DNA of 64,000 bases, from IMG/VR virus record IMGVR_UViG_3300046804_004994, positions 1 to 64,000 of that record; one strand, given 5' to 3'. Made by a program: the position numbers and the translations under genes. The stretch comes from a virus. Of the stretch, positions 1 through 64,000 are shown one piece after another (the first letter of the stretch is position 1; the number at the start of each line of letters is the position of its first letter). A model generated the notes under the pieces. That model worked only from the letters and a program-made list of their open reading frames with translations. It had not been told where the DNA came from and did not search any database.

Positions 1-370
1 TTATATTGAAAATACGAGCTTGTTTTTCAGTAGGATGGTTAAAGTATGTATTAAAGCATCCATTTGAATCGGGAAACTTTTTAATAGAAAGTTTATCTGT
101 TTTAAGTTGTATAAAATGCCATACTTCATGTAAGATATCTCCAACTAACACATTCAGGTTAGAGTTCATAGTCTCTTCACATATTTCTATTGTAGAATTT
201 CGATAATCACAATAAGAAACTTCCCCTGGAATTTCTTTAATAAAGAGTTTATACTTAGTTGTTATTTTTCGATTTCCACATACAATTGCAGTCGCAATTT
301 TAGATAAAATCGTAAGATCTATACGTTTTTTTACTTTTGATCTAGGATCACATATTAGTTGTATACTCAT
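1..370 (-). CDS. Partial HExxH zinc-metallopeptidase-like protein
   Basis: The frame runs from an ATG at 370 off the left edge, so only about 123 N-terminal residues are visible. They contain a zinc-binding motif HEVWHFIQ (residues 81-88) and, about 30 residues later, PTEKQA, whose Glu could be the third ligand, as in gluzincin-type peptidases. The start overlaps the stop of the upstream gene as ATGA, which indicates translational coupling and supports this start. No signal peptide is seen. It could be a true peptidase or a degenerate domain; the target is unknown. The HExxH is seen directly, the function is inferred. Confidence 0.7.
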   Translation of the reverse strand, partial: MSIQLICDPRSKVKKRIDLTILSKIATAIVCGNRKITTKYKLFIKEIPGEVSYCDYRNSTIEICEETMNSNLNVLVGDILHEVWHFIQLKTDKLSIKKFPDSNGCFNTYFNHPTEKQARIFNI

Positions 371-777
371 TCTTCATAATCAAGTTCATCATTTGATTGA
401 AATTCCATTAATACAAAATAATCATCTTCTGATGGGATTACCGAAAAAAAACAGCAATTGTATCCGCCCTTTTCAACAATTTCATTGAATTCATCAATAC
501 CACCTTGTTTAGTTATATATTGTTGATATACATCTTTGCCAGCACCTACAATGTTTGCAGCACCAAAATAAGAAAGTTTGTTGCCTTTTTGCACATACTT
601 TTCAACGAGCTTTCTGCTCAAATCCTTGCAGATTGGTAAAAAATTCTTGACTTGAGTGGGTGAAAACTCTTTCATAAGACGTCTTTTTACAGTAAAAGGA
701 TCATCAGTATGTGACCATCTCACTTGATCAACAAAGTTCCAAAAGTCGTTTACATCATTAGCATTTAATTTAGCCAT
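367..777 (-). CDS. Hypothetical protein, DUF4240-like
   Basis: This 136-residue protein begins MAKLNANDVNDFWNFVDQV. The N-terminal FWxxxD pattern, the helical middle and a glycine-containing segment near residues 76-92 recall the DUF4240 family by eye only. The C-terminus is acidic. It lies 1 base downstream of the PD-(D/E)XK nuclease gene and overlaps the HExxH gene by 4 bases, so the three are probably one transcript. No catalytic motif is recognised. Confidence is high that it is a gene and low for the family. Confidence 0.65.
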   Translation of the reverse strand: MAKLNANDVNDFWNFVDQVRWSHTDDPFTVKRRLMKEFSPTQVKNFLPICKDLSRKLVEKYVQKGNKLSYFGAANIVGAGKDVYQQYITKQGGIDEFNEIVEKGGYNCCFFSVIPSEDDYFVLMEFQSNDELDYEE

Positions 778-778
778 A

Positions 779-1486
779 TCAATATTTTAATGTCTTTTTA
801 TAAAAATCCAACAAGTTTTTTACAGAATCTTTCATGTATGGTGTATTCATTTCCTGCCAAAAGGTCTTATCTTGAAACTCTCGCAAGTAAAATAATCTTA
901 ACGATAAGCATGGTAGTTGGATGAGTTCTTCTAGCATAAATGCATACATAGATAGTTGAATGGCATATGTGTTGTATTCACATTGCATTAAATGATCAAT
1001 CGGTTCTTTGAAGAATGTGTTGTATTTGTTGTAAAAATTGATTTTTTTGTTTGTCTTAAAGTCAAAAATATGAAATCCTTTTGAATTTGTTAATACTAAA
1101 TCTGCAGTTCCAGCAATTTTATAATTGTGATTGTATAATAATTTTTCACTCTCTACTGCAGTATCATCATCATTAATGCCTTTGATTTTTTGCGCAAATG
1201 ATGTGATGACGTTTTTGTATTCTTCCAGTATTACACCGTCTTTAATATAATCTTCCATGATTTTATGGTACTTAGTGCCACGTTCTTGAGCGTTTTTAGT
1301 AATTGTTTCCCATAAACCTAGTATTTTATCCTGTGTAGTACCTTTTTTATCAGCTACAATTTTACTCCATTTGTCTTTATCAAATGGATCTTTAAATTGT
1401 GATATTAATGTAGTTACTGAGATATACTTTTCATCAGTAATTTTATTTGTATAAGTATGACTCGGGGTATCAAAAATAATATCCAT
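779..1486 (-). CDS. PD-(D/E)XK nuclease (RecB/Cas4-like)
   Basis: The 235-residue protein has the order of motifs of the RecB/Cas4-like nuclease branch: GTKYHKIMEDY with His74, then Glu113, then IAGTADLV with Asp129, then FDFKTNKKI with Asp142 and Lys144. A conserved Tyr/Gln-containing helix follows near residues 165-185. Such enzymes cut single-stranded or branched DNA using a divalent metal. There is no helicase domain and no Cas4-type cysteine cluster, so this is a compact stand-alone nuclease, possibly for recombination or degradation of host DNA. It is the first gene of a three-gene run that continues toward the left edge. Confidence 0.85.
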   Translation of the reverse strand: MDIIFDTPSHTYTNKITDEKYISVTTLISQFKDPFDKDKWSKIVADKKGTTQDKILGLWETITKNAQERGTKYHKIMEDYIKDGVILEEYKNVITSFAQKIKGINDDDTAVESEKLLYNHNYKIAGTADLVLTNSKGFHIFDFKTNKKINFYNKYNTFFKEPIDHLMQCEYNTYAIQLSMYAFMLEELIQLPCLSLRLFYLREFQDKTFWQEMNTPYMKDSVKNLLDFYKKTLKY

Positions 1487-1526
1487 TTAAGAATATTAAT
1501 ATATGATTTTCAAAAATCAAGAAAAA

Positions 1527-2720
1527 TTAAATATAACCGATGACACTCATTGTAAATGTAGTTGTCGTTAAATTATTTGCAGACACATTTAAAGTGAGAG
1601 TACCAATAGAATATGCAAAGCCACTCGGTGAAGATAAAGGCACAGTAACGTTATACAATCTTCTAAATTGTGTGGTGCCTGCAGCGATTTCATCTATTGC
1701 ATAAATTTGTATCGGAGCGGTTGTACCGCCATATGCATCAGTATCAAACCATATTGCAGTATATTTACCAGTTGGCCCGCTATCAGCAATAATACCATTT
1801 ATAATTAATGCACCACCACCAGGAACACCGCTAACGGTGCGCATTAGTCCACTACCAGATAATGCAGTGACATCAAATTGAAATGATGATACCCCAGCTT
1901 CAATTGTTACCACTTTTTGATATGTGACTCTCTCTAAAATATCTTGCGGTGCAGATAAGTAATTGATGTAACTTGTTGGTACACTTCTTAATGAGAAATT
2001 ATTTGCACCATCTTTATATACATACCCCGGAGCACCATCCCAGTTTGATGTAGGAAATGTTACTGGAGCACTAGCTCCAAAACTGATCTTTCTTGGAACA
2101 TTTAATGTCGTTATAGATGCAGGTGCAATATTAAGATCACTAGAACCTATTTGTAAATAATTTGTAACAGAAGCGCTTAAGGTGATTGATGTGCCGCTTT
2201 GTGGTACAATCTTGTTTGTCGAAAGCGTGGTACCTAATGTAAGATATACACCTGAAGATGTAATGCCATTTAAAAAGATTTTACTATCAAAACTAGTTGC
2301 ACTTAATGGTAATAACGATAACGATCCATTAGCTGCTCTAGTAACCTCTATTTCATCGCCAAAACATATATTAGCAACACGTTGATATGCAGATAAGTTT
2401 GTTACATTAGTACCAGTTAATACATAAAATGTGTTATTATCGGTGTTAAAATAAGTGTCTCCAATTGCTGCAAATCCATTAGTGATACTTGAAGAAGGTG
2501 TTAATGAATTGACTGGTGTGGAAGTACCACTTCCATAAAATCTATTACCAACAACATATCCACCAAGTGTTGATCCATCCCCAACATATACTCTTTTAGC
2601 GTCTGTTATATAGGCTAGTTCACCTTGGGAGATAGTGACTTGTTTGCGCTCTTCATTAGAACCTCGTCTAATTAAAAGCTTTAATAAATTATTTTCTGTT
2701 AATGTGATTGTTCTCGCCAT
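1527..2720 (-). CDS. Tail fibre/adhesin with Mtd-type N-terminal domain
   Basis: The 397-residue protein starts with a roughly 60-residue module (RRGSNEERKQVTISQGEL, then YITDAKRVYVGDGST) typical of the N-terminal domain of phage receptor-binding proteins such as major tropism determinant and related fibres. The rest is a Ser/Thr/Gly-rich beta-strand protein without recognised domains. The same N-terminal module opens the next gene (2725-4755), so the two are a related pair that probably plug into the same fibre base. It is the last gene of the fibre cluster. Role in host binding is inferred from the module and position. Confidence 0.75.
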   Translation of the reverse strand: MARTITLTENNLLKLLIRRGSNEERKQVTISQGELAYITDAKRVYVGDGSTLGGYVVGNRFYGSGTSTPVNSLTPSSSITNGFAAIGDTYFNTDNNTFYVLTGTNVTNLSAYQRVANICFGDEIEVTRAANGSLSLLPLSATSFDSKIFLNGITSSGVYLTLGTTLSTNKIVPQSGTSITLSASVTNYLQIGSSDLNIAPASITTLNVPRKISFGASAPVTFPTSNWDGAPGYVYKDGANNFSLRSVPTSYINYLSAPQDILERVTYQKVVTIEAGVSSFQFDVTALSGSGLMRTVSGVPGGGALIINGIIADSGPTGKYTAIWFDTDAYGGTTAPIQIYAIDEIAAGTTQFRRLYNVTVPLSSPSGFAYSIGTLTLNVSANNLTTTTFTMSVIGYI

Positions 2721-2724
2721 TTGA

Positions 2725-4755
2725 TTAGAATGTTACTATTTGAAATGCATATGCATAAGCATTTACACTTGGTAAATATCCTGCATTTAACACCTTACCA
2801 GTATTTAATAATATCTCCGCGGTATATAATGGAATATCTTCACCAATTTGAGTGTTAGTATTGGTAAATCGAATTGTTTGTACGGCACCGCTACTAATTA
2901 AAATATTTGGTATTAATACTTTTCCAAATGTTACACGGTTTAAACCATATCCAAATCCGCCTGCACCAATAGTTGCACTATAACCGGTTCCGTATATGTC
3001 ACCTACACTATTTACATAAAAACTAGTTGTTTGTGTATGATCATTACCACCTATGAAAATATCATTTATATTAGACTTTATATATGTTGGCTGTTCAACA
3101 TGTGTAGTTGCATTTGTTCCGAGTTGTCCGCATACGTTGCTGCCCCAACCGTATAAGTCTTTTGAAGTTGTTATTGCAAATCTAGTGCCAGATAAAGCGA
3201 CTTTATTAACAGCAAGTTTGCTTACATTTGATAATCCAGGAACAGTGCTTAATGCGGTTAAGTATGTATTTTGTGTGGTAGTACTGCTATAAGCAATACC
3301 CCACGGATTCATACCGCATGCTGAAACAGTCCCATCATTACTCAATATATATGTACAATCTGATGAGCAATATACATTAGCTACTTGAGCAGATTCCGTT
3401 GTTATTAATGTACCGGGTATTAATGTAAATGTGTTTGCGTACTTATTATTGATACTTTGACCAATTCCTAATTGACCAAATTGATTAGATCCAACCGCAT
3501 ATACACCCGTGTTTGCTAATGCATATGTAGTTCCACTAACAGGGTCTAAATAACTACTACTAACCCCGCACATACATACAATGTTGTATATATCTTTTGC
3601 AGTCAAATCGGTAACAAGTGTTGGATTAGATACATATGTTGTGTGTCCATGCCCTAATTGATATTGTTCGTTATATCCCCAGCTGTAAATCTTTGAGTTG
3701 TTGCTATCAATTGCAAAATATGAAGCGCTTAAATATGTGAGATTGCTCACAGGGGATGCTACTATATTAGTTATACCTGTCAACGGTAAACCTGTATTTG
3801 TATTAAGCAATTTAAAGTGCGTTGAATAATTTGTTTGTGTGCTACCAGATGGTGGGTTGCCTGTAGTATACACATATCCACCCTTTGTAATAACAAACGC
3901 GGTTGCGTAACTACCTACAATTTTTGCGATACTATTTGACACCGTAAATGGTGGATCAAATATTGCTTGTTGCGGTTTAAATCTAACAGCACCTCCCGGC
4001 ATTGCATTTCCAAATGCACCTTTTGATAATGAATCTGTACCATATACAAAAACAGTGCCAGTTGAATCAAGATATAATGAACCAGTTGCTAACGACCCTT
4101 CCATTAGCTGTGCTATGTTTGCATCTGCACCTGCTTTTAATGATAAATAGCCGTTTACTAGTTCAAAATTTGACGTGTTGTATTTTAAGTTTAAAATATC
4201 ATTTGTTGTATCCTTTACAATTGGAGACAACACGCTATTGAACATGTCATTAGATAATTTATCTGTTGTAATTCCTAAATCTTTTAACTGAAGATAACTA
4301 TACTCACCTGCAATAGCAATTTCAATAGTATCGCCATCAACATTTACACCTACACCGTCTTCATTAACATTTAAAGCACCATTAGGTTGCACTGTAATAC
4401 CTGATGCCACTGTTGTTAATGTATTATTTTCTGTGAACTTAATAGAAACATTATCTGGTTTTGCACCAACGTATACCCAGTTAGCAGATAATGACGGGTT
4501 TGTACCAGTCAATTGGTAAAATAAATTATTTCGAAGTACTAAATCACCAGGAAAGGCATTAGTATTTTCAAATAATGTATTGGGTGGATGGATTCGCACT
4601 GTTTGAGCAGTACCACCGCTAGTTGCTCCGTCGCCTACAAATAGTCGTTTTCCGTCGGTAGTATACAGTATTTCACCTTCATCAAATACAACTTGTGTTC
4701 TTTGACTTTCTGACCCACGGCGTGCTTTGAATTTTACAATTTTAATATCTGGCAT
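2725..4755 (-). CDS. Tail fibre with Mtd-type N-terminus and RCC1-like propeller
   Basis: The 676-residue protein opens with the Mtd-type module (KARRGSESQRTQVVFDEGEI, then YTTDGKRLFVGDGAT). From about residue 225 onward it carries repeated blades of the RCC1/BLIP-II type: SWGYNEQYQLGHG, AVGSNQFGQLGIG, SACGMNPWG, GWGSNVCGQLGTN and GTGYSATIGAGG, each about 50-60 residues apart. RCC1 repeats form a seven-bladed beta-propeller used for protein or ligand binding. In a phage fibre this would be a receptor-binding head. It lies between two other fibre genes with gaps of 2-4 bases. Confidence 0.85.
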   Translation of the reverse strand: MPDIKIVKFKARRGSESQRTQVVFDEGEILYTTDGKRLFVGDGATSGGTAQTVRIHPPNTLFENTNAFPGDLVLRNNLFYQLTGTNPSLSANWVYVGAKPDNVSIKFTENNTLTTVASGITVQPNGALNVNEDGVGVNVDGDTIEIAIAGEYSYLQLKDLGITTDKLSNDMFNSVLSPIVKDTTNDILNLKYNTSNFELVNGYLSLKAGADANIAQLMEGSLATGSLYLDSTGTVFVYGTDSLSKGAFGNAMPGGAVRFKPQQAIFDPPFTVSNSIAKIVGSYATAFVITKGGYVYTTGNPPSGSTQTNYSTHFKLLNTNTGLPLTGITNIVASPVSNLTYLSASYFAIDSNNSKIYSWGYNEQYQLGHGHTTYVSNPTLVTDLTAKDIYNIVCMCGVSSSYLDPVSGTTYALANTGVYAVGSNQFGQLGIGQSINNKYANTFTLIPGTLITTESAQVANVYCSSDCTYILSNDGTVSACGMNPWGIAYSSTTTQNTYLTALSTVPGLSNVSKLAVNKVALSGTRFAITTSKDLYGWGSNVCGQLGTNATTHVEQPTYIKSNINDIFIGGNDHTQTTSFYVNSVGDIYGTGYSATIGAGGFGYGLNRVTFGKVLIPNILISSGAVQTIRFTNTNTQIGEDIPLYTAEILLNTGKVLNAGYLPSVNAYAYAFQIVTF

Positions 4756-4757
4756 AA

Positions 4758-5957
4758 TTAATGATATCCATTACGAAGTTTGACTAAGCTCGATGAACTA
4801 GGATTATAACCATCAAACGGTGCAATAAAATAATATCCTAGCCTTATAGCGTTATCACTGTTTGATGTTCCGCCATATGCTATTGGACTACCAGGTGTTG
4901 TTCTAGTAAAATTCATTATTTCATATGCTTTAAGCCCGTTATATCCTCCTTGGGAGGTCCAACCTTTTATATTTGAATAATAAAACGGAGCAGATAAGCT
5001 GTCACTAGTGGTAGTATTCCAATCATATGGTGAAAACCCTGACACAGACCATAAAATTAATTGATTGTCAGAGTATGTTGAATTATCATTATTACCCAAT
5101 CCATATCGATGATTTCTAAATGAGCGTAACCATACCCAATTACCGCTTTCTGTAAATTTAAATAGCTGTCCCTGAGCGAGTGACGCAAATGTTGTTATTT
5201 CACTATCTAAATTCACATCTAATGAGTTAGAACGAGATATATTTACCATTACAATTGCGTAATCACCAACTGCTGGTTTGCCATATATTGAATCTTCGGT
5301 TAACCAAATTTGATTTAAGTAATTACTAATTATCAATTGACTATTAATAGTGGTTAAAAATGTTTTATTATAACCGGTTGTGTAAATATTATATGGGTAA
5401 ATACCTGTGGAAGACTGGTCATCTCGTTTTGTAGGACGGAGACGTTTTGTTGGCTTATTATTTACCTTTTCACCGTCATTTGTACCAGATTCAGCCAATG
5501 TTAGACCACCAGACAATACACACGGGTTAAATGTTTCTAAATCTAACCAAAATGTGTGTACCGTTGGAGCAGTAGTTACACCTGTTACAATACCATCGGT
5601 AAATGTAATAGTCTTAATGTTTGAATACGTTCCATTAAGCCCTAACGGTTCATCTGTGTTAGTCGCACTTAATAAATTGTAAATATTGGTTAATCCAATG
5701 TTACCCGCAGTGTCTTTTTGATATAAAATGTCTAAATAATTTCCTTTTAATGCAGGGTATGTAAGTTGATTCATTACTACATTAGAATCAAAATAAGCAG
5801 TGCCACCAGAAGTACTTAATTGTAAGCATGAAGGAGTGCCAGCACCGTCATAAACACGCAATTTAATACCAGTAAACCCATCAGAGTTCTGCAAATGTAA
5901 AACGCTTTTATAAGTTGATGCAATTTGTTGGTCTTGAAAGTTATATACGTTACTCAT
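4758..5957 (-). CDS. Probable tail fibre protein
   Basis: This 399-residue protein has no domain I recognise. It is rich in Tyr, Asn, Ser and Thr, with an N-terminal stretch of short beta-type repeats (LQNSDGFTGIKLRVYDGAG) like those of fibre shafts and a Trp/Tyr-rich second half from about residue 230. A TATAAATA element 10 bases before the start marks it as separately transcribed late. Its place between fibre genes suggests an accessory fibre or tip protein. Confidence 0.6.
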   Translation of the reverse strand: MSNVYNFQDQQIASTYKSVLHLQNSDGFTGIKLRVYDGAGTPSCLQLSTSGGTAYFDSNVVMNQLTYPALKGNYLDILYQKDTAGNIGLTNIYNLLSATNTDEPLGLNGTYSNIKTITFTDGIVTGVTTAPTVHTFWLDLETFNPCVLSGGLTLAESGTNDGEKVNNKPTKRLRPTKRDDQSSTGIYPYNIYTTGYNKTFLTTINSQLIISNYLNQIWLTEDSIYGKPAVGDYAIVMVNISRSNSLDVNLDSEITTFASLAQGQLFKFTESGNWVWLRSFRNHRYGLGNNDNSTYSDNQLILWSVSGFSPYDWNTTTSDSLSAPFYYSNIKGWTSQGGYNGLKAYEIMNFTRTTPGSPIAYGGTSNSDNAIRLGYYFIAPFDGYNPSSSSLVKLRNGYH

Positions 5958-5967
5958 CGCTTCTAAT

Positions 5968-5975
5968 TATTTATA
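5968..5975 (-). promoter_or_regulatory. Late promoter-like TATAAATA
   Basis: Full T4-type core, 10 bases before the ATG of the 399-residue fibre gene. It lies in a 29-base gap. Confidence 0.75.
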
Positions 5976-5986
5976 CAAATTGTTGG

Positions 5987-7852
5987 TTATTCAATTTCAA
6001 ATTTACCTGAATCTATAGGATTTAATATATTTGTTTGTGTTAAACTTAATAACTTTTCTTGAATATTGTATATTTCTATAAATATTTGATTAATTACACC
6101 ACTTTGAACCAACTCATTGTTATTAATAAACGCGTCAAAATCTGATTGTAGCGTAATATTGTTAAAATCATCATTGGTAATATAACTATAACCTTTAAAT
6201 CTTAAAATACTCTGTTCATCATAACTTGCGGAAAACTTGCCTAGTAGTAAATCCTTTAAAGTTAATGTATTTTTATAAAGTTTGAACAATTCCTTGTTAA
6301 ATGTGATACTTTGAACATACTCATCTTTGTTAAATTTGATACTATCTAAATTATAATATGAAACATATGGTTCACTTAAAAGTGTTTCATAGTCTGTACG
6401 TTCTTGTAAATGAATAATCCTACTATTTATAAGTAAAAACATGTCTTCTCCATTAATATCTAACGGTAATACATTTATGTCTTTAATAGTATTGGTGCTT
6501 ATAAATTCATATGAGTAGTTCCATGTGAAATAATCAAAATTCCATGTAGCGTATTCTTTGTTCCAAATCGGTTTGAGATTATCTATGAAAGGAGCAAATT
6601 GAAAAGTTGCTAACGTTTTATTCGGTTTTGATACATACTTTTTGAATACCCTCCTATCGGTTATTACATAAAATACATTTGAATCTTGTTCAGCAAATTG
6701 AAATGAATGAAAACTCCCATCTTCAGGTTCAAGCTGATCTTCAAATTCCCATTCATTAATTTTTATAAATACATTGTTATACTGTTGTAGTATAGTTTTG
6801 TTAGAAGAACTTACTAATAAAATGTAATACGTATCATTTATCTTCCTGTATTGAATATCTTTTACAATATGCTTAGTGTGTATTGTTGCTTTGTAATTTA
6901 AATTAGTATCATAACATTTGATACAATTATTTGCAGAATCATATACAAGTACTGCTGTGTTTGAAGATCCTAATATAGTGGGTTTGTTGAATTTATCTGT
7001 ACGAGATTCATTACCAATACCGCCAACTGTTTCAACTAGATACCTGTTAAACTCTATACTAGTGTCATTATTAAAGTATCCTAATATATCATACTTATAA
7101 ATTTGATTGGTCTTACTATCACTAATAAACGCATATTTTTCTGAATCAAACGTAATATCTTCAAATTTACGAATATGCTCATCTGTATTATTATCAATTA
7201 AAGACGTATATAAAACGACTCTGAATTGATCAAATACATTATTAGAAGACATGCCAATAATGTGTGTATCTGTAATACCTAATATACCATAACCAGATTG
7301 ATCTATATATGGTATAGTTACAAACTTTTTAAGATTATCAAATTCCGGTACGTTTGCTGATAGCGTTGGTACCGCTGAGATATATGCAAATGCAGTTTTT
7401 ATTGATGTTTTTGGTACCCACTTAAAAGTAGAATCAAATACAGGGCCACTTGATAAAATTTGCCCAGTCACACCTAATGTATGTGTATAATTTACTGGAA
7501 TGTTTGTAGATCCTAAAAATAAATTAGCGTAAGTGTATATTAAATTATCAAACAATAATTGAATTTTTGTGTTGAGTGTAAAATAGTTGACAATTTCGTT
7601 AGGCTCTATAATGATGCTTTCAATAGGATTTGGAAGAGTTAGTGTCTCAACAAGATGCCTATCTAAGAAATATCTTGAAAGATATCTATCTGATGCAAAT
7701 TTATTTACTGGTTTTAATTCAATTGATCCATCGGATGGATATTTACCAGTATACGCAGTGGCGTCATCAATAACGTGAATATACCCACTATATTCTCCAC
7801 CTGTTAAATTTGTAAATAATCCACTACTAACGTAGTTAAATTTAGTTTGCAT
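5987..7852 (-). CDS. Structural protein with NHL-like propeller, probable fibre
   Basis: The 621-residue protein contains segments resembling NHL/SMP-30-type propeller blades in its middle, for example FAFISDSKTNQIYKYD-like strands near residue 245 and LVYDSANNCIKCYDTN near residue 305. The C-terminus is helical, ending in a Gln/Leu-rich stretch. The ATG shares one base with the stop of the upstream LamG gene (TAATG), so the pair is coupled. Similar short signatures occur in the two larger genes upstream, which suggests modular shuffling of propellers among these fibre genes. Function is inferred from context. Confidence 0.6.
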   Translation of the reverse strand: MQTKFNYVSSGLFTNLTGGEYSGYIHVIDDATAYTGKYPSDGSIELKPVNKFASDRYLSRYFLDRHLVETLTLPNPIESIIIEPNEIVNYFTLNTKIQLLFDNLIYTYANLFLGSTNIPVNYTHTLGVTGQILSSGPVFDSTFKWVPKTSIKTAFAYISAVPTLSANVPEFDNLKKFVTIPYIDQSGYGILGITDTHIIGMSSNNVFDQFRVVLYTSLIDNNTDEHIRKFEDITFDSEKYAFISDSKTNQIYKYDILGYFNNDTSIEFNRYLVETVGGIGNESRTDKFNKPTILGSSNTAVLVYDSANNCIKCYDTNLNYKATIHTKHIVKDIQYRKINDTYYILLVSSSNKTILQQYNNVFIKINEWEFEDQLEPEDGSFHSFQFAEQDSNVFYVITDRRVFKKYVSKPNKTLATFQFAPFIDNLKPIWNKEYATWNFDYFTWNYSYEFISTNTIKDINVLPLDINGEDMFLLINSRIIHLQERTDYETLLSEPYVSYYNLDSIKFNKDEYVQSITFNKELFKLYKNTLTLKDLLLGKFSASYDEQSILRFKGYSYITNDDFNNITLQSDFDAFINNNELVQSGVINQIFIEIYNIQEKLLSLTQTNILNPIDSGKFEIE

Positions 7853-9291
7853 TAGTATTTGTTAAATGTTATATCATTAATATTTACGTTCGCTGGTAAG
7901 ATTTGCGCTAATTTTTGTCGAACTATATTTTTGATCTTTTCTTGTGTTGGACTATCTTCAATCTGACTATTTTTTATCAAAATATTAATATTGTTGCTCT
8001 TATGTCCTGGTGCATCTAATTTAAACACTCTTTCAATTTGATCTAGTTCATTACGTTGATCAGCTGGTAAACTCATTATACCGTCTTGCATTTTTATACC
8101 GTTGAATGTTAAAAATCTAATTTCATCATCTTTTAACGCTACATCATACAACTTAAATTGTTTCACACTACAATTATCAACAAAGTAATACCCAGGCTGA
8201 TTAAGATATTTAAACAGCGGTGTGTTATTATAAAATCCAGTACATCCAATTGCTATACCATCTTGTATGATGTTTTGAAAAGTGTATGTCATTGGCGGGA
8301 TAGTCACGTTAGTATACAATTTACCATCGACAAACACGCTAATGTTTCCTTGATTTGTATCAAGTCGTAAAGCAAAATGATGCCATCCTGTTGTAAACAT
8401 AGAAATATCTACAGGAATACTTACATCTTCTATAGATCGATTATTTTGAACATTTTTAAGTCTTACTTTAAATGTAAATTGTTGTTCTGGATGATTTTCT
8501 TTTAAATATGTGTAATTTGTAAGATTGTATAGTTGTTTGCGGGTGTCACTATATTTGTAATAATTATCCTTTACACCTAACAATGTAAAATCATATACAG
8601 TTTGATTAACTTCGTCAATTTTTAACATTGCTAGTTCTGAACTAACAGATAATAATACAATTGGGTACTGCTTTAATCCTTTATCTGTATATTCTCTAAC
8701 TATATCAACACTTAATAGTCGAAGCGTTGTTGTGGTCAATTCAGTAAGTGCTTGCAATAGATCAATTTTAAATAGAGGAACAAATGAACTGTTATATTTT
8801 GTAATGTGCGGTTTAGTTGCACCGCCGTGCAAAACATAGATATTATTTGATCTATCAATTACAAAATTTTCTATACCATTTTCAGATTTTACACATCTAC
8901 TTTTATCATCTAATCCAGATTCTGCAAAATCATAAGTCTCGTAAACAAGATAATCTTTATTACTACGAGATGTTTCATCTAAAGTATTGTAAATATATAA
9001 CACTTTATTTTCAGTGAACTTTTTTGTAAGTCTTCCTTTAAATCCGTATACAACATCATTATGCGCAATAATAGAGTCCACATCATAGTATGAATTTCCA
9101 CCAGTGACAGCTTTCATTAATGTTTCTTGTTCTGTCACAAAATTATACTTTGTGACGTCTCCAGTTTTTGATGTTAAAAAGTAAATATCAGTTTCAGTGG
9201 AGTAAGAAGCAATATAATCTACAGAACGTTGCCCTGCAGAATCATAAATTGCGCCAGATGCAGTGTATTTTGCTAATTTTGGTATACTCAT
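7852..9291 (-). CDS. Fibre/adhesin with propeller-like N-half and LamG/ConA-like C-half
   Basis: I place the start at the ATG at 9291 (MSIPKLAKYTASG, 479 residues). A longer frame exists upstream, but its 61 extra residues are only Gln/His/Arg repeats read out of frame through the tandem repeat of the preceding gene. Residues about 60-200 resemble propeller blades. Residues about 270-420 form a LamG-like jellyroll: GWHHFALRLDTNQGNISVFV, then DGKLY, GIAIGC and FKLYDVALKDDEI. LamG domains bind glycans or proteins. The start lies 2 bases after the stop of the 903-residue stalk protein. Confidence 0.75.
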   Translation of the reverse strand: MSIPKLAKYTASGAIYDSAGQRSVDYIASYSTETDIYFLTSKTGDVTKYNFVTEQETLMKAVTGGNSYYDVDSIIAHNDVVYGFKGRLTKKFTENKVLYIYNTLDETSRSNKDYLVYETYDFAESGLDDKSRCVKSENGIENFVIDRSNNIYVLHGGATKPHITKYNSSFVPLFKIDLLQALTELTTTTLRLLSVDIVREYTDKGLKQYPIVLLSVSSELAMLKIDEVNQTVYDFTLLGVKDNYYKYSDTRKQLYNLTNYTYLKENHPEQQFTFKVRLKNVQNNRSIEDVSIPVDISMFTTGWHHFALRLDTNQGNISVFVDGKLYTNVTIPPMTYTFQNIIQDGIAIGCTGFYNNTPLFKYLNQPGYYFVDNCSVKQFKLYDVALKDDEIRFLTFNGIKMQDGIMSLPADQRNELDQIERVFKLDAPGHKSNNINILIKNSQIEDSPTQEKIKNIVRQKLAQILPANVNINDITFNKY

Positions 9292-9292
9292 A

Positions 9293-12004
<2,712 letters not shown>

Positions 12005-12010
12005 TACTAC

Positions 12011-12018
12011 TATTTATT
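12011..12018 (-). promoter_or_regulatory. Late promoter-like AATAAATA
   Basis: Six bases before the ATG of the 903-residue stalk fibre gene. Confidence 0.65.
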
Positions 12019-12021
12019 CGA

Positions 12022-12546
12022 TCACTTTGTCAGCACCACATTATATATATCACCTGTATTGGATTGTAATATTGCATATACATCATTTGATGATAAATCT
12101 ATAAATTGCGTGTTTGATATTAACAGTTTTTCGTATACACTAAAATATGAATCTTGTGAAATTGTTATTGGGAACACAAATCTATAAGTGGTATAGTTTG
12201 CAAAATATAACAACACTTGTGCAGATAATTGCATATAATATGATGCGCTTGAAGGATGATACGTATGTTCAAATGTATCTAACCCATCACTAAACTGATT
12301 CGTTTCAGCAATTCTTACAGTTTGATCTGTATCAGCATAGGTACGAACAATTGAATTTTCAATCAAAATGTTTTTACTGCTGTCACCATAATCAATTAAC
12401 ACTTTTAAAACTTGATTTTCTGAGTCATTTATATCGGTTAAATCAAATGTTAGCGTGGTACTACCAGTAAACACTTTTCTAGGAAAAAAGTATGAACCTG
12501 ATATATTTGTCGAAGTTAAAGAAGGTGTATATGTATAAGTTGTCAT
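12022..12546 (-). CDS. Small PKD/Ig-like domain protein
   Basis: The 174-residue protein looks like a single PKD/Ig-like beta-sandwich with strand pattern LTFDLTDIN, VLKVLIDYGDSSKN and FEHTYHPSSASYYMQLSAQV. The Asp-Tyr-Gly-Asp turn and the later His-Thr-Tyr correspond to the WDFGDG and HTY positions of PKD domains. It overlaps the upstream 978-residue gene by 4 bases. It may be a small decorating or connecting subunit of the baseplate-fibre complex. Confidence 0.6.
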   Translation of the reverse strand: MTTYTYTPSLTSTNISGSYFFPRKVFTGSTTLTFDLTDINDSENQVLKVLIDYGDSSKNILIENSIVRTYADTDQTVRIAETNQFSDGLDTFEHTYHPSSASYYMQLSAQVLLYFANYTTYRFVFPITISQDSYFSVYEKLLISNTQFIDLSSNDVYAILQSNTGDIYNVVLTK

Positions 12547-15479
12547 ACTATAATAATTGTTCCGTCAGAAGATGATATTTTAAAATTACTATTAATGGGT
12601 GAAGTTGATACCAAATTATACATTGTTAATGATTGACTATCACGCATATTATGTGTAAGCGTTTTTGTCCAATCACTTAATTTGTATACATTTGCACAGT
12701 TAATGTCAATTGCATCGTTTTTATAATCAAAAATACTTTGGTAAATATATGACATATGATTTTGATCATATCCAACCCATGTAAGTCCGTATTTTTTATT
12801 TCTTGAATTATATGTGAGATTAGGAACAGATATATGTGTCAATTTCACATTTAGACTACTACTATAATGTGATGTTATTTCACTTAAAGCGGTAGTGTTT
12901 AATGGATAAATTTTCTTTACCGAATTTGTTGCAAATGTATACTTATAAATGATAGGATAATATGTTACTAAATTAGATTGGGTATTATATCCAGACATTG
13001 TAACTATTATTGAATATCCTAATGTTTCATGAATAAATGGTGCTGCAAATGACAAACCTGATAATGCAATAACATTATTTGCTGTATTTGGAGCTTGAAA
13101 TATTTCATCAAACAACAACTTATCTATTATCAAATAATTTGACGATTCAATAAAGATTGTATTATCATGGATATATAAGTGTTTGATTTCAGTGTTGACA
13201 TCATTTTGCACTGCGGCGCTGTATTTTATTAAAATTGCGCTTAATGCTGCTGATAATGGATATACAATGCTATTAGAAATATTTCGTACAAATGCTTTAC
13301 CTGTTAACGATTGATAATTAGCTTGTGTATAATTTACTGCTTCACTTGTAATGGTAGAAAATTCTGTTAATGAGGTTTCAATTACATCGTCTACATAGAC
13401 ACCTGAATTGTATCGATAATTATAATCATTTGTGAGCTTGCAAGTATTACCTAAAAATGTATAACAATCTAATAATAGGTATGAATCGCTACTAGTTTGA
13501 TATGCTAATGTTAAATTGCCAGATAGTGCAGGATTTCCTGAAATTGCATGATTGAATGATGGTGAAATTGAACCAATACCAGCATCATACAATTCATTAT
13601 AAAAATATGTGGTATCATATATCGATCCAGGCCATGTGGTTGAATCTGTGCTATATGTTTCTGGTAAAAGCTCGCCATTATTAAATGTGAGAGATCCACC
13701 ATCTACAAATAAACACGTTTTAGACGGATCTGGACATTCTTCATATGGATATATTTCTCGGAAATATAATGTATTCTCAGCAGTAAATGAGGGTGAATAT
13801 GTGCTGCTTAAAAATGATTGTGCGGTTAGTCCAGTTCGTATAGTATTTGTTCCAATTGTACCGGTTGCTGAATAATCAAAATTGTAATACTCATCATCAT
13901 CGTATAATAAGTGGCCGTCAATTACAATACACTTTGGTCGAATATCACTATTAACAGATTTATATAATTTTGGAGGCGAATGTTTAAATATACCATACTG
14001 GTTCCCATATATATCAGATTTCCAATCTGTTATAATACCTTTATTATATAATGAACTAAAATTGGTTGTGGTGCCGGATAATCCTATTTGTTTGCTATTG
14101 TGAATTTGTCCAAGTGAATAATAACCGTAGAAACTTTGTGTATATGGAGTAATACGTACATCACCTTCAGCGTAATACATGCTTGAATTGTTAACTGATG
14201 TATTATAGTCAATAATTTGAATTAATGGAAGGTCATAAATGTTACGAGTCAACCCTGTGGTGTTCCCGTACATGTTTGGATCTGGAAAAATATAAATTTT
14301 ATCCGGCTCTAACTTAGAATAATCAATTTTATACTTTTTTTCTGGATAAGAAAAGTATAAAATTCCTTGTTTATCAGGTGTAAAAAAACCTCCAATTGTT
14401 CTAATATCCTTTAATTCAGATTTTTCTTCAATTGTTGCAGTTGATGGAAAATGCCTATTGAGTAAATTACCTGTTGGATTCGTTGCAGTAAATAATTTAC
14501 CTGACCCCACATTAGTAATAGTACTGCCTGTGGATAAGTAATAAAAATCAGTGCCAATATATTTTTCAATTAGTTTTTTACGTAAATTAACTATTCGTGT
14601 AGATGAATCAATTGAGCTAGTAATATATTGATAAAAACTATCAGATAGTTTGCAATCTAAATTAACAGATGTGAAGTCATAATTGATTGAAAAGTTTTTA
14701 CCAAGCTCAGATAAAAATACTACACCGGAAAAAATTTCTTGTTTTAACGCTTTATCAAAATTAATGAATAAATCTGCATTAATATCATTAACATTTGATG
14801 TGAAATATTCTTTGCGTTCAAAATTTTTGACATCATAGTCTGTTGCACTAATGGTTGGATCTAAATCAAAATAATCATTGTATAAATCAAATAATTCTAC
14901 AGTTTCAATATCAAGATTTTGAATGATTGCAGATAATGGCGTGTTTACTATTTCGAAATTGACAGGCTCATCATTCTGAAATACATAATCAGTGAGTTCT
15001 TCAAAAACTGCAATTTTTACGCTAGATTGGTTCCCTTTGATCTTATTCTTTTCTACTTGATAAGTAATTTTTTCACGTTTTTGAGTGTAAAACTGGCAAA
15101 TCTCAAATATTTTACGAGAGTAAAACGGAATAATAATTGCAGCTTCTGTAGGATTGTTTAAATCTATGTTAGAAAGGAACCTCTTTTCTTCTACAGTGGT
15201 ATATTTTAACGATATATCTTGTAATAACTCAATATACCTAGCTTTTATGTTTGATTGAACATCGCCATCAATCAATCCTTGCTTTTTATACCATAATTGC
15301 AAATATATTTGATATGATTCATTATAATTCTGAGGAGTTATAACTTCTTTCGAATATTTTAAAAAGTCATAAAAGGTAAACGGGGATTGATGATCTAATG
15401 CAGTGACATTATTGGAATTATCACTAATAATAGAATTAGCTGGCAGTACTTTTTTAAAAGTAGTCAGTTCGATTGACAT
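12543..15479 (-). CDS. Large baseplate- or fibre-associated structural protein, unknown family
   Basis: This 978-residue protein is not assigned to a family. The N-terminal 250 residues are helical and charged (YQIYLQLWYKKQGLIDGDVQ and following), like an attachment region, and the remainder is beta-rich with many Tyr, Ser and Thr and no clear repeat. It lies between the PKD/propeller gene and the small PKD protein. This suggests it bridges the baseplate (gp6 and gp25 are just upstream) to the distal adhesins. An ACTAAATA element lies 6 bases before the ATG. Confidence 0.55.
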   Translation of the reverse strand: MSIELTTFKKVLPANSIISDNSNNVTALDHQSPFTFYDFLKYSKEVITPQNYNESYQIYLQLWYKKQGLIDGDVQSNIKARYIELLQDISLKYTTVEEKRFLSNIDLNNPTEAAIIIPFYSRKIFEICQFYTQKREKITYQVEKNKIKGNQSSVKIAVFEELTDYVFQNDEPVNFEIVNTPLSAIIQNLDIETVELFDLYNDYFDLDPTISATDYDVKNFERKEYFTSNVNDINADLFINFDKALKQEIFSGVVFLSELGKNFSINYDFTSVNLDCKLSDSFYQYITSSIDSSTRIVNLRKKLIEKYIGTDFYYLSTGSTITNVGSGKLFTATNPTGNLLNRHFPSTATIEEKSELKDIRTIGGFFTPDKQGILYFSYPEKKYKIDYSKLEPDKIYIFPDPNMYGNTTGLTRNIYDLPLIQIIDYNTSVNNSSMYYAEGDVRITPYTQSFYGYYSLGQIHNSKQIGLSGTTTNFSSLYNKGIITDWKSDIYGNQYGIFKHSPPKLYKSVNSDIRPKCIVIDGHLLYDDDEYYNFDYSATGTIGTNTIRTGLTAQSFLSSTYSPSFTAENTLYFREIYPYEECPDPSKTCLFVDGGSLTFNNGELLPETYSTDSTTWPGSIYDTTYFYNELYDAGIGSISPSFNHAISGNPALSGNLTLAYQTSSDSYLLLDCYTFLGNTCKLTNDYNYRYNSGVYVDDVIETSLTEFSTITSEAVNYTQANYQSLTGKAFVRNISNSIVYPLSAALSAILIKYSAAVQNDVNTEIKHLYIHDNTIFIESSNYLIIDKLLFDEIFQAPNTANNVIALSGLSFAAPFIHETLGYSIIVTMSGYNTQSNLVTYYPIIYKYTFATNSVKKIYPLNTTALSEITSHYSSSLNVKLTHISVPNLTYNSRNKKYGLTWVGYDQNHMSYIYQSIFDYKNDAIDINCANVYKLSDWTKTLTHNMRDSQSLTMYNLVSTSPINSNFKISSSDGTIIIV

Positions 15480-15485
15480 ATAATG

Positions 15486-15493
15486 TATTTAGT
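15486..15493 (-). promoter_or_regulatory. Late promoter-like ACTAAATA
   Basis: Six bases before the ATG of the 978-residue structural gene; its first base overlaps the stop of the PKD/propeller gene. Confidence 0.55.
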
Positions 15494-18400
15494 TAATCGA
15501 TAACTGTCGCGCTAGTAAATAATTGCAAGCCTTTAAATAACTGACATGTTAACATGTTTTCTGCAATAGTTTTCCAGTCAGTCTTAGAACTTAAAGTTTG
15601 TGACCAAGTTGTATGTTCCCAATCAATTGTTCCTTCTAACTGACTATTTTCAGGTTGATGTATATATTCATAGAATGAATATGTTTCATCTATTTGATCT
15701 ATTGTGAATGCATCAGGTAATACTAAATTCCATCCCCATCTAATACTAAATGTAGACAATGCATACGTTTGCAATGCTTCATTTTTATATTCTGTGTAAT
15801 TCCCACTTAAAATATCAGTGTTCAATAATTTGTACTTATTGCTAAATTTTTCAAGTGCGACAATTGGCATTGATGCGGAACCTGCTGTCAAAATTGTGGT
15901 ATATATGTCAAGTTTATTGCCAATATTAATACCAAACACATCGTTATCTATAGTTCCTCGACGATCAAAGTTTTCACTAAAGATATTATTGCTACCCCAC
16001 AATTTTGTTTGCTTAATAGAAAATATATCTACTAGTCTTGCTATGTTTGAGGGGTACGCAAACTTGAATTTATCAAATTGTACTAACTCTTGACCAAATT
16101 CTTGATATATACTTGCTAGATTGTTAATATTGCATGTATACGCATTGTAAGTATTATCGACAAAATTTGCTATTTTTTCATTTACACGTTTTCCTAACGT
16201 GTTTGGGCTGGAGTGTTTGTTTCCAACTATAGTTCCAATAAAATTATCAAATAAAATCGGCTTATCTAATATGTTTTCCTGGAATATAAACGACTTATAC
16301 ATATCAGTAAAGTCAACATATTCATTAATCTTACTGAATTGATAACCACCGCTAAGTGGATATACCGTAAATGTATCAGAAGTTGTAGTAGCAACTGTGG
16401 AATATGTTGGGTCATATTTTAATATGTAACGCAACCCAGTCCAATCACCGTACCCCAATAACATTTGCATATCATTAGGATCTGAAATAGTATCGAGCAC
16501 AGCTTCTTCATATGGATTTATCGCAGATGGTGTCACTACATATAAAGTCTTGTTTGTGTCGTCACCTACATATATCTTACCGTTAAATGTGCCACCAATA
16601 GCACCAATATCACTAAGATAATTTGTACTATTAGATGTTAATGGTACTTGATATGTCGTAAGTGTGAAAGATGTGCTGTCAATACCAATTAAGTTTAGTT
16701 TATTATGAGAAATCCAAATATTTTCATTAGTATCAATAGTTATATAACCGATACTACCACTTATAGCAATTGTTGTAACTGCTGCGGTAGCTGAATTAAT
16801 GTGTAATATGTTATCGTTAAATGTAGATAATATAGTAGCAGTCGTTTTACAGTCTTTATAGATAACCCATACATTATTACTTGGATCAACTAACAATGAA
16901 TCAGCTGAATATCCTGCTGTTAATGGAATTGTTGATAAAACTGTGCCATTGGTATCATATTTTACAAGATATGACGAAATTGGGTTACTATAACTTACCC
17001 ATATATTATCCGCGATATCAGTATCGACGCAACTTGGTGTTAAACTGTTATCTCCAGCATAGCCGCTTAATGTAGCATATGTTTCAGTTGCAGTCAACGC
17101 TATATTTGTTAATGGTGGGTATGCAACTGCAGTTACTTTATTAGTTAATGCGTTTATTTTAATAGTACTAACAGCGTCGAATAATGTTACCCATACATCT
17201 TCATTAGAATCAATACAAATATGTGACGGTGCAGCACTAGACAGATTACCTAATAAGCTTACTACATTGTTATTACTTAATGTCATTGCTGATAATGACA
17301 ATTCAACAGTTTTTAATCCCGCAGGCGTTAATTTTATAATTTTATCATTGTCTGCATCAGTTAACCACACATTTCCTAATATAGTACTATTAACAACCGT
17401 CGCTAATGATGAAATTCCAGAGAGACCGTAACTAGAAACTGTTGTGTTAGTTGTGGTCAGCCCTGTTGTCGAGTCAATTTCTATTAAATGCAATGAATCG
17501 CTATCTGGTTGAGCGAGCCATCCATAAAATTCTCCAGCAGACGCACTAGTAGATATTGTTGCTTTAATATAAACATCATTGCAAGGTTGGTTAAACTGCA
17601 AATATCCTTTAAAATATCCACCAGATAAGCTACGCGCCGTAAGTGTTCCAAAATCTGCATAAATATTTACTCCACCTACACTATAACCTGCACCACTCAA
17701 CACTTCAATTTTAACTGTATTTGCCTCAGATAATGTGTTGTCATGTATTAAAACATGTTTATGCTTTTTATCTACATTATTTTCATCTAATATTTTAACT
17801 ACAAACGGTATTTTAGTGTCAACAAATTGGTTCTTATCAATATCAAAGGTGTTTATACCATTTGAAGTAATATCTAATGCTGATGAGTATGGTGATGCAC
17901 AAATAGTATAAAAAATTGTTTGTGGTATTTGTTGGATTACTTGATACGGTGTGTCTAATAATAAGTTTGAATAGTCAGTAAAATGTTTCCCATCAATTGA
18001 TACAAAAATTAATGTATTATTGCCAATATTAGAAATAAGATCGTCAGTATAATACACATCTACTCGCCCACTAGTACCTGCAAAACATGCTCCTTTATCA
18101 GTTTCTAAACACTTTACTAAGTTTATACCTGATAATTTAAAATATAACAATTCATTAGTAGTGTTTACCTTATCTACTGGTATATATTCATCTATCCCAC
18201 GGACACAATTATACGTTTTAGTAAAAAATCCTGTGTAAGGTAACAAATGATCATATGCCGATTTTTCATATTGTTCTAAATTTAATAAAGGGGCATTGCA
18301 ACCACTTGCAAATAAATTAAACGTGTATTCTTTATCTTCTTGATAAGATGCTGCATTATTAAATCGATGAATTGTAAAATAATTATCTTTATATGATGGG

Positions 18401-18759
18401 TAAATACCGTATGAACCGGTATTTGTTAAAACAAATGTATCTGGTATATAATCTGTAACGGTTACAATCTTTTTATATGAATCTATTACACCTGCACCGA
18501 GTTTATCAATTAAATTTAATGTAACCGTGTAAGTTCCAGGTAACCTATAATAATGTGATGCTGTTATACTTGTTGAAGTCGTGCCATCTCCAAATTCCCA
18601 TAACAATTTTTTATTAGAAAAGTTATTACCTGTATCGGTTAGACCATGCGGTATAAAAGTAAATGGTGTGATCTCCAAACTATAACTAGATAGACTATAG
18701 TTACCTGTATAGTTTTTAACGTGAAAATAATTATATGCAGTGTTAATTAGATGTTCCAT
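15493..18759 (-). CDS. Giant fibre protein: PKD domain plus NHL/Vgb-like propeller
   Basis: The 1088-residue protein has a PKD domain at about residues 30-105 (LLWEFGDGTTS, then HYYRLPGTYTVTLNLID). Between about residues 410 and 690 it has regularly spaced blades of the NHL/virginiamycin-B-lyase type: GNVWLTDADNDKIIKLTPAG, DSNEDVWVTLFD, ADNIWVSYSNP, SNNVWVIYKD and NENIWISHN. The C-terminal 250 residues are mixed helix and strand and include a Trp-rich segment. Propellers of this type bind ligands or proteins, so it is a strong receptor-binding candidate. Its ATG shares one base with the stop of the gp6-like gene, linking it to the baseplate operon. Confidence 0.7.
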   Translation of the reverse strand: MEHLINTAYNYFHVKNYTGNYSLSSYSLEITPFTFIPHGLTDTGNNFSNKKLLWEFGDGTTSTSITASHYYRLPGTYTVTLNLIDKLGAGVIDSYKKIVTVTDYIPDTFVLTNTGSYGIYPSYKDNYFTIHRFNNAASYQEDKEYTFNLFASGCNAPLLNLEQYEKSAYDHLLPYTGFFTKTYNCVRGIDEYIPVDKVNTTNELLYFKLSGINLVKCLETDKGACFAGTSGRVDVYYTDDLISNIGNNTLIFVSIDGKHFTDYSNLLLDTPYQVIQQIPQTIFYTICASPYSSALDITSNGINTFDIDKNQFVDTKIPFVVKILDENNVDKKHKHVLIHDNTLSEANTVKIEVLSGAGYSVGGVNIYADFGTLTARSLSGGYFKGYLQFNQPCNDVYIKATISTSASAGEFYGWLAQPDSDSLHLIEIDSTTGLTTTNTTVSSYGLSGISSLATVVNSTILGNVWLTDADNDKIIKLTPAGLKTVELSLSAMTLSNNNVVSLLGNLSSAAPSHICIDSNEDVWVTLFDAVSTIKINALTNKVTAVAYPPLTNIALTATETYATLSGYAGDNSLTPSCVDTDIADNIWVSYSNPISSYLVKYDTNGTVLSTIPLTAGYSADSLLVDPSNNVWVIYKDCKTTATILSTFNDNILHINSATAAVTTIAISGSIGYITIDTNENIWISHNKLNLIGIDSTSFTLTTYQVPLTSNSTNYLSDIGAIGGTFNGKIYVGDDTNKTLYVVTPSAINPYEEAVLDTISDPNDMQMLLGYGDWTGLRYILKYDPTYSTVATTTSDTFTVYPLSGGYQFSKINEYVDFTDMYKSFIFQENILDKPILFDNFIGTIVGNKHSSPNTLGKRVNEKIANFVDNTYNAYTCNINNLASIYQEFGQELVQFDKFKFAYPSNIARLVDIFSIKQTKLWGSNNIFSENFDRRGTIDNDVFGINIGNKLDIYTTILTAGSASMPIVALEKFSNKYKLLNTDILSGNYTEYKNEALQTYALSTFSIRWGWNLVLPDAFTIDQIDETYSFYEYIHQPENSQLEGTIDWEHTTWSQTLSSKTDWKTIAENMLTCQLFKGLQLFTSATVID

Positions 18760-20582
18760 TATTCGACAATAATATTAGCCAATTGCTTTGTTAATTCATA
18801 GAAAAACGGAAATTGAAATTTCTGCAATCTAATATTCTGAGCGGTGGTGTTAACATTTACATTAGGATATAACGGATTCCAATAAATAAAATTCAATTTT
18901 TCAGTTGTAATTGTGGAATCGTTTAATGTTCTTACTATTTCAATATTTGACACGCCAGGAATATTTAAAATATCTATATTCAATGTGTTAAAGTCCATCA
19001 ATTGTCCTAACTCATTATTTTTTAATGCAAAAAAATTGGTTATAATTGCCCCGACTTGTGTTTTTATTTGTTCTTTTGATAAAATAGAGTTTGCGGCGCG
19101 TTTTACTTTTAATTTTGTCGTATCTTTAATAGATACTGTTAAAGGTTCATCAATAAAAGGTAGTCCAAATGCAAAACTTACATAAATTGGATCATTTACA
19201 GTAATATTATGCGTTTCGCATTTAATATTATTGAAAAAGTTTTTAATTGTTTGTTTTTGAGCAACAGGCAACACGTTTGGAGTTGTTTCATTAGAAATTG
19301 CTGCAATAGAAGGCACAACAAAAATATTAATGTTATTAAAATCACATGCATCGTTAAATGTTACTTGATTGAACAGTACACGTTCATCAGTATTAGGTTG
19401 TTCTAAACCGATATCATAAAAATACTTAATATATGTTGACACGAATTCTTGATTATTAATAACTGAACAACTATTAATGATTGATGTAAAATTCTTTGAC
19501 AAGAATGCTATATAATCTGCACTACTAACTGCACGATTTTGTGCAACAAATAATGCTGGAGCGTTTTGTCTAATTTCATCAACCGATTCAATTTGAGTCG
19601 GATCAGTTGATTGAAAAATATTTGAAACTTGCAGAGTTTGTACACTATTTGCATTAAGATATATTAAGCTGGAATCATATATATCCGTACCAATTTCTCT
19701 AAACAATGTAGAGTTATATAGTGTTATAATTCCAGAATTTATAACGTTTGGACCAATAACTCCAAGCTTTCCGTCACTTTGAAGATAAAATATTGCTACT
19801 TCATCACCAGTATTTAACTGTTTACCATTTATATTATTACCAAACTTAATCTCATAACGATTAAACTCGTTGAACCGTTTTTCAAATGCTTTTGTGTTAG
19901 CGTCTACTACAAATAAGCTACTCGACTCATTCCATTCACTCCATTTACCTGTAAGAATATCTTTAACGAATACATAAATGTTATTGTTATCGATAAATTT
20001 ATCACTTGTATCATTGTTACCAGGGTCGATTGCAATGGTCACCTGTTCAAATGCTTCACCAATTGCAGTATATGTTGGATACTCTTTAAAAACACCTTGA
20101 TATAAAATATTGTTTTCACCAATTGACGCAATTTCTTCACTCCCATTTAAAGTCTTTTCAAATGAAATGTCTTTATTAGTGGAATAAACGTTTCCATTGA
20201 AAATAATTTGTGCAAAGCGTTTTAATGTGTAAAAATTTGGAGAAAGATTGCTATTTGCTACTAATTTGAAGTTTAGCAATGATGTTTGCCTTCCTTGAGG
20301 TTTATATCCAATCAAAGAAACAATTTTATTAATATTTTCATACAATTCCGCTTGACTAAAGATGGCTTCTGACGAAGTGTTATTAAGATAAAACAATAAT
20401 AAGTGATAAGAAAACGCTAAAATATCAGTTAATGCAGAGATATTGCTACCTTCATAAGCAATATCAGGGAATAATTGACTATCTTTTAATTTATCGACAA
20501 ACATTTGACGGAGACTAACTGCATCAAATGTTGCATATGCTTGTCGAGGTAAATTGTATTCTAAATATTCTGTTGTAGCCAT
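18759..20582 (-). CDS. 6: Baseplate wedge subunit, T4 gp6-like
   Basis: The 607-residue protein matches the T4 gp6 pattern. Near the N-terminus it has FPDIAYEGSNISALTDILAF, followed by the segment NNTSSEAIFSQAELYENI and SLIGYKPQG, which is typical of gp6 homologues. A baseplate-J-like core follows and a conserved C-terminal beta region ends near FIYWNPLYPNV. T4 gp6 is about 660 residues. Two copies per wedge form the ring that ties the baseplate together. It follows gp25 by 3 bases, as in other T4-like phages where these wedge genes sit together. Confidence 0.9.
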   Translation of the reverse strand: MATTEYLEYNLPRQAYATFDAVSLRQMFVDKLKDSQLFPDIAYEGSNISALTDILAFSYHLLLFYLNNTSSEAIFSQAELYENINKIVSLIGYKPQGRQTSLLNFKLVANSNLSPNFYTLKRFAQIIFNGNVYSTNKDISFEKTLNGSEEIASIGENNILYQGVFKEYPTYTAIGEAFEQVTIAIDPGNNDTSDKFIDNNNIYVFVKDILTGKWSEWNESSSLFVVDANTKAFEKRFNEFNRYEIKFGNNINGKQLNTGDEVAIFYLQSDGKLGVIGPNVINSGIITLYNSTLFREIGTDIYDSSLIYLNANSVQTLQVSNIFQSTDPTQIESVDEIRQNAPALFVAQNRAVSSADYIAFLSKNFTSIINSCSVINNQEFVSTYIKYFYDIGLEQPNTDERVLFNQVTFNDACDFNNINIFVVPSIAAISNETTPNVLPVAQKQTIKNFFNNIKCETHNITVNDPIYVSFAFGLPFIDEPLTVSIKDTTKLKVKRAANSILSKEQIKTQVGAIITNFFALKNNELGQLMDFNTLNIDILNIPGVSNIEIVRTLNDSTITTEKLNFIYWNPLYPNVNVNTTAQNIRLQKFQFPFFYELTKQLANIIVE

Positions 20583-20585
20583 TGT

Positions 20586-21065
20586 TTATACTTTTGTAAA
20601 AATGTAACCATCATTATTTAAGATGCCTAATATGCTTACGCCAGTTAAATTCAACGAAGGCACTGAAATACTAATATCAATTTCATATTGCTGTTGGTCT
20701 TCATCAACAGCAATTTTAATAAAATCAATTACCACTCTTGGTTCAAATACATTAATTTGAGATGTAATAATATTACCTAATTGTTCACCACGAAATTTTG
20801 TAACTTGCTCAAACAATAAGCCGCGAAAATCTAATCCATATGCAGGATTTAAAATTTTCTCTCCTGGGCTGGTGGTTAAAAGGTTACGAATGGAGTTTTT
20901 AACAGCCTCTACATCGTAATCCGCTTTAAAATCTTGTCTTTCCTGTTGTTTATATTTTTGTGAGTTGGCCGTATAATTTTCAATTAAATCTAAATGCACA
21001 TCTTTATAAAGATATGCTGAATTTGATTGTTGCTTTGGCAGTGCAGTTAAATTAATTTTGGCCAT
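20586..21065 (-). CDS. 25: Baseplate wedge subunit, gp25/gpW family
   Basis: The 159-residue protein carries the gp25 signature: VKNSIRNLLTTSPGEKILNP followed by AYGLDFRGLLFEQ, where the Arg-Asn-Leu-Leu and the Gly-Glu-Lys...Pro-x-Tyr-Gly positions are the family hallmarks. gp25 joins the wedge to the central hub and primes sheath assembly. The N-terminus is slightly extended compared with T4. An ATTAAATA element lies 5 bases before the ATG and is back-to-back with one for the divergent gene at 21100. Confidence 0.9.
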   Translation of the reverse strand: MAKINLTALPKQQSNSAYLYKDVHLDLIENYTANSQKYKQQERQDFKADYDVEAVKNSIRNLLTTSPGEKILNPAYGLDFRGLLFEQVTKFRGEQLGNIITSQINVFEPRVVIDFIKIAVDEDQQQYEIDISISVPSLNLTGVSILGILNNDGYIFTKV

Positions 21066-21070
21066 AAAAA

Positions 21071-21078
21071 TATTTAAT
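21071..21078 (-). promoter_or_regulatory. Late promoter-like ATTAAATA (gp25)
   Basis: Five bases before the gp25 ATG and arranged back-to-back with the element at 21086-21093. Confidence 0.55.
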
Positions 21079-21085
21079 GGGGATC

Positions 21086-21093
21086 ATTAAATA
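21086..21093 (+). promoter_or_regulatory. Late promoter-like ATTAAATA
   Basis: Six bases before the ATG of the 195-residue plus-strand gene; this supports the ATG over the TTG. Confidence 0.55.
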
Positions 21094-21099
21094 CTATTG

Positions 21100-21687
21100 A
21101 TGAACAGCAAATTTATTAAATTATGGGAATCTTCTATGCAACGCTTTACCCGTGGAGGTTTCTCTGTAGGTGACTTTATTGAATTTATCAAAAATTATAA
21201 ATCACATAATGATTTCAAAGCATTAAACCCGGAAATGCAAAAAGAATTAGAAGATATGATCAATTCTAATTTACATATCCGTGTGGTTAATATTAAAGAT
21301 GTGATGCCTACAGCAAAGCCTGGTAATGTGGATAATATGAATGGTAATAATGTGGTATTAGATATTGCTGCGGATCATGGCGGTGGCAGACATATTCAAC
21401 AATTTACTGTTCCAACAACACTTATTACACGAATTGATGTATATCCAAATGTTGCACCAAAAATTCCTGAAGGATTGGTTCGTCCTAATAAGACAATTAT
21501 TAAACCAGAAGAGTATACACAAGAAGATAATGAAGAAATTGCAAAGACTCACCAGACTATGCAAGGGAATAGTATGAAAAAAGCAGATACTTCTTTACTT
21601 AATAAGAATGTTAAAATTCCTGCAAAAGAGGCTGAAGGTGCAAAGTCACCAGCAATAAGCTATACTATTAACTACATGAAGAGTTAA
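21100..21687 (+). CDS. Hypothetical late protein
   Basis: I start this at the ATG at 21100 (MNSKFIKLWESSMQRF, 195 residues) rather than at the TTG one codon upstream. An ATTAAATA element ends 6 bases before it. The protein is hydrophilic, with a basic aromatic N-terminus, a beta-rich middle (VVNIKDVMPTAKPGNV, then a His-Gly-Gly-Gly-Arg-His segment) and a Lys-rich tail. No family is recognised. It is one of few plus-strand genes, inserted between gp25 and gp44, and its 3' end overlaps the gp44-like gene by 20 bases. Confidence 0.7.
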   Translation: MNSKFIKLWESSMQRFTRGGFSVGDFIEFIKNYKSHNDFKALNPEMQKELEDMINSNLHIRVVNIKDVMPTAKPGNVDNMNGNNVVLDIAADHGGGRHIQQFTVPTTLITRIDVYPNVAPKIPEGLVRPNKTIIKPEEYTQEDNEEIAKTHQTMQGNSMKKADTSLLNKNVKIPAKEAEGAKSPAISYTINYMKS

Positions 21688-22609
21688 TAGCTTGTTGCAA
21701 ATTAATTATACAAGCAAAGCAATTTATCTCTTGGTCGATACAAAAACTGCATCGATACATATGTTCTGTTAAAGTTAATATCAATATTTGTTTGTTATTG
21801 ATATTAGAACTGTAAATGCACTCGAGCAAACACTTCATTAAGTTGTGGTAATCTCCGCTAAATACCGTTTCATTTTCAATTACAAATTTGCGACAATTAT
21901 TAATTGATTCACTTTTAATCTTATTGAATAGCTGTATTACAAATTCTTCAATTTGAGAAGACGCACCAATGCGTAACTCGTTATTAATGCAATATTTTTG
22001 CATTTCATTAATAACCTTTCTCAAGTCAGGAAAATGCGTCTTTATTAGATTTAGAAACAACTCCTTTTGATCTTTATGTAAGAAGACATTTTCTGCTTTT
22101 AATATATCGAAACATCTCCGAACCACGTCTTTCAAATCATAGTTAAACGATAATGATTGGCATCTACTTTGTAGTGCAGGTATGATTTTATACTTATAAT
22201 TTGCAGTTAATATAAAACGTGTGACGTTACTATACTCCTCCATGGTATTCCGGAGAGCTCTTTGAGAGTCCCCAGTTAGACCGTCACCTTCATCTAAGAT
22301 AACAACTTTAATTGAACCTGTAAATGAAGCTGTCTGTGCAAATCCAATAACTTTATTGCGAATAGTATCTATCCCATTTTCATCAGATGCATTAATATAA
22401 ATGTAATCACATTTTAATATGTCATTGACAATAATTTTAGAAATACTTGTTTTTCCAATACCTGCGGGCCCAGTTAATAATAGATTAGGTATAGACTGCT
22501 CATCTTTAAACTTGTTGAGTAAGTTTAAAGTAGATGGCGATGCAACTAAATCGTTAATTGTCTTTGGACGATACTTTTCTGTCCAAAGCTGTTTGATATT
22601 TTCAATCAT
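21668..22609 (-). CDS. 44: Sliding clamp loader ATPase, T4 gp44-like
   Basis: The 313-residue AAA+ protein starts with the loader signature WTEKYRPKTINDLV. It has Walker A GPAGIGKT (residues 47-54), Walker B ILDEGDGL with Asp106 and Glu107, and the SRC arginine-finger motif (148-150) that senses ATP across subunits. The C-terminal third is the helical collar. It loads the gp45 clamp (56772-57503) onto primed DNA with the small subunit gp62, which I do not see in the window. The ATG overlaps the stop of dut, so the two are co-translated. Confidence 0.95.
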   Translation of the reverse strand: MIENIKQLWTEKYRPKTINDLVASPSTLNLLNKFKDEQSIPNLLLTGPAGIGKTSISKIIVNDILKCDYIYINASDENGIDTIRNKVIGFAQTASFTGSIKVVILDEGDGLTGDSQRALRNTMEEYSNVTRFILTANYKYKIIPALQSRCQSLSFNYDLKDVVRRCFDILKAENVFLHKDQKELFLNLIKTHFPDLRKVINEMQKYCINNELRIGASSQIEEFVIQLFNKIKSESINNCRKFVIENETVFSGDYHNLMKCLLECIYSSNINNKQILILTLTEHMYRCSFCIDQEINCFACIINLQQAINSSCS

Positions 22610-23043
22610 TTACCTGTAGAACCTAAACCTTTTTCACCACGAGCAGTTTCTACTACATTATCAACAAAACTTACAGTTGATTTCCACACTTTTTCTACTT
22701 TCATTTGAGCTGGTCTATCACCAATTTCAAATGTATATGGATTGTCTCCAAAATTGTATACCTTAACATTAAGGCTACCACGGTATCCAGAATCTATTTC
22801 TCCCAAATGAGGGCATAAATCATGTTTGAACCCCAATCCTGAACGAGGTTTAAATACTAAACCATACCCTGGTGTGATATATGCTAATTTAAGCCCTACA
22901 TTAACAGTTGCTGATCCTCTAGCAGGTATAGTGGTTCGTTCTACAGCATATACATCCCAACAATTGTCACCATCATGTGCTTTTGTGGGCAATTGTGAAT
23001 TAATATCTAATTTAATTAGTTGAATTTCGATTGTTTCGTCCAT
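22606..23043 (-). CDS. dut: dUTP diphosphatase
   Basis: The 145-residue protein has all five motifs of trimeric dUTPases: motif 1 near DNCWDVYA, motif 2 PRSGL (66-70), motif 3 GEIDSGYRG (81-89) with the catalytic Asp84, motif 4 GDRPAQM (108-114) and the glycine-rich motif 5 RGEKGLGSTG (135-144), which closes over the substrate. It hydrolyses dUTP to dUMP, keeping uracil out of phage DNA and feeding dTMP synthesis. It lies directly upstream of, and overlaps, the clamp-loader gene in what looks like an early transcript inside a late region. Confidence 0.95.
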   Translation of the reverse strand: MDETIEIQLIKLDINSQLPTKAHDGDNCWDVYAVERTTIPARGSATVNVGLKLAYITPGYGLVFKPRSGLGFKHDLCPHLGEIDSGYRGSLNVKVYNFGDNPYTFEIGDRPAQMKVEKVWKSTVSFVDNVVETARGEKGLGSTGK

Positions 23044-23103
23044 GATTTATATTTTAAATGAAGCATTCAAGAAATCAAATATGTTTATTTTTATTTTTTT
23101 TGT

Positions 23104-23111
23104 AATAAATA
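23104..23111 (+). promoter_or_regulatory. Late promoter-like AATAAATA (gp16-like gene)
   Basis: Six bases before the ATG. A T-run (23089-23100) lies just upstream. Confidence 0.65.
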
Positions 23112-23117
23112 CATTAT

Positions 23118-23588
23118 ATGGATGAAGATATTAATGACGCTGTAGGTGACATTTTAGATCAATTGAAATCTACACCTAAAATCGTTAAACAATTAGAACA
23201 TATGGAGTTAAGTAAAGAAAATATTGAAGAGTTTATTTTAAAGTATACTAGTGAATTAGTGCGTACTAGCTCCGAAGCAGTAAACAATGTTAGTGATTAC
23301 GTAGCTTCTGCTCCAAATGCAGATGATGTGTCGGCACTGGCAGAACTAATCAAATCAAGTGCAACTGCAATTGATACACTTAACAAAATTTTAATCAATG
23401 ATAAGCGACATAAAACCATGATTCATATTAAACAAATGGATGTGGAAAGTAGAAAGAAAGAGATTGATACTGTAGTAGGTGCCAAGCTTCTTATGTCTCG
23501 AGAAGAACTTATGAAACAATTTTTGCTTGAACTAAAACCAGTTGAAGGTGAAATTATTGAAGAAGAGCCAAAAATGCTTGAACAATAA
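23118..23588 (+). CDS. Probable terminase small subunit (gp16-like)
   Basis: This is a 156-residue, mostly helical acidic protein. The central segment (ASAPNADDVSALAELIKS, then a long helix with LNKILINDKR) resembles the core of T4 gp16, in which a NADS-like turn is followed by two long helices that form the oligomeric ring. The length is close to the 164 residues of T4 gp16. gp16 recognises DNA and stimulates the gp17 motor. It is on the opposite strand and about 19 kb from the gp17 genes. An AATAAATA element lies 6 bases upstream. Its stop codon abuts that of the convergent gene (TAATTA). Confidence 0.5.
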   Translation: MDEDINDAVGDILDQLKSTPKIVKQLEHMELSKENIEEFILKYTSELVRTSSEAVNNVSDYVASAPNADDVSALAELIKSSATAIDTLNKILINDKRHKTMIHIKQMDVESRKKEIDTVVGAKLLMSREELMKQFLLELKPVEGEIIEEEPKMLEQ

Positions 23589-25253
23589 TTATGGTGCTGG
23601 GACTCGTCGCCAAAAAATTGTATCGTCTGTTTTAGATCCTAATTTCTTTTCAAGACCTGGGGACAAATCAATACTTCTACCTGTTCGAATGTGTGGACCC
23701 CAATCAACAAAACCTGTACCCGGTTTACCGCTCACGCTTGGTGGTGGAACTAATACTGTTGCACCATTTTGTGGATTATAAAATTCAAAATAGCTATTTC
23801 TAAGTTCATGTAAAGATGTCTTAGAATAATCAGCTCTATATGCAAAATAATCATCAGCAACATTTAAATCTCTATTTGTTAATCCGGTTGAACTTGTAAT
23901 AGACAAATCTCCTTGGTTCATCGGGTCACTAATACCACCAAAATTACTTTCTTTGCCACTTGCATACAATTCACCATTTGGACCATATGTTGCTTGAGTT
24001 AAGGGTTCTACACCATTACCTTCAAATACACTAGCACTCGTTGGATTATATTGTCCTTGCGTTGTTATACCGTTAACTGTTTCATTTGCAGGTGCTTGTG
24101 ACGCAGGCTGTGTATTTTGTTCTGGTGGAACTTTATCATCAATTGATGTAGCTTGTGGTGAGCTACTATTAGCTGATCGGCTATTCATATTAGACTGGCC
24201 AATATCATCATACTTTTTTGCTTGTGGTAGTATACTAGAATTAGACAAATCACTTACCGATTGAGGTATGCGATACGGTACAATTTCTTTTCCAAATGCA
24301 TCATGTGGTATTGAATATCCATTAACATTTATGTTAAATACTACCCGGCGAGCTTTTCCAAAATTCATATCTGGATCTTGATAATTAAACCGTTTGTAAT
24401 AATCAGCAATTCTAAAACAGTCCTTTAAATTGTTTGCAGCATTGTTCATTATATCTGAACTAGATCGTCCTACTGAAAAATATCTACTAATTGAATTTGT
24501 AAATGGATAAGATTCAGAAGTGCTTTCTAACGTTTGTGAACCACTTTGTAATAACGGTCTTTCTTTTTGAAGACGTTGTTGGTCAAAATTAGGTCCCAGA
24601 CCATTTCTAAATGCCGATTCTGCAGCTCCAAATGTCTTACATATTTCATTAATAACTAATGTAGATATTTTATTAAATGCATTTAGCGTGGTAAAAACAG
24701 GTGCTTGAAATAATTCAAACGCACTATCCCACAATGCGGTAGTATGTGATGTAGCAGCTTCACCTACATCTGCTAATTTACCTACATGATCACTAAGAGG
24801 TTCAAAATAATTGCAAGGCGCTGCACACTCACGCATTGCTTCTGCTAATTTATTTAGAAAACCATCATCTTCATTAATAGGAACATTTTGTTGTGATGGT
24901 TTACTAGTTGGTTTAGAAATATTATTTGCTTTGTAAAATGCTGCTTTTAATTCAATCCGTGCAGCACTACTTATCGGTAAAGGTAATGTGTTATTTACTT
25001 TATCTACAAAATATAAAATTGTAGGAACATCTAATGTACGCGCTATGAGCGTAAACTCTTTAACAAATTCTCGCAAAGACTGCAACGGTTCAGGGGATGT
25101 TTGTATTTTTTTGAATTTATATAATAAATCAAACTCAGTTTCAAACTCTTTAACAAGTTCACATATATTTGTATCTTGTTTGAGCGCACTCAAACTAGGA
25201 AGTATAGCATATGTTTCTAATATTTCAGGTATAAGTGTTTTGCCTAAGAGCAT
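23589..25253 (-). CDS. Baseplate hub/tail structural protein, unknown family
   Basis: The 554-residue protein has a helical N-terminal half (about 1-270), a low-complexity Ser/Asn/Gln/Pro middle (about 340-430) and a C-terminal segment with VLVPPPSVSGKPGTG followed by a short beta region. No lysozyme or peptidase motif is apparent. It follows the hub-like 502-residue gene by 9 bases and carries its own CATAAATA element 6 bases before the ATG. By position it could be the spike or tail-lysozyme equivalent (T4 gp5), but I see no sequence support for that. Confidence 0.5.
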   Translation of the reverse strand: MLLGKTLIPEILETYAILPSLSALKQDTNICELVKEFETEFDLLYKFKKIQTSPEPLQSLREFVKEFTLIARTLDVPTILYFVDKVNNTLPLPISSAARIELKAAFYKANNISKPTSKPSQQNVPINEDDGFLNKLAEAMRECAAPCNYFEPLSDHVGKLADVGEAATSHTTALWDSAFELFQAPVFTTLNAFNKISTLVINEICKTFGAAESAFRNGLGPNFDQQRLQKERPLLQSGSQTLESTSESYPFTNSISRYFSVGRSSSDIMNNAANNLKDCFRIADYYKRFNYQDPDMNFGKARRVVFNINVNGYSIPHDAFGKEIVPYRIPQSVSDLSNSSILPQAKKYDDIGQSNMNSRSANSSSPQATSIDDKVPPEQNTQPASQAPANETVNGITTQGQYNPTSASVFEGNGVEPLTQATYGPNGELYASGKESNFGGISDPMNQGDLSITSSTGLTNRDLNVADDYFAYRADYSKTSLHELRNSYFEFYNPQNGATVLVPPPSVSGKPGTGFVDWGPHIRTGRSIDLSPGLEKKLGSKTDDTIFWRRVPAP

Positions 25254-25259
25254 ATCAAA

Positions 25260-25267
25260 TATTTATG
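25260..25267 (-). promoter_or_regulatory. Late promoter-like CATAAATA
   Basis: Six bases before the ATG of the 554-residue gene; its TAA is the stop codon of the hub-like gene. Confidence 0.6.
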
Positions 25268-26771
25268 CAGTTGGTTGAATAAGTGTATATGGTTTAATTG
25301 TTTCCACTATATTCATATATGAGTCTTGTGTAAAAACGTGCTGAACAGAGGTTATAAAATGCCTACCAAGTGTATTATAATCCCATAAAGTGTTTAATTC
25401 GTCTTCAGTATTAGATACATCAATAAACACCCCAGCTTTTCTTATTGTGTGACCTTTTAACTTAAATACATGCACTTTGTCCATAAACAATAATGCATTA
25501 AATTTTTGCATAGTTGTAAATGCATTACCGAGGTCACACGCTTCTGGGTGAGAGTAACTATCAATTGTATTGTGTTTTACTCTACTATTATTAAGTTTTA
25601 CAATTGGGTATACGCTTCTGCCCATTAGAGAATTAAACGGGTCAACATATAATGTTCGATATTGTTGCAATATTTGAGTCACATCTCCGCTTTTTAAGCT
25701 CATTACCATGCCTTTATTTGGTTTAATATTTGTATTTGTTATTACATTGTTGTGAAAATCTATTGTAAAGTTTGCATCAGGATTATCTGCATAATATTGA
25801 CTTACAGTTGACACTTCACCAAATGGAAGTCCTTTAGGTGTCCATTTTAATGTACCGAGACTACAACCTCCATTTGGTGCAGATTCATCTGCGACCAATT
25901 TTTGAAATCTAATTGTTTCTATAACATTTTGATCATGTGTTTTAAAAATCTCTGCCAATGATTTCAATGACATTTTTTTAAAATACCTATCATGATTTAA
26001 TAAACAATAATCTTTATACTGTGCACTAAAATGATTTTGATATAACATGTTTAATACATCATTGTATGTTAATTCACCGGTGCTGTTCACAAACATATTT
26101 TCTGCACCTTCATCAAATGATGTTTCGTCTATTTTTGAGTTTTCCACACCTGTTTTCTCCCCAGTATCATATACCAACTTAAAAAGTTCTTTAATGAGTA
26201 TACCTGTTTTAACTGATCTTTCAGCATTTGTCCCATTCAATAAAGCTCCTCTTGATGGTGATGTTGGTGATGTCGGTGTTGCTGGTGTTGCTGGTGTTGC
26301 TTGAGCGCCTTGTTGTTGAGCAGCTACAGTTGCTGATTGTAGTTTAGAATTATGCTCACTCAACAAATATTGAGCTGCTTCAACCATTTTTAATTGTTTA
26401 CATGTAGAGTTTTGAAATCTTACATCAGTGCAATTTGTAACGATAAATAAAAATGATAGTGCAAAATGTTCTCGATATTGTTCATTATCAAAATCTGCAT
26501 CATTTTCAGATATTCGTGGCATTAAATCTATGAATATTACATCTCTACCATTGCCTAAAAATGTATAATTGATATCAGTTCTTTCTAAAATATTTAAATT
26601 ATCCGACAACAACAATACTGCTTCATGAAAAGGGTTGAAAATATTATCAGTAATTATCAAGCTTCGAACTGCGTTTTTATTCAGTGATATTACCTGATTA
26701 TTATCATTTAATAACGTTAATTCGAACTTATAATCAAGTTCGCCTATACGTGTAATTGAAGTGTTTTCCAT
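25263..26771 (-). CDS. Probable baseplate hub protein (gp27-like)
   Basis: The 502-residue protein starts with a beta-rich domain (TRIGELDYKFELTLLND, then SLIITDNIFNPFHEAVLLLS) that resembles the first tube-like domain of T4 gp27 and related hub proteins. It is longer than T4 gp27 (391 residues). Part of the extra length is a Pro/Thr/Ser linker near residues 157-173 encoded by short repeats. Hub trimers sit between tail tube and spike. It follows the gp53-like gene in the baseplate run. The assignment rests on position and general pattern, not on a decisive motif. Confidence 0.45.
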   Translation of the reverse strand: MENTSITRIGELDYKFELTLLNDNNQVISLNKNAVRSLIITDNIFNPFHEAVLLLSDNLNILERTDINYTFLGNGRDVIFIDLMPRISENDADFDNEQYREHFALSFLFIVTNCTDVRFQNSTCKQLKMVEAAQYLLSEHNSKLQSATVAAQQQGAQATPATPATPTSPTSPSRGALLNGTNAERSVKTGILIKELFKLVYDTGEKTGVENSKIDETSFDEGAENMFVNSTGELTYNDVLNMLYQNHFSAQYKDYCLLNHDRYFKKMSLKSLAEIFKTHDQNVIETIRFQKLVADESAPNGGCSLGTLKWTPKGLPFGEVSTVSQYYADNPDANFTIDFHNNVITNTNIKPNKGMVMSLKSGDVTQILQQYRTLYVDPFNSLMGRSVYPIVKLNNSRVKHNTIDSYSHPEACDLGNAFTTMQKFNALLFMDKVHVFKLKGHTIRKAGVFIDVSNTEDELNTLWDYNTLGRHFITSVQHVFTQDSYMNIVETIKPYTLIQPTA

Positions 26772-26772
26772 A

Positions 26773-27165
26773 TTATACTTGGTTTCTTATATCATTTAAG
26801 ATAATTCCAACAAATTCTGGTTTAATAACTTTTAAAATATCTCCAGGCTTAGGTATTTGAGTAGGATTAATAATTTTATTTGTGAGTGCAATGAGCCACC
26901 ACAAATACTGCGTACCGTATATGCGGTAACTTATTGTGGTCCAGGGATATTGCTTGCTTATTCTGTAATATTCAAAAACATCTTCGCTTACATCTGAAGG
27001 AATACTTATCTTTGTTAAAATATTGTAGAAATAATAGATATTATTCGGGGATGAATCTGTATTTGATATAGGTTTAATAGCTTCAAATACATGGAAAATA
27101 TTCTCATATCTTTCTTGTGATAATTTTGGTAAATCTTTGATATCATTTTGTTTATTAATTTTCAT
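26773..27165 (-). CDS. 53: Baseplate wedge subunit, T4 gp53-like
   Basis: The 130-residue protein contains the gp53/LysM-like core EYYRISKQYPWTTISYRIYG, then TQYLWWLIALTN and PGDILKVI. In this family the aromatic cluster and the final Pro-Gly-x-x-Leu are diagnostic. T4 gp53 (196 residues) completes the wedge and allows wedges to join around the hub. It overlaps the upstream gene (ATGA) and is followed after 1 base by the hub-like gene. Confidence 0.8.
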   Translation of the reverse strand: MKINKQNDIKDLPKLSQERYENIFHVFEAIKPISNTDSSPNNIYYFYNILTKISIPSDVSEDVFEYYRISKQYPWTTISYRIYGTQYLWWLIALTNKIINPTQIPKPGDILKVIKPEFVGIILNDIRNQV

Positions 27166-28133
27166 TTGTCTTTAACAAAAACCATTATGTTTCCTTTTTT
27201 CTCTGTTGCAGCTACGTTTTTATCCGCGCGCATATAGTTATTAGCTTCTCTAGTTAGCGGCTGTAGTGTAATATTTATCATGAATGCATCAGGAACCAAA
27301 TCGCCACCCATTAAACGTTTAGTGCCTATATGTTCTACACTCATATTTCTTACAAACACCCATGGATATACGGCTACGCCAGGTTGAACCACTTTATAGA
27401 TTGCAGGTGGTTCAGAAAGTATTTTATCTTTTCTTGAAGGTTTATTCATTATCACAAATCTACGAATAAATTCAAGATTTTTTGAATATGCTCCTTCAGT
27501 TAATGTGTTTAAAAGCGGAAACGACACAGAAATCTCTTTAGGATCTGATAAAAAATTATAAAAACGAGGCCTTTCAATATAAACACCTGGTTGTGCTAAC
27601 GCTGGTATATTTTCAAATGCTGAAGATACTGTTTCTATCCCTTTGACAATTTCCGCGCTCCATGAACTATTACCTTGATATGATTCTGAAAATTGATTTT
27701 CCGCGTTATAAAATTCTTTTGAAAAGTATGGAAATCTATACGTAATATTTGTAGGCGTTACTTGATATAGTTCTGTATATGGTTCTAATGGATCTGTAGA
27801 GCCTGCAGATCCTTGTTTAGAGCCTGCAGATCCTTGTTGTTGGCCGGTAATAGTATCAGCTAATTTGCCTAATATTTTCCTTATAGCATCTTTATTTGCT
27901 TGCAATAAATCCGATTTTGAATTCCAAATCGATTTTAAATATGCTTCGACACTACTACTTTTAATTCTACTTTCTATTAATTCAATATATGGAATTTGTT
28001 CATTACTTTGATTAAACGCTTTCTTATTTTCAGAAAATGTCCAATCATAGTCTTCAACGATATTAAATGCTCCTTGATTAGTTGGAGTGTCTATCGGTTT
28101 TGCGGATTTGTTAGAAGGAGGAGATGTTGCCAT
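27162..28133 (-). CDS. Baseplate-tube junction protein (gp48/gp54-like candidate)
   Basis: The 323-residue protein has a disordered N-terminus and a repeat linker (QQGSAGSK, QGSAGST). A beta-rich core follows, with TYRFPYFSKEFYNAENQFSE, GVYIERPRFYNFL and VSFPLLNTLTEGAY. The Arg-Phe-Pro-Tyr-Phe motif and the later tube-like strands resemble proteins that cap the hub and start tail-tube growth. Its position between tape measure and gp53 fits. I cannot separate gp48 from gp54 equivalents, and a different baseplate role is possible. Confidence 0.45.
   Translation of the reverse strand: MATSPPSNKSAKPIDTPTNQGAFNIVEDYDWTFSENKKAFNQSNEQIPYIELIESRIKSSSVEAYLKSIWNSKSDLLQANKDAIRKILGKLADTITGQQQGSAGSKQGSAGSTDPLEPYTELYQVTPTNITYRFPYFSKEFYNAENQFSESYQGNSSWSAEIVKGIETVSSAFENIPALAQPGVYIERPRFYNFLSDPKEISVSFPLLNTLTEGAYSKNLEFIRRFVIMNKPSRKDKILSEPPAIYKVVQPGVAVYPWVFVRNMSVEHIGTKRLMGGDLVPDAFMINITLQPLTREANNYMRADKNVAATEKKGNIMVFVKDK
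27797..27838. repeat. Two exact 21-bp direct repeats (coding)
   Basis: The sequence tagagcctgcagatccttgt (plus one t) occurs twice in tandem. It encodes two copies of a Gln-Gly-Ser-Ala-Gly-Ser linker in the baseplate-tube junction protein. Identity at the DNA level suggests a recent in-frame duplication. Confidence 0.9.
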
Positions 28134-28134
28134 A

Positions 28135-30114
28135 TTATGCTATTACCCCGTTAAATGGTGATCTGACGTTAGCGCCTATTAAATTTAAAGCGTCGAGATA
28201 TCGTTTTTTTGTTAAAGAATTTCCACTGTCATATGCGTTTTCGTATTTGCTTGCATCAAACGATGATGAATTGTCATTTACATTTATTTGTCGAGGCAAA
28301 TATTGTAAATATTCAGCAATTTTATCTAATTTTATACCATTTGATTGAAGTTGTGTAAGTTGATTACCCATAATCGCTAATTGCACTTTTGCAATTTCAG
28401 CAACTTTTACAAGTGTAGGGCTTTCAATTGTAATATTTGGTTGTGATACTTGCGCCGTACCGGGTTTTGCTGAAGATGTTTGATCAGACTGTTTGTCACC
28501 TTTAACAAACTTTTTAGCGGCTTCCCACGCAGCACCTAACTTCTTTGGAATCTCAGAAATATAATCTTTGAACCATCCTATAACCTTTCCAACAATCTTG
28601 CTAATCTCTTTAAATGCGTTACTAATACTATCAATAACACTGTTGGCAATTGGTGATATTTCATTCATTATTTCATTAAATTTATCACCTTTGAAAAAGT
28701 TTAAAATTATATTACCTATATTTTTGAAGATATTTGCTACGGTATCTATAACAGTCTTAAAAGCACCTTTAATGTTACTCCATATACCGGCCCAATTTAT
28801 CTCTTCAATAAATTTCCATATACCGTCAAACACATCTGTAACGTCACCCCATAGACCAGCCCAATCTATCTCTTTAATAAACTCCCATATACCTTTAAAC
28901 ATATCTTTAACACCGCCCCATAGACCACTCCATAGACCGGCCCAATCTATCTCTTCAATAAATTTCCATATACCGTCAAACACATCTGTAACGTCGCCCC
29001 ATAGACCAGCCCAATCTATCTCTTTAATAAACTCCCATATACCTTTAAACACATCTTTAACACTATTCCATACACTAGACCAATCGATTTTTTTGATAAA
29101 GTCAATAACATAGTTGAATCCATCTTTAATACTTGACAATATTCCTTTTGCCGCATCACCTAATTTTTTACCAATATCTTTTAAAATATCCATTTTTTTA
29201 GCAGATGCTGTTGCATTTGACCCACCAGCTTTATAATCTAAATACGCATTTAATAAATCTAAGCCTAATGATAATGTAAATCCTAATCCTGGTACCGCTA
29301 GGTCTAATAACCCTGCTAATGCTGATAACACTTCTATTGTACCACCGACTGTATCACCATTTTTAAACCGTTGGATAGCAAAACCAATACCAATAATGCT
29401 GCCAATAATAGGTATTCTTTTGGCTAATCTCTTTACTATTGAACCCAGCACTTTTAAAATTGGTTTTAAAGCTTCACTTTTTAAACCAGTTTTAACCAAC
29501 GATTTTATAATCCCTCCGTCAAATGCTCCAAACAATTTAAATAAAACGCTAGTAGCATTTTTAAGTATACTAGTTCCGCCTTTGAGTCCTATCTTACCAA
29601 TTACCTCTAAAGCACCTTTAAATTTGCCATTTGTACCGAATGCAGCTAAAGTAGATAATAATCCACCAATTGCAATTAACCCGTCAATTGAAAATAAATT
29701 TCCTAGTCCAGATCCAGATATTTTTTTTGAATCACTCTCTGATCGAGTAATAGCACCAGATTCTTTAGACTTATCCTTTGTTGTTGGTGGTTTACTGTCT
29801 ATTTGTTCTACTTTTTTTTGCTGGTCTATATATTGCTTTTCTATAATTGATGCAATCTTAGAAAGATTTTGCGGCAATTTAGTTACATCTGCAAATATTT
29901 TAAAAATTTCACGGTATCTTGATGTTTCTGGAGAAGTAAGTTTACTTTGTTTAGATCTATCTTCTCTTTCTTTGTTTTTTTCATCTTGAACATCACCGTA
30001 CTTATCACCACTGTAATCATCCAACATGATTCCTGTCTTCTCAGCAAGATCTTTAACAGCCTTGTTGAGAGCAGCCATAAAATTAATAACATTTGTTTGA
30101 ACAGCGTCAGCCAT
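28135..30114 (-). CDS. Tail tape measure / hub protein (gp29-type role)
   Basis: The 659-residue protein has a charged N-terminus (about 1-110), a hydrophobic Gly/Ala/Leu/Ile-rich middle with several potential membrane-seeking helices (about 130-300), then Trp-rich repeats (FKGIWEFIKEIDWAGLW and FDGIWKFIEEIDWAGLW) and an amphipathic C-terminus. This layout and its position between the gp26-like chaperone or hub genes and the baseplate genes fit a tape measure. At about 1.5 angstroms per residue it would set a tail near 100 nm, close to T4 (gp29, 590 residues); that is inference. An ACTAAATA element lies 7 bases upstream. Confidence 0.7.
   Translation of the reverse strand: MADAVQTNVINFMAALNKAVKDLAEKTGIMLDDYSGDKYGDVQDEKNKEREDRSKQSKLTSPETSRYREIFKIFADVTKLPQNLSKIASIIEKQYIDQQKKVEQIDSKPPTTKDKSKESGAITRSESDSKKISGSGLGNLFSIDGLIAIGGLLSTLAAFGTNGKFKGALEVIGKIGLKGGTSILKNATSVLFKLFGAFDGGIIKSLVKTGLKSEALKPILKVLGSIVKRLAKRIPIIGSIIGIGFAIQRFKNGDTVGGTIEVLSALAGLLDLAVPGLGFTLSLGLDLLNAYLDYKAGGSNATASAKKMDILKDIGKKLGDAAKGILSSIKDGFNYVIDFIKKIDWSSVWNSVKDVFKGIWEFIKEIDWAGLWGDVTDVFDGIWKFIEEIDWAGLWSGLWGGVKDMFKGIWEFIKEIDWAGLWGDVTDVFDGIWKFIEEINWAGIWSNIKGAFKTVIDTVANIFKNIGNIILNFFKGDKFNEIMNEISPIANSVIDSISNAFKEISKIVGKVIGWFKDYISEIPKKLGAAWEAAKKFVKGDKQSDQTSSAKPGTAQVSQPNITIESPTLVKVAEIAKVQLAIMGNQLTQLQSNGIKLDKIAEYLQYLPRQINVNDNSSSFDASKYENAYDSGNSLTKKRYLDALNLIGANVRSPFNGVIA
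28801..29063. repeat. Near-identical 113-bp repeats, 150-bp period, in the tape-measure gene
   Basis: Bases 28801-28913 and 28951-29063 are the same except for two substitutions (a/g at about 28846/28996 and t/c at about 28902/29052). The period of 150 bp is 50 codons, so duplication keeps the frame. Each copy encodes two alternating Trp-containing units (GIWKFIEEIDWAGLW and GIWEFIKEIDWAGLW types). Confidence 0.9.
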
Positions 30115-30121
30115 ATGTTAT

Positions 30122-30129
30122 TATTTAGT
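30122..30129 (-). promoter_or_regulatory. Late promoter-like ACTAAATA (tape measure)
   Basis: Seven bases before the ATG. Confidence 0.55.
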
Positions 30130-30135
30130 GGTAAA

Positions 30136-30864
30136 TTATTCTTTAGTAAAAAATTGCACGTCAATTGTTATTGGTTCGTCTTGCAATGTTAAGTATTTTT
30201 CTTCTAATTCACGAATTGATTGAATATAATTAAGAATCAACTGATTGAAATTTGCAGGTAACGATTCTACAACGGTAGCGCGTTGCTGTATTGACAATTC
30301 ATCAAAATTTACGGTTTCTTCTGTTTCGCCTTGATGAATACTTAACGTTTTAATAAATTTTACAATTTCGTAAATATATAAATTGCTAGCGATAACGTTG
30401 ATACCATCTTCTGTTGTCTTATGTGCAGATATTAACACGTTATTAATTGCTATATCTTCATCTATTGTAGGAATTTTAACTTCTGCGGAAATAATATCTT
30501 TATATGTTAATTTTTGTTGAAACGGTACATTTATTGTCAATGTTTTAGATAAAATTGGTGTAATATCTTTATCTTTATAGATATTTCCGAACGCTTGCAC
30601 ACGGCTTGCTACAATTAATGGTAACTTATCTATTACAAGTAATTGACAGTCTTTGCAATTATTCTTTAAAATATGGTTAATTGCGTTACTTACCAAGATT
30701 CCGGAAATATTTCCTTCTAACCCTGATTTAATAATTTCTTTTTGCTGTTTTACAGATAAAGGTAACATGCTTACACTTTTATTAGTAGAAGGTATTACAG
30801 CAGATACTGTATTTAAACTATTTACTTCTTGTATCTTAGTTAAAATTGAAGTGATATTAGACAT
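30136..30864 (-). CDS. Baseplate hub assembly protein, gp26/gp51-like
   Basis: The 242-residue protein shows the pattern of the T4 gp26-type baseplate family: an N-terminal segment with PSTNKSVSMLPLSVKQQKEI, then an Asn-Asn-Cys-Lys-Asp-Cys element, then long helical regions including EETVNFDELSIQQR. The family includes hub components and assembly factors in T4-like phages. It lies directly before the tape measure gene, as expected. A GCTAAATA element ends 5 bases before the ATG. The upstream gene (30873-31718) appears to be a diverged relative. Confidence 0.45.
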   Translation of the reverse strand: MSNITSILTKIQEVNSLNTVSAVIPSTNKSVSMLPLSVKQQKEIIKSGLEGNISGILVSNAINHILKNNCKDCQLLVIDKLPLIVASRVQAFGNIYKDKDITPILSKTLTINVPFQQKLTYKDIISAEVKIPTIDEDIAINNVLISAHKTTEDGINVIASNLYIYEIVKFIKTLSIHQGETEETVNFDELSIQQRATVVESLPANFNQLILNYIQSIRELEEKYLTLQDEPITIDVQFFTKE

Positions 30865-30869
30865 ATTTG

Positions 30870-30877
30870 TATTTAGC
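30870..30877 (-). promoter_or_regulatory. Late promoter-like GCTAAATA
   Basis: Five bases before the ATG of the 242-residue gp26-like gene; it overlaps the end of the upstream gene. Confidence 0.5.
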
Positions 30878-31718
30878 TATGTGGTTGTGAGTTTTCAATC
30901 ATTTTGTTTTCTTCTTTTTTATCTTCAATATACATATCAATAAACAATTGAGTTTCTGCAGGGGTGTGCATATAAAAACCATCAGAAGTTATGCCAATTT
31001 TTGACATGCACCAAAAATATATCTTGTAAAAATTAAATAAATCTTCAGAAAATATAGTCTTTATAAAATAAAATAGTTTGTTACCAAATGGTGTTAGTAT
31101 TACCTGTTTTATTCCAGCATTACTATTAGCTGCAATAATTATTTTGTCTTCACACGTTAATGACACTTCATCAATAAACGATAAAATATCATTTATTACA
31201 TGAGCTGGTAGATTATCCACTATTTCAATCTCATCTGTAACTGAAATATCGTTATCAAATAATGTACAACTTATAATTGTATTCATAGATATGTGGTCTA
31301 TATCTTTTGAATACATTTTTCTTGGAATGCCTACTGTTATATTACCTAAGCCACCTAAATCTATATTTTTTTTAATATTAAATTCTTGCAACGGTTGTGC
31401 AAACCTATCCAAAATTGAATGTAATAATATACTCACTGATACCTGTGTGTCTATACTATTAAATTTGATTGTGTTTCCTACACAAATAGACCGCAGATTT
31501 AATAAAATGAAAAATTTATCAATATTTGTTAATAAACTAAATATAGTTTTATCAATTAAAAGTTCATATATTAAAGAATCAAAGTATTCAGCTAACCCTT
31601 CATCGTCAGAATTAGCAATATACTTACAAATGATTTCCATTTGTTTGTTAACTAACTCATTATACTTTATATTTTTATTTAAAACTGGAAGATATTGAAC
31701 AATTTCAAATGTTCTCAT
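30873..31718 (-). CDS. Baseplate hub assembly protein, gp26-like paralogue
   Basis: The 281-residue protein begins with YLPVLNKNIKYNEL and has a helical first third (FFILLNLRSICVGNTIKF) reminiscent of the gp26-type family, with a helical C-terminus ending in a charged tail. An AAGGA sits just before the ATG, one of the few Shine-Dalgarno-like sequences here, and the start overlaps the stop of the upstream tube-like gene by 4 bases. It may act with the next gene product in hub assembly. Confidence 0.4.
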   Translation of the reverse strand: MRTFEIVQYLPVLNKNIKYNELVNKQMEIICKYIANSDDEGLAEYFDSLIYELLIDKTIFSLLTNIDKFFILLNLRSICVGNTIKFNSIDTQVSVSILLHSILDRFAQPLQEFNIKKNIDLGGLGNITVGIPRKMYSKDIDHISMNTIISCTLFDNDISVTDEIEIVDNLPAHVINDILSFIDEVSLTCEDKIIIAANSNAGIKQVILTPFGNKLFYFIKTIFSEDLFNFYKIYFWCMSKIGITSDGFYMHTPAETQLFIDMYIEDKKEENKMIENSQPHS

Positions 31719-32389
31719 TCCTTTATTTTATATGTGTAAGACGTAAATGTCCAATTAACTGTTCGGATATTTACATCTTCAGCAATATAACTAAGTCCAA
31801 GTTGTTCTATTCCTGTTGGTACACAATTAAAAAAATTATGAACTTTTCTCACTGGTCTCGCTTTAATTCCATCTGTTCGAGTAAATTGAACAATTTGAAT
31901 ATTACATTTAATCGATTCACTAGCAGTGCGGGCCAGCAATCCGCGATATCCCGCAGTGATTATCCAAGGTCTAATAATTCCGTCGATAAAGTCTAAGTTA
32001 GTTTCTAATACTTCTGTACTAAGCTGGCGATTGTTTATACCTTGTCTATCTCCACCTGCAGTACCTTTTAAAAATCCTGCTTGATTTTCTACACCTGCTT
32101 CGACTGGAGATATGGACTCCCCAGGAATGTTAATTTTTTGAATGTATATTAGACCTATACCATCCGCATTTGGTTGGACACGCTCAGAAAAGATGGTTTG
32201 CTGAACAATGGGTGGAACTGCAAATCCATTCTTATCTAAAGTTGTATCCGCTCCAATATTTTTAAGTAGCCCGGGGATGGATCCGCCACCAATTGGACTA
32301 ATTGTCATAATCCACTGGGTTTGCAATGGGACGCTATATTCCCATTGACCAATTGTAAGTAAAAAGTGTTCGCGTGGTGACGAAGGCAT
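31715..32389 (-). CDS. Tail-tube-fold protein
   Basis: The 224-residue protein has the strand order of the contractile-tail tube fold: LTIGQWEYSVPLQTQWIMTI at the N-terminus and, near the C-terminus, PVRKVHNFFNCVPTGIEQLG followed by a long final strand VNWTFTSYTYKIKE. It probably belongs to the baseplate-proximal tube. It follows the gp19-like gene after a 272-base gap that holds the frameshifted small gene. A CATAAATA element lies 5 bases before the ATG. Confidence 0.6.
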   Translation of the reverse strand: MPSSPREHFLLTIGQWEYSVPLQTQWIMTISPIGGGSIPGLLKNIGADTTLDKNGFAVPPIVQQTIFSERVQPNADGIGLIYIQKINIPGESISPVEAGVENQAGFLKGTAGGDRQGINNRQLSTEVLETNLDFIDGIIRPWIITAGYRGLLARTASESIKCNIQIVQFTRTDGIKARPVRKVHNFFNCVPTGIEQLGLSYIAEDVNIRTVNWTFTSYTYKIKE

Positions 32390-32394
32390 GTAAT

Positions 32395-32402
32395 TATTTA
32401 TG
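32395..32402 (-). promoter_or_regulatory. Late promoter-like CATAAATA
   Basis: Five bases before the ATG of the 224-residue tube-fold gene, inside the 272-base gap. Confidence 0.7.
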
Positions 32403-32470
32403 TTTAAGAAATGAGTACACGTAATGTGATCTTTAGTCGTAAGGATACACTTTAGCTTTTAAATATTTTT

Positions 32471-32648
32471 TCAAATTTTAATTAAAATTCCAATCATCTG
32501 ATAACTACCGATAACAGGAATGGAGCTAAGGTAAGACCAGAAGAGACCTCCAAGGTTTCTGAAGGCGTTGGCGATGAAGTTCTTAAAAAGACGAATGTGC
32601 GAAAGTATATTCTGAATCCAGCGGGTTAAAGACCTGTTGGTAGTTCAT
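32471..32648 (-). CDS. Small frameshifted gene, 58 residues after a +1 shift
   Basis: A 21-codon frame starts at the ATG at 32648 (MNYQQVFNPLDSEYTFAHSS plus F) and stops at TAA (32585-32583). Skipping one T at that stop (TCT TTT T AAG) joins it to an open frame of 37 residues (KNFIANAFRNLGGLFWSYLS, then SIPVIGSYQMIG and ILIKI) ending at TGA 32473-32471. The second frame has no start of its own. The phenylalanine codon at the site can re-pair perfectly after a +1 slip. The product would be a small amphipathic or membrane-seeking protein. It could be a programmed frameshift, a decayed gene or a sequencing error. Confidence 0.5.
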
Positions 32649-32661
32649 TACATGCCATGTA

Positions 32662-33237
32662 TTAAGCTATTGCTGCCGGTGGTGAAAGCGGTGGATTAGT
32701 TACGCGCTCGTAAAAATGATAAGCTATTGTTGTTGTAAACGTTTTAAGTGCACCTGTACCATCAGCCATTTGATATTCAATTGGACTTACCGTGCGAATT
32801 GAACATCCAATTAATTTGTATTGAGCTACTTGCTTAAGTCTTGGATCTAATTGCGCAAGGGTGATTACAGATGAGCGTGTAGGCGTGTCATAAAATCCTG
32901 TACTCGTACGATCATCAAATGTTAAATATGATAAGTTTTCAAATTTTTGTCTAATATCTGAAGCTTCGTCACAATACCATTCAATACTATACCCGTTACT
33001 ACCAGTATAAGTTACTGCACCTGGCAAGTTAAACGTCATTCCCATGTATTTTGCTTCTACATTAGTGATATCTCTACCAGGTAGTGAAGCAGTTCTTGCA
33101 TAAATCAATTCAGATTCATTAAAATTTATAGGTGGCTGTACATCACCAAAATCCATACCAATTAATCTAAAAAGAAAATCTCTAGAAAATTGACGGGTTT
33201 GTATCTGTTGGAAGAAATCTCTAATAGTCTGTGCCAT
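32662..33237 (-). CDS. 19: Tail tube protein, gp19-like
   Basis: The 191-residue protein matches the gp19 tail-tube pattern: an N-terminal Phe-Leu-Phe-Arg strand, ASLPGRDITNVEAKYMGM, then NLPGAVTYTG, and the helix WYCDEASDIRQKFENLS, which aligns with the DEAHDARQKF helix of T4 gp19. The C-terminal strand (LKTFTTTIAYHFYERV) closes the hexamer ring. Tube hexamers stack inside the sheath. A similar protein lies next to the sheath gene (38553-39137). An AATAAATA element is 8 bases upstream of the ATG. Confidence 0.8.
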   Translation of the reverse strand: MAQTIRDFFQQIQTRQFSRDFLFRLIGMDFGDVQPPINFNESELIYARTASLPGRDITNVEAKYMGMTFNLPGAVTYTGSNGYSIEWYCDEASDIRQKFENLSYLTFDDRTSTGFYDTPTRSSVITLAQLDPRLKQVAQYKLIGCSIRTVSPIEYQMADGTGALKTFTTTIAYHFYERVTNPPLSPPAAIA

Positions 33238-33245
33238 AATGAAAT

Positions 33246-33253
33246 TATTTATT
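33246..33253 (-). promoter_or_regulatory. Late promoter-like AATAAATA (gp19)
   Basis: Eight bases before the ATG of the tail tube gene, in the 42-base gap after nrdJ. Confidence 0.7.
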
Positions 33254-33279
33254 CATCTAACATAATTTATTTTATATTT

Positions 33280-35568
33280 TTATACAACATTTAGTGTTAA
33301 CGTGCAGGCTCCACCAGCGCATGCAGTAGCACCCGTTTGGTCAATATCTTGAGTATATTCATTTTCTTCCACTACATCAGACCAATCAATCTCTTTATAT
33401 TCACGATGTAAATCGCACCATGTTTTCCATAGATATACATGTTTCAAACAATATGACATTCGTGTAATATCATCTGCAAAATACTTATTAGCAAATTTTA
33501 TAGCCTGTTCTAGCCAGTTTTTACGAATTTTAAATATCTTATGTGTAATATTCGTACTAGCATCCCACGGTTTGCTTAAATATCCTTCAAGAGATATAAC
33601 ATCTCTGTTTAATAATACATTACAAGCTTTCCATAAGTTGTTTTCAAATGCTTGCAACCCTTCTACAACCACCCCGCTTGCAAAGATACTTGCATCACCA
33701 TATTCTTTAACAATTTCTTTCGGCGTCAAGATTGTAGAAAACGGTGCTTGAGCATAATCTAAATCACCTGAATACGGTAGTAAAGATATGCCTGCGAACC
33801 ATTCCCTGTTTTTATAAATATATTTTTCTACTTCATCCCATTCTTCAGGTTTGACTGTAATAGTATTAGAAACATTGTGACGAGAACGTTTATTTATACA
33901 TAAATCAATATTTGTACCATGTTCAACCCAATTTTGTTGCGTGAGTTTTACTTTTTCTAAGAATTCTATAGCGCTAATTTGATTTTTAGTTATAGAACCT
34001 TCAGGAACTTCACACAAAAAGCTAATAACAACATCAGTGTTATTGCTAGACCATACACTTTCTTCAACCGCCAATGGGTTAATTTTTTGAAATAGTTGTG
34101 CAGGAAATTCTAACTTATTTGCTTGTACTCGCCGGATATACCTTCTTGCATGATGAACATGAATACCTGAACTTGTTCCAAGAATACAACTTACAGAGCC
34201 TTCCGGTTTTAAACAACATGTACGTGCTGCAGGATTTATACCCAATAATTTAGCAATATTTTGATTAACTTGCTTGATAAGTTTAGCACCTTTACGTTGT
34301 ATTGCAGCGTCTAATAAGATTTCTGGTGAATCCATTACGCCAGTCATAGAACATCCTAATAAAGCTTCTCTTTCAGTGATTTCTTTTGTCTCTGGTGACA
34401 AATAACTGAAATTTGTGTATCCTGCTTGAATTGTGCCTAAAATAGCAGATGCTTTACATGCATCTAAGAAATCTTGTTCAGTTTTGATTTTTTTGCCATT
34501 CATTGAACATAAATTACAAAATTGTACACCCTGTCTACCATCTAAAGTGAGTGGATACAGTGCAATTTCTACACAAGGATTGTAACCGATATCTTCATCA
34601 TCTACCCAAATAAATCCAGGTTCGCCAAAATGACGCGTGCATTCCATTAATTTATGAAATTGTTCTTTTGTAACACTACCTCTTAGTAAGGCAGCTGAAT
34701 TGTTGCTACGAGCACGTTGAGGGTTTGTTCCAAACCAGTCTCCTGTCTTTGCATTTGCCATTTCATCATCATCTAATGAAAAGATAGAAATGGTTGCAGA
34801 TCTTCGTACACCACCTGAAAGAACCGCATCACTACTATGCATAATAATATCATAAGCATCAATTGGACGAAGTTTTCCTGCGAATTTATCTGTTAAATAT
34901 CCATCACTGTTAAGCCGTGTTTCAATTACTTTCTTAATTTTTTCTAATGCTCGTAATAATCCTTTCGGACCCGGAGCTTTAAAACCTCCAGTGATTAATG
35001 CACCTTCAGGTCGAATTAAACTACCGTCAAATGTAATGTCGTATCTATTATATTCTTTAAATTCATTCAATGGTTCAGCAAAATATGAATTTAATAATGC
35101 GCCAACTGCATTGGCCCACCCTTCAATACTATCTTCAATAACAAATGTTTTAGGTGTATTATTATGTGCAATAATTTGCGGAAGTTGGGTGACGTGCTTT
35201 TTTTGTACCGAGAATCCTACACCACAACCGCATAGTAATAAAAACATTACTTCTTGAAAGACTCGAGGACGTGCAATGTGTGTAAATGCGCAATTGTAAA
35301 TTTTAGATTCATGCTTTAAAATTGATTTTCCGCCAAATTGTAAAGCTCTTTGAGAGCCTAGCACTTTCTTTTCACGCACCATTTTCTTTGCAAATTCAAA
35401 TGCTTCCATCATCTCTGGTGATTCTGTTATTTTATCACCGTACTTTGTAATGTGCATGTTAAATACTCTGTCTACTGTTTCATTCCATGTTTCTCTACGC
35501 TTCTTTTCTGGTATATATTTTGCATAACGAGCGTATGCAGTGTAATCTTGTAAAGCTTTTAATGACAT
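33280..35568 (-). CDS. nrdJ: Adenosylcobalamin-dependent ribonucleotide reductase, class II
   Basis: The 762-residue protein is of the size of monomeric class II ribonucleoside-triphosphate reductases. Visible features are Cys93 in YNCAFTH, CGCGVGFSVQ (113-121), SGGVRRSATISIFSLDD, the thiyl/acid motif NPCVEIAL with Cys332 and Glu334, FCNLC (350-354), SSGIHVHHARRYIRR, and a C-terminal redox pair CAGGAC (Cys750 and Cys755). It reduces ribonucleotides to deoxyribonucleotides using coenzyme B12 and needs no oxygen or partner subunit. It lies between sheath and tube genes and has a TATAAATA 10 bases upstream of its ATG, so it may be made late. Confidence 0.92.
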   Translation of the reverse strand: MSLKALQDYTAYARYAKYIPEKKRRETWNETVDRVFNMHITKYGDKITESPEMMEAFEFAKKMVREKKVLGSQRALQFGGKSILKHESKIYNCAFTHIARPRVFQEVMFLLLCGCGVGFSVQKKHVTQLPQIIAHNNTPKTFVIEDSIEGWANAVGALLNSYFAEPLNEFKEYNRYDITFDGSLIRPEGALITGGFKAPGPKGLLRALEKIKKVIETRLNSDGYLTDKFAGKLRPIDAYDIIMHSSDAVLSGGVRRSATISIFSLDDDEMANAKTGDWFGTNPQRARSNNSAALLRGSVTKEQFHKLMECTRHFGEPGFIWVDDEDIGYNPCVEIALYPLTLDGRQGVQFCNLCSMNGKKIKTEQDFLDACKASAILGTIQAGYTNFSYLSPETKEITEREALLGCSMTGVMDSPEILLDAAIQRKGAKLIKQVNQNIAKLLGINPAARTCCLKPEGSVSCILGTSSGIHVHHARRYIRRVQANKLEFPAQLFQKINPLAVEESVWSSNNTDVVISFLCEVPEGSITKNQISAIEFLEKVKLTQQNWVEHGTNIDLCINKRSRHNVSNTITVKPEEWDEVEKYIYKNREWFAGISLLPYSGDLDYAQAPFSTILTPKEIVKEYGDASIFASGVVVEGLQAFENNLWKACNVLLNRDVISLEGYLSKPWDASTNITHKIFKIRKNWLEQAIKFANKYFADDITRMSYCLKHVYLWKTWCDLHREYKEIDWSDVVEENEYTQDIDQTGATACAGGACTLTLNVV

Positions 35569-35578
35569 ATTGTGTTCT

Positions 35579-35586
35579 TATTTATA
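35579..35586 (-). promoter_or_regulatory. Late promoter-like TATAAATA (nrdJ)
   Basis: Ten bases before the nrdJ ATG. The remaining 90-base gap up to the phosphoribosyltransferase gene shows nothing else. Confidence 0.75.
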
Positions 35587-35658
35587 GATTATATTTCAAG
35601 ACGTTCAACTCTATATTTAAATTATTTTCAGTGTTAACTATTGTGTATCAACCACTTA

Positions 35659-36123
35659 TCACTCCCATGGAAATGTTATCCAAGTATCTTTAGAAATTTC
35701 ATCAATATAAAAATCTGGCACGTGTTTGGTACCCTCTTTAGTATACAAGGCAGCTGTTCTAAATTGCAATGTCGGATTTTGAGAATAAATATACTTACTA
35801 AATTTAATTGTTGATAACACTTCTTGAAAAGTTCTACCAGTGTCAGATAAATCATCAACAATTAATATGCTTGTATGATGAAAAGATGCGAGTTCTCTAA
35901 CACCGTCTTGATATACATGTGGATATTCTCTTTTATTTTCATCTGTATATGTTCGTATACCATGTGAAATAACCGAGCATTTGAATAATTTTCCTAAAAT
36001 AATTGCTGGTACCAATCCACCTGTTGCTATTCCTAGTATAGCAGTAGGAGCAAATCCAGAATCTTTTATTTTATTAAAGAGTTGAACAGTATTGGCGTGT
36101 ACGTCATACCATGATAATTTCAT
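35659..36123 (-). CDS. Phosphoribosyltransferase
   Basis: The 154-residue protein has the type I PRTase fold: ILGIATGGLVPAIILGKLF (29-47) and the PRPP-binding loop ILIVDDLSDTGRTF (86-99), with the two adjacent Asp residues and the Thr-Gly-Arg-Thr that hold the phosphate. The size and the GIATGG segment suggest a hypoxanthine/xanthine-guanine type enzyme salvaging purine bases to nucleotides. It precedes nrdJ on the same strand, forming a small nucleotide-supply pair inside the tail genes. The base preference cannot be read from the sequence. Confidence 0.88.
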   Translation of the reverse strand: MKLSWYDVHANTVQLFNKIKDSGFAPTAILGIATGGLVPAIILGKLFKCSVISHGIRTYTDENKREYPHVYQDGVRELASFHHTSILIVDDLSDTGRTFQEVLSTIKFSKYIYSQNPTLQFRTAALYTKEGTKHVPDFYIDEISKDTWITFPWE

Positions 36124-36171
36124 AATGATATTTTATCATGGTTCCATTAAAAAGCCATCTAATATTATGAC

Positions 36172-38487
36172 TTACGCGCCTACTAATTCATTAAAATTTG
36201 TACTGGTGCGAGTGCTGTAAAAGTTAACCAAAATGAATTCACCTGCACGAACCGGTTTCAAATATACATCAACTACTAATTCGTTCTGGTCAATAACATT
36301 TGGTGTGTTATTTCTTTCATCGCATACAAGCAAGAAGTCATATACACCGTCTGTCTGTTTGACTGTTTCAAATATTGGTGATAGTGTATTAACAACTTGT
36401 GTTCTAGTAAACAATGTATTTGGTTCAAATACGAAATATTTAACTGTCTTCTTTGTAGCTTTTTCTACATATAAGAACATTCTACGAACATTGATTCTAT
36501 CAAATGCGCTTGGTTTCTTCAATAAGGTCTTTTGACCAAATATTACAAACCCTTCGCTTGGGAATAATGTGACTGGGTTAATACCAATCTTATATAACTG
36601 GTCACGCTCTTTTTGTTTTGGATATACTGCAAGATCAATTGCACCAATTACTCGACCACGAGTATAACCTGCTGGAGCATACCATGGATAGAAGTTTTCA
36701 TCAGTATTAGCCATGTCTGCAGCTGCAAACCCGGAGAATGGTACCCAAATATCTGTTCCGGTGTAAACATCATTAACTTTTGCCCAGTTAGCATATGTAG
36801 TTGCATAGCTTGTATTGCAAAGCTCAAAGTTTCTACGAATTGGAGCCCAAATATGAGTCGAAAACGCTTTGTTCGCATCAACAATAGTCTTATTATTTGC
36901 ACCTGTTACAAAAATGTGACGAAGTGGATCTGCAATAAACAAGCAATCTTTTCGTGTCACTTCTGCAAAATTATTGAAACGACTGAATACTGTTGTGTAA
37001 AGTGAGCGCAAATCAATTGCAGGATTATATGCAAATGTTGATGTTAACGCATTCAAAGCTGTCGAAAATGCAGAAGATATTGCAATATCATCATAATATG
37101 AAGTGCTATTTGCACAAGCAGCAGTGTAAATTGTGCCTAATCCAGCTTCGCAAATCAAATCAATGTTGAAAATTTCATCATCATCAATCTTTGATAAGAT
37201 TCGATCTAACTTGCCTGGAATATTTCCAAGATCTTTATCTGTAACTTTTGTATCTGTATATGCACCTAGTGCAAATAATGAATCAGCATATCCAATATTG
37301 GCTGCAGCAGCAACATAATTTGCATTATTAATACCAACATATGTATTGGTTGATAATGATGTGTTAGTTGTTAACTGGTCTTTAACAGATTGATTCAAGA
37401 AACGCACTTTCTTGCTCGGTGTTACATTATCCCCACCATCTAACCATGTAGTTGTTAAACGATTTGAAATATTATCATTAACCAACACTGTAATATTGCG
37501 AGCATTGCTAGTTTTTTGACCAATATAATAAGAAACCGGTTGACCAAAATTTGGATTATTGATTTGTCGATGATAATCCAACGAACCGTTGTATGATTCA
37601 TCAACTAAATAGTCGAGAATTATAGAATCTGGCGCATATGGTGATTTGAATAATTTAAATACACCCAATGTTACTGTATCTGAATATGCAGATACTGAAG
37701 TATCAAATGAAGATCCATTTTCTAATACCTGTGATACGCTACCGACACTGTAAATGTATTGTGAAGTTAATGTAAAATTAAGCAATGAACTTGGAACAGT
37801 GGTGTAATTTGTTACGCCTGTGCCACCATCAGTCACCTGCACGCTCTTAATATTTTGAATACTATTATAATCTGTAGTTGGTAGCACATTGCTGTTATCT
37901 ACAACGCCTACATAATATCCTTCAAATCTATTATTAGTATTAACAAGCGCTTTATTCAAAACAATCATACCAGCGCTGGCAAAATCTGTGGTTGAGTTAA
38001 TATTACCCACAATATTTGACTTAGAACTCCACTGGATTGAACCATTAATCAAGCTATAATATTCATCTGATGTGAGTTCAAATAATTTTGGTGTTCCAAA
38101 ACAATAAATTGAATCAGAAGGTGTTAAGCTTGAAGTAAATCCATTTGCTCCTGCACTATATGTGGTGACAGGATACACCAAAGCGCTATAAACGCTACCA
38201 AAGCCGTCACCCAATCCAGCGCCGTATGGTAAACGATTCACTAACAAACGTCCATTACTACCGTCTAATATTTGTTTAGCAGTGTAATACAAATAACGTT
38301 CAGAAGCGTTAGTAGGAATACCATATACTTGTTCAAATTCTTGAACACCTGTTATCTCAATTACTGCATCAGTAGGACCTTTTTGTGTAAAACCGGTAAT
38401 AAAAATATCTGTTCCGCGTGGAATACTTGGAGACAAACTAAGATCAATTTCTGTAATCTGTACCCCAGGGCTTTGAATAATTCTCAT
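36172..38487 (-). CDS. 18: Contractile tail sheath protein, gp18-like
   Basis: I start at the ATG at 38487 (MRIIQSPGVQITEIDLS, 771 residues); a TTG two codons upstream is less likely. The opening SPGVQITEID, followed by GFTQKGPTDAVIEITGVQEF, is the sheath signature. The C-terminal part has the conserved sheath core, with APAGYTRGRVIGAIDLAV, an IGINPVTLFP strand and RINVRRMFLYVEKA. T4 gp18 is 659 residues; the extra length is in variable outer domains (about 100-380). An AATAAATA element is 7 bases before the ATG. Confidence 0.95.
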   Translation of the reverse strand: MRIIQSPGVQITEIDLSLSPSIPRGTDIFITGFTQKGPTDAVIEITGVQEFEQVYGIPTNASERYLYYTAKQILDGSNGRLLVNRLPYGAGLGDGFGSVYSALVYPVTTYSAGANGFTSSLTPSDSIYCFGTPKLFELTSDEYYSLINGSIQWSSKSNIVGNINSTTDFASAGMIVLNKALVNTNNRFEGYYVGVVDNSNVLPTTDYNSIQNIKSVQVTDGGTGVTNYTTVPSSLLNFTLTSQYIYSVGSVSQVLENGSSFDTSVSAYSDTVTLGVFKLFKSPYAPDSIILDYLVDESYNGSLDYHRQINNPNFGQPVSYYIGQKTSNARNITVLVNDNISNRLTTTWLDGGDNVTPSKKVRFLNQSVKDQLTTNTSLSTNTYVGINNANYVAAAANIGYADSLFALGAYTDTKVTDKDLGNIPGKLDRILSKIDDDEIFNIDLICEAGLGTIYTAACANSTSYYDDIAISSAFSTALNALTSTFAYNPAIDLRSLYTTVFSRFNNFAEVTRKDCLFIADPLRHIFVTGANNKTIVDANKAFSTHIWAPIRRNFELCNTSYATTYANWAKVNDVYTGTDIWVPFSGFAAADMANTDENFYPWYAPAGYTRGRVIGAIDLAVYPKQKERDQLYKIGINPVTLFPSEGFVIFGQKTLLKKPSAFDRINVRRMFLYVEKATKKTVKYFVFEPNTLFTRTQVVNTLSPIFETVKQTDGVYDFLLVCDERNNTPNVIDQNELVVDVYLKPVRAGEFILVNFYSTRTSTNFNELVGA

Positions 38488-38494
38488 ATGCAAT

Positions 38495-38502
38495 TATTTA
38501 TT
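38495..38502 (-). promoter_or_regulatory. Late promoter-like AATAAATA (gp18)
   Basis: Seven bases before the sheath ATG at 38487; supports that ATG over the TTG start. Confidence 0.7.
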
Positions 38503-38552
38503 GTTTTCAACTCACATTTTTTCAATTAATGCAAATTTAGTGCTTTTTGCAG

Positions 38553-39137
38553 TTATATTAACAATAAATTGACCTCATGAAATGCAAATTCAAATGAAGT
38601 TTCTATTTCCTTACCATTTCTATAATTATAATTGATTTCACCCAACGTTACTGGAAACGCTTTTATGTAATTCCATTGAATTACATTTTTATTGAATTCA
38701 TCTTTACCATATACAGTAAAGGTTGTGGAATAGTCATCAATATTAAATGTTTTATCAAGTAAATTCTTACTATCTACTATTCCATATGTACCTTCTTTTT
38801 GATCTCTTAACAAATTCAACCATGAAAATATGACCCAATAATTATTGAACATATTATCAATTGTAAAATTCACAGATATTGGAGCGTATGCAGGTCGAGA
38901 ATGTGAAGTTAAATGAACTGTTGATCCCATATACCTTGCTTCAACTGGAGGCACTTGTATTCTTGGCACAACGGTACCGTAAATAGAAAATTGCAAAGTA
39001 TCTACATTAATATTGATATTATTACGCTGGTTTCGTTTATTAATTTCTCGTAATGCTTGCGGGAGATTGATGACAAGTAAAAACTTATCTTCCCTACTCT
39101 TGTTTAGCATTGATTGTTCGTATACTGTATCAGCCAT
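38553..39137 (-). CDS. Tail-tube-fold protein, gp19-like paralogue
   Basis: The 194-residue protein shares with the gene at 32662 the strand VPPVEARYMGST (there TNVEAKYMGMT), and its C-terminal part AFPVTLGEINYNY, then ETSFEFAFHEV, is close in pattern to the end of T4 gp19 (NVGELQLDW, then TFEVTLAL). It lies directly upstream of the sheath gene. It could be the main tube protein, with the other copies forming the baseplate-proximal tube, or the reverse. The stop of this gene is 65 bases before the sheath ATG. Confidence 0.65.
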   Translation of the reverse strand: MADTVYEQSMLNKSREDKFLLVINLPQALREINKRNQRNNININVDTLQFSIYGTVVPRIQVPPVEARYMGSTVHLTSHSRPAYAPISVNFTIDNMFNNYWVIFSWLNLLRDQKEGTYGIVDSKNLLDKTFNIDDYSTTFTVYGKDEFNKNVIQWNYIKAFPVTLGEINYNYRNGKEIETSFEFAFHEVNLLLI

Positions 39138-40217
39138 TTATTTTATAGAAATTTTAAGCCCTTTGCTAGATAAATGTGAAATTTTTACAAAATCACCTAT
39201 TTGCATTTTCGGTGCATACTTATAACCATTTTCGTTTACCCAAAAAAATCCAGTTATAGATTTTGGAAACAACTCTGTAACATATTGAGGATCAATAAAA
39301 TAAGACTCTAATTTATGAAATCTGTTCAACAAATTCATTTTATTAAGTGTATGCTTAAACTGGTTAGTAGATGGGCACAAATGCTTATAATTTTTACAAG
39401 CGTTCTTTAATATAACATGATCTAATTTTTCTACTTCATTATTAATAAACGAAGTAGTTTCTTCATCTGGATCGTTAATAGCATATGTAGATGTTATTGC
39501 TCCTACAATATCATTTATACGAGTGTTATGATAATGCTCCGCATCTTGCACATACTTGTTCAAATAATTGATCAATTGTTTGATTGATATATAAAATACT
39601 GAGCCACGTAGATCTCGATATTTACCTGCGTATATTTTATCACCATTAATCAGTGTAATAGAAATTTCATTTATATCCTCGAATACTGCATCAATATATT
39701 TTCCAATAGTCCACGATTTCAAATCATTGTGTTGTTTTCGTCGTTCGTTCAGTGAACTAGAACCTTCCTTGCCTTTAGGCTCCATAAGATTAGGAAAGAT
39801 TATGTTTCGCATATCGTTGTCAACAACACCTTTATTTTCATCACTCAAACTATCATATTTGTCTTTAATAGGTTGTAACAATTCAAACAAAGACTTTTGA
39901 ATTAGTCTCATTAACGGTAGACCTTCTTTACCAATTCGGGCACTAGGTGTTTTTTTAACCTCAAATGTAAGATTATCTACCATAACATCATATGAAACAG
40001 ATTCACCTTGAACGTATTTATTAAGCTCGTTTATATCTACACTACCTGTTAATAAAGACGCCACACTGTACTCACCAGGCCCAGTACCAGTTTTTGACAC
40101 ATTAAACAAATTTTGTTGTTCTTTAGTCCAAGCACCGTTTTGTACTAATGAATGATTGAATATAACCGATTCATTTAAAATTGTGCGTTCGTAAATTTTT
40201 CGCAAAAAATAATTCAT
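39138..40217 (-). CDS. Unknown protein with possible nuclease-like D...ExK motif
   Basis: I start at the ATG at 40217 (MNYFLRKIYERTILNES, 359 residues); a TTG two codons upstream gives the longer frame. The N-terminal half has GPGEYSVASLLTG and then SYDVMVDNLTFEVKK, where Asp, Glu and Lys are placed as in PD-(D/E)XK nucleases. The rest is helical. The N-terminus ends a short amphipathic segment with Leu-Asn-Glu-Ser, like a prohead-protease site. It follows the NMNAT-like gene after 9 bases, and an ATTAAATA lies 6 bases upstream of the ATG. The nuclease function is speculative. Confidence 0.55.
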   Translation of the reverse strand: MNYFLRKIYERTILNESVIFNHSLVQNGAWTKEQQNLFNVSKTGTGPGEYSVASLLTGSVDINELNKYVQGESVSYDVMVDNLTFEVKKTPSARIGKEGLPLMRLIQKSLFELLQPIKDKYDSLSDENKGVVDNDMRNIIFPNLMEPKGKEGSSSLNERRKQHNDLKSWTIGKYIDAVFEDINEISITLINGDKIYAGKYRDLRGSVFYISIKQLINYLNKYVQDAEHYHNTRINDIVGAITSTYAINDPDEETTSFINNEVEKLDHVILKNACKNYKHLCPSTNQFKHTLNKMNLLNRFHKLESYFIDPQYVTELFPKSITGFFWVNENGYKYAPKMQIGDFVKISHLSSKGLKISIK

Positions 40218-40223
40218 ATTCAA

Positions 40224-40231
40224 TATTTAAT
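40224..40231 (-). promoter_or_regulatory. Late promoter-like ATTAAATA
   Basis: Six bases before the ATG at 40217 of the 359-residue gene; it includes the TAA stop of the NMNAT-like gene. Confidence 0.55.
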
Positions 40232-40745
40232 GTAATAATAATTTATATATTACTTCCTTATCTTTTAATGATATTTTTGGCATGAAATTGACACGCTTGC
40301 CTTGCATCAACCCTTTACGCACTGCTGTGCCTGATATTCTTCCAAATTGATCTGGTACACTCACAACCTGAACCTTTGGATACTTTTCTTTGTTTTTATC
40401 AAAATATTCAAATCGTTTCAAATCATCTTTTCCTGCACCGACTATATATGGTTTGGTAGGGTCTTTATCAACATAATCATATACAGATTTTACAGGAGTT
40501 ATAGGTGATATTTCAATAAGTGTTTCAATATCTAAATACTTTGCATATATCTCCCATATTACCTTAGATTGTTTTGCTGTGATACCGTCGCGATCCTTGT
40601 TACCAATAAATACTACTGCTTGTGATGCATTTGTTTGATTAATCAAATATTGTAATGCAGCAAAATGTCCTTTATGCGGAGGTTTGAAACCTCCAGGGTA
40701 TAAAACTGTCGCGTAATTTTGTGAAAAATCTTTAAAGTTTTGCAT
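40227..40745 (-). CDS. NMNAT/cytidylyltransferase-like nucleotidyltransferase
   Basis: The start is fixed by a strong Shine-Dalgarno (AAGGAGGA, 5 bases before the ATG at 40745), giving 172 residues (MQNFKDFSQNYATVLYPGGF). The nucleotidyltransferase signature is complete: PGGFKPPHKGH (17-27) with HxGH, VVFIGNKDRDG, IVGAGKDD and the C-terminal ISGTAVRKGL. These enzymes transfer NMP to a phosphate acceptor, as in NAD or CDP-compound synthesis. The start overlaps the ligase-like gene by 14 bases. The substrate is unknown; an NAD role or a nucleic-acid-related role are both possible. Confidence 0.88.
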   Translation of the reverse strand: MQNFKDFSQNYATVLYPGGFKPPHKGHFAALQYLINQTNASQAVVFIGNKDRDGITAKQSKVIWEIYAKYLDIETLIEISPITPVKSVYDYVDKDPTKPYIVGAGKDDLKRFEYFDKNKEKYPKVQVVSVPDQFGRISGTAVRKGLMQGKRVNFMPKISLKDKEVIYKLLLH

Positions 40746-41685
40746 CTCTTTCCTCCTTGTTCTTGAAAAATTCTGGTGTGTTAACTTTAAATAGTAAATT
40801 ACCGATTTTAACAACGATACCTTCAAATTCTCCTAGTCTACCAGCAACAGTAGATGCTGTATCTAATAATTTTTGGTACATTGCAGCTTGCACAGGTGTT
40901 AATTGATTGATTATATATGCTGATAATTCTTTACGTGCTCGAACATCGACATGTTTTAATGATTTTGATTTTAATGTATTATCTAAATCAGGATATTGTC
41001 TGTATAAATCTGATATAACATTTAACGCATTAACAGTTTCCATACGGAGATTAATATCTGGGAAAACGTCAATTCCCGCTGGTAAAAATTTCACTTCTTT
41101 ATTTGTCAATTTTAATAATTTAGGCAAAACATGGTTTATAGGTTTTCCATTGCTGTCTGATACGTTAATTATTACAAATGTTGACCACGTTCCTAATTTT
41201 GTAATATCATAATCTGTTGCCACAAAATATACAGCTCCTGGTTTGTTTTCACGTTCAAGAGCAAGCGGTGAATATAACCACTCTGCTTGAATAGTAATAC
41301 CGTTTTTATTATTTTCAAATGCAGATGCTACTAATTCTTGCAATTTATAAAAATTCTCTTTGAATGCTCTTTTTACAGGTTCATACTTAATTCTTGTTTC
41401 AAATTCATTAGGATCGGTTACTACACCGGAGTAACTGCTTTGCATGAAAAATTTATGATCTGGTAAAACACCAAACTTTAATGCAATCCCATCAGCTTTT
41501 TCAGATAAATTTGCATTCTCAGAATGCAATATACCATTATGTTGTTTTAAATATTCTACCACTTCTTTAAAAGTAAAGAAATTCATAGAAAGATGTGATT
41601 TTGTAGGATGATATAAATGTTGAATACCAACGCGGTCACCTTCACGACCTTCAATAATAAATTGTTTAAATGTTAATGGTGACAT
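40732..41685 (-). CDS. ATP-dependent ligase-like nucleotidyltransferase (RNA/DNA ligase superfamily)
   Basis: I choose the ATG at 41685 (MSPLTFKQFIIEGREGD, 317 residues) because its N-terminus matches that of neighbouring late proteins; an in-frame ATG lies 11 codons upstream. Motif I is SEKADGIALK with the adenylated Lys64, the middle has QAEWLYSPLA, and motifs IV and V are EGIVVK (288-293) and LFKV (298-301). This is the order of covalent nucleotidyltransferases. No C-terminal OB domain is obvious, which favours an RNA-ligase-type enzyme. It overlaps the genes on both sides, forming a tight three-gene cassette. Confidence 0.8.
   Translation of the reverse strand: MSPLTFKQFIIEGREGDRVGIQHLYHPTKSHLSMNFFTFKEVVEYLKQHNGILHSENANLSEKADGIALKFGVLPDHKFFMQSSYSGVVTDPNEFETRIKYEPVKRAFKENFYKLQELVASAFENNKNGITIQAEWLYSPLALERENKPGAVYFVATDYDITKLGTWSTFVIINVSDSNGKPINHVLPKLLKLTNKEVKFLPAGIDVFPDINLRMETVNALNVISDLYRQYPDLDNTLKSKSLKHVDVRARKELSAYIINQLTPVQAAMYQKLLDTASTVAGRLGEFEGIVVKIGNLLFKVNTPEFFKNKEERDAKL
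40751..40758 (-). promoter_or_regulatory. Strong Shine-Dalgarno deciding NMNAT-like start
   Basis: AAGGAGGA lies 5 bases before the ATG at 40745, inside the end of the ligase-like gene. It is the clearest ribosome-binding site in the window and rules out the longer frame. Confidence 0.9.
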
Positions 41686-42379
41686 TGTAGGTGTTTTGTA
41701 GTGTTTGTAACCCTTCATGTAATATTTCTTTGACTTTATTTATAGGATATAATGATTTCAATTTATCTACAATACTAGGTATATTAGATAAATCATTTGC
41801 AACTGCATGTTTATCATCAAATAATATTTGTGCAATTTCATTTACATTATTTGTTATATATGCATTAGTTTCCCTATTTAACAATGCTTCATTTGATAGT
41901 TTGCAGTTGCGATATTTTGCTAAACTAGCTAATAAAATATTTCGATGCATACCTTTTAAAGGTGGTTCCTCATTATTTGCCATTCTAAATTTAGCAAAAG
42001 GAATGTCATTGAATAACATGAAGTCTACTTGAGCATATTGATTAGTATTGGGAACCGCTGCTTTAAAATGTACTGATATTCCCGTTTTCTTAATATATTC
42101 CTTAGGATCTAAACCATTTACTGTGCAAAAATCTGTTAACTTATTAATAAGTTCCGATTTTTTAGAAGCATCTACAGCAATATCAATATCACCGCTTATA
42201 TCTTTTTTTCCTGTTGATCCTAACAAATTATTTTTCAAATCTATGTTTAAAATACGTTCTAATTCATACACAACAGTGAACACATCATCTCGTTGTACCG
42301 GAGATGTTGCACTAGAACCATCAGGATTTTTATAAACATTGCCTCCTTCTTGAAGAATATATTGCTTAAATGTTATCAT
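41666..42379 (-). CDS. Pol-beta-superfamily nucleotidyltransferase
   Basis: The 237-residue protein has the minimal nucleotidyltransferase signature LLGSTGKKDISGDIDIAVD, with Gly54-Ser55 and Asp64/Asp66, and a third acidic residue in AQVDFMLF (Asp119). The N-terminus MITFKQYILQEGG resembles T4 capsid-targeting sequences. Its substrate might be an RNA or DNA 3' end or a protein. A TATAAATA 6 bases before the ATG includes the stop codon of the terminase gene. It overlaps the ligase-like gene by 20 bases. Confidence 0.85.
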   Translation of the reverse strand: MITFKQYILQEGGNVYKNPDGSSATSPVQRDDVFTVVYELERILNIDLKNNLLGSTGKKDISGDIDIAVDASKKSELINKLTDFCTVNGLDPKEYIKKTGISVHFKAAVPNTNQYAQVDFMLFNDIPFAKFRMANNEEPPLKGMHRNILLASLAKYRNCKLSNEALLNRETNAYITNNVNEIAQILFDDKHAVANDLSNIPSIVDKLKSLYPINKVKEILHEGLQTLQNTYNVTINI

Positions 42380-42385
42380 TTTGAT

Positions 42386-42393
42386 TATTTATA
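42386..42393 (-). promoter_or_regulatory. Late promoter-like TATAAATA
   Basis: Six bases before the ATG of the Pol-beta-type gene; contains the stop codon of the terminase C-part. Confidence 0.75.
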
Positions 42394-45124
42394 AAAATCT
42401 CCATCCTTGATTATGTAAATCTTCAATATCTAAATTATCTTGAGAATTACCACCAAACATTATTGGCAATGCCTGTCCTTCTGTAACACTATCTTTTTGA
42501 TTTGAATATATTGATGTGGGATTCATAAAGTATTGAATACCATAATCTAATTGTCTTAATAATAATGGCTTGTTATTATCATCTTTTTGTACTATTTCAA
42601 AATATTTTTCTACCAATGCATCGTGCAATATAAACAATGCCCATGCTAATGACATTACTCTATCGTCAAAATTGCCTGAAGATGCAGACCATGAATTATT
42701 AGGATTGCGTGTAAATGTTTTTAATTCATTCAATGTGTGTATATCCTTTAAATGTACTGACTTAACGGTGTTGAGCCAATATCTTTTATTACTGATTGAT
42801 TGATATTTTACATTAACATGTGAGATAATACCTAAGCGCAACTTATCCCGCGCTGCCAAAGAAGATCCATAATTTACGATATTCTCGTAATTAAAATCTT
42901 TTCGTAAATTATCTACTACAACCATGCCGCAATTGTTTCTTTCAATTAATACAATTGGTTTGCCCCAGTTTAATAATATTTCATGTAATCTTGGAGTAAA
43001 CTCAATAGGTGTAATCTCGTTTGAATGATATTGAGCAACTTGTTTAATATCTCGCAAATCTGTAATATCTAATATTTGCATGCAAGTTGCATCTTTTCCT
43101 ATACCTTCACTTATATCTACACCAACAACATAAATGCGTTCTGGATTTGGTGTTTCCCATATTTTATAATGCCCGTTATCTAATAAGATTTCAGGTTCAC
43201 AACATTCTGTTTTAAGTCTTTCAAATAAATCAATATCAATTGAAGTTTCACCAAGTTGTAAAAATTTACAATTAAACTCACGATCAAACATTGCAGGATC
43301 ACTTAAGGATGCCATTGTTTCGCGTTTCCATTTCTCGCCACGACCAGGTACTTGATCCCATGTCACTTTCATATATTTCCAACCATTTTCTTCTTTTACG
43401 GCGCCTTCATATATTTTATAAAACAATCCACTAGTATCACGTGGGGTAGATGACATGATAATTTTAGATTTCTTAGAAGATGAAATAATTGGATACACTG
43501 ATGCCCAGAATTCTTCTAAGAGCCCTGATTCAATAAAATCTGCTTCATCGACTAGTAGACAATTATGCAACACTATATTGTTTGCTATAAGAGTGTTGTC
43601 TTCTGTTTCCACGATATCATATGTTTCATATATATCATCTAAAACTTTCTTGGATGTGACTATATCAAGACTATTAAATGTTTCAATATAATCACCTATT
43701 TTAATATCTTCTGCAGATTTAAAAATGTTATTTGTTTTATCAACTAATACTTTATGATCAGCAGTTAACTTGATAATGTTCCCATTTTTTGTGGTCAATT
43801 GTAACACGTTTCTTTTAGTCTTGTGTGTAAATAAAAATCTATTAAATCCTTGCGAAGTTAGTACATGTTCACTAGGAATAGTAATATTAATAATTTGCAC
43901 ACCCTCTTTATATTTTGATTTAAAATAATCAACATATCTAAAATATGATTTTTTCTGTGTCGGGTTTTTCAACTTTATCGAATCGAACACGAATAATACT
44001 TTATATCCTGCTGAAATTATTGCATCTATTTTAATTTTATCTTTTTCAAACGGAGATGACCATAAATGATGACGTTCCATAACTTCAACAACAATTTGAT
44101 GCTGTTCATCGACCCCGTCTACAATATAACCTTTAATATTTTTTTGACGCTCCAAAGAATAAGATTGTGTTTTTTCTATTATTTTTAATAGAAAGTTTTC
44201 GTTAGCACCAATATTTGTTTTGTATCCATATGTATTAGTTCCATTATTCTTTAAACGCTTTTCAATATTCTCACGGCATTTATTATTACATTTCTTTGAA
44301 CATGTTGTAGCGTAACATAAAAATGTTTCATGAAACATTTTCACTGCATTACCACATACTAAACATTTAGGGATATCATATATTTTGTTCACTATATGAT
44401 GTAATTTTTGTATCAGCGGCGCTTCAATCCGTTTTCCTATTACTTTTATCAATTCTTTATCAACAAAATCACATATCGAAGGATAATGCTTATTTTTGTT
44501 TGTATTTGCAGCTCTTATACGATTCTTAGCATTATACCAATCATATATGAATTTTATTTTTTCTGAATAACTTAAATTGATAAATTTCTTTTCATATTGA
44601 ATATTGCGTTTAAGCTTTTTAAATGGTATTTTATTTAGCTTGACTGGGTAAGTATATAATTCTGTTATCCCTTGACTATACCAGTCAAGTCGCTGCTTTA
44701 ATGAAGGATTTAATCTATCCATAAACTTTGTTTCGGATATTAACAACTTGCATAATTGTGGTGCATTTTTTAACTGCCTAACATACGCAACACTTTTCAA
44801 GATTGCACGTTGCTCATTAATAGAATATTGTCCTAGTTTATTATATTTTGGTATATGTTTTACACAACTACTATACCCACTTCGTAAATTGCAGAATTTA
44901 TAATACCAGTTGTGATGATCTGTAGGAATTTGAGATAAATTATATGTGAAATGATATATCCGTTGTGTTAACTCGCGTTGAATTATATGAGCTGGTAAGA
45001 ACTGAGTCTTTTTGTAAATATATCTCTTAAACTTTTTACCACGCTTTGATTTTAAAATAGCTAATAATTTAGTAGTATTATTTTGATGTATTAGTTGTTT
45101 GCACACATATCGTAACGTAAACAT
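42389..45124 (-). CDS. 17: Homing endonuclease + C-terminal split intein + terminase large subunit C-part
   Basis: The 911-residue frame has three parts. Residues 1 to about 405 are a nuclease: basic helical N-terminus, a Cys cluster (CLVCGNAV with C254/C257, then C270, C275, C279, C283) and a VSR-like core GYIVDGVDE, VVEVMERHHLW and GYKVLFVFD. Residues about 409-521 are an intein C-half: LTADHKVLV (block B), EDIKIGDYIE, YDIVETEDNTLIANN and the end VLHN followed by Cys522. Residues 522-911 are gp17 from Walker B LLVDEADF through MSSTP (558-561) to the nuclease domain (GVDISEG, ERNNCG, DDRVMSLAWAL). It has its own TATAAATA. Confidence 0.9.
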   Translation of the reverse strand: MFTLRYVCKQLIHQNNTTKLLAILKSKRGKKFKRYIYKKTQFLPAHIIQRELTQRIYHFTYNLSQIPTDHHNWYYKFCNLRSGYSSCVKHIPKYNKLGQYSINEQRAILKSVAYVRQLKNAPQLCKLLISETKFMDRLNPSLKQRLDWYSQGITELYTYPVKLNKIPFKKLKRNIQYEKKFINLSYSEKIKFIYDWYNAKNRIRAANTNKNKHYPSICDFVDKELIKVIGKRIEAPLIQKLHHIVNKIYDIPKCLVCGNAVKMFHETFLCYATTCSKKCNNKCRENIEKRLKNNGTNTYGYKTNIGANENFLLKIIEKTQSYSLERQKNIKGYIVDGVDEQHQIVVEVMERHHLWSSPFEKDKIKIDAIISAGYKVLFVFDSIKLKNPTQKKSYFRYVDYFKSKYKEGVQIINITIPSEHVLTSQGFNRFLFTHKTKRNVLQLTTKNGNIIKLTADHKVLVDKTNNIFKSAEDIKIGDYIETFNSLDIVTSKKVLDDIYETYDIVETEDNTLIANNIVLHNCLLVDEADFIESGLLEEFWASVYPIISSSKKSKIIMSSTPRDTSGLFYKIYEGAVKEENGWKYMKVTWDQVPGRGEKWKRETMASLSDPAMFDREFNCKFLQLGETSIDIDLFERLKTECCEPEILLDNGHYKIWETPNPERIYVVGVDISEGIGKDATCMQILDITDLRDIKQVAQYHSNEITPIEFTPRLHEILLNWGKPIVLIERNNCGMVVVDNLRKDFNYENIVNYGSSLAARDKLRLGIISHVNVKYQSISNKRYWLNTVKSVHLKDIHTLNELKTFTRNPNNSWSASSGNFDDRVMSLAWALFILHDALVEKYFEIVQKDDNNKPLLLRQLDYGIQYFMNPTSIYSNQKDSVTEGQALPIMFGGNSQDNLDIEDLHNQGWRFL
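43562..43900 (-). other. Split intein, C-terminal half (approximate N-boundary)
   Basis: This is the Int-C coding segment of about 113 residues, from about VQIINITIPSEHVLTSQGF to the terminal His-Asn. His457 in TADHKV is the block-B histidine, and the last residue Asn521 is the cyclising Asn. Cys522 is the +1 nucleophile of the C-extein. The left protein boundary with the endonuclease is estimated. Confidence 0.88.
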
Positions 45125-45130
45125 ATCATA

Positions 45131-45138
45131 TATTTATA
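45131..45138 (-). promoter_or_regulatory. Late promoter-like TATAAATA (terminase C-part)
   Basis: Six bases before the ATG of the endonuclease/Int-C/terminase gene, inside the 19-base gap between the two terminase genes. It makes the second gene independently expressible. Confidence 0.75.
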
Positions 45139-45143
45139 TTGAC

Positions 45144-45782
45144 TTATGATATTTCAACAAGCTCCCCGTCAAAATATGTTTCGTCAATATATTTATGAAA
45201 CTGTTGAATAGTTGTATTATATAATATTCCTTTATTATCTATAAACTGAATTTCAGAATCACCTGATATGCAATTGCAAGAACTACCTCGACCAGCAGTT
45301 CCTGTAGTAGTTGTAATACCAATAGAACTACCATTTTCTAATTCCATCGATTCTTTACCATATTCCTTTACAGGGCTTTTAATCCAGTTTGGCAATGCTT
45401 CATATGCCATTCGAACACGTTTAAATATCAATTTAGCAGTACCTTCTTTGTTTGCAACAATTAATATAAATTGGCTTTCATTAAAAAGTGCTTGCCATAA
45501 ACATAGAATCGTACTAATGGTGCTCTTCCCCGTTTGACGCGAGAACAATAAACAAGAAAAGCGATTATCTACCATCATTTTCAATGCGTCTTTCTGATAC
45601 TTGTGAAGTTTAATCTTTTGCTTACCATCATCAAGATTAATAATGTAGAAATAATTTTCTGCAAAATATAAAATATCTTTTTGACATTTTTGAATTTCTT
45701 TCACCATTTCAGGTGTATATTCAAATGTGGTCCCAACTGCAGGCAGGTTGGGATTATTTAAATAGTGTGATTTTTTAGCCAT
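45144..45782 (-). CDS. 17: Terminase large subunit N-part fused to N-terminal split intein
   Basis: The start is at ATG 45782 (MAKKSHYLNNPNLPAVG, 212 residues); an upstream in-frame extension runs into the divergent gene and is rejected. Residues 1-170 are the gp17 ATPase N-part: KLHKYQKDALKMM, Walker A SRQTGKST (81-88), and ending TAGRGSSCN, which in T4 gp17 lies just before Walker B. Residues 171-212 are an intein N-half starting CISGDSEIQF and ending DGELVEIS, then TAA. Trans-splicing with the next gene would give a 560-residue terminase (T4 gp17 is 610). Confidence 0.92.
   Translation of the reverse strand: MAKKSHYLNNPNLPAVGTTFEYTPEMVKEIQKCQKDILYFAENYFYIINLDDGKQKIKLHKYQKDALKMMVDNRFSCLLFSRQTGKSTISTILCLWQALFNESQFILIVANKEGTAKLIFKRVRMAYEALPNWIKSPVKEYGKESMELENGSSIGITTTTGTAGRGSSCNCISGDSEIQFIDNKGILYNTTIQQFHKYIDETYFDGELVEIS
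45147..45272 (-). other. Split intein, N-terminal half (42 residues)
   Basis: This Int-N coding segment begins with Cys171 of the N-part protein (codon at 45272-45270) within block A, CISGDSEI. It ends at the stop codon after GELVEIS, the usual position just before the split site of phage split inteins. The preceding N-extein residue is Asn. Confidence 0.9.
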
Positions 45783-45787
45783 ACAAC

Positions 45788-45801
45788 AATAAATATTTAA
45801 A
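45788..45801. promoter_or_regulatory. Bidirectional late promoter-like element
   Basis: AATAAATA on the plus strand (45788-45795) overlaps TTTAAATA on the minus strand (45801-45794), centred on the palindrome TAAATATTTA. It serves the terminase N-part (minus, 11 bases to the ATG) and the acidic late gene (plus, 12 bases). Confidence 0.65.
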
Positions 45802-45807
45802 CAATAT

Positions 45808-46557
45808 ATGACAAATCCACAAGATGATATCTTTAACATCTATAAAAATATGATAACAGAAAGCAAGGATACAATGCTTCCAGGTGTGCACTTATCTGGT
45901 AAGAAAAAGGATGTTGATTCAAAAAATGCAAAATTAGCTCCGGGAGGTGCAACTGAAAATGCAAAAGATGTGGAATTAAATGATAAAAAGAAAAAACTTT
46001 CTGAAAACGTGGAAAAAATAGATGCATCAAATATAAATAAAAACATGAGCACTAAAAAGACTTTGTTTGATAAACTTTTCGAGGACGTAATGACTACGGA
46101 CCAGCCTGATGATCTAGCTGCATTAGGCGTTGATTCTGATGTTGATTCATCAGCAGATACAGATTTAACCGATGATGCTGGAGATACAGTAACCTTTACA
46201 CTTGATCGTGCAACTGCACAGGCACTTGTTGACGTATTAACTGGTGCATTAGGTGAAGCTGGTGAAGAGGAAGTTGGTGAAGAGGAAGTTGGTGAAGAGG
46301 AAGATGGTGAAGAGGAAGATGGTGAAGACGTTGCTTTTGAAGCTACTGAAATGGAAGAGCTCAGCAAAGATGGTAAAGAGCTTATGGGTAAGAATAACAA
46401 AGTTGGTGACGACAATGTAAAGCCAGTAAGCGGTAAAGCTGATAGCGGTAAAGTGCCTGCTATTGATACCGGATCTGCTGGTCCAAAGCACAAACAAGCA
46501 CCTCAAAAGGTTGGCGGCAAAGTTAGCAAGCCTGGAACAAACTTCTTTAAAGCCTAA
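45808..46557 (+). CDS. Acidic low-complexity late protein, possible prohead core/internal protein
   Basis: The 249-residue protein is hydrophilic and strongly acidic in its second half, with four GEEEV/GEEED repeats (about residues 152-171) and a Lys/Gly-rich tail. The N-terminus has an amphipathic helix ending in Ile-Thr-Glu-Ser (residues 16-19), like the T4 prohead-protease site. T4 prohead core and internal proteins have similar charge and cleavage patterns. It is divergent from the terminase N-part, sharing a 25-base promoter region, and is followed by a strong terminator. The function is inferred from composition and context. Confidence 0.6.
   Translation: MTNPQDDIFNIYKNMITESKDTMLPGVHLSGKKKDVDSKNAKLAPGGATENAKDVELNDKKKKLSENVEKIDASNINKNMSTKKTLFDKLFEDVMTTDQPDDLAALGVDSDVDSSADTDLTDDAGDTVTFTLDRATAQALVDVLTGALGEAGEEEVGEEEVGEEEDGEEEDGEDVAFEATEMEELSKDGKELMGKNNKVGDDNVKPVSGKADSGKVPAIDTGSAGPKHKQAPQKVGGKVSKPGTNFFKA
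46261..46320. repeat. Four tandem 15-bp units (coding)
   Basis: The unit ggtgaagaggaagtt occurs twice, followed by two copies ending in gat. Each encodes Gly-Glu-Glu-Glu-Val or Gly-Glu-Glu-Glu-Asp in the acidic late protein. Slippage would change the length in frame. Confidence 0.95.
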
Positions 46558-46615
46558 AAATTATTAAGTTTTACTGTATTGTACTACTAATAGCACAATT
46601 CATTAAAAATATCTT

Positions 46616-46655
46616 AAGAAGCTTCTTAAACTTGTTTTAAGAAGCTTCCTTTTTT
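46616..46655 (+). terminator. Rho-independent terminator
   Basis: A perfect 13-bp stem, gaagcttcttaaa (46618-46630) with tttaagaagcttc (46636-46648), has a 5-base loop and is followed by c and six T (46650-46655). It lies 60 bases after the acidic late protein on the same strand. It is followed after one base by the TATAAATA of the next gene, so the two genes are insulated from each other. Confidence 0.9.
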
Positions 46656-46656
46656 G

Positions 46657-46664
46657 TATAAATA
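46657..46664 (+). promoter_or_regulatory. Late promoter-like TATAAATA
   Basis: Eight bases before the ATG at 46673 and one base after the U-tract of the terminator. Confidence 0.8.
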
Positions 46665-46672
46665 AGAGTATA

Positions 46673-47050
46673 ATGAATGTATCATTCAAACAGTTTGTAG
46701 AAAATGTTATTCCGCAACATAGAAGAGATAAGGCAGCATTTGGTGCTCACGCTTCTCATGGATATACAGCAAAAAGTGAGTTGATGATTCCAGATCGTTA
46801 TAAAGTAAGCGGCGGTGTAGAAGAAAATATTTTAAACAAATTACGCAAACAACCAGGTACAAAAGTATGTGGTCCAAATTTACTTTCACATATTGCTAAA
46901 ACATATCCAAATGTAATCAATACTCTTAACATGGGTGAAGAAAAACAATTAGGTCGAACGGGTAATAACACATATCAAGTGTTTATTAAAAAAGAAATGC
47001 ATAATAACATGCCCATTTATAAAGTATATAGTAAAAAGGAGGGTGTATAA
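46673..47050 (+). CDS. Hypothetical late protein with capsid-targeting-like N-terminus
   Basis: The 125-residue protein starts MNVSFKQFVENVIPQHRR. The Phe-Lys-Gln-Phe-Val segment resembles the N-termini of the nucleotidyltransferase and ligase-like proteins. The rest is basic, with a helix-rich middle and a short C-terminal beta segment; no family is recognised. It lies between the terminator and the neck gene, whose ATG overlaps its stop region by one base. It may be a head-associated or packaged protein. Confidence 0.65.
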   Translation: MNVSFKQFVENVIPQHRRDKAAFGAHASHGYTAKSELMIPDRYKVSGGVEENILNKLRKQPGTKVCGPNLLSHIAKTYPNVINTLNMGEEKQLGRTGNNTYQVFIKKEMHNNMPIYKVYSKKEGV

Positions 47051-47793
47051 TGTCTTGTTATTATTCTGGCGCTGGTAACGGTTCCAATTGTTATGAATTA
47101 TATGATAAAACACAATTAGCTCCTGATATTGAACTTATTGGTCAAATCATAGAAGAAGCAATTAACACGCTCGGACAAAAAATTGATTATTATGTAAACA
47201 CCTATAATCCCTTAAGTGCTGATAATATATATGGTGAGCAACCAACGAGCATTTTCAATGGACCACATCAGCTCAAAATGTATATTGAATTAAATGAAAA
47301 TGCACTAGCCTTGAGCAAATTTGGATATAATGCTGATGATGATATTACTGGCTATCTAAGCATATCTGGATTTAGAACTGCTTTTAATTCTACTACGGTT
47401 TATTCTGATTTGAATCAAGATATTGAGCCAAAATCTGGTGACGTGTTTCAAATGAAGGAATATGGTAATGATCGACCAGGTAATCGTGCTGGCAATTATT
47501 TTCAAATTACTGAACGCGTTGATCAAGATATTGCTTCGCTTAATCCGTTGGGTGGACATTATACTTGGCGCATCAAAGGTAAGAGATTAGAATATACGTT
47601 TCAACCTGGTCTTACCGGTGAACGTGGAAATGATCAAGTACACGATGCGACATTTTCTGGTATTATTTCATCAACTATTATTGGTCAGTTATCTTCTGCT
47701 GCTAAAGTGTATACTGAAGATGTCGATCAAGACAGTATCGCTTATGTTCTTGATCAAACTGTTAATGATACTGATGTGTATGGTGGGTATTAA
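47050..47793 (+). CDS. 14: Neck protein, T4 gp14-like
   Basis: The 247-residue protein follows T4 gp14 (256 residues) in pattern. Both have a Tyr-Tyr-Val segment followed by a Pro-containing stretch and a Gly-Glu (here YYVNTYNPLSADNIYGE), then a helical segment, a short SKFGYNADDDI element aligning with the gp14 SNFGMQVQDEV, and EPKSGDVFQM aligning with EPKEGDLIYF. gp14 with gp13 seals the filled head and receives the tail. The terminal region is longer and Asp-rich. The gene overlaps a convergent fibre gene by 4 bases. Confidence 0.75.
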   Translation: MSCYYSGAGNGSNCYELYDKTQLAPDIELIGQIIEEAINTLGQKIDYYVNTYNPLSADNIYGEQPTSIFNGPHQLKMYIELNENALALSKFGYNADDDITGYLSISGFRTAFNSTTVYSDLNQDIEPKSGDVFQMKEYGNDRPGNRAGNYFQITERVDQDIASLNPLGGHYTWRIKGKRLEYTFQPGLTGERGNDQVHDATFSGIISSTIIGQLSSAAKVYTEDVDQDSIAYVLDQTVNDTDVYGGY

Positions 47794-48797
47794 TTTGTAT
47801 TAATTGTCCAATTTTTAGACAATAATGATACTATAAAGCTATTTTGGGCAGGGTAGCCGTTCACATCATTAGTTATTGTAAAAAATTCGTCCCAGCTTTG
47901 AACCAAATCGTTTGCTGTACCCTGGGTTGCAACTTCATATACAACGGCTGCACCAATAGTTGATACATTATTATATTCTGATGTGTTATAAAGCATTGCA
48001 TTTGCTAATGCAACTGCTACATCGGCTTGAGTGTCTGCACTATTTACTGAAACAGGTATCCCGTTCCCACCAGCACCAGGATCTGTTCCAGAACCATCTA
48101 CAACAAAATAAAAATAATACTCAATAGAGCGCCACCGTGGCTTAATAAATGTCTGGTTTAGTATAATATTCGATGCAAGATCACAATCAAAACTACCATA
48201 TGCAGCTGCACCAGCTATGTCGTCTGTTGGATGGGCATTTGAACCTCCACTAATATTAAGCTGACCGTTGATCATGTTGTTATTATCTAAACAAGTTACA
48301 ATATTATCTATAGTATCTTGAGATAACGATGCCCCTGTACACGAAAAATAAGTGCATCTTGAAAGAGGATAGACCACATTTCCAAAGTCTATTTCCTTTA
48401 GGTTTGGAGATGGTATGTCAATAAATACACAATCGTTAAACGATGATAACGTAAGTGATGAAATAGTCGGATGTATCAATGAAAAAAGGTCTGCGTTCGA
48501 TCCATCTACCATTTTAAATTTAAAATCTTTTGTAGTAATATTCAAAACTAACCTTGCAGGTCTTATGGAAGATATATCTATTACACTTGCTGCTCCAGCT
48601 TGAATGTAAATATTGCCGTTCTGCGTATAATTAGAAGAAGATAGTACAGTGACACTGGTTGCTGCATTTGCACGAACATCTAATGTTGATGACTGATTGA
48701 ATAAAAACGTTATAGGTGCTCTATCTATGATAGTTAGTCCTCCGGGACCTCCACCACCCATTTGAAATGTATATGGAAATTGTATTGTATTTGACAT
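47790..48797 (-). CDS. Fibre/adhesin with LRR-like segment, paralogue 1
   Basis: The 335-residue protein has a beta-rich N-terminus with a Gly-rich patch (GGGGPGG). Next comes a solenoid-like middle with leucine/isoleucine spacing and the unit GASLSQDTIDNIVTCLDNN, then LNISGGSNA. The C-terminal domain starts YYFYFVVDG and contains GIPVSVNSADTQADVAVALA. The same architecture is found in the next gene, so they are duplicates. Units of this kind occur in phage fibres with leucine-rich-repeat-like shafts. It is the terminal gene of a three-gene adhesin run. Confidence 0.65.
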   Translation of the reverse strand: MSNTIQFPYTFQMGGGGPGGLTIIDRAPITFLFNQSSTLDVRANAATSVTVLSSSNYTQNGNIYIQAGAASVIDISSIRPARLVLNITTKDFKFKMVDGSNADLFSLIHPTISSLTLSSFNDCVFIDIPSPNLKEIDFGNVVYPLSRCTYFSCTGASLSQDTIDNIVTCLDNNNMINGQLNISGGSNAHPTDDIAGAAAYGSFDCDLASNIILNQTFIKPRWRSIEYYFYFVVDGSGTDPGAGGNGIPVSVNSADTQADVAVALANAMLYNTSEYNNVSTIGAAVVYEVATQGTANDLVQSWDEFFTITNDVNGYPAQNSFIVSLLSKNWTINTN

Positions 48798-48798
48798 A

Positions 48799-49767
48799 TT
48801 AATTTGTTGAGACTGACCATCCCCTATCTATCAACGCAACTACATTGCTATTATAATAATTATTTGTGCCAGAATATTGATCATTCATTGAAAAAAAGCT
48901 AGAAGTATAGCTCATAGAATTGGCTTCTCCAAGCTCTGAAAGAGTATAATAAACCATGGAGCCGTTAGTTGATACTGAAGAAAATTTTCCCGTATTATAC
49001 ATTTCAATTGATAATGCTAGTGCAACATCACTATTTGAACTTCCAGGAAACACATTAACAGGGTAACCTATGCCACTGAACTCGGGTAAATAAGGTGTTC
49101 CGTCAACAACAAAATAAAAATAAATCTGGTCGCTTATCCAGTGCGGTGAAATATACGGTGAATATATACTAATTGAATTCGCCTCACTACAAGTAAAAGA
49201 TGCATTTGCGGCTTGAGCTCCCGCATTATTGCCTGGTGGTGATGATGTACCACCTGTAAGATCAACCGAACCTCCACTTACTGTTCCTCCAGCCAAGCTA
49301 GCTAATATACTATCCACGCTACTTGTGGTTAAACTAGCACCTGGACAATATAAACTCTCTAATACGTAGGGATTAACAGTGACAGCAGTCAATAATGGTG
49401 TGGTTAACGAAATGTTTTGTGTTTCTCCTCCAGGCGTCGTTAGAGATGTTATACTGTCACTATTAACCGTTATGGTAGAAAGAACATTAAAAACCGGTAG
49501 TACTGTCAACGATGAACATACTATAGTTGCATTTTGAAAGGTGAAACCTGTTAAATCAAGAGACTGTAAACTCGGTGCTCTAATAAGAAAGTTATAACTA
49601 CCGTAGTTGGCAGGGTCCGATACATCGATACGCGTTGCACACGGAGCGTAAAAATTGGTGTCACCTGTACCACCAATCAAACGCAAATGTGAAACTTGAT
49701 CTATCATTAATTCCCCTGTATTGCTAACAGTTGAGTATGTATGTGGTATTAAAACTGTATTAGGCAT
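48799..49767 (-). CDS. Fibre/adhesin with LRR-like segment, paralogue 2
   Basis: I start at ATG 49767 (MPNTVLIPHTYSTVSNTG, 322 residues), as the longer frame begins with TTG. The middle has GASLTTSSVDSILASLAGG, then VDLTGGTSSPPG, matching the corresponding unit of paralogue 1. The C-terminal domain starts IYFYFVVDGTPY, with GYPVNVFPGSSNSDVALALS. The two genes are one base apart. The shared C-terminal domain suggests a common attachment or receptor-binding function, with divergent N-termini. Start and stop overlap the upstream gene by 8 bases. Confidence 0.65.
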   Translation of the reverse strand: MPNTVLIPHTYSTVSNTGELMIDQVSHLRLIGGTGDTNFYAPCATRIDVSDPANYGSYNFLIRAPSLQSLDLTGFTFQNATIVCSSLTVLPVFNVLSTITVNSDSITSLTTPGGETQNISLTTPLLTAVTVNPYVLESLYCPGASLTTSSVDSILASLAGGTVSGGSVDLTGGTSSPPGNNAGAQAANASFTCSEANSISIYSPYISPHWISDQIYFYFVVDGTPYLPEFSGIGYPVNVFPGSSNSDVALALSIEMYNTGKFSSVSTNGSMVYYTLSELGEANSMSYTSSFFSMNDQYSGTNNYYNSNVVALIDRGWSVSTN

Positions 49768-50440
49768 AATAATAAGCAAATGTCAGTTCCCAAGTAGATC
49801 CTGTATAAGTAAATAAGGAATAAAAAGAACGGGCTATACTATCATTTGTTTGATCTAACAATAATGTTCCGTCTGAAACCGTATTATTATATATTCTAAT
49901 ACGACTCGCATCATTTATAAATTTAATCGGAATAGTTACGGTATCACCGGCAAGTCTTCCTGATATTGGTAATCCTATACGTGCTCCGTTTCCTGTGGCA
50001 GCGCTAGATAAATTAATCTTTAATGTGTGCATACCACTGTTAATTGTCATATTACCTGAAGCAGGCGATGATATAGTTGTTATTGCATAGCTAGCTGTAG
50101 ACCACGATGCAGAGTTACTATTTACTGTGGTATATGTTGAATTCCAATTACCAGAATTAGAATGAACTAATGAATTAACCGCAGCGTCTCCTGCACTTCC
50201 TCCACCTCCTGTAAGTATATTTAAAAGATTTACCCCAGCAGATAATATTTGCATACTATTGCTTGTTAAGCTATAAACATTTCCATTTGCACTAACGGAT
50301 CCAACTAAATGTAAATCACCTTGAAAAGGGTATGTTGGGGATGCAATTGGATCTGTAGCGCTACTTGGAATACCAGGTGTAGCATTTGTATGATGTTCTG
50401 ATCTATGAAATTTATTATGAAATCTATTATTACCTGCCAT
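49760..50440 (-). CDS. Short tail-fibre-like structural protein
   Basis: The 226-residue protein has a His/Asn-rich N-terminus (NNRFHNKFHRSEHHTNATPG), then a segment with ASPTYPFQGDLHLVGSVSAN that resembles linker modules of phage fibres. A Ser/Thr/Asn repeat region and a final beta domain (IPIKFINDASRIRIYNN and following) complete it. It precedes the two LRR-like fibre genes and may be their anchor. An AATAAATA element 8 bases before the ATG is back-to-back with that of the divergent lectin-like gene. Confidence 0.6.
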   Translation of the reverse strand: MAGNNRFHNKFHRSEHHTNATPGIPSSATDPIASPTYPFQGDLHLVGSVSANGNVYSLTSNSMQILSAGVNLLNILTGGGGSAGDAAVNSLVHSNSGNWNSTYTTVNSNSASWSTASYAITTISSPASGNMTINSGMHTLKINLSSAATGNGARIGLPISGRLAGDTVTIPIKFINDASRIRIYNNTVSDGTLLLDQTNDSIARSFYSLFTYTGSTWELTFAYYYA

Positions 50441-50448
50441 AGCATCTA

Positions 50449-50456
50449 TATTTATT
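50449..50456 (-). promoter_or_regulatory. Late promoter-like AATAAATA
   Basis: Eight bases before the ATG of the 226-residue fibre gene. Confidence 0.65.
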
Positions 50457-50465
50457 AGATGTTTA

Positions 50466-50473
50466 AATAAATA
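50466..50473 (+). promoter_or_regulatory. Late promoter-like AATAAATA
   Basis: Eight bases before the ATG of the lectin-like gene, divergent from the element at 50449-50456. Confidence 0.65.
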
Positions 50474-50481
50474 ATGTAAAT

Positions 50482-51213
50482 ATGCCTGATACTTTAAATT
50501 CTCCTACAGTGAGCAATCTTGCATCACTATGTGGATTCAATCCAAATTACGATATTGTATGGTCGTTTCAATATAGTTTGTGCGGGAACTCTAACGCATC
50601 TGCAGGGTTTACAACATTTCTCTTTAGTAAGAAGACTGCTTCAACCGTAGTAGGCGGAGGAATAGGCAGAGCACTTGGAGTAGGACCCTCAACAAATTTC
50701 ACAAATACCACAAATATTTCTGGTATATCAGGTCATTCTTTAAGTATTGCCTTCGATACTACCGGATTGTATGCAACAAGTGGATATGGATTCACCACTA
50801 ATATGACACCAAGCGCTAATAGCTTGGTGATTCGAGTTGATAACGGTGTTACGATGCCTTCGATGTCATTTCATTTATTGTCAGCATTTTCTTTATCCGC
50901 ATTATATACAAATTTTACATTGTTAACATCAATTGAAGTGTATAATACTTTGCGATTTACATTAACAAATTGTGCACAAACACTTAAAATTGATATACTT
51001 GCAAACGGTGAATACGTCAATTTAGCTGAAGTAGCTACTTATAAAACAATATACAATTCACCGTCTGCGCGTTATTGTATAGGAATATCTTATGCATCAC
51101 CTGTGAGTGGTAATGCACCAAAAGCTGTATTTCGAATTAAAGATTTTCATGTACAAGGGACTGATAAGAATACCGATACCACGTCATTAACTTCTGATAT
51201 TCTCACTTATTAA
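50482..51213 (+). CDS. Lectin-like (ConA/L-type) fibre protein
   Basis: The 243-residue protein looks like a single legume-lectin-type jellyroll: YDIVWSFQYSLCGNSN, FTTFLFSKKT, GHSLSIAFDTTGLY, SNSLVIRVDNG, and a C-terminal strand ARYCIGISYASPVSG followed by FRIKDFHVQG. Such folds bind sugars. It is the only plus-strand member of this adhesin group and is divergently transcribed from the short fibre gene. The 3' end overlaps a small minus-strand gene by 11 bases. Confidence 0.65.
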   Translation: MPDTLNSPTVSNLASLCGFNPNYDIVWSFQYSLCGNSNASAGFTTFLFSKKTASTVVGGGIGRALGVGPSTNFTNTTNISGISGHSLSIAFDTTGLYATSGYGFTTNMTPSANSLVIRVDNGVTMPSMSFHLLSAFSLSALYTNFTLLTSIEVYNTLRFTLTNCAQTLKIDILANGEYVNLAEVATYKTIYNSPSARYCIGISYASPVSGNAPKAVFRIKDFHVQGTDKNTDTTSLTSDILTY

Positions 51214-51457
51214 GTTTTTCGATAGCCTCTTCACATTTTACATCATGTAACATACTTGGAAAGCGTTCATCAATATATTTTTGCAATGCAATTGGTTTGA
51301 TCCAATCAGATGTTTTATTTAAATTAATATTTTTGCGTTCAGCAGTGTTGTTAATCACTTCCATGGCTTCTAATAAGCATAACCACCTTGCATACGTTTC
51401 GATACTCATTTTCTCTTCTTTACCTTTAGTTGTTTTAAATTCTACGTATTGTTGCAT
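51203..51457 (-). CDS. Small hypothetical protein
   Basis: The 84-residue protein is helical and charged, beginning MQQYVEFKTTKGKEEKMSIE. An internal Met17 could be the start. No family is recognised. It is the last of a run of small minus-strand genes (52693 to 51203) with tight spacing. The stop is overlapped by the convergent lectin-like gene. Confidence 0.55.
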   Translation of the reverse strand: MQQYVEFKTTKGKEEKMSIETYARWLCLLEAMEVINNTAERKNINLNKTSDWIKPIALQKYIDERFPSMLHDVKCEEAIEKLNK

Positions 51458-51458
51458 A

Positions 51459-51872
51459 TTAAATGTTTCTAAATAATGTCCCTGTGATGTTTGCTAACAC
51501 GTCATTTTTATTGCTATCAATATTAAGTTGATCGAGCGTTTGAAGATTGTTAATAATATTATTAAATGTCATCTCGATAATTTTATTGAATTTCCCATAA
51601 TTACTATCATTTTTATCGAACGATTCTATATAAATTTTTTTAATATTGCGCATGATATTAATCAACATTTCATTAGAAGATGTCTTAGATTCGTTTAGAC
51701 ATAAATTCCCAACTTGATATTGTGTTAATAGTAATGGTGATAGCTCAACTAATTTCAATTTAACCATTTCGGCAAGTCTATTAGAATCTATGATAGATGC
51801 AGGAGGGGCAGCGGTAATGCTTGAAGGAATCTCTGTTGCATTTAAAAGCTCTGATGATGTGAAATTATTCAT
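51459..51872 (-). CDS. Hypothetical helical protein
   Basis: The 137-residue protein has a Ser/Thr/Ala/Pro-rich N-terminus and a long helical rest with many Asn, Ile and Leu. No family or motif is recognised. It overlaps the upstream membrane protein gene by 8 bases and is followed after 1 base by the next small gene, so it is part of a co-transcribed run. Confidence 0.6.
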   Translation of the reverse strand: MNNFTSSELLNATEIPSSITAAPPASIIDSNRLAEMVKLKLVELSPLLLTQYQVGNLCLNESKTSSNEMLINIMRNIKKIYIESFDKNDSNYGKFNKIIEMTFNNIINNLQTLDQLNIDSNKNDVLANITGTLFRNI

Positions 51873-52284
51873 TTGTCAAATCTATTGCTTCTTTAAGAAG
51901 ATTTTCAGTTGTACCTTCTAAGGGTAAAGGTTGTGTTGTTAAAAACGTTTTAACATCAATTGTTACAGCTACTTGTTTATTACAATGCAAACATTTATAA
52001 TTATTATCTCCATTAATATCAATGGGTATAAAATCCTGTTTTTCAAGATGGCAAGGACACTTAACGTAGGTACCTTGCTTGGCTAGAGATGCTTCTTTAA
52101 GAGCTTTTACTTTTTCTAGATGAAGTGTATAAAACTTTACATATATGTTATATATGACTATTTGTGCTAGAAAAATTGCAGGTGTAAATTGCAGTATTTT
52201 AGCCCATGTATCAAAGCATGCAGTAGAGATGCACAGACTTGTAACTGTTAATATTATTATGCTTATTGATATTTTTTTTATCAT
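51865..52284 (-). CDS. Membrane protein with zinc-ribbon-like motif
   Basis: I start at ATG 52284 (MIKKISISIIILTVTSLC, 139 residues). Two hydrophobic segments (about 5-22 and 31-48) suggest two membrane helices or a signal plus anchor. A cytoplasmic part then carries CPCHLEKQ and, 17 residues later, CLHC, four cysteines arranged like a zinc ribbon. The tail is acidic. Such small membrane proteins may act in lysis timing, superinfection exclusion or host takeover, but nothing here decides which. Confidence 0.65.
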   Translation of the reverse strand: MIKKISISIIILTVTSLCISTACFDTWAKILQFTPAIFLAQIVIYNIYVKFYTLHLEKVKALKEASLAKQGTYVKCPCHLEKQDFIPIDINGDNNYKCLHCNKQVAVTIDVKTFLTTQPLPLEGTTENLLKEAIDLTNE

Positions 52285-52309
52285 CAATGCATTATATACT
52301 GGTTCCTAT

Positions 52310-52693
52310 TTATTCAAACAAATCATTTAACATTTCTGGTATAGAAATAATAATTTTATTTGCTTTATCAATTTTATGCTTGATAATTCTATCAAGAATA
52401 TTTTGCTGATACGGTTCCAAACTTGGATTTTCTGTACTTGCTTGTGTAAATTTAGCTCGTAACTCACACAATTTAATATAAATATCTCCGACTTCTTGAA
52501 TAGTTTTTTCAATTTGAAATGGTAATACTTTTGGCGCCGTTGTATTACCCATAGGTGTTTCAGGATTAGCTTTACTAATATCTGTTTGATCAAACGGGCT
52601 ATCTGTGGCTCCGGGGCCTACACTAGTCGTCTGGCGATTACTATCTGACAGTGTTTGATCTTCTTTCAAAAGAAATTTAAAAGATTTTTGCAT
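52310..52693 (-). CDS. Hypothetical late protein
   Basis: The 127-residue protein begins MQKSFKFLLKEDQTLSD, an aromatic/basic start followed by Leu-Lys-Glu-Asp that resembles a capsid-targeting peptide with prohead-protease site. The middle is low complexity and the C-terminal half is a helical pair. A CTTAAATA lies 5 bases before the ATG, divergent from the promoter of the next gene with 31 bases between the two ATGs. No family is recognised. Confidence 0.6.
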   Translation of the reverse strand: MQKSFKFLLKEDQTLSDSNRQTTSVGPGATDSPFDQTDISKANPETPMGNTTAPKVLPFQIEKTIQEVGDIYIKLCELRAKFTQASTENPSLEPYQQNILDRIIKHKIDKANKIIISIPEMLNDLFE

Positions 52694-52698
52694 ATTAT

Positions 52699-52706
52699 TA
52701 TTTAAG
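52699..52706 (-). promoter_or_regulatory. Late promoter-like CTTAAATA
   Basis: Five bases before the ATG of the 127-residue gene, divergent from the element at 52712-52719. Confidence 0.55.
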
Positions 52707-52711
52707 GTGAC

Positions 52712-52719
52712 TATAAATA
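52712..52719 (+). promoter_or_regulatory. Late promoter-like TATAAATA
   Basis: Five bases before the ATG at 52725; with T4 spacing, +1 would be the A of the ATG. Confidence 0.8.
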
Positions 52720-52724
52720 ATATT

Positions 52725-53162
52725 ATGACAAATCTCTTTGAATCTGTATTTTTCCATCAATTAGCGGAGGAACTCAATGCACCAGCAGATGACGCATCAC
52801 AAATGAGTGACGCTGATGCAATGAAATCTACACTTGATCCCGGAACAAATCCTGATGATCTTAATGTTCAGCAACATACAATAGTTGCTGCTCAAGCTTC
52901 TGCTGCAGCTGCTGCAAAGATGGTAGAAGAAGTGCAATCATGGATTGGTAAATTAGATGAAATGATTCAATTTTTAAATGGTGTTGATTCAGGCTCAGTT
53001 CAAAGTCAATTAGCATCAGCAGCACCAAAGAGTTTGTTTGATTCAATTCGCGTCAGTGAATCAAAGAAAATTTCACGCGTGTCTATGGATATTGCTTCAT
53101 TGAGTGAAATGCTTAAAGGCTACCTCGCTGGTGCCGCGGATCCGAAATATAAGGGTGTATAG
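52725..53162 (+). CDS. Hypothetical late protein, possible head/core component
   Basis: I start at ATG 52725 (MTNLFESVFFHQLAEELNA, 145 residues), because the TATAAATA at 52712-52719 would lie inside the longer GTG-started frame. The N-terminus is amphipathic with Leu-Ala-Glu-Glu. It is followed by an acidic region, an Ala-rich helix (AAQASAAAAAKMVEEV) and a C-terminal helical part. This composition is like small T4 prohead core proteins. It ends TAG. The next gene on the strand is a homing endonuclease. Confidence 0.6.
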   Translation: MTNLFESVFFHQLAEELNAPADDASQMSDADAMKSTLDPGTNPDDLNVQQHTIVAAQASAAAAAKMVEEVQSWIGKLDEMIQFLNGVDSGSVQSQLASAAPKSLFDSIRVSESKKISRVSMDIASLSEMLKGYLAGAADPKYKGV

Positions 53163-53209
53163 TTCCCTTCCATAGTTTTTTCAAAAATTCATTTGACATT
53201 TCTGACAGT

Positions 53210-53233
53210 GGCATATAAATAATGATATATGCC
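53210..53233 (+). promoter_or_regulatory. Hairpin overlapping late promoter and start codon of homing endonuclease
   Basis: Ggcatata (53210-53217) can pair with tatatgcc (53226-53233), giving an 8-bp stem with an 8-base loop. The right arm contains the ATG (53229) and the left arm overlaps the late promoter TATAAATA (53214-53221). Transcripts reading through from upstream would hide the start codon, while those started at the late promoter would lack the left arm. Confidence 0.7.
53214..53221 (+). promoter_or_regulatory. Late promoter-like TATAAATA (homing endonuclease)
   Basis: Seven bases before the ATG at 53229; overlaps the left arm of the hairpin at 53210-53233. Confidence 0.8.
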
Positions 53234-54587
53234 GAAACCAACTATTTTTACACATGATCAAATTAATTCTATTGTATCGAAATATGTGTCGGGATGTAAT
53301 ATCTACCCAATTGCTAAAGAATTCAATGTAAGTGAGAACACTATTAAAAAGCTATTAATATCTAATAATATTTCTTTACGCAGCCGTAAAGAATCATATC
53401 AATATCGAATTAATACTAATGCAGCCGCAAATGTTAAGTACACGTCATCTACTGATGTGTCTAATATTATTGCTCAGTATAATAAAGGTGCAACAATAGC
53501 ATATATTGCAAATACGTTTAAAACATCTCAAACCAGCATACGCACAGTGCTAATCAAAAATAATATAAAATTAAAAACACGAAGTGAAGCTAAATTAGCA
53601 GCTTCAAGTGCCAATGCTAATCTAATTAATGCTGCTGAAGATATTATAAATATGTATAATAAAAACTGCTCAATTAATTCTATATCTAAAAAGTATAATA
53701 TTCCAGGATACCGTATTAAACAGCTGTTATTAACACGTAATATACATATACTTCCAAACGCGGTGCATGTAATACCAAAACATATTCGAGAACAAGTAAT
53801 AGTGCAATATAGTAATGAAACATCTATCAATGAACTATCTAAAACTCACAACATTAGCGCGTCAACAATAAAATTAATACTTAAAACATATAATGTTCCA
53901 TTGCGTGGCAAAGCTGCTGCTCGGAATACCTCAAAATATCGATCACAATATACGAGGACTCGTTCGAAAATTACAAGCACTGAAGACATTAAACGTATTA
54001 TAGATATGTATAATGAAGGGTATACACCTACAGATATAACAAAATGCTTTAATGTATCATCAGGCACTATATTAAAAATACTTAAAGATAATAACATATA
54101 TATTCGAACAAAGTCAGAAGCACAGCGACAACATCTACTTTATAAGAAAAAACAAAATCTCAGTTTTCAAAAATATGGAGTTTCAAACCCGATGCAACAT
54201 CCGTTGATATTTGAAAGGTCTATGAAAAATTCATTCAGATATAAAAGCATTACCATTAACGGTAAAATATTTGACAGGATTCAAGGATTTGAAGATGTGG
54301 GAATACAGTATGTTTTAAACACATTTAATTTATCAGTTACAGATATTATTAATGGAAGAACAGGTATACCATCAATTTCATATATTGATGAAAATGGAAA
54401 AAAACGTGTACATTTTCCTGATATATATCTTCCTACATTGAATACCTTAATAGAAGTAAAAAGTGAGTTTATTTTAAATAAAAATCTGGAACGTGTTTTA
54501 ACAAAACGAAATAGCGCAATACAACAAGGTTATAAGTATATAATATTGGTATTTAATAGTAAAAAACAATTTCTATACACTATTTAA
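53229..54587 (+). CDS. Free-standing homing endonuclease with five HTH repeats
   Basis: The 452-residue protein has five helix-turn-helix-like repeats at about residues 8-51, 74-117, 135-174, 186-226 and 250-293. Each has the plan of a helix, IAKEFNVSENTIKKLL-like turn, then an Asn-Asn-Ile and basic end. Then comes FQKYGVSNPMQHPLIFE (313-329), a motif common in phage homing endonucleases. The nuclease core has FPDIYLPTLNTLIEVKS with Asp398, Glu409 and Lys411, and later GYKYIILVFNSKK, as in VSR/PD-(D/E)XK enzymes. It cuts DNA lacking itself and spreads by repair. No flanking gene is visibly broken. It overlaps gp61 by 4 bases at the 3' end. Confidence 0.85.
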   Translation: MPKPTIFTHDQINSIVSKYVSGCNIYPIAKEFNVSENTIKKLLISNNISLRSRKESYQYRINTNAAANVKYTSSTDVSNIIAQYNKGATIAYIANTFKTSQTSIRTVLIKNNIKLKTRSEAKLAASSANANLINAAEDIINMYNKNCSINSISKKYNIPGYRIKQLLLTRNIHILPNAVHVIPKHIREQVIVQYSNETSINELSKTHNISASTIKLILKTYNVPLRGKAAARNTSKYRSQYTRTRSKITSTEDIKRIIDMYNEGYTPTDITKCFNVSSGTILKILKDNNIYIRTKSEAQRQHLLYKKKQNLSFQKYGVSNPMQHPLIFERSMKNSFRYKSITINGKIFDRIQGFEDVGIQYVLNTFNLSVTDIINGRTGIPSISYIDENGKKRVHFPDIYLPTLNTLIEVKSEFILNKNLERVLTKRNSAIQQGYKYIILVFNSKKQFLYTI

Positions 54588-55621
54588 ACTTTAGCATTCT
54601 TAACCATTTTCATCATTAATTCTGCTTTAATTCCTTGATAAGTATTTTTTAATATAAATTCCGGATTTATGATGTTTTGATTTAACGCTATTGTAATATC
54701 ATTAAAATCTTTAAACTGTTTACCAAACTTTTCTGGCCAGATAAATACTTTTTGATTTGCTTTAATTAGTTTTTGTGTTTTAAGATAAGCTGCTTTGTCT
54801 ATCCATTGAGAATCTAATACCCATATCTTGTCATAAAAAGGAAATTTGTCAATTTGTTCTTTTTGTTTGGATGTATATAAAATATCACTCTTTTCTTGGA
54901 TGCCTGCAACTGCGATCCCATTAGGGACAAAGCAAGCATTGATAGGGCCTTCAAAAATAAAAATTTTGTCGAGATCCGGGGATATTTGATCAATATTAAA
55001 TAAACTTTTTTCAGAATTTATCTTTGATATGTATTTTGCACTATTATGTGTCTTGACATTTAATAATCGTGTTTGGTAAAACACAATCTTCCTATCAAAG
55101 TCAAAAAATGGTATGACAAGTCTATTCTTATGTACATAGTCTGTTAATGATACATAAAATGTTCTTGGTGAATTAACAGCTATGTGTAAATTTCGGGATT
55201 TAATGAATTCTTGTGCAGCTTTTACAATCTTATTGTCTGTGTAATATTGTAATTGCACATCATCTTTTAAATTTATGCAATCTAATGGAAGAATTTCATT
55301 ATTTTGATACTTGCTTGTAGTATCTTCTTGTGACGAAGATGGTGTACAGTCAAATGAAGCTATTTCATCTTTTATTTCAGCTCCAGTTAGCTTAGTGGTC
55401 TCTTTTATCCATTTATATGGGGTACTACTCCATCCACAGTTATGACAAAATATATTATTGTTTTTAGGAATATAAAAACATCTACGTTTCTTTAGCCAAC
55501 TCGCACCTTCACGACAAATTGGACAACTACCTTGATAAGTATTGTTATACTTATTATATTTTGGTTTACCTACTTGCTGGTAAAATTTTTTGACAATATA
55601 TTCAACCGGAATATTAATCAC
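54584..55621 (-). CDS. 61: DNA primase, T4 gp61-like
   Basis: The 345-residue protein has an N-terminal zinc-binding domain (CPIC at 33-36 and CHNC at 59-62) and a TOPRIM-type catalytic core: IFIFEGPINACF with the conserved Glu, then KIWVLDSQWIDKAA with the acidic pair position. T4 gp61 is 342 residues. It makes RNA primers with helicase gp41 (60688-62016). The start codon is GTG at 55621. No late-type element is seen upstream, which agrees with early or middle expression. Confidence 0.88.
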   Translation of the reverse strand: MINIPVEYIVKKFYQQVGKPKYNKYNNTYQGSCPICREGASWLKKRRCFYIPKNNNIFCHNCGWSSTPYKWIKETTKLTGAEIKDEIASFDCTPSSSQEDTTSKYQNNEILPLDCINLKDDVQLQYYTDNKIVKAAQEFIKSRNLHIAVNSPRTFYVSLTDYVHKNRLVIPFFDFDRKIVFYQTRLLNVKTHNSAKYISKINSEKSLFNIDQISPDLDKIFIFEGPINACFVPNGIAVAGIQEKSDILYTSKQKEQIDKFPFYDKIWVLDSQWIDKAAYLKTQKLIKANQKVFIWPEKFGKQFKDFNDITIALNQNIINPEFILKNTYQGIKAELMMKMVKNAKV

Positions 55622-55655
55622 ATTTAAAATCTAAATGTGTTCCGATTAAAATCAA

Positions 55656-55850
55656 TTATATTTCTTTTCCTGTCTGGGCATCGACAATTTTAACAATTCC
55701 ACGACGAATAAATTGACCGGTCTGGCTATCATACCAAACCGCTTCAGTATAAATCTTATCACCAATCCGTTTTTCAACTAGCTTGGGATCGCTTATAACT
55801 CCACTTATAGGTGAAATAATACGTTTTGGTTGTACTCTAGGAGCGTTCAT
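55656..55850 (-). CDS. Small hypothetical protein
   Basis: The 64-residue protein (MNAPRVQPKRIISPISGVIS at its start) is basic, with a beta-hairpin-like part AVWYDSQTGQFIRRGIVKIV. This resembles small SH3-like or zinc-less ribbon domains, but no family is recognised. It has a CATAAATA element 5 bases before the ATG, although its neighbours are replication genes, so it may be expressed late. Confidence 0.6.
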   Translation of the reverse strand: MNAPRVQPKRIISPISGVISDPKLVEKRIGDKIYTEAVWYDSQTGQFIRRGIVKIVDAQTGKEI

Positions 55851-55854
55851 ACAT

Positions 55855-56142
55855 TTATTTATGCGTTTTATTGTGCATAAATTGAGCTTTTAACACAGAA
55901 ACCACTTTATTAGGTATAGATTTAACAGGTTCTACGATACCATTAGAAATTCCAATAGTAAATTTATCTTTTGGAATTGATCTATTTATTAGTTTTGGAA
56001 TTGATATGCATTTATATTCTTCAATATCTTCCTCTACCACTAGTAATAGTTCCCCACAATATGTTCCGGTTACAACTGCATATAACCAATTACGTTTAGG
56101 TGATTTTGCACTATTTAAATTGAACAATTTAGTTATTGACAT
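55855..56142 (-). CDS. Small hypothetical protein
   Basis: I start at the internal ATG at 56142 (MSITKLFNLNSAKSPKRN, 95 residues), which leaves a 14-base overlap with the upstream gene; the longer frame overlaps it by 62 bases. The protein has a compact beta-rich core (WLYAVVTGTYCGELLLVVEE) and a basic tail. No family is recognised. It follows the next small gene in a four-gene run downstream of the sliding clamp. Confidence 0.55.
   Translation of the reverse strand: MSITKLFNLNSAKSPKRNWLYAVVTGTYCGELLLVVEEDIEEYKCISIPKLINRSIPKDKFTIGISNGIVEPVKSIPNKVVSVLKAQFMHNKTHK
55856..55863 (-). promoter_or_regulatory. Late promoter-like CATAAATA
   Basis: Five bases before the ATG of the 64-residue gene; includes the stop region of the upstream gene. 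Confidence 0.5.
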
Positions 56143-56419
56143 TATTAATAAAAAATTTTGTAAATGCTGATGATAGTGCATCAGCATCAAGTTGCGTTTT
56201 TGCGTTTATAATAATTGTTGGCTCACCTTCAAATGTATACCCAATAACTAGAAATGTTCTTAAAAACTCTTCTATAGTTGCGTTAATAGCATTTGAATCG
56301 TCGTGAGTTTTTCTGCAATGTGCTTGCAAATATTCACCTAAAGCTTCAGTTAAAATATTTTTTATTTGAACATCGCTCTTTTTTTTCGAACGTTTGCTTT
56401 GTTTAGGTGACTTATCCAT
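56129..56419 (-). CDS. Small hypothetical protein
   Basis: The 96-residue protein has a Lys/Ser-rich N-terminus (MDKSPKQSKRSKKKSD) and then an alpha-beta domain with IIINAKTQLDADALSSAF. The basic start suggests nucleic-acid contact but no motif supports it. It follows the 115-residue gene by 8 bases, and a CTTAAATA lies 5 bases before the ATG. Confidence 0.6.
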   Translation of the reverse strand: MDKSPKQSKRSKKKSDVQIKNILTEALGEYLQAHCRKTHDDSNAINATIEEFLRTFLVIGYTFEGEPTIIINAKTQLDADALSSAFTKFFINNVNN

Positions 56420-56424
56420 GCAAT

Positions 56425-56432
56425 TATTTAAG
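56425..56432 (-). promoter_or_regulatory. Late promoter-like CTTAAATA
   Basis: Five bases before the ATG of the 96-residue gene. Confidence 0.5.
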
Positions 56433-56775
56433 ATTTTTCTACGTAATATTTATCAGTCGGTAATAACTGTTTGACTCCACGTTCTAGTAGAAGTGTTACA
56501 ACCACTTCAATTGAATCGGTTTTGAGTGAGAAGTTCTTAGGAAAAAGAATACCTCCGTCATTTAATTCAAATAAAATTTCTCCATTAATTGTTTTATTTT
56601 CATAACATGTAATGAAAATTGATGCTGCACCAGGGTCTACTAAGATTGTCCAACTACGTGCATCGCTTTTACTGTAGTTTTGAAAAATTCGAACAACACC
56701 AATTTTATTGTCTCTTAATCGTTTAATAAAGTATCCTGGAGTTGTTAACTTATTATTGCGTTTCTTATATATCAT
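56428..56775 (-). CDS. Hypothetical protein next to sliding clamp
   Basis: The 115-residue protein (MIYKKRNNKLTTPGYFIKRL at its start) is a mixed alpha-beta protein with the strands KIGVVRIFQNY and SWTILVDPGAASIFITCYEN. No family is recognised. The ATG overlaps the stop of the gp45-like gene by 4 bases, so it is co-translated with the clamp and may act with replication or late transcription; the clamp is part of the late transcription machinery in T4. Confidence 0.65.
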   Translation of the reverse strand: MIYKKRNNKLTTPGYFIKRLRDNKIGVVRIFQNYSKSDARSWTILVDPGAASIFITCYENKTINGEILFELNDGGILFPKNFSLKTDSIEVVVTLLLERGVKQLLPTDKYYVEKS

Positions 56776-57503
56776 TTTAATAATGCGGTTGTTATGTATT
56801 GTAATTTATATTTACTATCTAAAATTTCAAATATTGCCACCCCTCTATCTGAGTTTACTCGAACAGAAATTGAAGAATTTTTTGGTACGTATATCATTCT
56901 AAATATGTCGAATGATAATGCAAATGAATTAATATCTTCACCGGTAAAATTATCTGCAATTATAGTAGAGTACACATCAATATTTGCACGGGTCTTATCA
57001 TTCAGTTCCGCAAAGACTTTACTATTCTTAGTTGATAAGTACACTTTATTACTATCTGTTATGAATAAACTGCTTTTATGCAAAGTATTATATGTTTCAT
57101 AAGAGATTTGAAATGATGTTTGCCACTCAAAACTATTTATTTTTTCAAGATTGATAGCAGGTGTTACAATAATCCCAGGCTCAAGCAAATGGTATTTCAT
57201 TCTTGTATGCTCTGAAACATATTCAATATTATTCGGATTTAATATAAATGACACGTTATCATCATTTACGGATTCCAAAATCCGTATAAATCTTTTAAGA
57301 TCAGGCATATTTAGCTCAACAGGTTTATCAGTTCCGGACTGATGTTGCCACTCAGCATATAATACGACATTATTATCAGCGCTTTTATTTAAACTGCTAA
57401 ATTTATCTGCAGTTATTTGAATAAGTGCGAGTGTACTTATATTTGAAATAGGAGATAAAAACGCATTAATGAACTCTCCTTTATTCGCGATTGTAATGGT
57501 CAT
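56772..57503 (-). CDS. 45: Sliding clamp, T4 gp45-like
   Basis: The 243-residue protein has the length and pattern of gp45 (228 in T4). The N-terminal helix FINAFLSPISNISTLALIQI is followed by a beta-strand pair with VVLYAEWQHQ, a central linker, and a second copy of the fold ending in VAIFEILDSKYKLQYI. Trimers encircle DNA, tether the polymerase and, in T4, activate late promoters with gp33 and gp55. This fits the many TATAAATA elements in the window. It lies between the gp32-side gene and the small hypothetical. Confidence 0.85.
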   Translation of the reverse strand: MTITIANKGEFINAFLSPISNISTLALIQITADKFSSLNKSADNNVVLYAEWQHQSGTDKPVELNMPDLKRFIRILESVNDDNVSFILNPNNIEYVSEHTRMKYHLLEPGIIVTPAINLEKINSFEWQTSFQISYETYNTLHKSSLFITDSNKVYLSTKNSKVFAELNDKTRANIDVYSTIIADNFTGEDINSFALSFDIFRMIYVPKNSSISVRVNSDRGVAIFEILDSKYKLQYITTALLK

Positions 57504-57506
57504 TGA

Positions 57507-57965
57507 TTAATAGATATTATCTACGTTCCTATTTTTTTCAATTTTTTCTTCTATTTTTATTAAAAGCTTTTTGATTGTATTTACATCATCCAAAATATTA
57601 TTAAGTTTTGTTTCTAACTTACCGTATAAATGAGTTTGTTCAAAATCAAATAATAGTTGTTCATCAGATGAATATTTCTGTGCAGGTTCTATTGGAATAA
57701 TATGTGCTGCTTGAGGCACCGCTTGAGGCACCGCTTGAGGCACCGCTTGAGGCACCGCTTGAGGCACCGAAGGTACAGTCGGCTCAGACATTTGCCGAGC
57801 CGACTGTACCAGCTTTTGTGCAAGATTTTGAAATCCTGTACTAGATCTATTAAGATTGGCTGAACTTCCTATAATATTTTCATCAAGCTTTTTTAATTGA
57901 GAAAATGTACTCCCGATTAGATTCATCAAATCTTGGGGGTTTGGAAGTGGTTCAAGTTCAGCCAT
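57507..57965 (-). CDS. Hypothetical protein with VPQA repeats and coiled-coil C-terminus
   Basis: The 152-residue protein has a helical N-terminus (residues 1-65), a Pro linker of five tandem Val-Pro-Gln-Ala units (about 66-86) and a C-terminal predicted coiled coil (KLETKLNNILDDVNTIKKLL). No family is recognised. It lies between gp32 and gp45 genes, so a role in replication or recombination is plausible. The coding sequence contains a perfect 14-bp inverted repeat (57772-57810) just before the repeats. Confidence 0.6.
   Translation of the reverse strand: MAELEPLPNPQDLMNLIGSTFSQLKKLDENIIGSSANLNRSSTGFQNLAQKLVQSARQMSEPTVPSVPQAVPQAVPQAVPQAVPQAAHIIPIEPAQKYSSDEQLLFDFEQTHLYGKLETKLNNILDDVNTIKKLLIKIEEKIEKNRNVDNIY
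57709..57768. repeat. Five exact tandem 12-bp units (coding)
   Basis: The unit gcttgaggcacc is repeated five times without change. Reading on the minus strand it encodes the VPQA linker. The exact identity suggests recent expansion by slippage. Confidence 0.97.
57772..57810. repeat. Perfect 14-bp inverted repeat inside a gene
   Basis: Ggtacagtcggctc (57772-57785) is followed by 11 bases and then gagccgactgtacc (57797-57810), its exact reverse complement. It is more GC-rich than the surroundings and lies directly next to the five 12-bp repeats. It has no following U-tract on either strand, so it is unlikely to be a simple terminator. Confidence 0.95.
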
Positions 57966-57971
57966 AATAAC

Positions 57972-58793
57972 TTAGTTAAGATCTTTTAAGAGTTCATCAA
58001 CATCTGCATCAGATAATGCTTCAACTGAATTAGTTTCAGCTTCTGATACCGATCCATGTGCGGACGGTGCTGCAGAAGGCACCGTAGAAGGTCTTGATGT
58101 AACATCTCCGTTAAAGTGTGTTGCAAACAAATCCTTCAACTCATCATACGACTTAATAGTAATAATCTTTGTGAGATCGTGAACTCCATTATAAATCGCT
58201 TCCATCTGCTGTTCATTCAAATGAAGATCAATCGGCGAGGTAAATCTACTAGATGTAAATGTTGGAAAGTCTCCCTGCATTTCGACCTTAATCTTCAAAT
58301 TAACCCCTTGCGGAGACAAGTCGAAGATCTTTGGACCAAACTCATCAACATCTTCATTCATAGCAGCGTTAATAATCTTTTCCAATTGTCTACCATAGCG
58401 GATGATCTTAATTGTTCCCTTATTTTCTGGTGTCTTAGAATCTTCTAAGACATAAACGTTGCACATCCACTTTTCTGTGCGACGAATAGACTCAGCCTTC
58501 TTTTTCTCTTCTTCAGAACCAGTTCGAATGTATCGAAAACGTTCCTCAGAAATAGGATCACGCTCACCAAACGTTGTTGGTGAAATTGCGCTGACATTTT
58601 GCCCCGTGGCAAAAGATTTCCAATTATGTACATAGTATCTAAAAAATGTCTTTTCTAGATCTTTAACATTTGGTAATAAACGAACCACATAGGTGTTACC
58701 CGGTTCGAAGCGTAGGATGTCTTTTGAAGATGATTTTTCTTCATCTTTGTTAAGAGCATCTTTAATTGAATTAAACATATTTGTATTAAACAT
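57972..58793 (-). CDS. 32: Single-stranded DNA-binding protein, T4 gp32-like
   Basis: The 273-residue protein shows the gp32 layout: a basic N-terminal region with RFEPGNTYVVRLLPN, the OB-fold core with FRYYVHNWKSF, then WMCNVYVLEDSKTPENKG and GRQLEKIINAAM, and an acidic C-terminal tail (DADVDELLKDLN) that binds partners. It protects ssDNA and organises the replisome. The zinc-binding cysteines present in T4 gp32 are missing in the loop after VHNWKSF, which has no Cys at all. It stands alone in front of a gp45-containing run, and a short inverted repeat precedes it. Confidence 0.92.
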   Translation of the reverse strand: MFNTNMFNSIKDALNKDEEKSSSKDILRFEPGNTYVVRLLPNVKDLEKTFFRYYVHNWKSFATGQNVSAISPTTFGERDPISEERFRYIRTGSEEEKKKAESIRRTEKWMCNVYVLEDSKTPENKGTIKIIRYGRQLEKIINAAMNEDVDEFGPKIFDLSPQGVNLKIKVEMQGDFPTFTSSRFTSPIDLHLNEQQMEAIYNGVHDLTKIITIKSYDELKDLFATHFNGDVTSRPSTVPSAAPSAHGSVSEAETNSVEALSDADVDELLKDLN

Positions 58794-58819
58794 AACAAAA
58801 TCAATTTAAGCTAAAACGC

Positions 58820-59491
58820 TTAAAAATCAAGGCTTTTTTTCAATTTTTTTAAGCCTTCTCTAATAAGTAATTTGCACTTTTTTGATACATAAAACCCGGT
58901 GCGCCACTTTTCAATATTGTTGTAAAAGTCTTCTCCGAACATGAACTTTAACATGGATGAATCAAACGATTTTATAATATTCTCAAGATTATCATCACCA
59001 AACATCACATGTGGGACGATTTTATGTGTCTTTATGTGATAAATGAAAATAGGTAATTGCCCTGTAAACGTCTTTAAATATTCATTGTATGAAAGTGAGT
59101 TTTCTGTGCAATACGTCTTTAAAAATACCAAAGAATCTTTGATGCGCGTTAACATTTCTATCGAATCTAAGCTGGCTGTTTCAAGCTGTTTTATATATAT
59201 GGAATATGCTTTTAATGCGCGTTGAGAAATATAAAACTCTAAATTAAAGTATTGTTTATCTTGCGTTGAATATACTTTATATGGTGCAATAAAATAATCA
59301 TTTACTAAAATATTATCATGTTTTGATAAAATATATCCAATTTTTTTAATTATACCGTATAAAGATCGATCTATGTCTTCAAAATTTTTGCGCAACTGAT
59401 ACGGTAGATTTTGTTGTTGCCTAGATACTTTTAGAAAAGTGTTGTATATGTGTTTTTCGAAAGAATTTAATGGTTCTATTACAGTATCCAC
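58820..59491 (-). CDS. Hypothetical helical protein upstream of gp32
   Basis: The 223-residue protein is helical and rich in Lys, Tyr and Phe; the start codon is GTG at 59491. It has no recognised motif. In T4 the gene upstream of 32 is 59 (helicase loader, 217 residues), and the length and helicity match, but I see no clear sequence similarity, so this is only a positional suggestion. It ends 26 bases before gp32. Confidence 0.55.
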   Translation of the reverse strand: MDTVIEPLNSFEKHIYNTFLKVSRQQQNLPYQLRKNFEDIDRSLYGIIKKIGYILSKHDNILVNDYFIAPYKVYSTQDKQYFNLEFYISQRALKAYSIYIKQLETASLDSIEMLTRIKDSLVFLKTYCTENSLSYNEYLKTFTGQLPIFIYHIKTHKIVPHVMFGDDNLENIIKSFDSSMLKFMFGEDFYNNIEKWRTGFYVSKKCKLLIREGLKKLKKSLDF

Positions 59492-59496
59492 AAATA

Positions 59497-59775
59497 TTAA
59501 AATATGTCAGTTCCTTTTTTTGAATTTAAAAACTTGGACAAATATTTACTGTTACATAATGTAGGGTCATATTTTATAAAAGTTTCTACAACTTCATAAT
59601 TTGTTTCAATACATAGCAATTCTTTGAATAGTGAACGATATCCTGCATTTTTTAATATGAGTAAGAAAATATTTGGTAAATTTAGCTTTTTATTATTGAT
59701 AATGCAAATAAAACTGCAAAATCGTAAAAAATAATATTCTGTTTCTTTTTGAGATATGGTTAAATGATCGCTCAT
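59497..59775 (-). CDS. Small hypothetical protein
   Basis: The 92-residue protein (MSDHLTISQKETEYYFLRFC at its start) is helical with several Cys residues. No family is recognised. It overlaps the DHH gene by 4 bases and precedes the 223-residue gene by 5 bases, so the three are one transcript. In T4 the gene before 59 is 33, the late co-activator; no sequence similarity is visible. Confidence 0.55.
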   Translation of the reverse strand: MSDHLTISQKETEYYFLRFCSFICIINNKKLNLPNIFLLILKNAGYRSLFKELLCIETNYEVVETFIKYDPTLCNSKYLSKFLNSKKGTDIF

Positions 59776-60656
59776 ATTGGTATTAATTGTTTACAAAACA
59801 ACATAAATTTCTCTGTAATCTTACCACCGCTTGCATATTCATGACCGCCGCCGTCACATAATACATTTGCCATTTTTCCTAAATCTACTGAGATATCATC
59901 TTTTTTTCGAAAAGATACTGTCTTTGATTTTAAATTAACTATTATCGCAATATCAGCGTTTTTTTCATCTATTAGATATGTTGCTACGTCATTTAATGCG
60001 TAATCAGTAAAAGTGCCTATAATATTGCACGGCACGTTTTGTATAGTTATATTCTTTTGAAAGAGTTGCAAACTTTGTTTGATCACTTCTAACTTTTTCT
60101 TATGTATCTTGTACATCGCATCATGTTGTGATGTAAATCCTTTGAATCCTTCATGGAATTGATTATAAAATTCAATTATTTTATTCCCAGATAAATTCCA
60201 ATATACTACATTTAAAATATACGACTGTGGGTATTTTAACAAATAACAATCATAGTCATCAACGTATGCAATTAATGCTATTTGTTCTTTAGTGAAGCTC
60301 TTAACTTCATTTGAATAATGTTTATATATTAAACGTGTGCAAGATGAACACGGTTCTACGTATGCTACAGCATTTTTATATTTGCTTTTGTTTTCGACGT
60401 GTTGTGGGTGATGATCAAAAACAGTAATATTTGGCAAATCTATCAAATCAATAGCTGGAGAGGTGTCTATGTCTAGAATATAAATTTCTAACTTAGAATT
60501 ATTTTCATTTAATGCACACCATCGTTTAAAATCGTCTGCAAATTTTTTAGCAGTGGTTATATGAATATCATATTCCTTGCCAGTTATCCATTTTAAAATT
60601 GTATATGAGCCTGCGCCGTCTAAATCTGCATCAGTCCAAATTACCGGTCTATTCAT
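59772..60656 (-). CDS. DHH/DHHA1 phosphoesterase
   Basis: I start at ATG 60656 (MNRPVIWTDADLDGAGSY, 294 residues), because a GATAAATA lies 8 bases upstream of it. An ATG six codons earlier is possible. The DHH domain has TDADLDG (metal-binding Asp residues), YILDIDTSPAID and VFDHHPQHV. The DHHA1 domain ends in LCDGGGHEYASGG. Such enzymes cleave short RNA or DNA oligomers, pAp or cyclic dinucleotides with manganese. In a phage it may recycle oligonucleotides or remove a signalling nucleotide. Substrate is unknown. Confidence 0.88.
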   Translation of the reverse strand: MNRPVIWTDADLDGAGSYTILKWITGKEYDIHITTAKKFADDFKRWCALNENNSKLEIYILDIDTSPAIDLIDLPNITVFDHHPQHVENKSKYKNAVAYVEPCSSCTRLIYKHYSNEVKSFTKEQIALIAYVDDYDCYLLKYPQSYILNVVYWNLSGNKIIEFYNQFHEGFKGFTSQHDAMYKIHKKKLEVIKQSLQLFQKNITIQNVPCNIIGTFTDYALNDVATYLIDEKNADIAIIVNLKSKTVSFRKKDDISVDLGKMANVLCDGGGHEYASGGKITEKFMLFCKQLIPI

Positions 60657-60664
60657 TGTTGTAT

Positions 60665-60672
60665 TATTTATC
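60665..60672 (-). promoter_or_regulatory. Late promoter-like GATAAATA
   Basis: Eight bases before the ATG at 60656 of the DHH gene; supports that start. Confidence 0.55.
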
Positions 60673-60687
60673 ATACTTTTACACTTT

Positions 60688-62016
60688 TCAAGTTTGTGAG
60701 AGCATTGCCAATACATCTTGTGTTGTATTAGCATCATCTGTTAAATTTGCTAAAGCAGTGGACTCATCGATAGATAAAGTCGAATAATCTATCTTAAATG
60801 CATTGTTTCCATGGTTAGGTCCAAACCTGTTTTTCATTAAACCTAACCGTATTATTCCATGTTCTACATCTTCATCAAGTTGATAGATGCCTGCCATAAA
60901 ATCTGCAGTAGCAGACATACCATAACTTTCACCTATACTTTCCATGCTAGGTTCAATTGCTTGATATTGTGATCTATTAAATTGTGTAAGCGTAATAAAA
61001 GGACAAGAAAATATATACGATAATGCACGTACTTGTTCACAAATATGTTTAATACGCTCGTATGTATTACTACCAAAAGTGGTTGTTAACAAATTGATAT
61101 AATCTAAACATACTGCATCAATTCTAATTCCCGCGTTTTTTATCTTCTTAATAAACGAATTAATATTTCTAGGAGAAATGGTGCTTGGTGGAAATTCTTT
61201 AATATAAATCCTGCCCTGTTTAGGATTTTGACGTAACTCTTTTAAATATTTTTCTAATGTTGTGGTATCGGTTTTAAGTTGTCTAATAGGTATTTTTGAC
61301 AATGATGAACAAAATCTACGAGCGTACATCATTTCTGACATTTCTAATGTAATTAATAATACATTTTTGCCTTGTTTGGCAATGTTTTGAGCTATATTAC
61401 CCAATACGATACTTTTTCCAATATTAGGTAGTCCAGCAAATATGTACATTGCTCTACCATTTGTTTGGAAACCACCGTCTAGTTTTTCATCTAACCATTT
61501 CCAACCAGAAGAAATAACTGGTTCTGTTTTTGTTAAATCGTGAATAATTTTATCTGTGTCTTTAAACAACTCAATCCCGTAATTAGTGGTGAGATCAATA
61601 TTACACGTTTTTTCAAATTTTTGTAATATTGCAGATGTATCCACTCTATTTGATGATAAGTCTTCACCAACTTCTAATATAGTTTTGTATACTGCACGCT
61701 CTTTTAAATACTGTTCAGTGTTTTTATATAATTCATCTTCATTAAACACTTTATCTATATCACCAATTTCAGTTAAAACTGTTTTAAATGCATTTTGATC
61801 TTCACGTGTATTTAAAAAGTTTCTAATTTCAGTAGATGACGGAATCGTATTGCATCTTTCAAAGAAATCTTTAATTACTCTGTATACATGCCGCTTATTA
61901 TCACATTTAATGTAATCAATATCTGTATTATCTATTACAGAAGAAAAATATTGTTCATCAGTGAGACACTTATATATAAATGTCTTTTCAAATTGATCTA
62001 AATTAAGCTTTGACAT
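60688..62016 (-). CDS. 41: Replicative DNA helicase, T4 gp41-like
   Basis: The 442-residue protein has a small helical N-terminal domain and a RecA-type core: Walker A GLPNIGKS (195-202), the segment LLITLEMSEMMYARRF, Walker B VCLDYINLL and the sensor region TLTQFNRSQ, as in DnaB-type hexamers. It unwinds the fork and pairs with primase gp61. It is 475 residues in T4. The gene overlaps the glycosyltransferase gene by 14 bases; no late-type element is found. Homologues in other phages often carry inteins, but this one does not. Confidence 0.93.
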   Translation of the reverse strand: MSKLNLDQFEKTFIYKCLTDEQYFSSVIDNTDIDYIKCDNKRHVYRVIKDFFERCNTIPSSTEIRNFLNTREDQNAFKTVLTEIGDIDKVFNEDELYKNTEQYLKERAVYKTILEVGEDLSSNRVDTSAILQKFEKTCNIDLTTNYGIELFKDTDKIIHDLTKTEPVISSGWKWLDEKLDGGFQTNGRAMYIFAGLPNIGKSIVLGNIAQNIAKQGKNVLLITLEMSEMMYARRFCSSLSKIPIRQLKTDTTTLEKYLKELRQNPKQGRIYIKEFPPSTISPRNINSFIKKIKNAGIRIDAVCLDYINLLTTTFGSNTYERIKHICEQVRALSYIFSCPFITLTQFNRSQYQAIEPSMESIGESYGMSATADFMAGIYQLDEDVEHGIIRLGLMKNRFGPNHGNNAFKIDYSTLSIDESTALANLTDDANTTQDVLAMLSQT

Positions 62017-62698
62017 TATATTCAGCTAAAAACTTATCATTACTATCTTTCCACGGCTTGTGGTCCACACCTTCAACCAATCCAGGTGAAGAATGAATTA
62101 CATGGATTGGATACACACCAATTTTAATACCCTTTTTATGTGCATCTATACAACTTGATAAATCGTAATGATGGAATGTATAGTTTTCATTAAATTTCCA
62201 TTTTGCAGCTAAAACTGTAGGTAAATGCACTGCAAGAAAACATCCGTCAGCAATTACCACTCTACTCGGAGTATGTCCAAATGATGTGGTAAAAATTTCA
62301 CCTTTATTACTTACTGGATGTGCTGCTTGACCGCGTTGATCTTCTCTATTACACATAATATGCCATAGTGCTGGAAACTGAATACGAGGATTAATACCAC
62401 CAGCAATTCCAATTATACCATATTTTAATTCATCAAATGCTCTGAATAGTTTAAGTTTCAAACTTTGACCAAATTCATCAATGTATAAATCATCGTGTGC
62501 AAATACTATGAATTCATATTTATCTTTATACATTTCTGCGATAAATTCATTATATCGTGCAGGCAATCCTTGTTTATTATCTGCTAAAATTTCATAGTCT
62601 GCATCTATTTCATTCATTTTTATAGATGTATAAATATCTGTTTTATATATTTCATTAAACGGTCTGGCCGTGCATGATACTATTAATATTTTCTTCAT
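62003..62698 (-). CDS. Glycosyltransferase-like protein (GT-A, StrF-type)
   Basis: The 231-residue protein has LPARYNEFIAEMYKDKYEFIV followed by FAHDDLYIDEFG (His-Asp-Asp as the sugar-nucleotide/metal motif), then IADGCFLAVHLPTVL and a C-terminal YTFHHYDLSSCIDAHKKG and HVIHSSPG, a pattern of GT-A enzymes of the StrF group. It could add sugar to phage DNA, protein or host surface glycan. It sits between helicase and glutamine amidotransferase genes with overlaps on both sides. Confidence 0.75.
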   Translation of the reverse strand: MKKILIVSCTARPFNEIYKTDIYTSIKMNEIDADYEILADNKQGLPARYNEFIAEMYKDKYEFIVFAHDDLYIDEFGQSLKLKLFRAFDELKYGIIGIAGGINPRIQFPALWHIMCNREDQRGQAAHPVSNKGEIFTTSFGHTPSRVVIADGCFLAVHLPTVLAAKWKFNENYTFHHYDLSSCIDAHKKGIKIGVYPIHVIHSSPGLVEGVDHKPWKDSNDKFLAEYNVKA

Positions 62699-63360
62699 AA
62701 TGTTAAGAAAGGTGTTGTGTTTTTAAAAGTTGTTTTTGCAGCAATATTTTTACTACAAATTTGATATATTACACCTTCGTCTAATTCTTTCCAATCTTTA
62801 GATGGAATTGAACAAAAATCACCTGTTTCAGGATTTGCAAATAATGTACTTCCTTGTCGCGCTAAATATATTTTACCTGATTTTGCATTATATATCCAAA
62901 CAGCAAATGTACCTTCAATTAAATCTAGAACAGATTGTATAACTGTAATTTCTGATAGATTTTTAAAATTTTCAGTAAAATACCATAACAGTGCGGGAAT
63001 AACCGCACTATCAACAGGGTTATCATTAAATGGTGTATATACTTTATTAAGTTTATCAACATTTGTTATTACACCGTTATGCGCAACTACCCAATGTTCA
63101 TATTGGAATGGATGGCTTGTAGTTTTATTATAATTTCTTTGTGAAGATGTAGGTGCTTGATTATGCCCTAAAAAATATCTTGTATTATTAGGTAATTTAA
63201 CAACGTCCATGTTTTTTGGATGACCTTCTTGTTTTTGAATAATGATTGTTTTATTAGGCAAAACAGATGCAAAACTACATGCATATTTACCTCTTTCCAA
63301 GGATGCATCGTGCAGCACATCAAACATATTTCGATTTTTTGAACCATAAATAGAGCACAT
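62695..63360 (-). CDS. Class II glutamine amidotransferase (Ntn hydrolase)
   Basis: The 221-residue protein begins MCSIYGSKNR, so after Met removal Cys would be the N-terminal nucleophile. GHNQAPTSSQRNY and VVAHNGVITNV are the class II amidotransferase signatures, followed by DSAVIPALLWYF and GTFAVWIYN. It frees ammonia from glutamine for a synthase. No partner synthase domain is fused; the overlapping glycosyltransferase gene might use an amino sugar. There is no late-type element upstream. Confidence 0.88.
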   Translation of the reverse strand: MCSIYGSKNRNMFDVLHDASLERGKYACSFASVLPNKTIIIQKQEGHPKNMDVVKLPNNTRYFLGHNQAPTSSQRNYNKTTSHPFQYEHWVVAHNGVITNVDKLNKVYTPFNDNPVDSAVIPALLWYFTENFKNLSEITVIQSVLDLIEGTFAVWIYNAKSGKIYLARQGSTLFANPETGDFCSIPSKDWKELDEGVIYQICSKNIAAKTTFKNTTPFLTL

Positions 63361-63404
63361 AATTAAATTTTAGCGTTAAATCTTTAAAAATCAATAAATA
63401 ACTT

Positions 63405-63412
63405 AATAAATA
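63405..63412 (+). promoter_or_regulatory. Late promoter-like AATAAATA
   Basis: Nine bases before the ATG at 63422; a second copy is at 63393-63400. Confidence 0.65.
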
Positions 63413-63421
63413 ATAATACAT

Positions 63422-64000
63422 ATGAGCATCTTAAACCGCCCAGGCTGGACAAACCGACAACTTTTAAATGAAGCTAGAGTAGCTCGACATGCAAGCTCAT
63501 TAGATTTATCATTAATTCAAAAACAGCTTGCTGATAAAAAAATCGGTATTCCATATAGAGATGCACGTAGATTTTTATATGACTTCTTACGTGATAACGG
63601 TATTGTTGAGGGTGACACACCAATGGCTGCAAAAGATATTAATGCTATTGTAGGTGAACTTGTCACTAATGGTAAAATTACACCTGAATTAAGTACAAAA
63701 TGGAGTGAATATGTTGCGGATAGCTCAAATCTTCAAAAGTTTATTGGTATGACCCGTTCTATTCGTGGCAGACTTGCAACTGATGCATCTGAAAATGTCC
63801 CGCTAACCCCAGAACAAATTGCTGCAAAAGCTGCTGAACAAAAACAATTACGTAAAGTTGTTAAGACAGGTGATATTGGTGAATCTGATACACTTTCTAC
63901 TGAAACACAATTTAAATTGCATAAATCAATGTTAACCGGTAAACTTAGTAAGTTGCGTCCAGCATTGATAGAATATATTTTAGATAATCTTGCAGATGAT
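63422..64000 (+). CDS. Partial late gene, function unknown (3' end outside window)
   Basis: The frame starts at ATG 63422 (MSILNRPGWTNRQLLNEARV) and stays open to the window edge, giving 193 residues. The protein is helical and charged, with Leu-Asn-Glu-Ala at residues 15-18 matching a prohead-protease site. A later part has ENVPLTPEQIAAKAAEQKQL. An AATAAATA lies 9 bases before the ATG, and another copy lies 12 bases further upstream. It could be a head or core protein; no family is recognised. Confidence 0.75.
   Translation, partial: MSILNRPGWTNRQLLNEARVARHASSLDLSLIQKQLADKKIGIPYRDARRFLYDFLRDNGIVEGDTPMAAKDINAIVGELVTNGKITPELSTKWSEYVADSSNLQKFIGMTRSIRGRLATDASENVPLTPEQIAAKAAEQKQLRKVVKTGDIGESDTLSTETQFKLHKSMLTGKLSKLRPALIEYILDNLADD

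What the first reader, a model, noticed from the sequence alone, without database searches (positions are those of the whole stretch)
42389..45782. Terminase large subunit encoded as two genes joined by a split intein
Seen: one gene carries gp17 up to TAGRGSSCN, then an intein N-half (CISGDSEI to GELVEIS) and a stop. A second gene, in another frame, carries an intein C-half (TADHKVLV, ending VLHN) followed by Cys and the gp17 Walker B LLVDEADF onward. The exteins join exactly at the Walker B strand. Known: fractured genes with split inteins (gp41-1, NrdJ-1 and IMPDH-1 types) occur in environmental phage-like DNA. Inference: the packaging motor is only assembled after protein trans-splicing, which puts a splicing step between late expression and DNA packaging.
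Basis: partly seen in the sequence, partly recalled or inferred. Interest (0 to 1): 0.9.

Follow-up and report, generated by a model that had tools for sequence, protein, structure and literature searches.

The report
Split packaging motor with fused endonuclease
In this uncultured T4-like phage the DNA-packaging motor protein is encoded as two separate genes whose products should be stitched together by a split intein; the second gene also carries, in the same reading frame, a homing endonuclease and has its own late promoter. This is a new arrangement within a known class of phage split inteins.

Summary
Gene 1 (45782-45144, minus) encodes TerL up to TAGRGSSCN, then a 42-residue intein N-part and a stop. 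Gene 2 (45124-42389) ends with the intein C-part (...VLHN), Cys+1 and the rest of TerL. Joining the exteins gives a 560-aa T4-type TerL that aligns without a gap to intein-free relatives.

(1) Residues 1-413 of gene 2 are a zinc-finger, Vsr/EDxHD-type homing endonuclease fused in frame to the intein C-part. (2) The 19-nt gap holds an exact T4-type late promoter, TATAAATA, 6 nt before the gene 2 ATG. (3) The kin are the atypically split TerL inteins (AceL/GOS/Cat), not gp41-1, NrdJ-1 or IMPDH-1.

Two other contigs, 28-32% identical in the endonuclease, have the same layout, gap and promoter, so it is no assembly error. The same TerL site carries inteins in about 60 other contigs, in nearly every layout: contiguous, endonuclease fused to the N-part, free endonuclease, and none. 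In 15 contigs an HNH endonuclease gene is nested out of frame inside a contiguous intein.

Most likely this is a trans-splicing split intein and a new variant of a known kind. Splicing itself was not tested.

The parts
45794..45801 (-). near-consensus T4-type late promoter (TTTAAATA) 11 nt before the gene 1 ATG
   Evidence: sequence only
45144..45782 (-). gene 1: TerL N-part fused to intein N-part, 212 aa
45273..45782 (-). N-extein: TerL/gp17 ATPase domain with Walker A SRQTGKS, ending TAGRGSSCN
   Evidence: PHROG 5989 8.8e-53; about 60-74% identical to intact TerL of relatives
45147..45272 (-). intein N-part, 42 aa, Cys1
   Evidence: 35-38% identical to the N-parts of L039 and L081
45131..45138 (-). 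TATAAATA, T4-type late promoter, in the 19-nt gap, 6 nt before the gene 2 ATG
   Evidence: also in the gaps of L039 and L081
42389..45124 (-). gene 2: endonuclease + intein C-part + TerL C-part, 911 aa
43886..45124 (-). homing endonuclease, residues 1-413: helical N-region, C4 zinc finger (254-279), Vsr-like EDxHD/DUF559 domain (309-413)
   Evidence: Pfam PF04480 1.1e-5, found in 3 of 3 members; model m6dc1851de936; Vsr 1vsr prob 0.99, 1cw0 prob 0.97; alignment A1
43562..43876 (-). intein C-part, residues 417-521: block B TADH, block G VLHN
   Evidence: Pfam PF14890 2.4e-7; best structural match Cat IntC 6dsl_B Z 13.8, rmsd 1.8, 102 aligned
42389..43561 (-). C-extein: Cys+1, Walker B LLVDEADF, motif III and TerL nuclease domain, 390 aa, with stop
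   Evidence: PHROG 2 2.2e-26; T4 gp17 3ezk 5.6e-22

Best explanation
This is a mobile, atypically split class 1 intein inserted in gene 17 (terL) just before the Walker B strand. Gene 1 makes TerL-N with a 42-residue intein N-part. Gene 2, from its own T4-type late promoter in the 19-nt gap, makes a 911-residue precursor: homing endonuclease, intein C-part, TerL-C. The two precursors associate, the N-part completes the Hint fold, and Cys1 / His-Asn / Cys+1 chemistry joins Asn170 to Cys171 to give a normal 560-aa TerL. The endonuclease-IntC piece is released with the N-part bound to it. The endonuclease would cut intein-free terL alleles of co-infecting phages, so that both halves and the endonuclease are copied in together. 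Shown here: the anatomy, exact extein register, intact catalytic residues, conservation of the layout in two diverged phages, fold matches, and the promoter motif. Inferred: trans-splicing, endonuclease activity and its target, and promoter use.
For: Exact extein register against intact homologues. Catalytic residues Cys1, TADH, His520-Asn521 and Cys522 present and, for the C-part, invariant among relatives. IntC model pLDDT mostly 90 or more and best match to the solved atypical TerL split intein Cat (sequence match). L039 and L081 have the same order (29-32 aa N-part, stop, 24 or 34 nt gap with TATAAATA, ATG, endonuclease-IntC-TerL-C) with endonucleases only 28-32% identical. PF04480 is found in all three, with a Vsr fold match. 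TATAAATA lies upstream of the window's late genes: 8 of 17 exact copies are within 40 nt upstream of an ORF start against 0.3 expected. Inside gene 2 there is no exact TATAAATA until the promoter of the next gene. The closest relatives lack this insertion (over 20 contigs) or carry different inteins (L002-L004, L027-L030), which points to recent acquisition. TerL homologues AceL-TerL and GOS-TerL trans-splice in vitro (PMC11766414).
Against: No splicing, cleavage or transcript data. The N-part (42 aa) is longer than those of known atypical inteins (15-37 aa). A 413-residue endonuclease sits directly on the N-terminus of the C-part, where it might hinder assembly with the N-part; no characterised split intein in the papers read has this. 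The EDxHD assignment is a remote match. The record is a 66.9-kb fragment, so an intact second terL elsewhere is not excluded.
Confidence: 0.86

Rival explanations
1. The two genes are one contiguous intein in practice: the ribosome reads through or shifts across the gap and the intein splices in cis, with the endonuclease nested at the atypical site.
For: In L039 the N-part and gene 2 are in the same frame, parted by a single TAA. Contiguous inteins with an insert at the same loop exist at this TerL site.
Against: In the window and L081 the frames differ, and the window frames are closed by two TAA codons 10 nt apart. Gap lengths differ (19, 24, 34 nt). All three gaps keep a late promoter motif and an ATG.
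Confidence: 0.06
2. A decayed insertion: terL is broken in this genome and the halves are pseudogenes, or the break is an assembly error.
For: Single contig, no reads available; no close relative with the same insertion was found.
Against: All TerL and intein catalytic motifs are intact in both halves; two diverged contigs show the same layout; two stops in the gap make a single indel insufficient.
Confidence: 0.04
3. The two halves work as a two-subunit terminase without ligation, as in genes-in-pieces ribonucleotide reductase.
For: A precedent for function without ligation exists (a nucleotide reductase gene in pieces, cited in PMC10448857).
Against: The break lies directly before the Walker B strand in the ATPase core; Cys1, block B, His-Asn and Cys+1 are all kept, which would be unneeded without splicing.
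Confidence: 0.04

Closest known systems
AceL-TerL, GOS-TerL and Cat (consensus) atypically split TerL inteins
   Same: TerL host, split after the first helix, short N-part, about 105-aa C-part, Cys+1; IntC fold match Z 13.8
   Different: 42-aa N-part (25-37 in the known ones); C-part carries a fused endonuclease; sequence similarity to CatC weak (E 0.005)
Fractured genes with split inteins (Dassa et al. 2009; paper not held, known through citing papers)
   Same: host gene broken in two at the intein, with a homing endonuclease between
   Different: here the endonuclease is not free-standing but is the N-terminal part of the intein C-part gene
EDxHD homing endonucleases (I-Bth0305I; PMC3943268)
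   Same: Vsr-like nuclease domain after a long region with a zinc finger; conserved D336, E347, H352, D362
   Different: part of a split-intein precursor; no sequence match to I-Bth0305I was obtained
Terminase of Shewanella phage Thanatos-2 (L035; PMC7530303)
   Same: TerL in two ORFs; one search shows a split intein with block A, HN and Cys+1
   Different: inserted after Walker B (YIDE|C), different endonuclease, fused to the N-part; published as a frameshift after a 1.2-kb insertion
ShiLan element (PMC11855218)
   Same: out-of-frame HNH endonuclease hidden in an in-frame insertion, as in 15 of the related loci L038-L104
   Different: not recognised as an intein; the TerL loci nest the HNH gene inside a recognisable Hint domain

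Membership tests
Atypically split class 1 TerL intein (AceL/GOS/Cat) | Cys1 (or Ser1), block B T-x-x-H, C-terminal His-Asn, Cys+1 | tested here: met
   Cys at 45272-45270, TADH, VLHN, Cys522
Atypically split class 1 TerL intein (AceL/GOS/Cat) | break near the N-terminus, before block B | tested here: met
   42-aa N-part; C-part starts at residue about 417 and aligns to Cat IntC 37-140
Atypically split class 1 TerL intein (AceL/GOS/Cat) | Hint fold of the C-part like Cat | tested here: met
   6dsl_B Z 13.8, rmsd 1.8, 102 residues; other Hint structures lie within 1 Z
Atypically split class 1 TerL intein (AceL/GOS/Cat) | splices in trans | not testable with these tools
   needs co-expression
Canonical split inteins (gp41-1, NrdJ-1, IMPDH-1) | N-part of about 90-120 aa that includes block B | tested here: not met
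   N-part 42 aa; block B lies in the C-part
Fractured gene (Dassa type) | host gene broken into two ORFs at the intein, with a homing endonuclease in between | tested here: met
Fractured gene (Dassa type) | endonuclease is a free-standing ORF | tested here: not met
   residues 1-413 of gene 2 run in frame into the intein C-part; same in L039 and L081
EDxHD / Vsr-like homing endonuclease | Vsr-like catalytic fold with conserved acidic and His residues | tested here: met
   PF04480 1.1e-5; 1vsr prob 0.99; D336, E347, E350, H352, H353, D362 invariant in 3 diverged members
EDxHD / Vsr-like homing endonuclease | cleaves the intein-free allele | not testable with these tools
   needs an in vitro cleavage assay
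T4-type late promoter | TATAAATA ahead of late genes | tested here: met
   exact copy in the gap; 8 of 17 copies within 40 nt upstream of ORF starts, 0.3 expected; absent ahead of the replication genes at 56-64 kb; activity not tested

The most novel reading that the evidence does not exclude
The TerL-C half exists only as an endonuclease-IntC fusion made from a promoter that came in with the endonuclease, so the selfish nuclease is released by the same trans-splicing event that completes the packaging motor. The TerL site shows the whole path by which atypical split inteins arise: an endonuclease enters the loop after the first intein helix (not the canonical endonuclease site), first nested, then with the gene breaking on either side of it.
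Probability: 0.5. Interest if true: 0.76.

Novelty: new variant of a known kind. Interest (0 to 1): 0.64.

Why it matters
How atypically split inteins, widely used for protein labelling, came to be broken near their N-terminus is open. One insertion site in phage TerL holds contiguous, nested, half-fused, free-endonuclease and endonuclease-less forms, which makes the path testable. It also adds a natural split intein that seems to tolerate a 413-residue domain on its C-part, and shows a T4-type late promoter motif between the two halves. If real, an essential motor and a homing nuclease are made as one precursor and parted only by protein splicing.

Tried and rejected
Pattern-based searches with the whole gene 2, the IntC-extC stretch and the endonuclease alone found no relative carrying the same element in viral contigs; the IntC-extC search returned only two intact TerL (L036, L037). 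The three-sequence alignment returned only the L039 and L081 contigs again, and genome contigs gave none. In the phage records only a short zinc-finger match in Lak phages appeared. A group I or II intron in place of an intein: no Rfam match at E<=1 in 41500-47000. An internal start for the intein C-part alone: the only candidate, GTG at residue 409, has GAGG just 2 nt upstream and no TAAATA, and there is no conserved start in the twins; not excluded. Whether the three endonuclease-IntC fusions share one origin: the Hint tree has long branches and cannot decide. Dassa 2009, Stevens 2018 and Bachmann 2015 are not held, so the exact AceL/GOS insertion sites and whether an endonuclease-IntC fusion was reported before could not be checked; none turned up in the papers searched.

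Full report
OBSERVATION. Gene 1 is TerL up to TAGRGSSCN plus a 42-residue intein N-part and a TAA. Gene 2 ends with an intein C-part (VLHN at 43562), Cys+1 and LLVDEADF... The joined exteins are 560 aa with every expected TerL motif. Homologues found in viral contigs, about 60-74% identical in the N-part and 45-56% in the C-part, run through this point without a gap; the spliced protein would have the same length, with Cys+1 in place of Leu/Val. The two halves match complementary parts of Pfam PF03237, and they are the only matches to it in the 66.9-kb record. The record is a fragment, so this is not proof of absence elsewhere.

IS IT AN ARTEFACT? In the 19-nt gap the gene 1 frame is closed at 45146-45144 and the gene 2 frame at 45136-45134, so no single indel unites the genes. 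Two other contigs, L039 and L081, have the same layout: N-part of 32 or 29 aa, stop, 24 or 34 nt, ATG, then a 912- or 902-aa gene. Identities to the window are 44-56% (TerL) and 28-32% (endonuclease), so these are not copies of one sequence.

THE MISSED PART: AN ENDONUCLEASE FUSED TO THE INTEIN C-PART. Residues 1-413 of gene 2 are conserved with L039 and L081: a helical region, a four-cysteine zinc-finger-like stretch (254-279) and a domain with invariant D336, E347, E350, H352, H353 and D362. Pfam finds DUF559 (PF04480) in all three. The predicted structure has a Vsr-like alpha-beta domain at 309-413, and Foldseek gives E. coli Vsr with probability 0.97-0.99. This fits the EDxHD homing endonucleases, a phage-derived family with long DNA-binding regions (PMC3943268). 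The last strand of this domain (residues 409-413) runs almost directly into the first strand of the intein C-part (420-423). No promoter motif or good start precedes the C-part alone, so TerL-C is probably made only as the 911-residue fusion.

THE INTEIN. [quoted passage not shown]); many other Hint structures follow at nearly the same Z, so the fold is certain and the subtype is a lead supported by the split position and the host gene. Sequence comparison also lists CatC (E 0.005). Cat was designed from AceL-TerL and GOS-TerL, natural TerL split inteins with 25- and 37-aa N-parts that trans-splice in vitro (PMC11766414). Known natural atypical N-parts are 15-37 aa (PMC13014065); here it is 42.

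THE PROMOTER IN THE GAP. TATAAATA, the T4 late promoter consensus (own knowledge), sits at 45138-45131, 6 nt before the gene 2 ATG. In the window 8 of its 17 exact copies lie within 40 nt upstream of an ORF start on the same strand, 0.3 expected; one-mismatch copies precede many structural genes, and none precedes the replication genes at 56-64 kb. L039 and L081 have the exact motif in their gaps too, 10 and 6 nt before the ATG; of same-length stretches of each contig only 0.2-0.8% hold one. In L081 gene 1 has it as well. So the halves look like two late transcription units. The motif may also act in translation starts, since most copies lie only 5-10 nt before the ATG; transcription mapping would decide.

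THE SAME SITE IN OTHER PHAGES. A DNA pattern for HN|C-x-x-x-DE found 67 contigs, about 60 of them TerL with an intein exactly here. Layouts: contiguous mini-intein (130-166 aa, for example L051, L057, L071); N-part fused to a GIY-YIG-like endonuclease with the C-part starting in an ATGA overlap (L047, L052, L075, L078); free endonuclease (L066, L099); split without endonuclease (L077, L085); and the window type (L039, L081). In a further 15, the intein ORF is contiguous (370-381 aa) but an HNH-like endonuclease gene of 227-256 aa lies in the +1 frame inside it. The intein frame has no stop across that gene in any of the 15, whereas synonymous shuffling of the endonuclease codons gives 10.7-20.3 stops on average and never zero in 2000 trials each, so the intein frame is under selection to stay open. 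A model of one of them (L040) gives a confident Hint domain and a linker of about 230 residues with pLDDT about 30. L051 is 96% identical to L040 where they align and lacks the insert. All these inserts sit in the loop after the first intein helix, the atypical split point, not at the canonical endonuclease site said to be universal (PMC6801210). A hidden out-of-frame HNH has been reported in a phage methylase insertion that is not recognised as an intein (PMC11855218). The endonuclease types named in this paragraph were read from sequence motifs, not from a family scan.

MECHANISM. The best reading is a mobile split intein whose endonuclease rides on the C-part precursor. Shown: anatomy, register, residues, conservation, folds, motif. 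Inferred: trans-splicing, homing, promoter use. The tree of Hint domains is too poorly resolved to say whether the three window-type cases share an origin.

NOVELTY. Split TerL inteins and fractured genes are known. New, as far as the held papers show, are the in-frame endonuclease-IntC fusion, the late promoter motif in the gap, and the range of layouts at one site. The key 2009 paper on fractured genes could not be read here, so priority is uncertain. I file it as a new variant of a known kind.

Noticed in passing
L038, L040, L043, L049, L054, L060, L062, L070, L074, L086, L087, L090, L096, L098, L104 (TerL intein, same site): A 227-256-aa HNH/NUMOD-like endonuclease gene is nested in the +1 frame inside a contiguous TerL intein; the intein frame has zero stops where 10-20 are expected. 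This is an overlapping-gene intein and may deserve its own report.
   Followed up: partly
L035:467-3567 (Shewanella phage Thanatos-2, MT457553): The two annotated TerL ORFs are a split intein after Walker B (YIDE|C ... SHN|CAFIP) with the endonuclease fused to the N-part; published as a frameshift caused by a 1.2-kb insertion. A cultured phage for testing trans-splicing.
   Followed up: partly
L002:6001-9011, L003:2776-5104, L004:292-3302: Close relatives of the window carry a different split intein about 12 residues downstream (DEADWIE|C ... SHN|CHLL), with the endonuclease as a separate ORF.
   Followed up: partly
L027:1775-4522, L028:488-3253, L029 and L030:4732-7497: Contiguous intein at Walker A (SRQVGK|ALALDTP...THN|S) starting with Ala and holding LAGLIDADG-like motifs; looks like a class 3 intein.
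   Followed up: no
window 4755-54600: TATAAATA or a one-mismatch copy lies 5-12 nt ahead of many structural genes and not ahead of the replication genes; Shine-Dalgarno sequences are largely missing. Near-leaderless late mRNAs or a start signal.
   Followed up: partly
window 53229-54587 (+): Free-standing 452-aa protein with repeated HTH motifs and a DUF7487/TnsA-like nuclease domain, with its own TATAAATA; probably another homing endonuclease, next to the primase gene.
   Followed up: no
L077 and L085 (about 616 nt intein): Split TerL intein at the window's site with no endonuclease; the region between the halves is only 88 nt.
   Followed up: no
L102, about 1260-1540 of the reverse strand: A mini-intein with one in-frame stop (VLT*HGFEKF) where relatives have VLTxxGF; suggests stop-codon reassignment in that phage.
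   Followed up: no
L031:4405-4995 and 4992-6623 (Sinorhizobium phage phiM12): Two TerL-like genes in tandem; gp17.2 matches the ATPase N-part and the start of the C-part only.
   Followed up: no
L045, L056, L069: Inteins in another protein (HN|CLxFDELDL), two of them with a zinc-finger-like segment inside; not T4-type TerL.
   Followed up: no
window 9290-9690: Thr/Ser-rich simple repeat (TTSTTTSTTT...) at the end of a 903-aa structural protein, read as QQH repeats in another frame.
   Followed up: no
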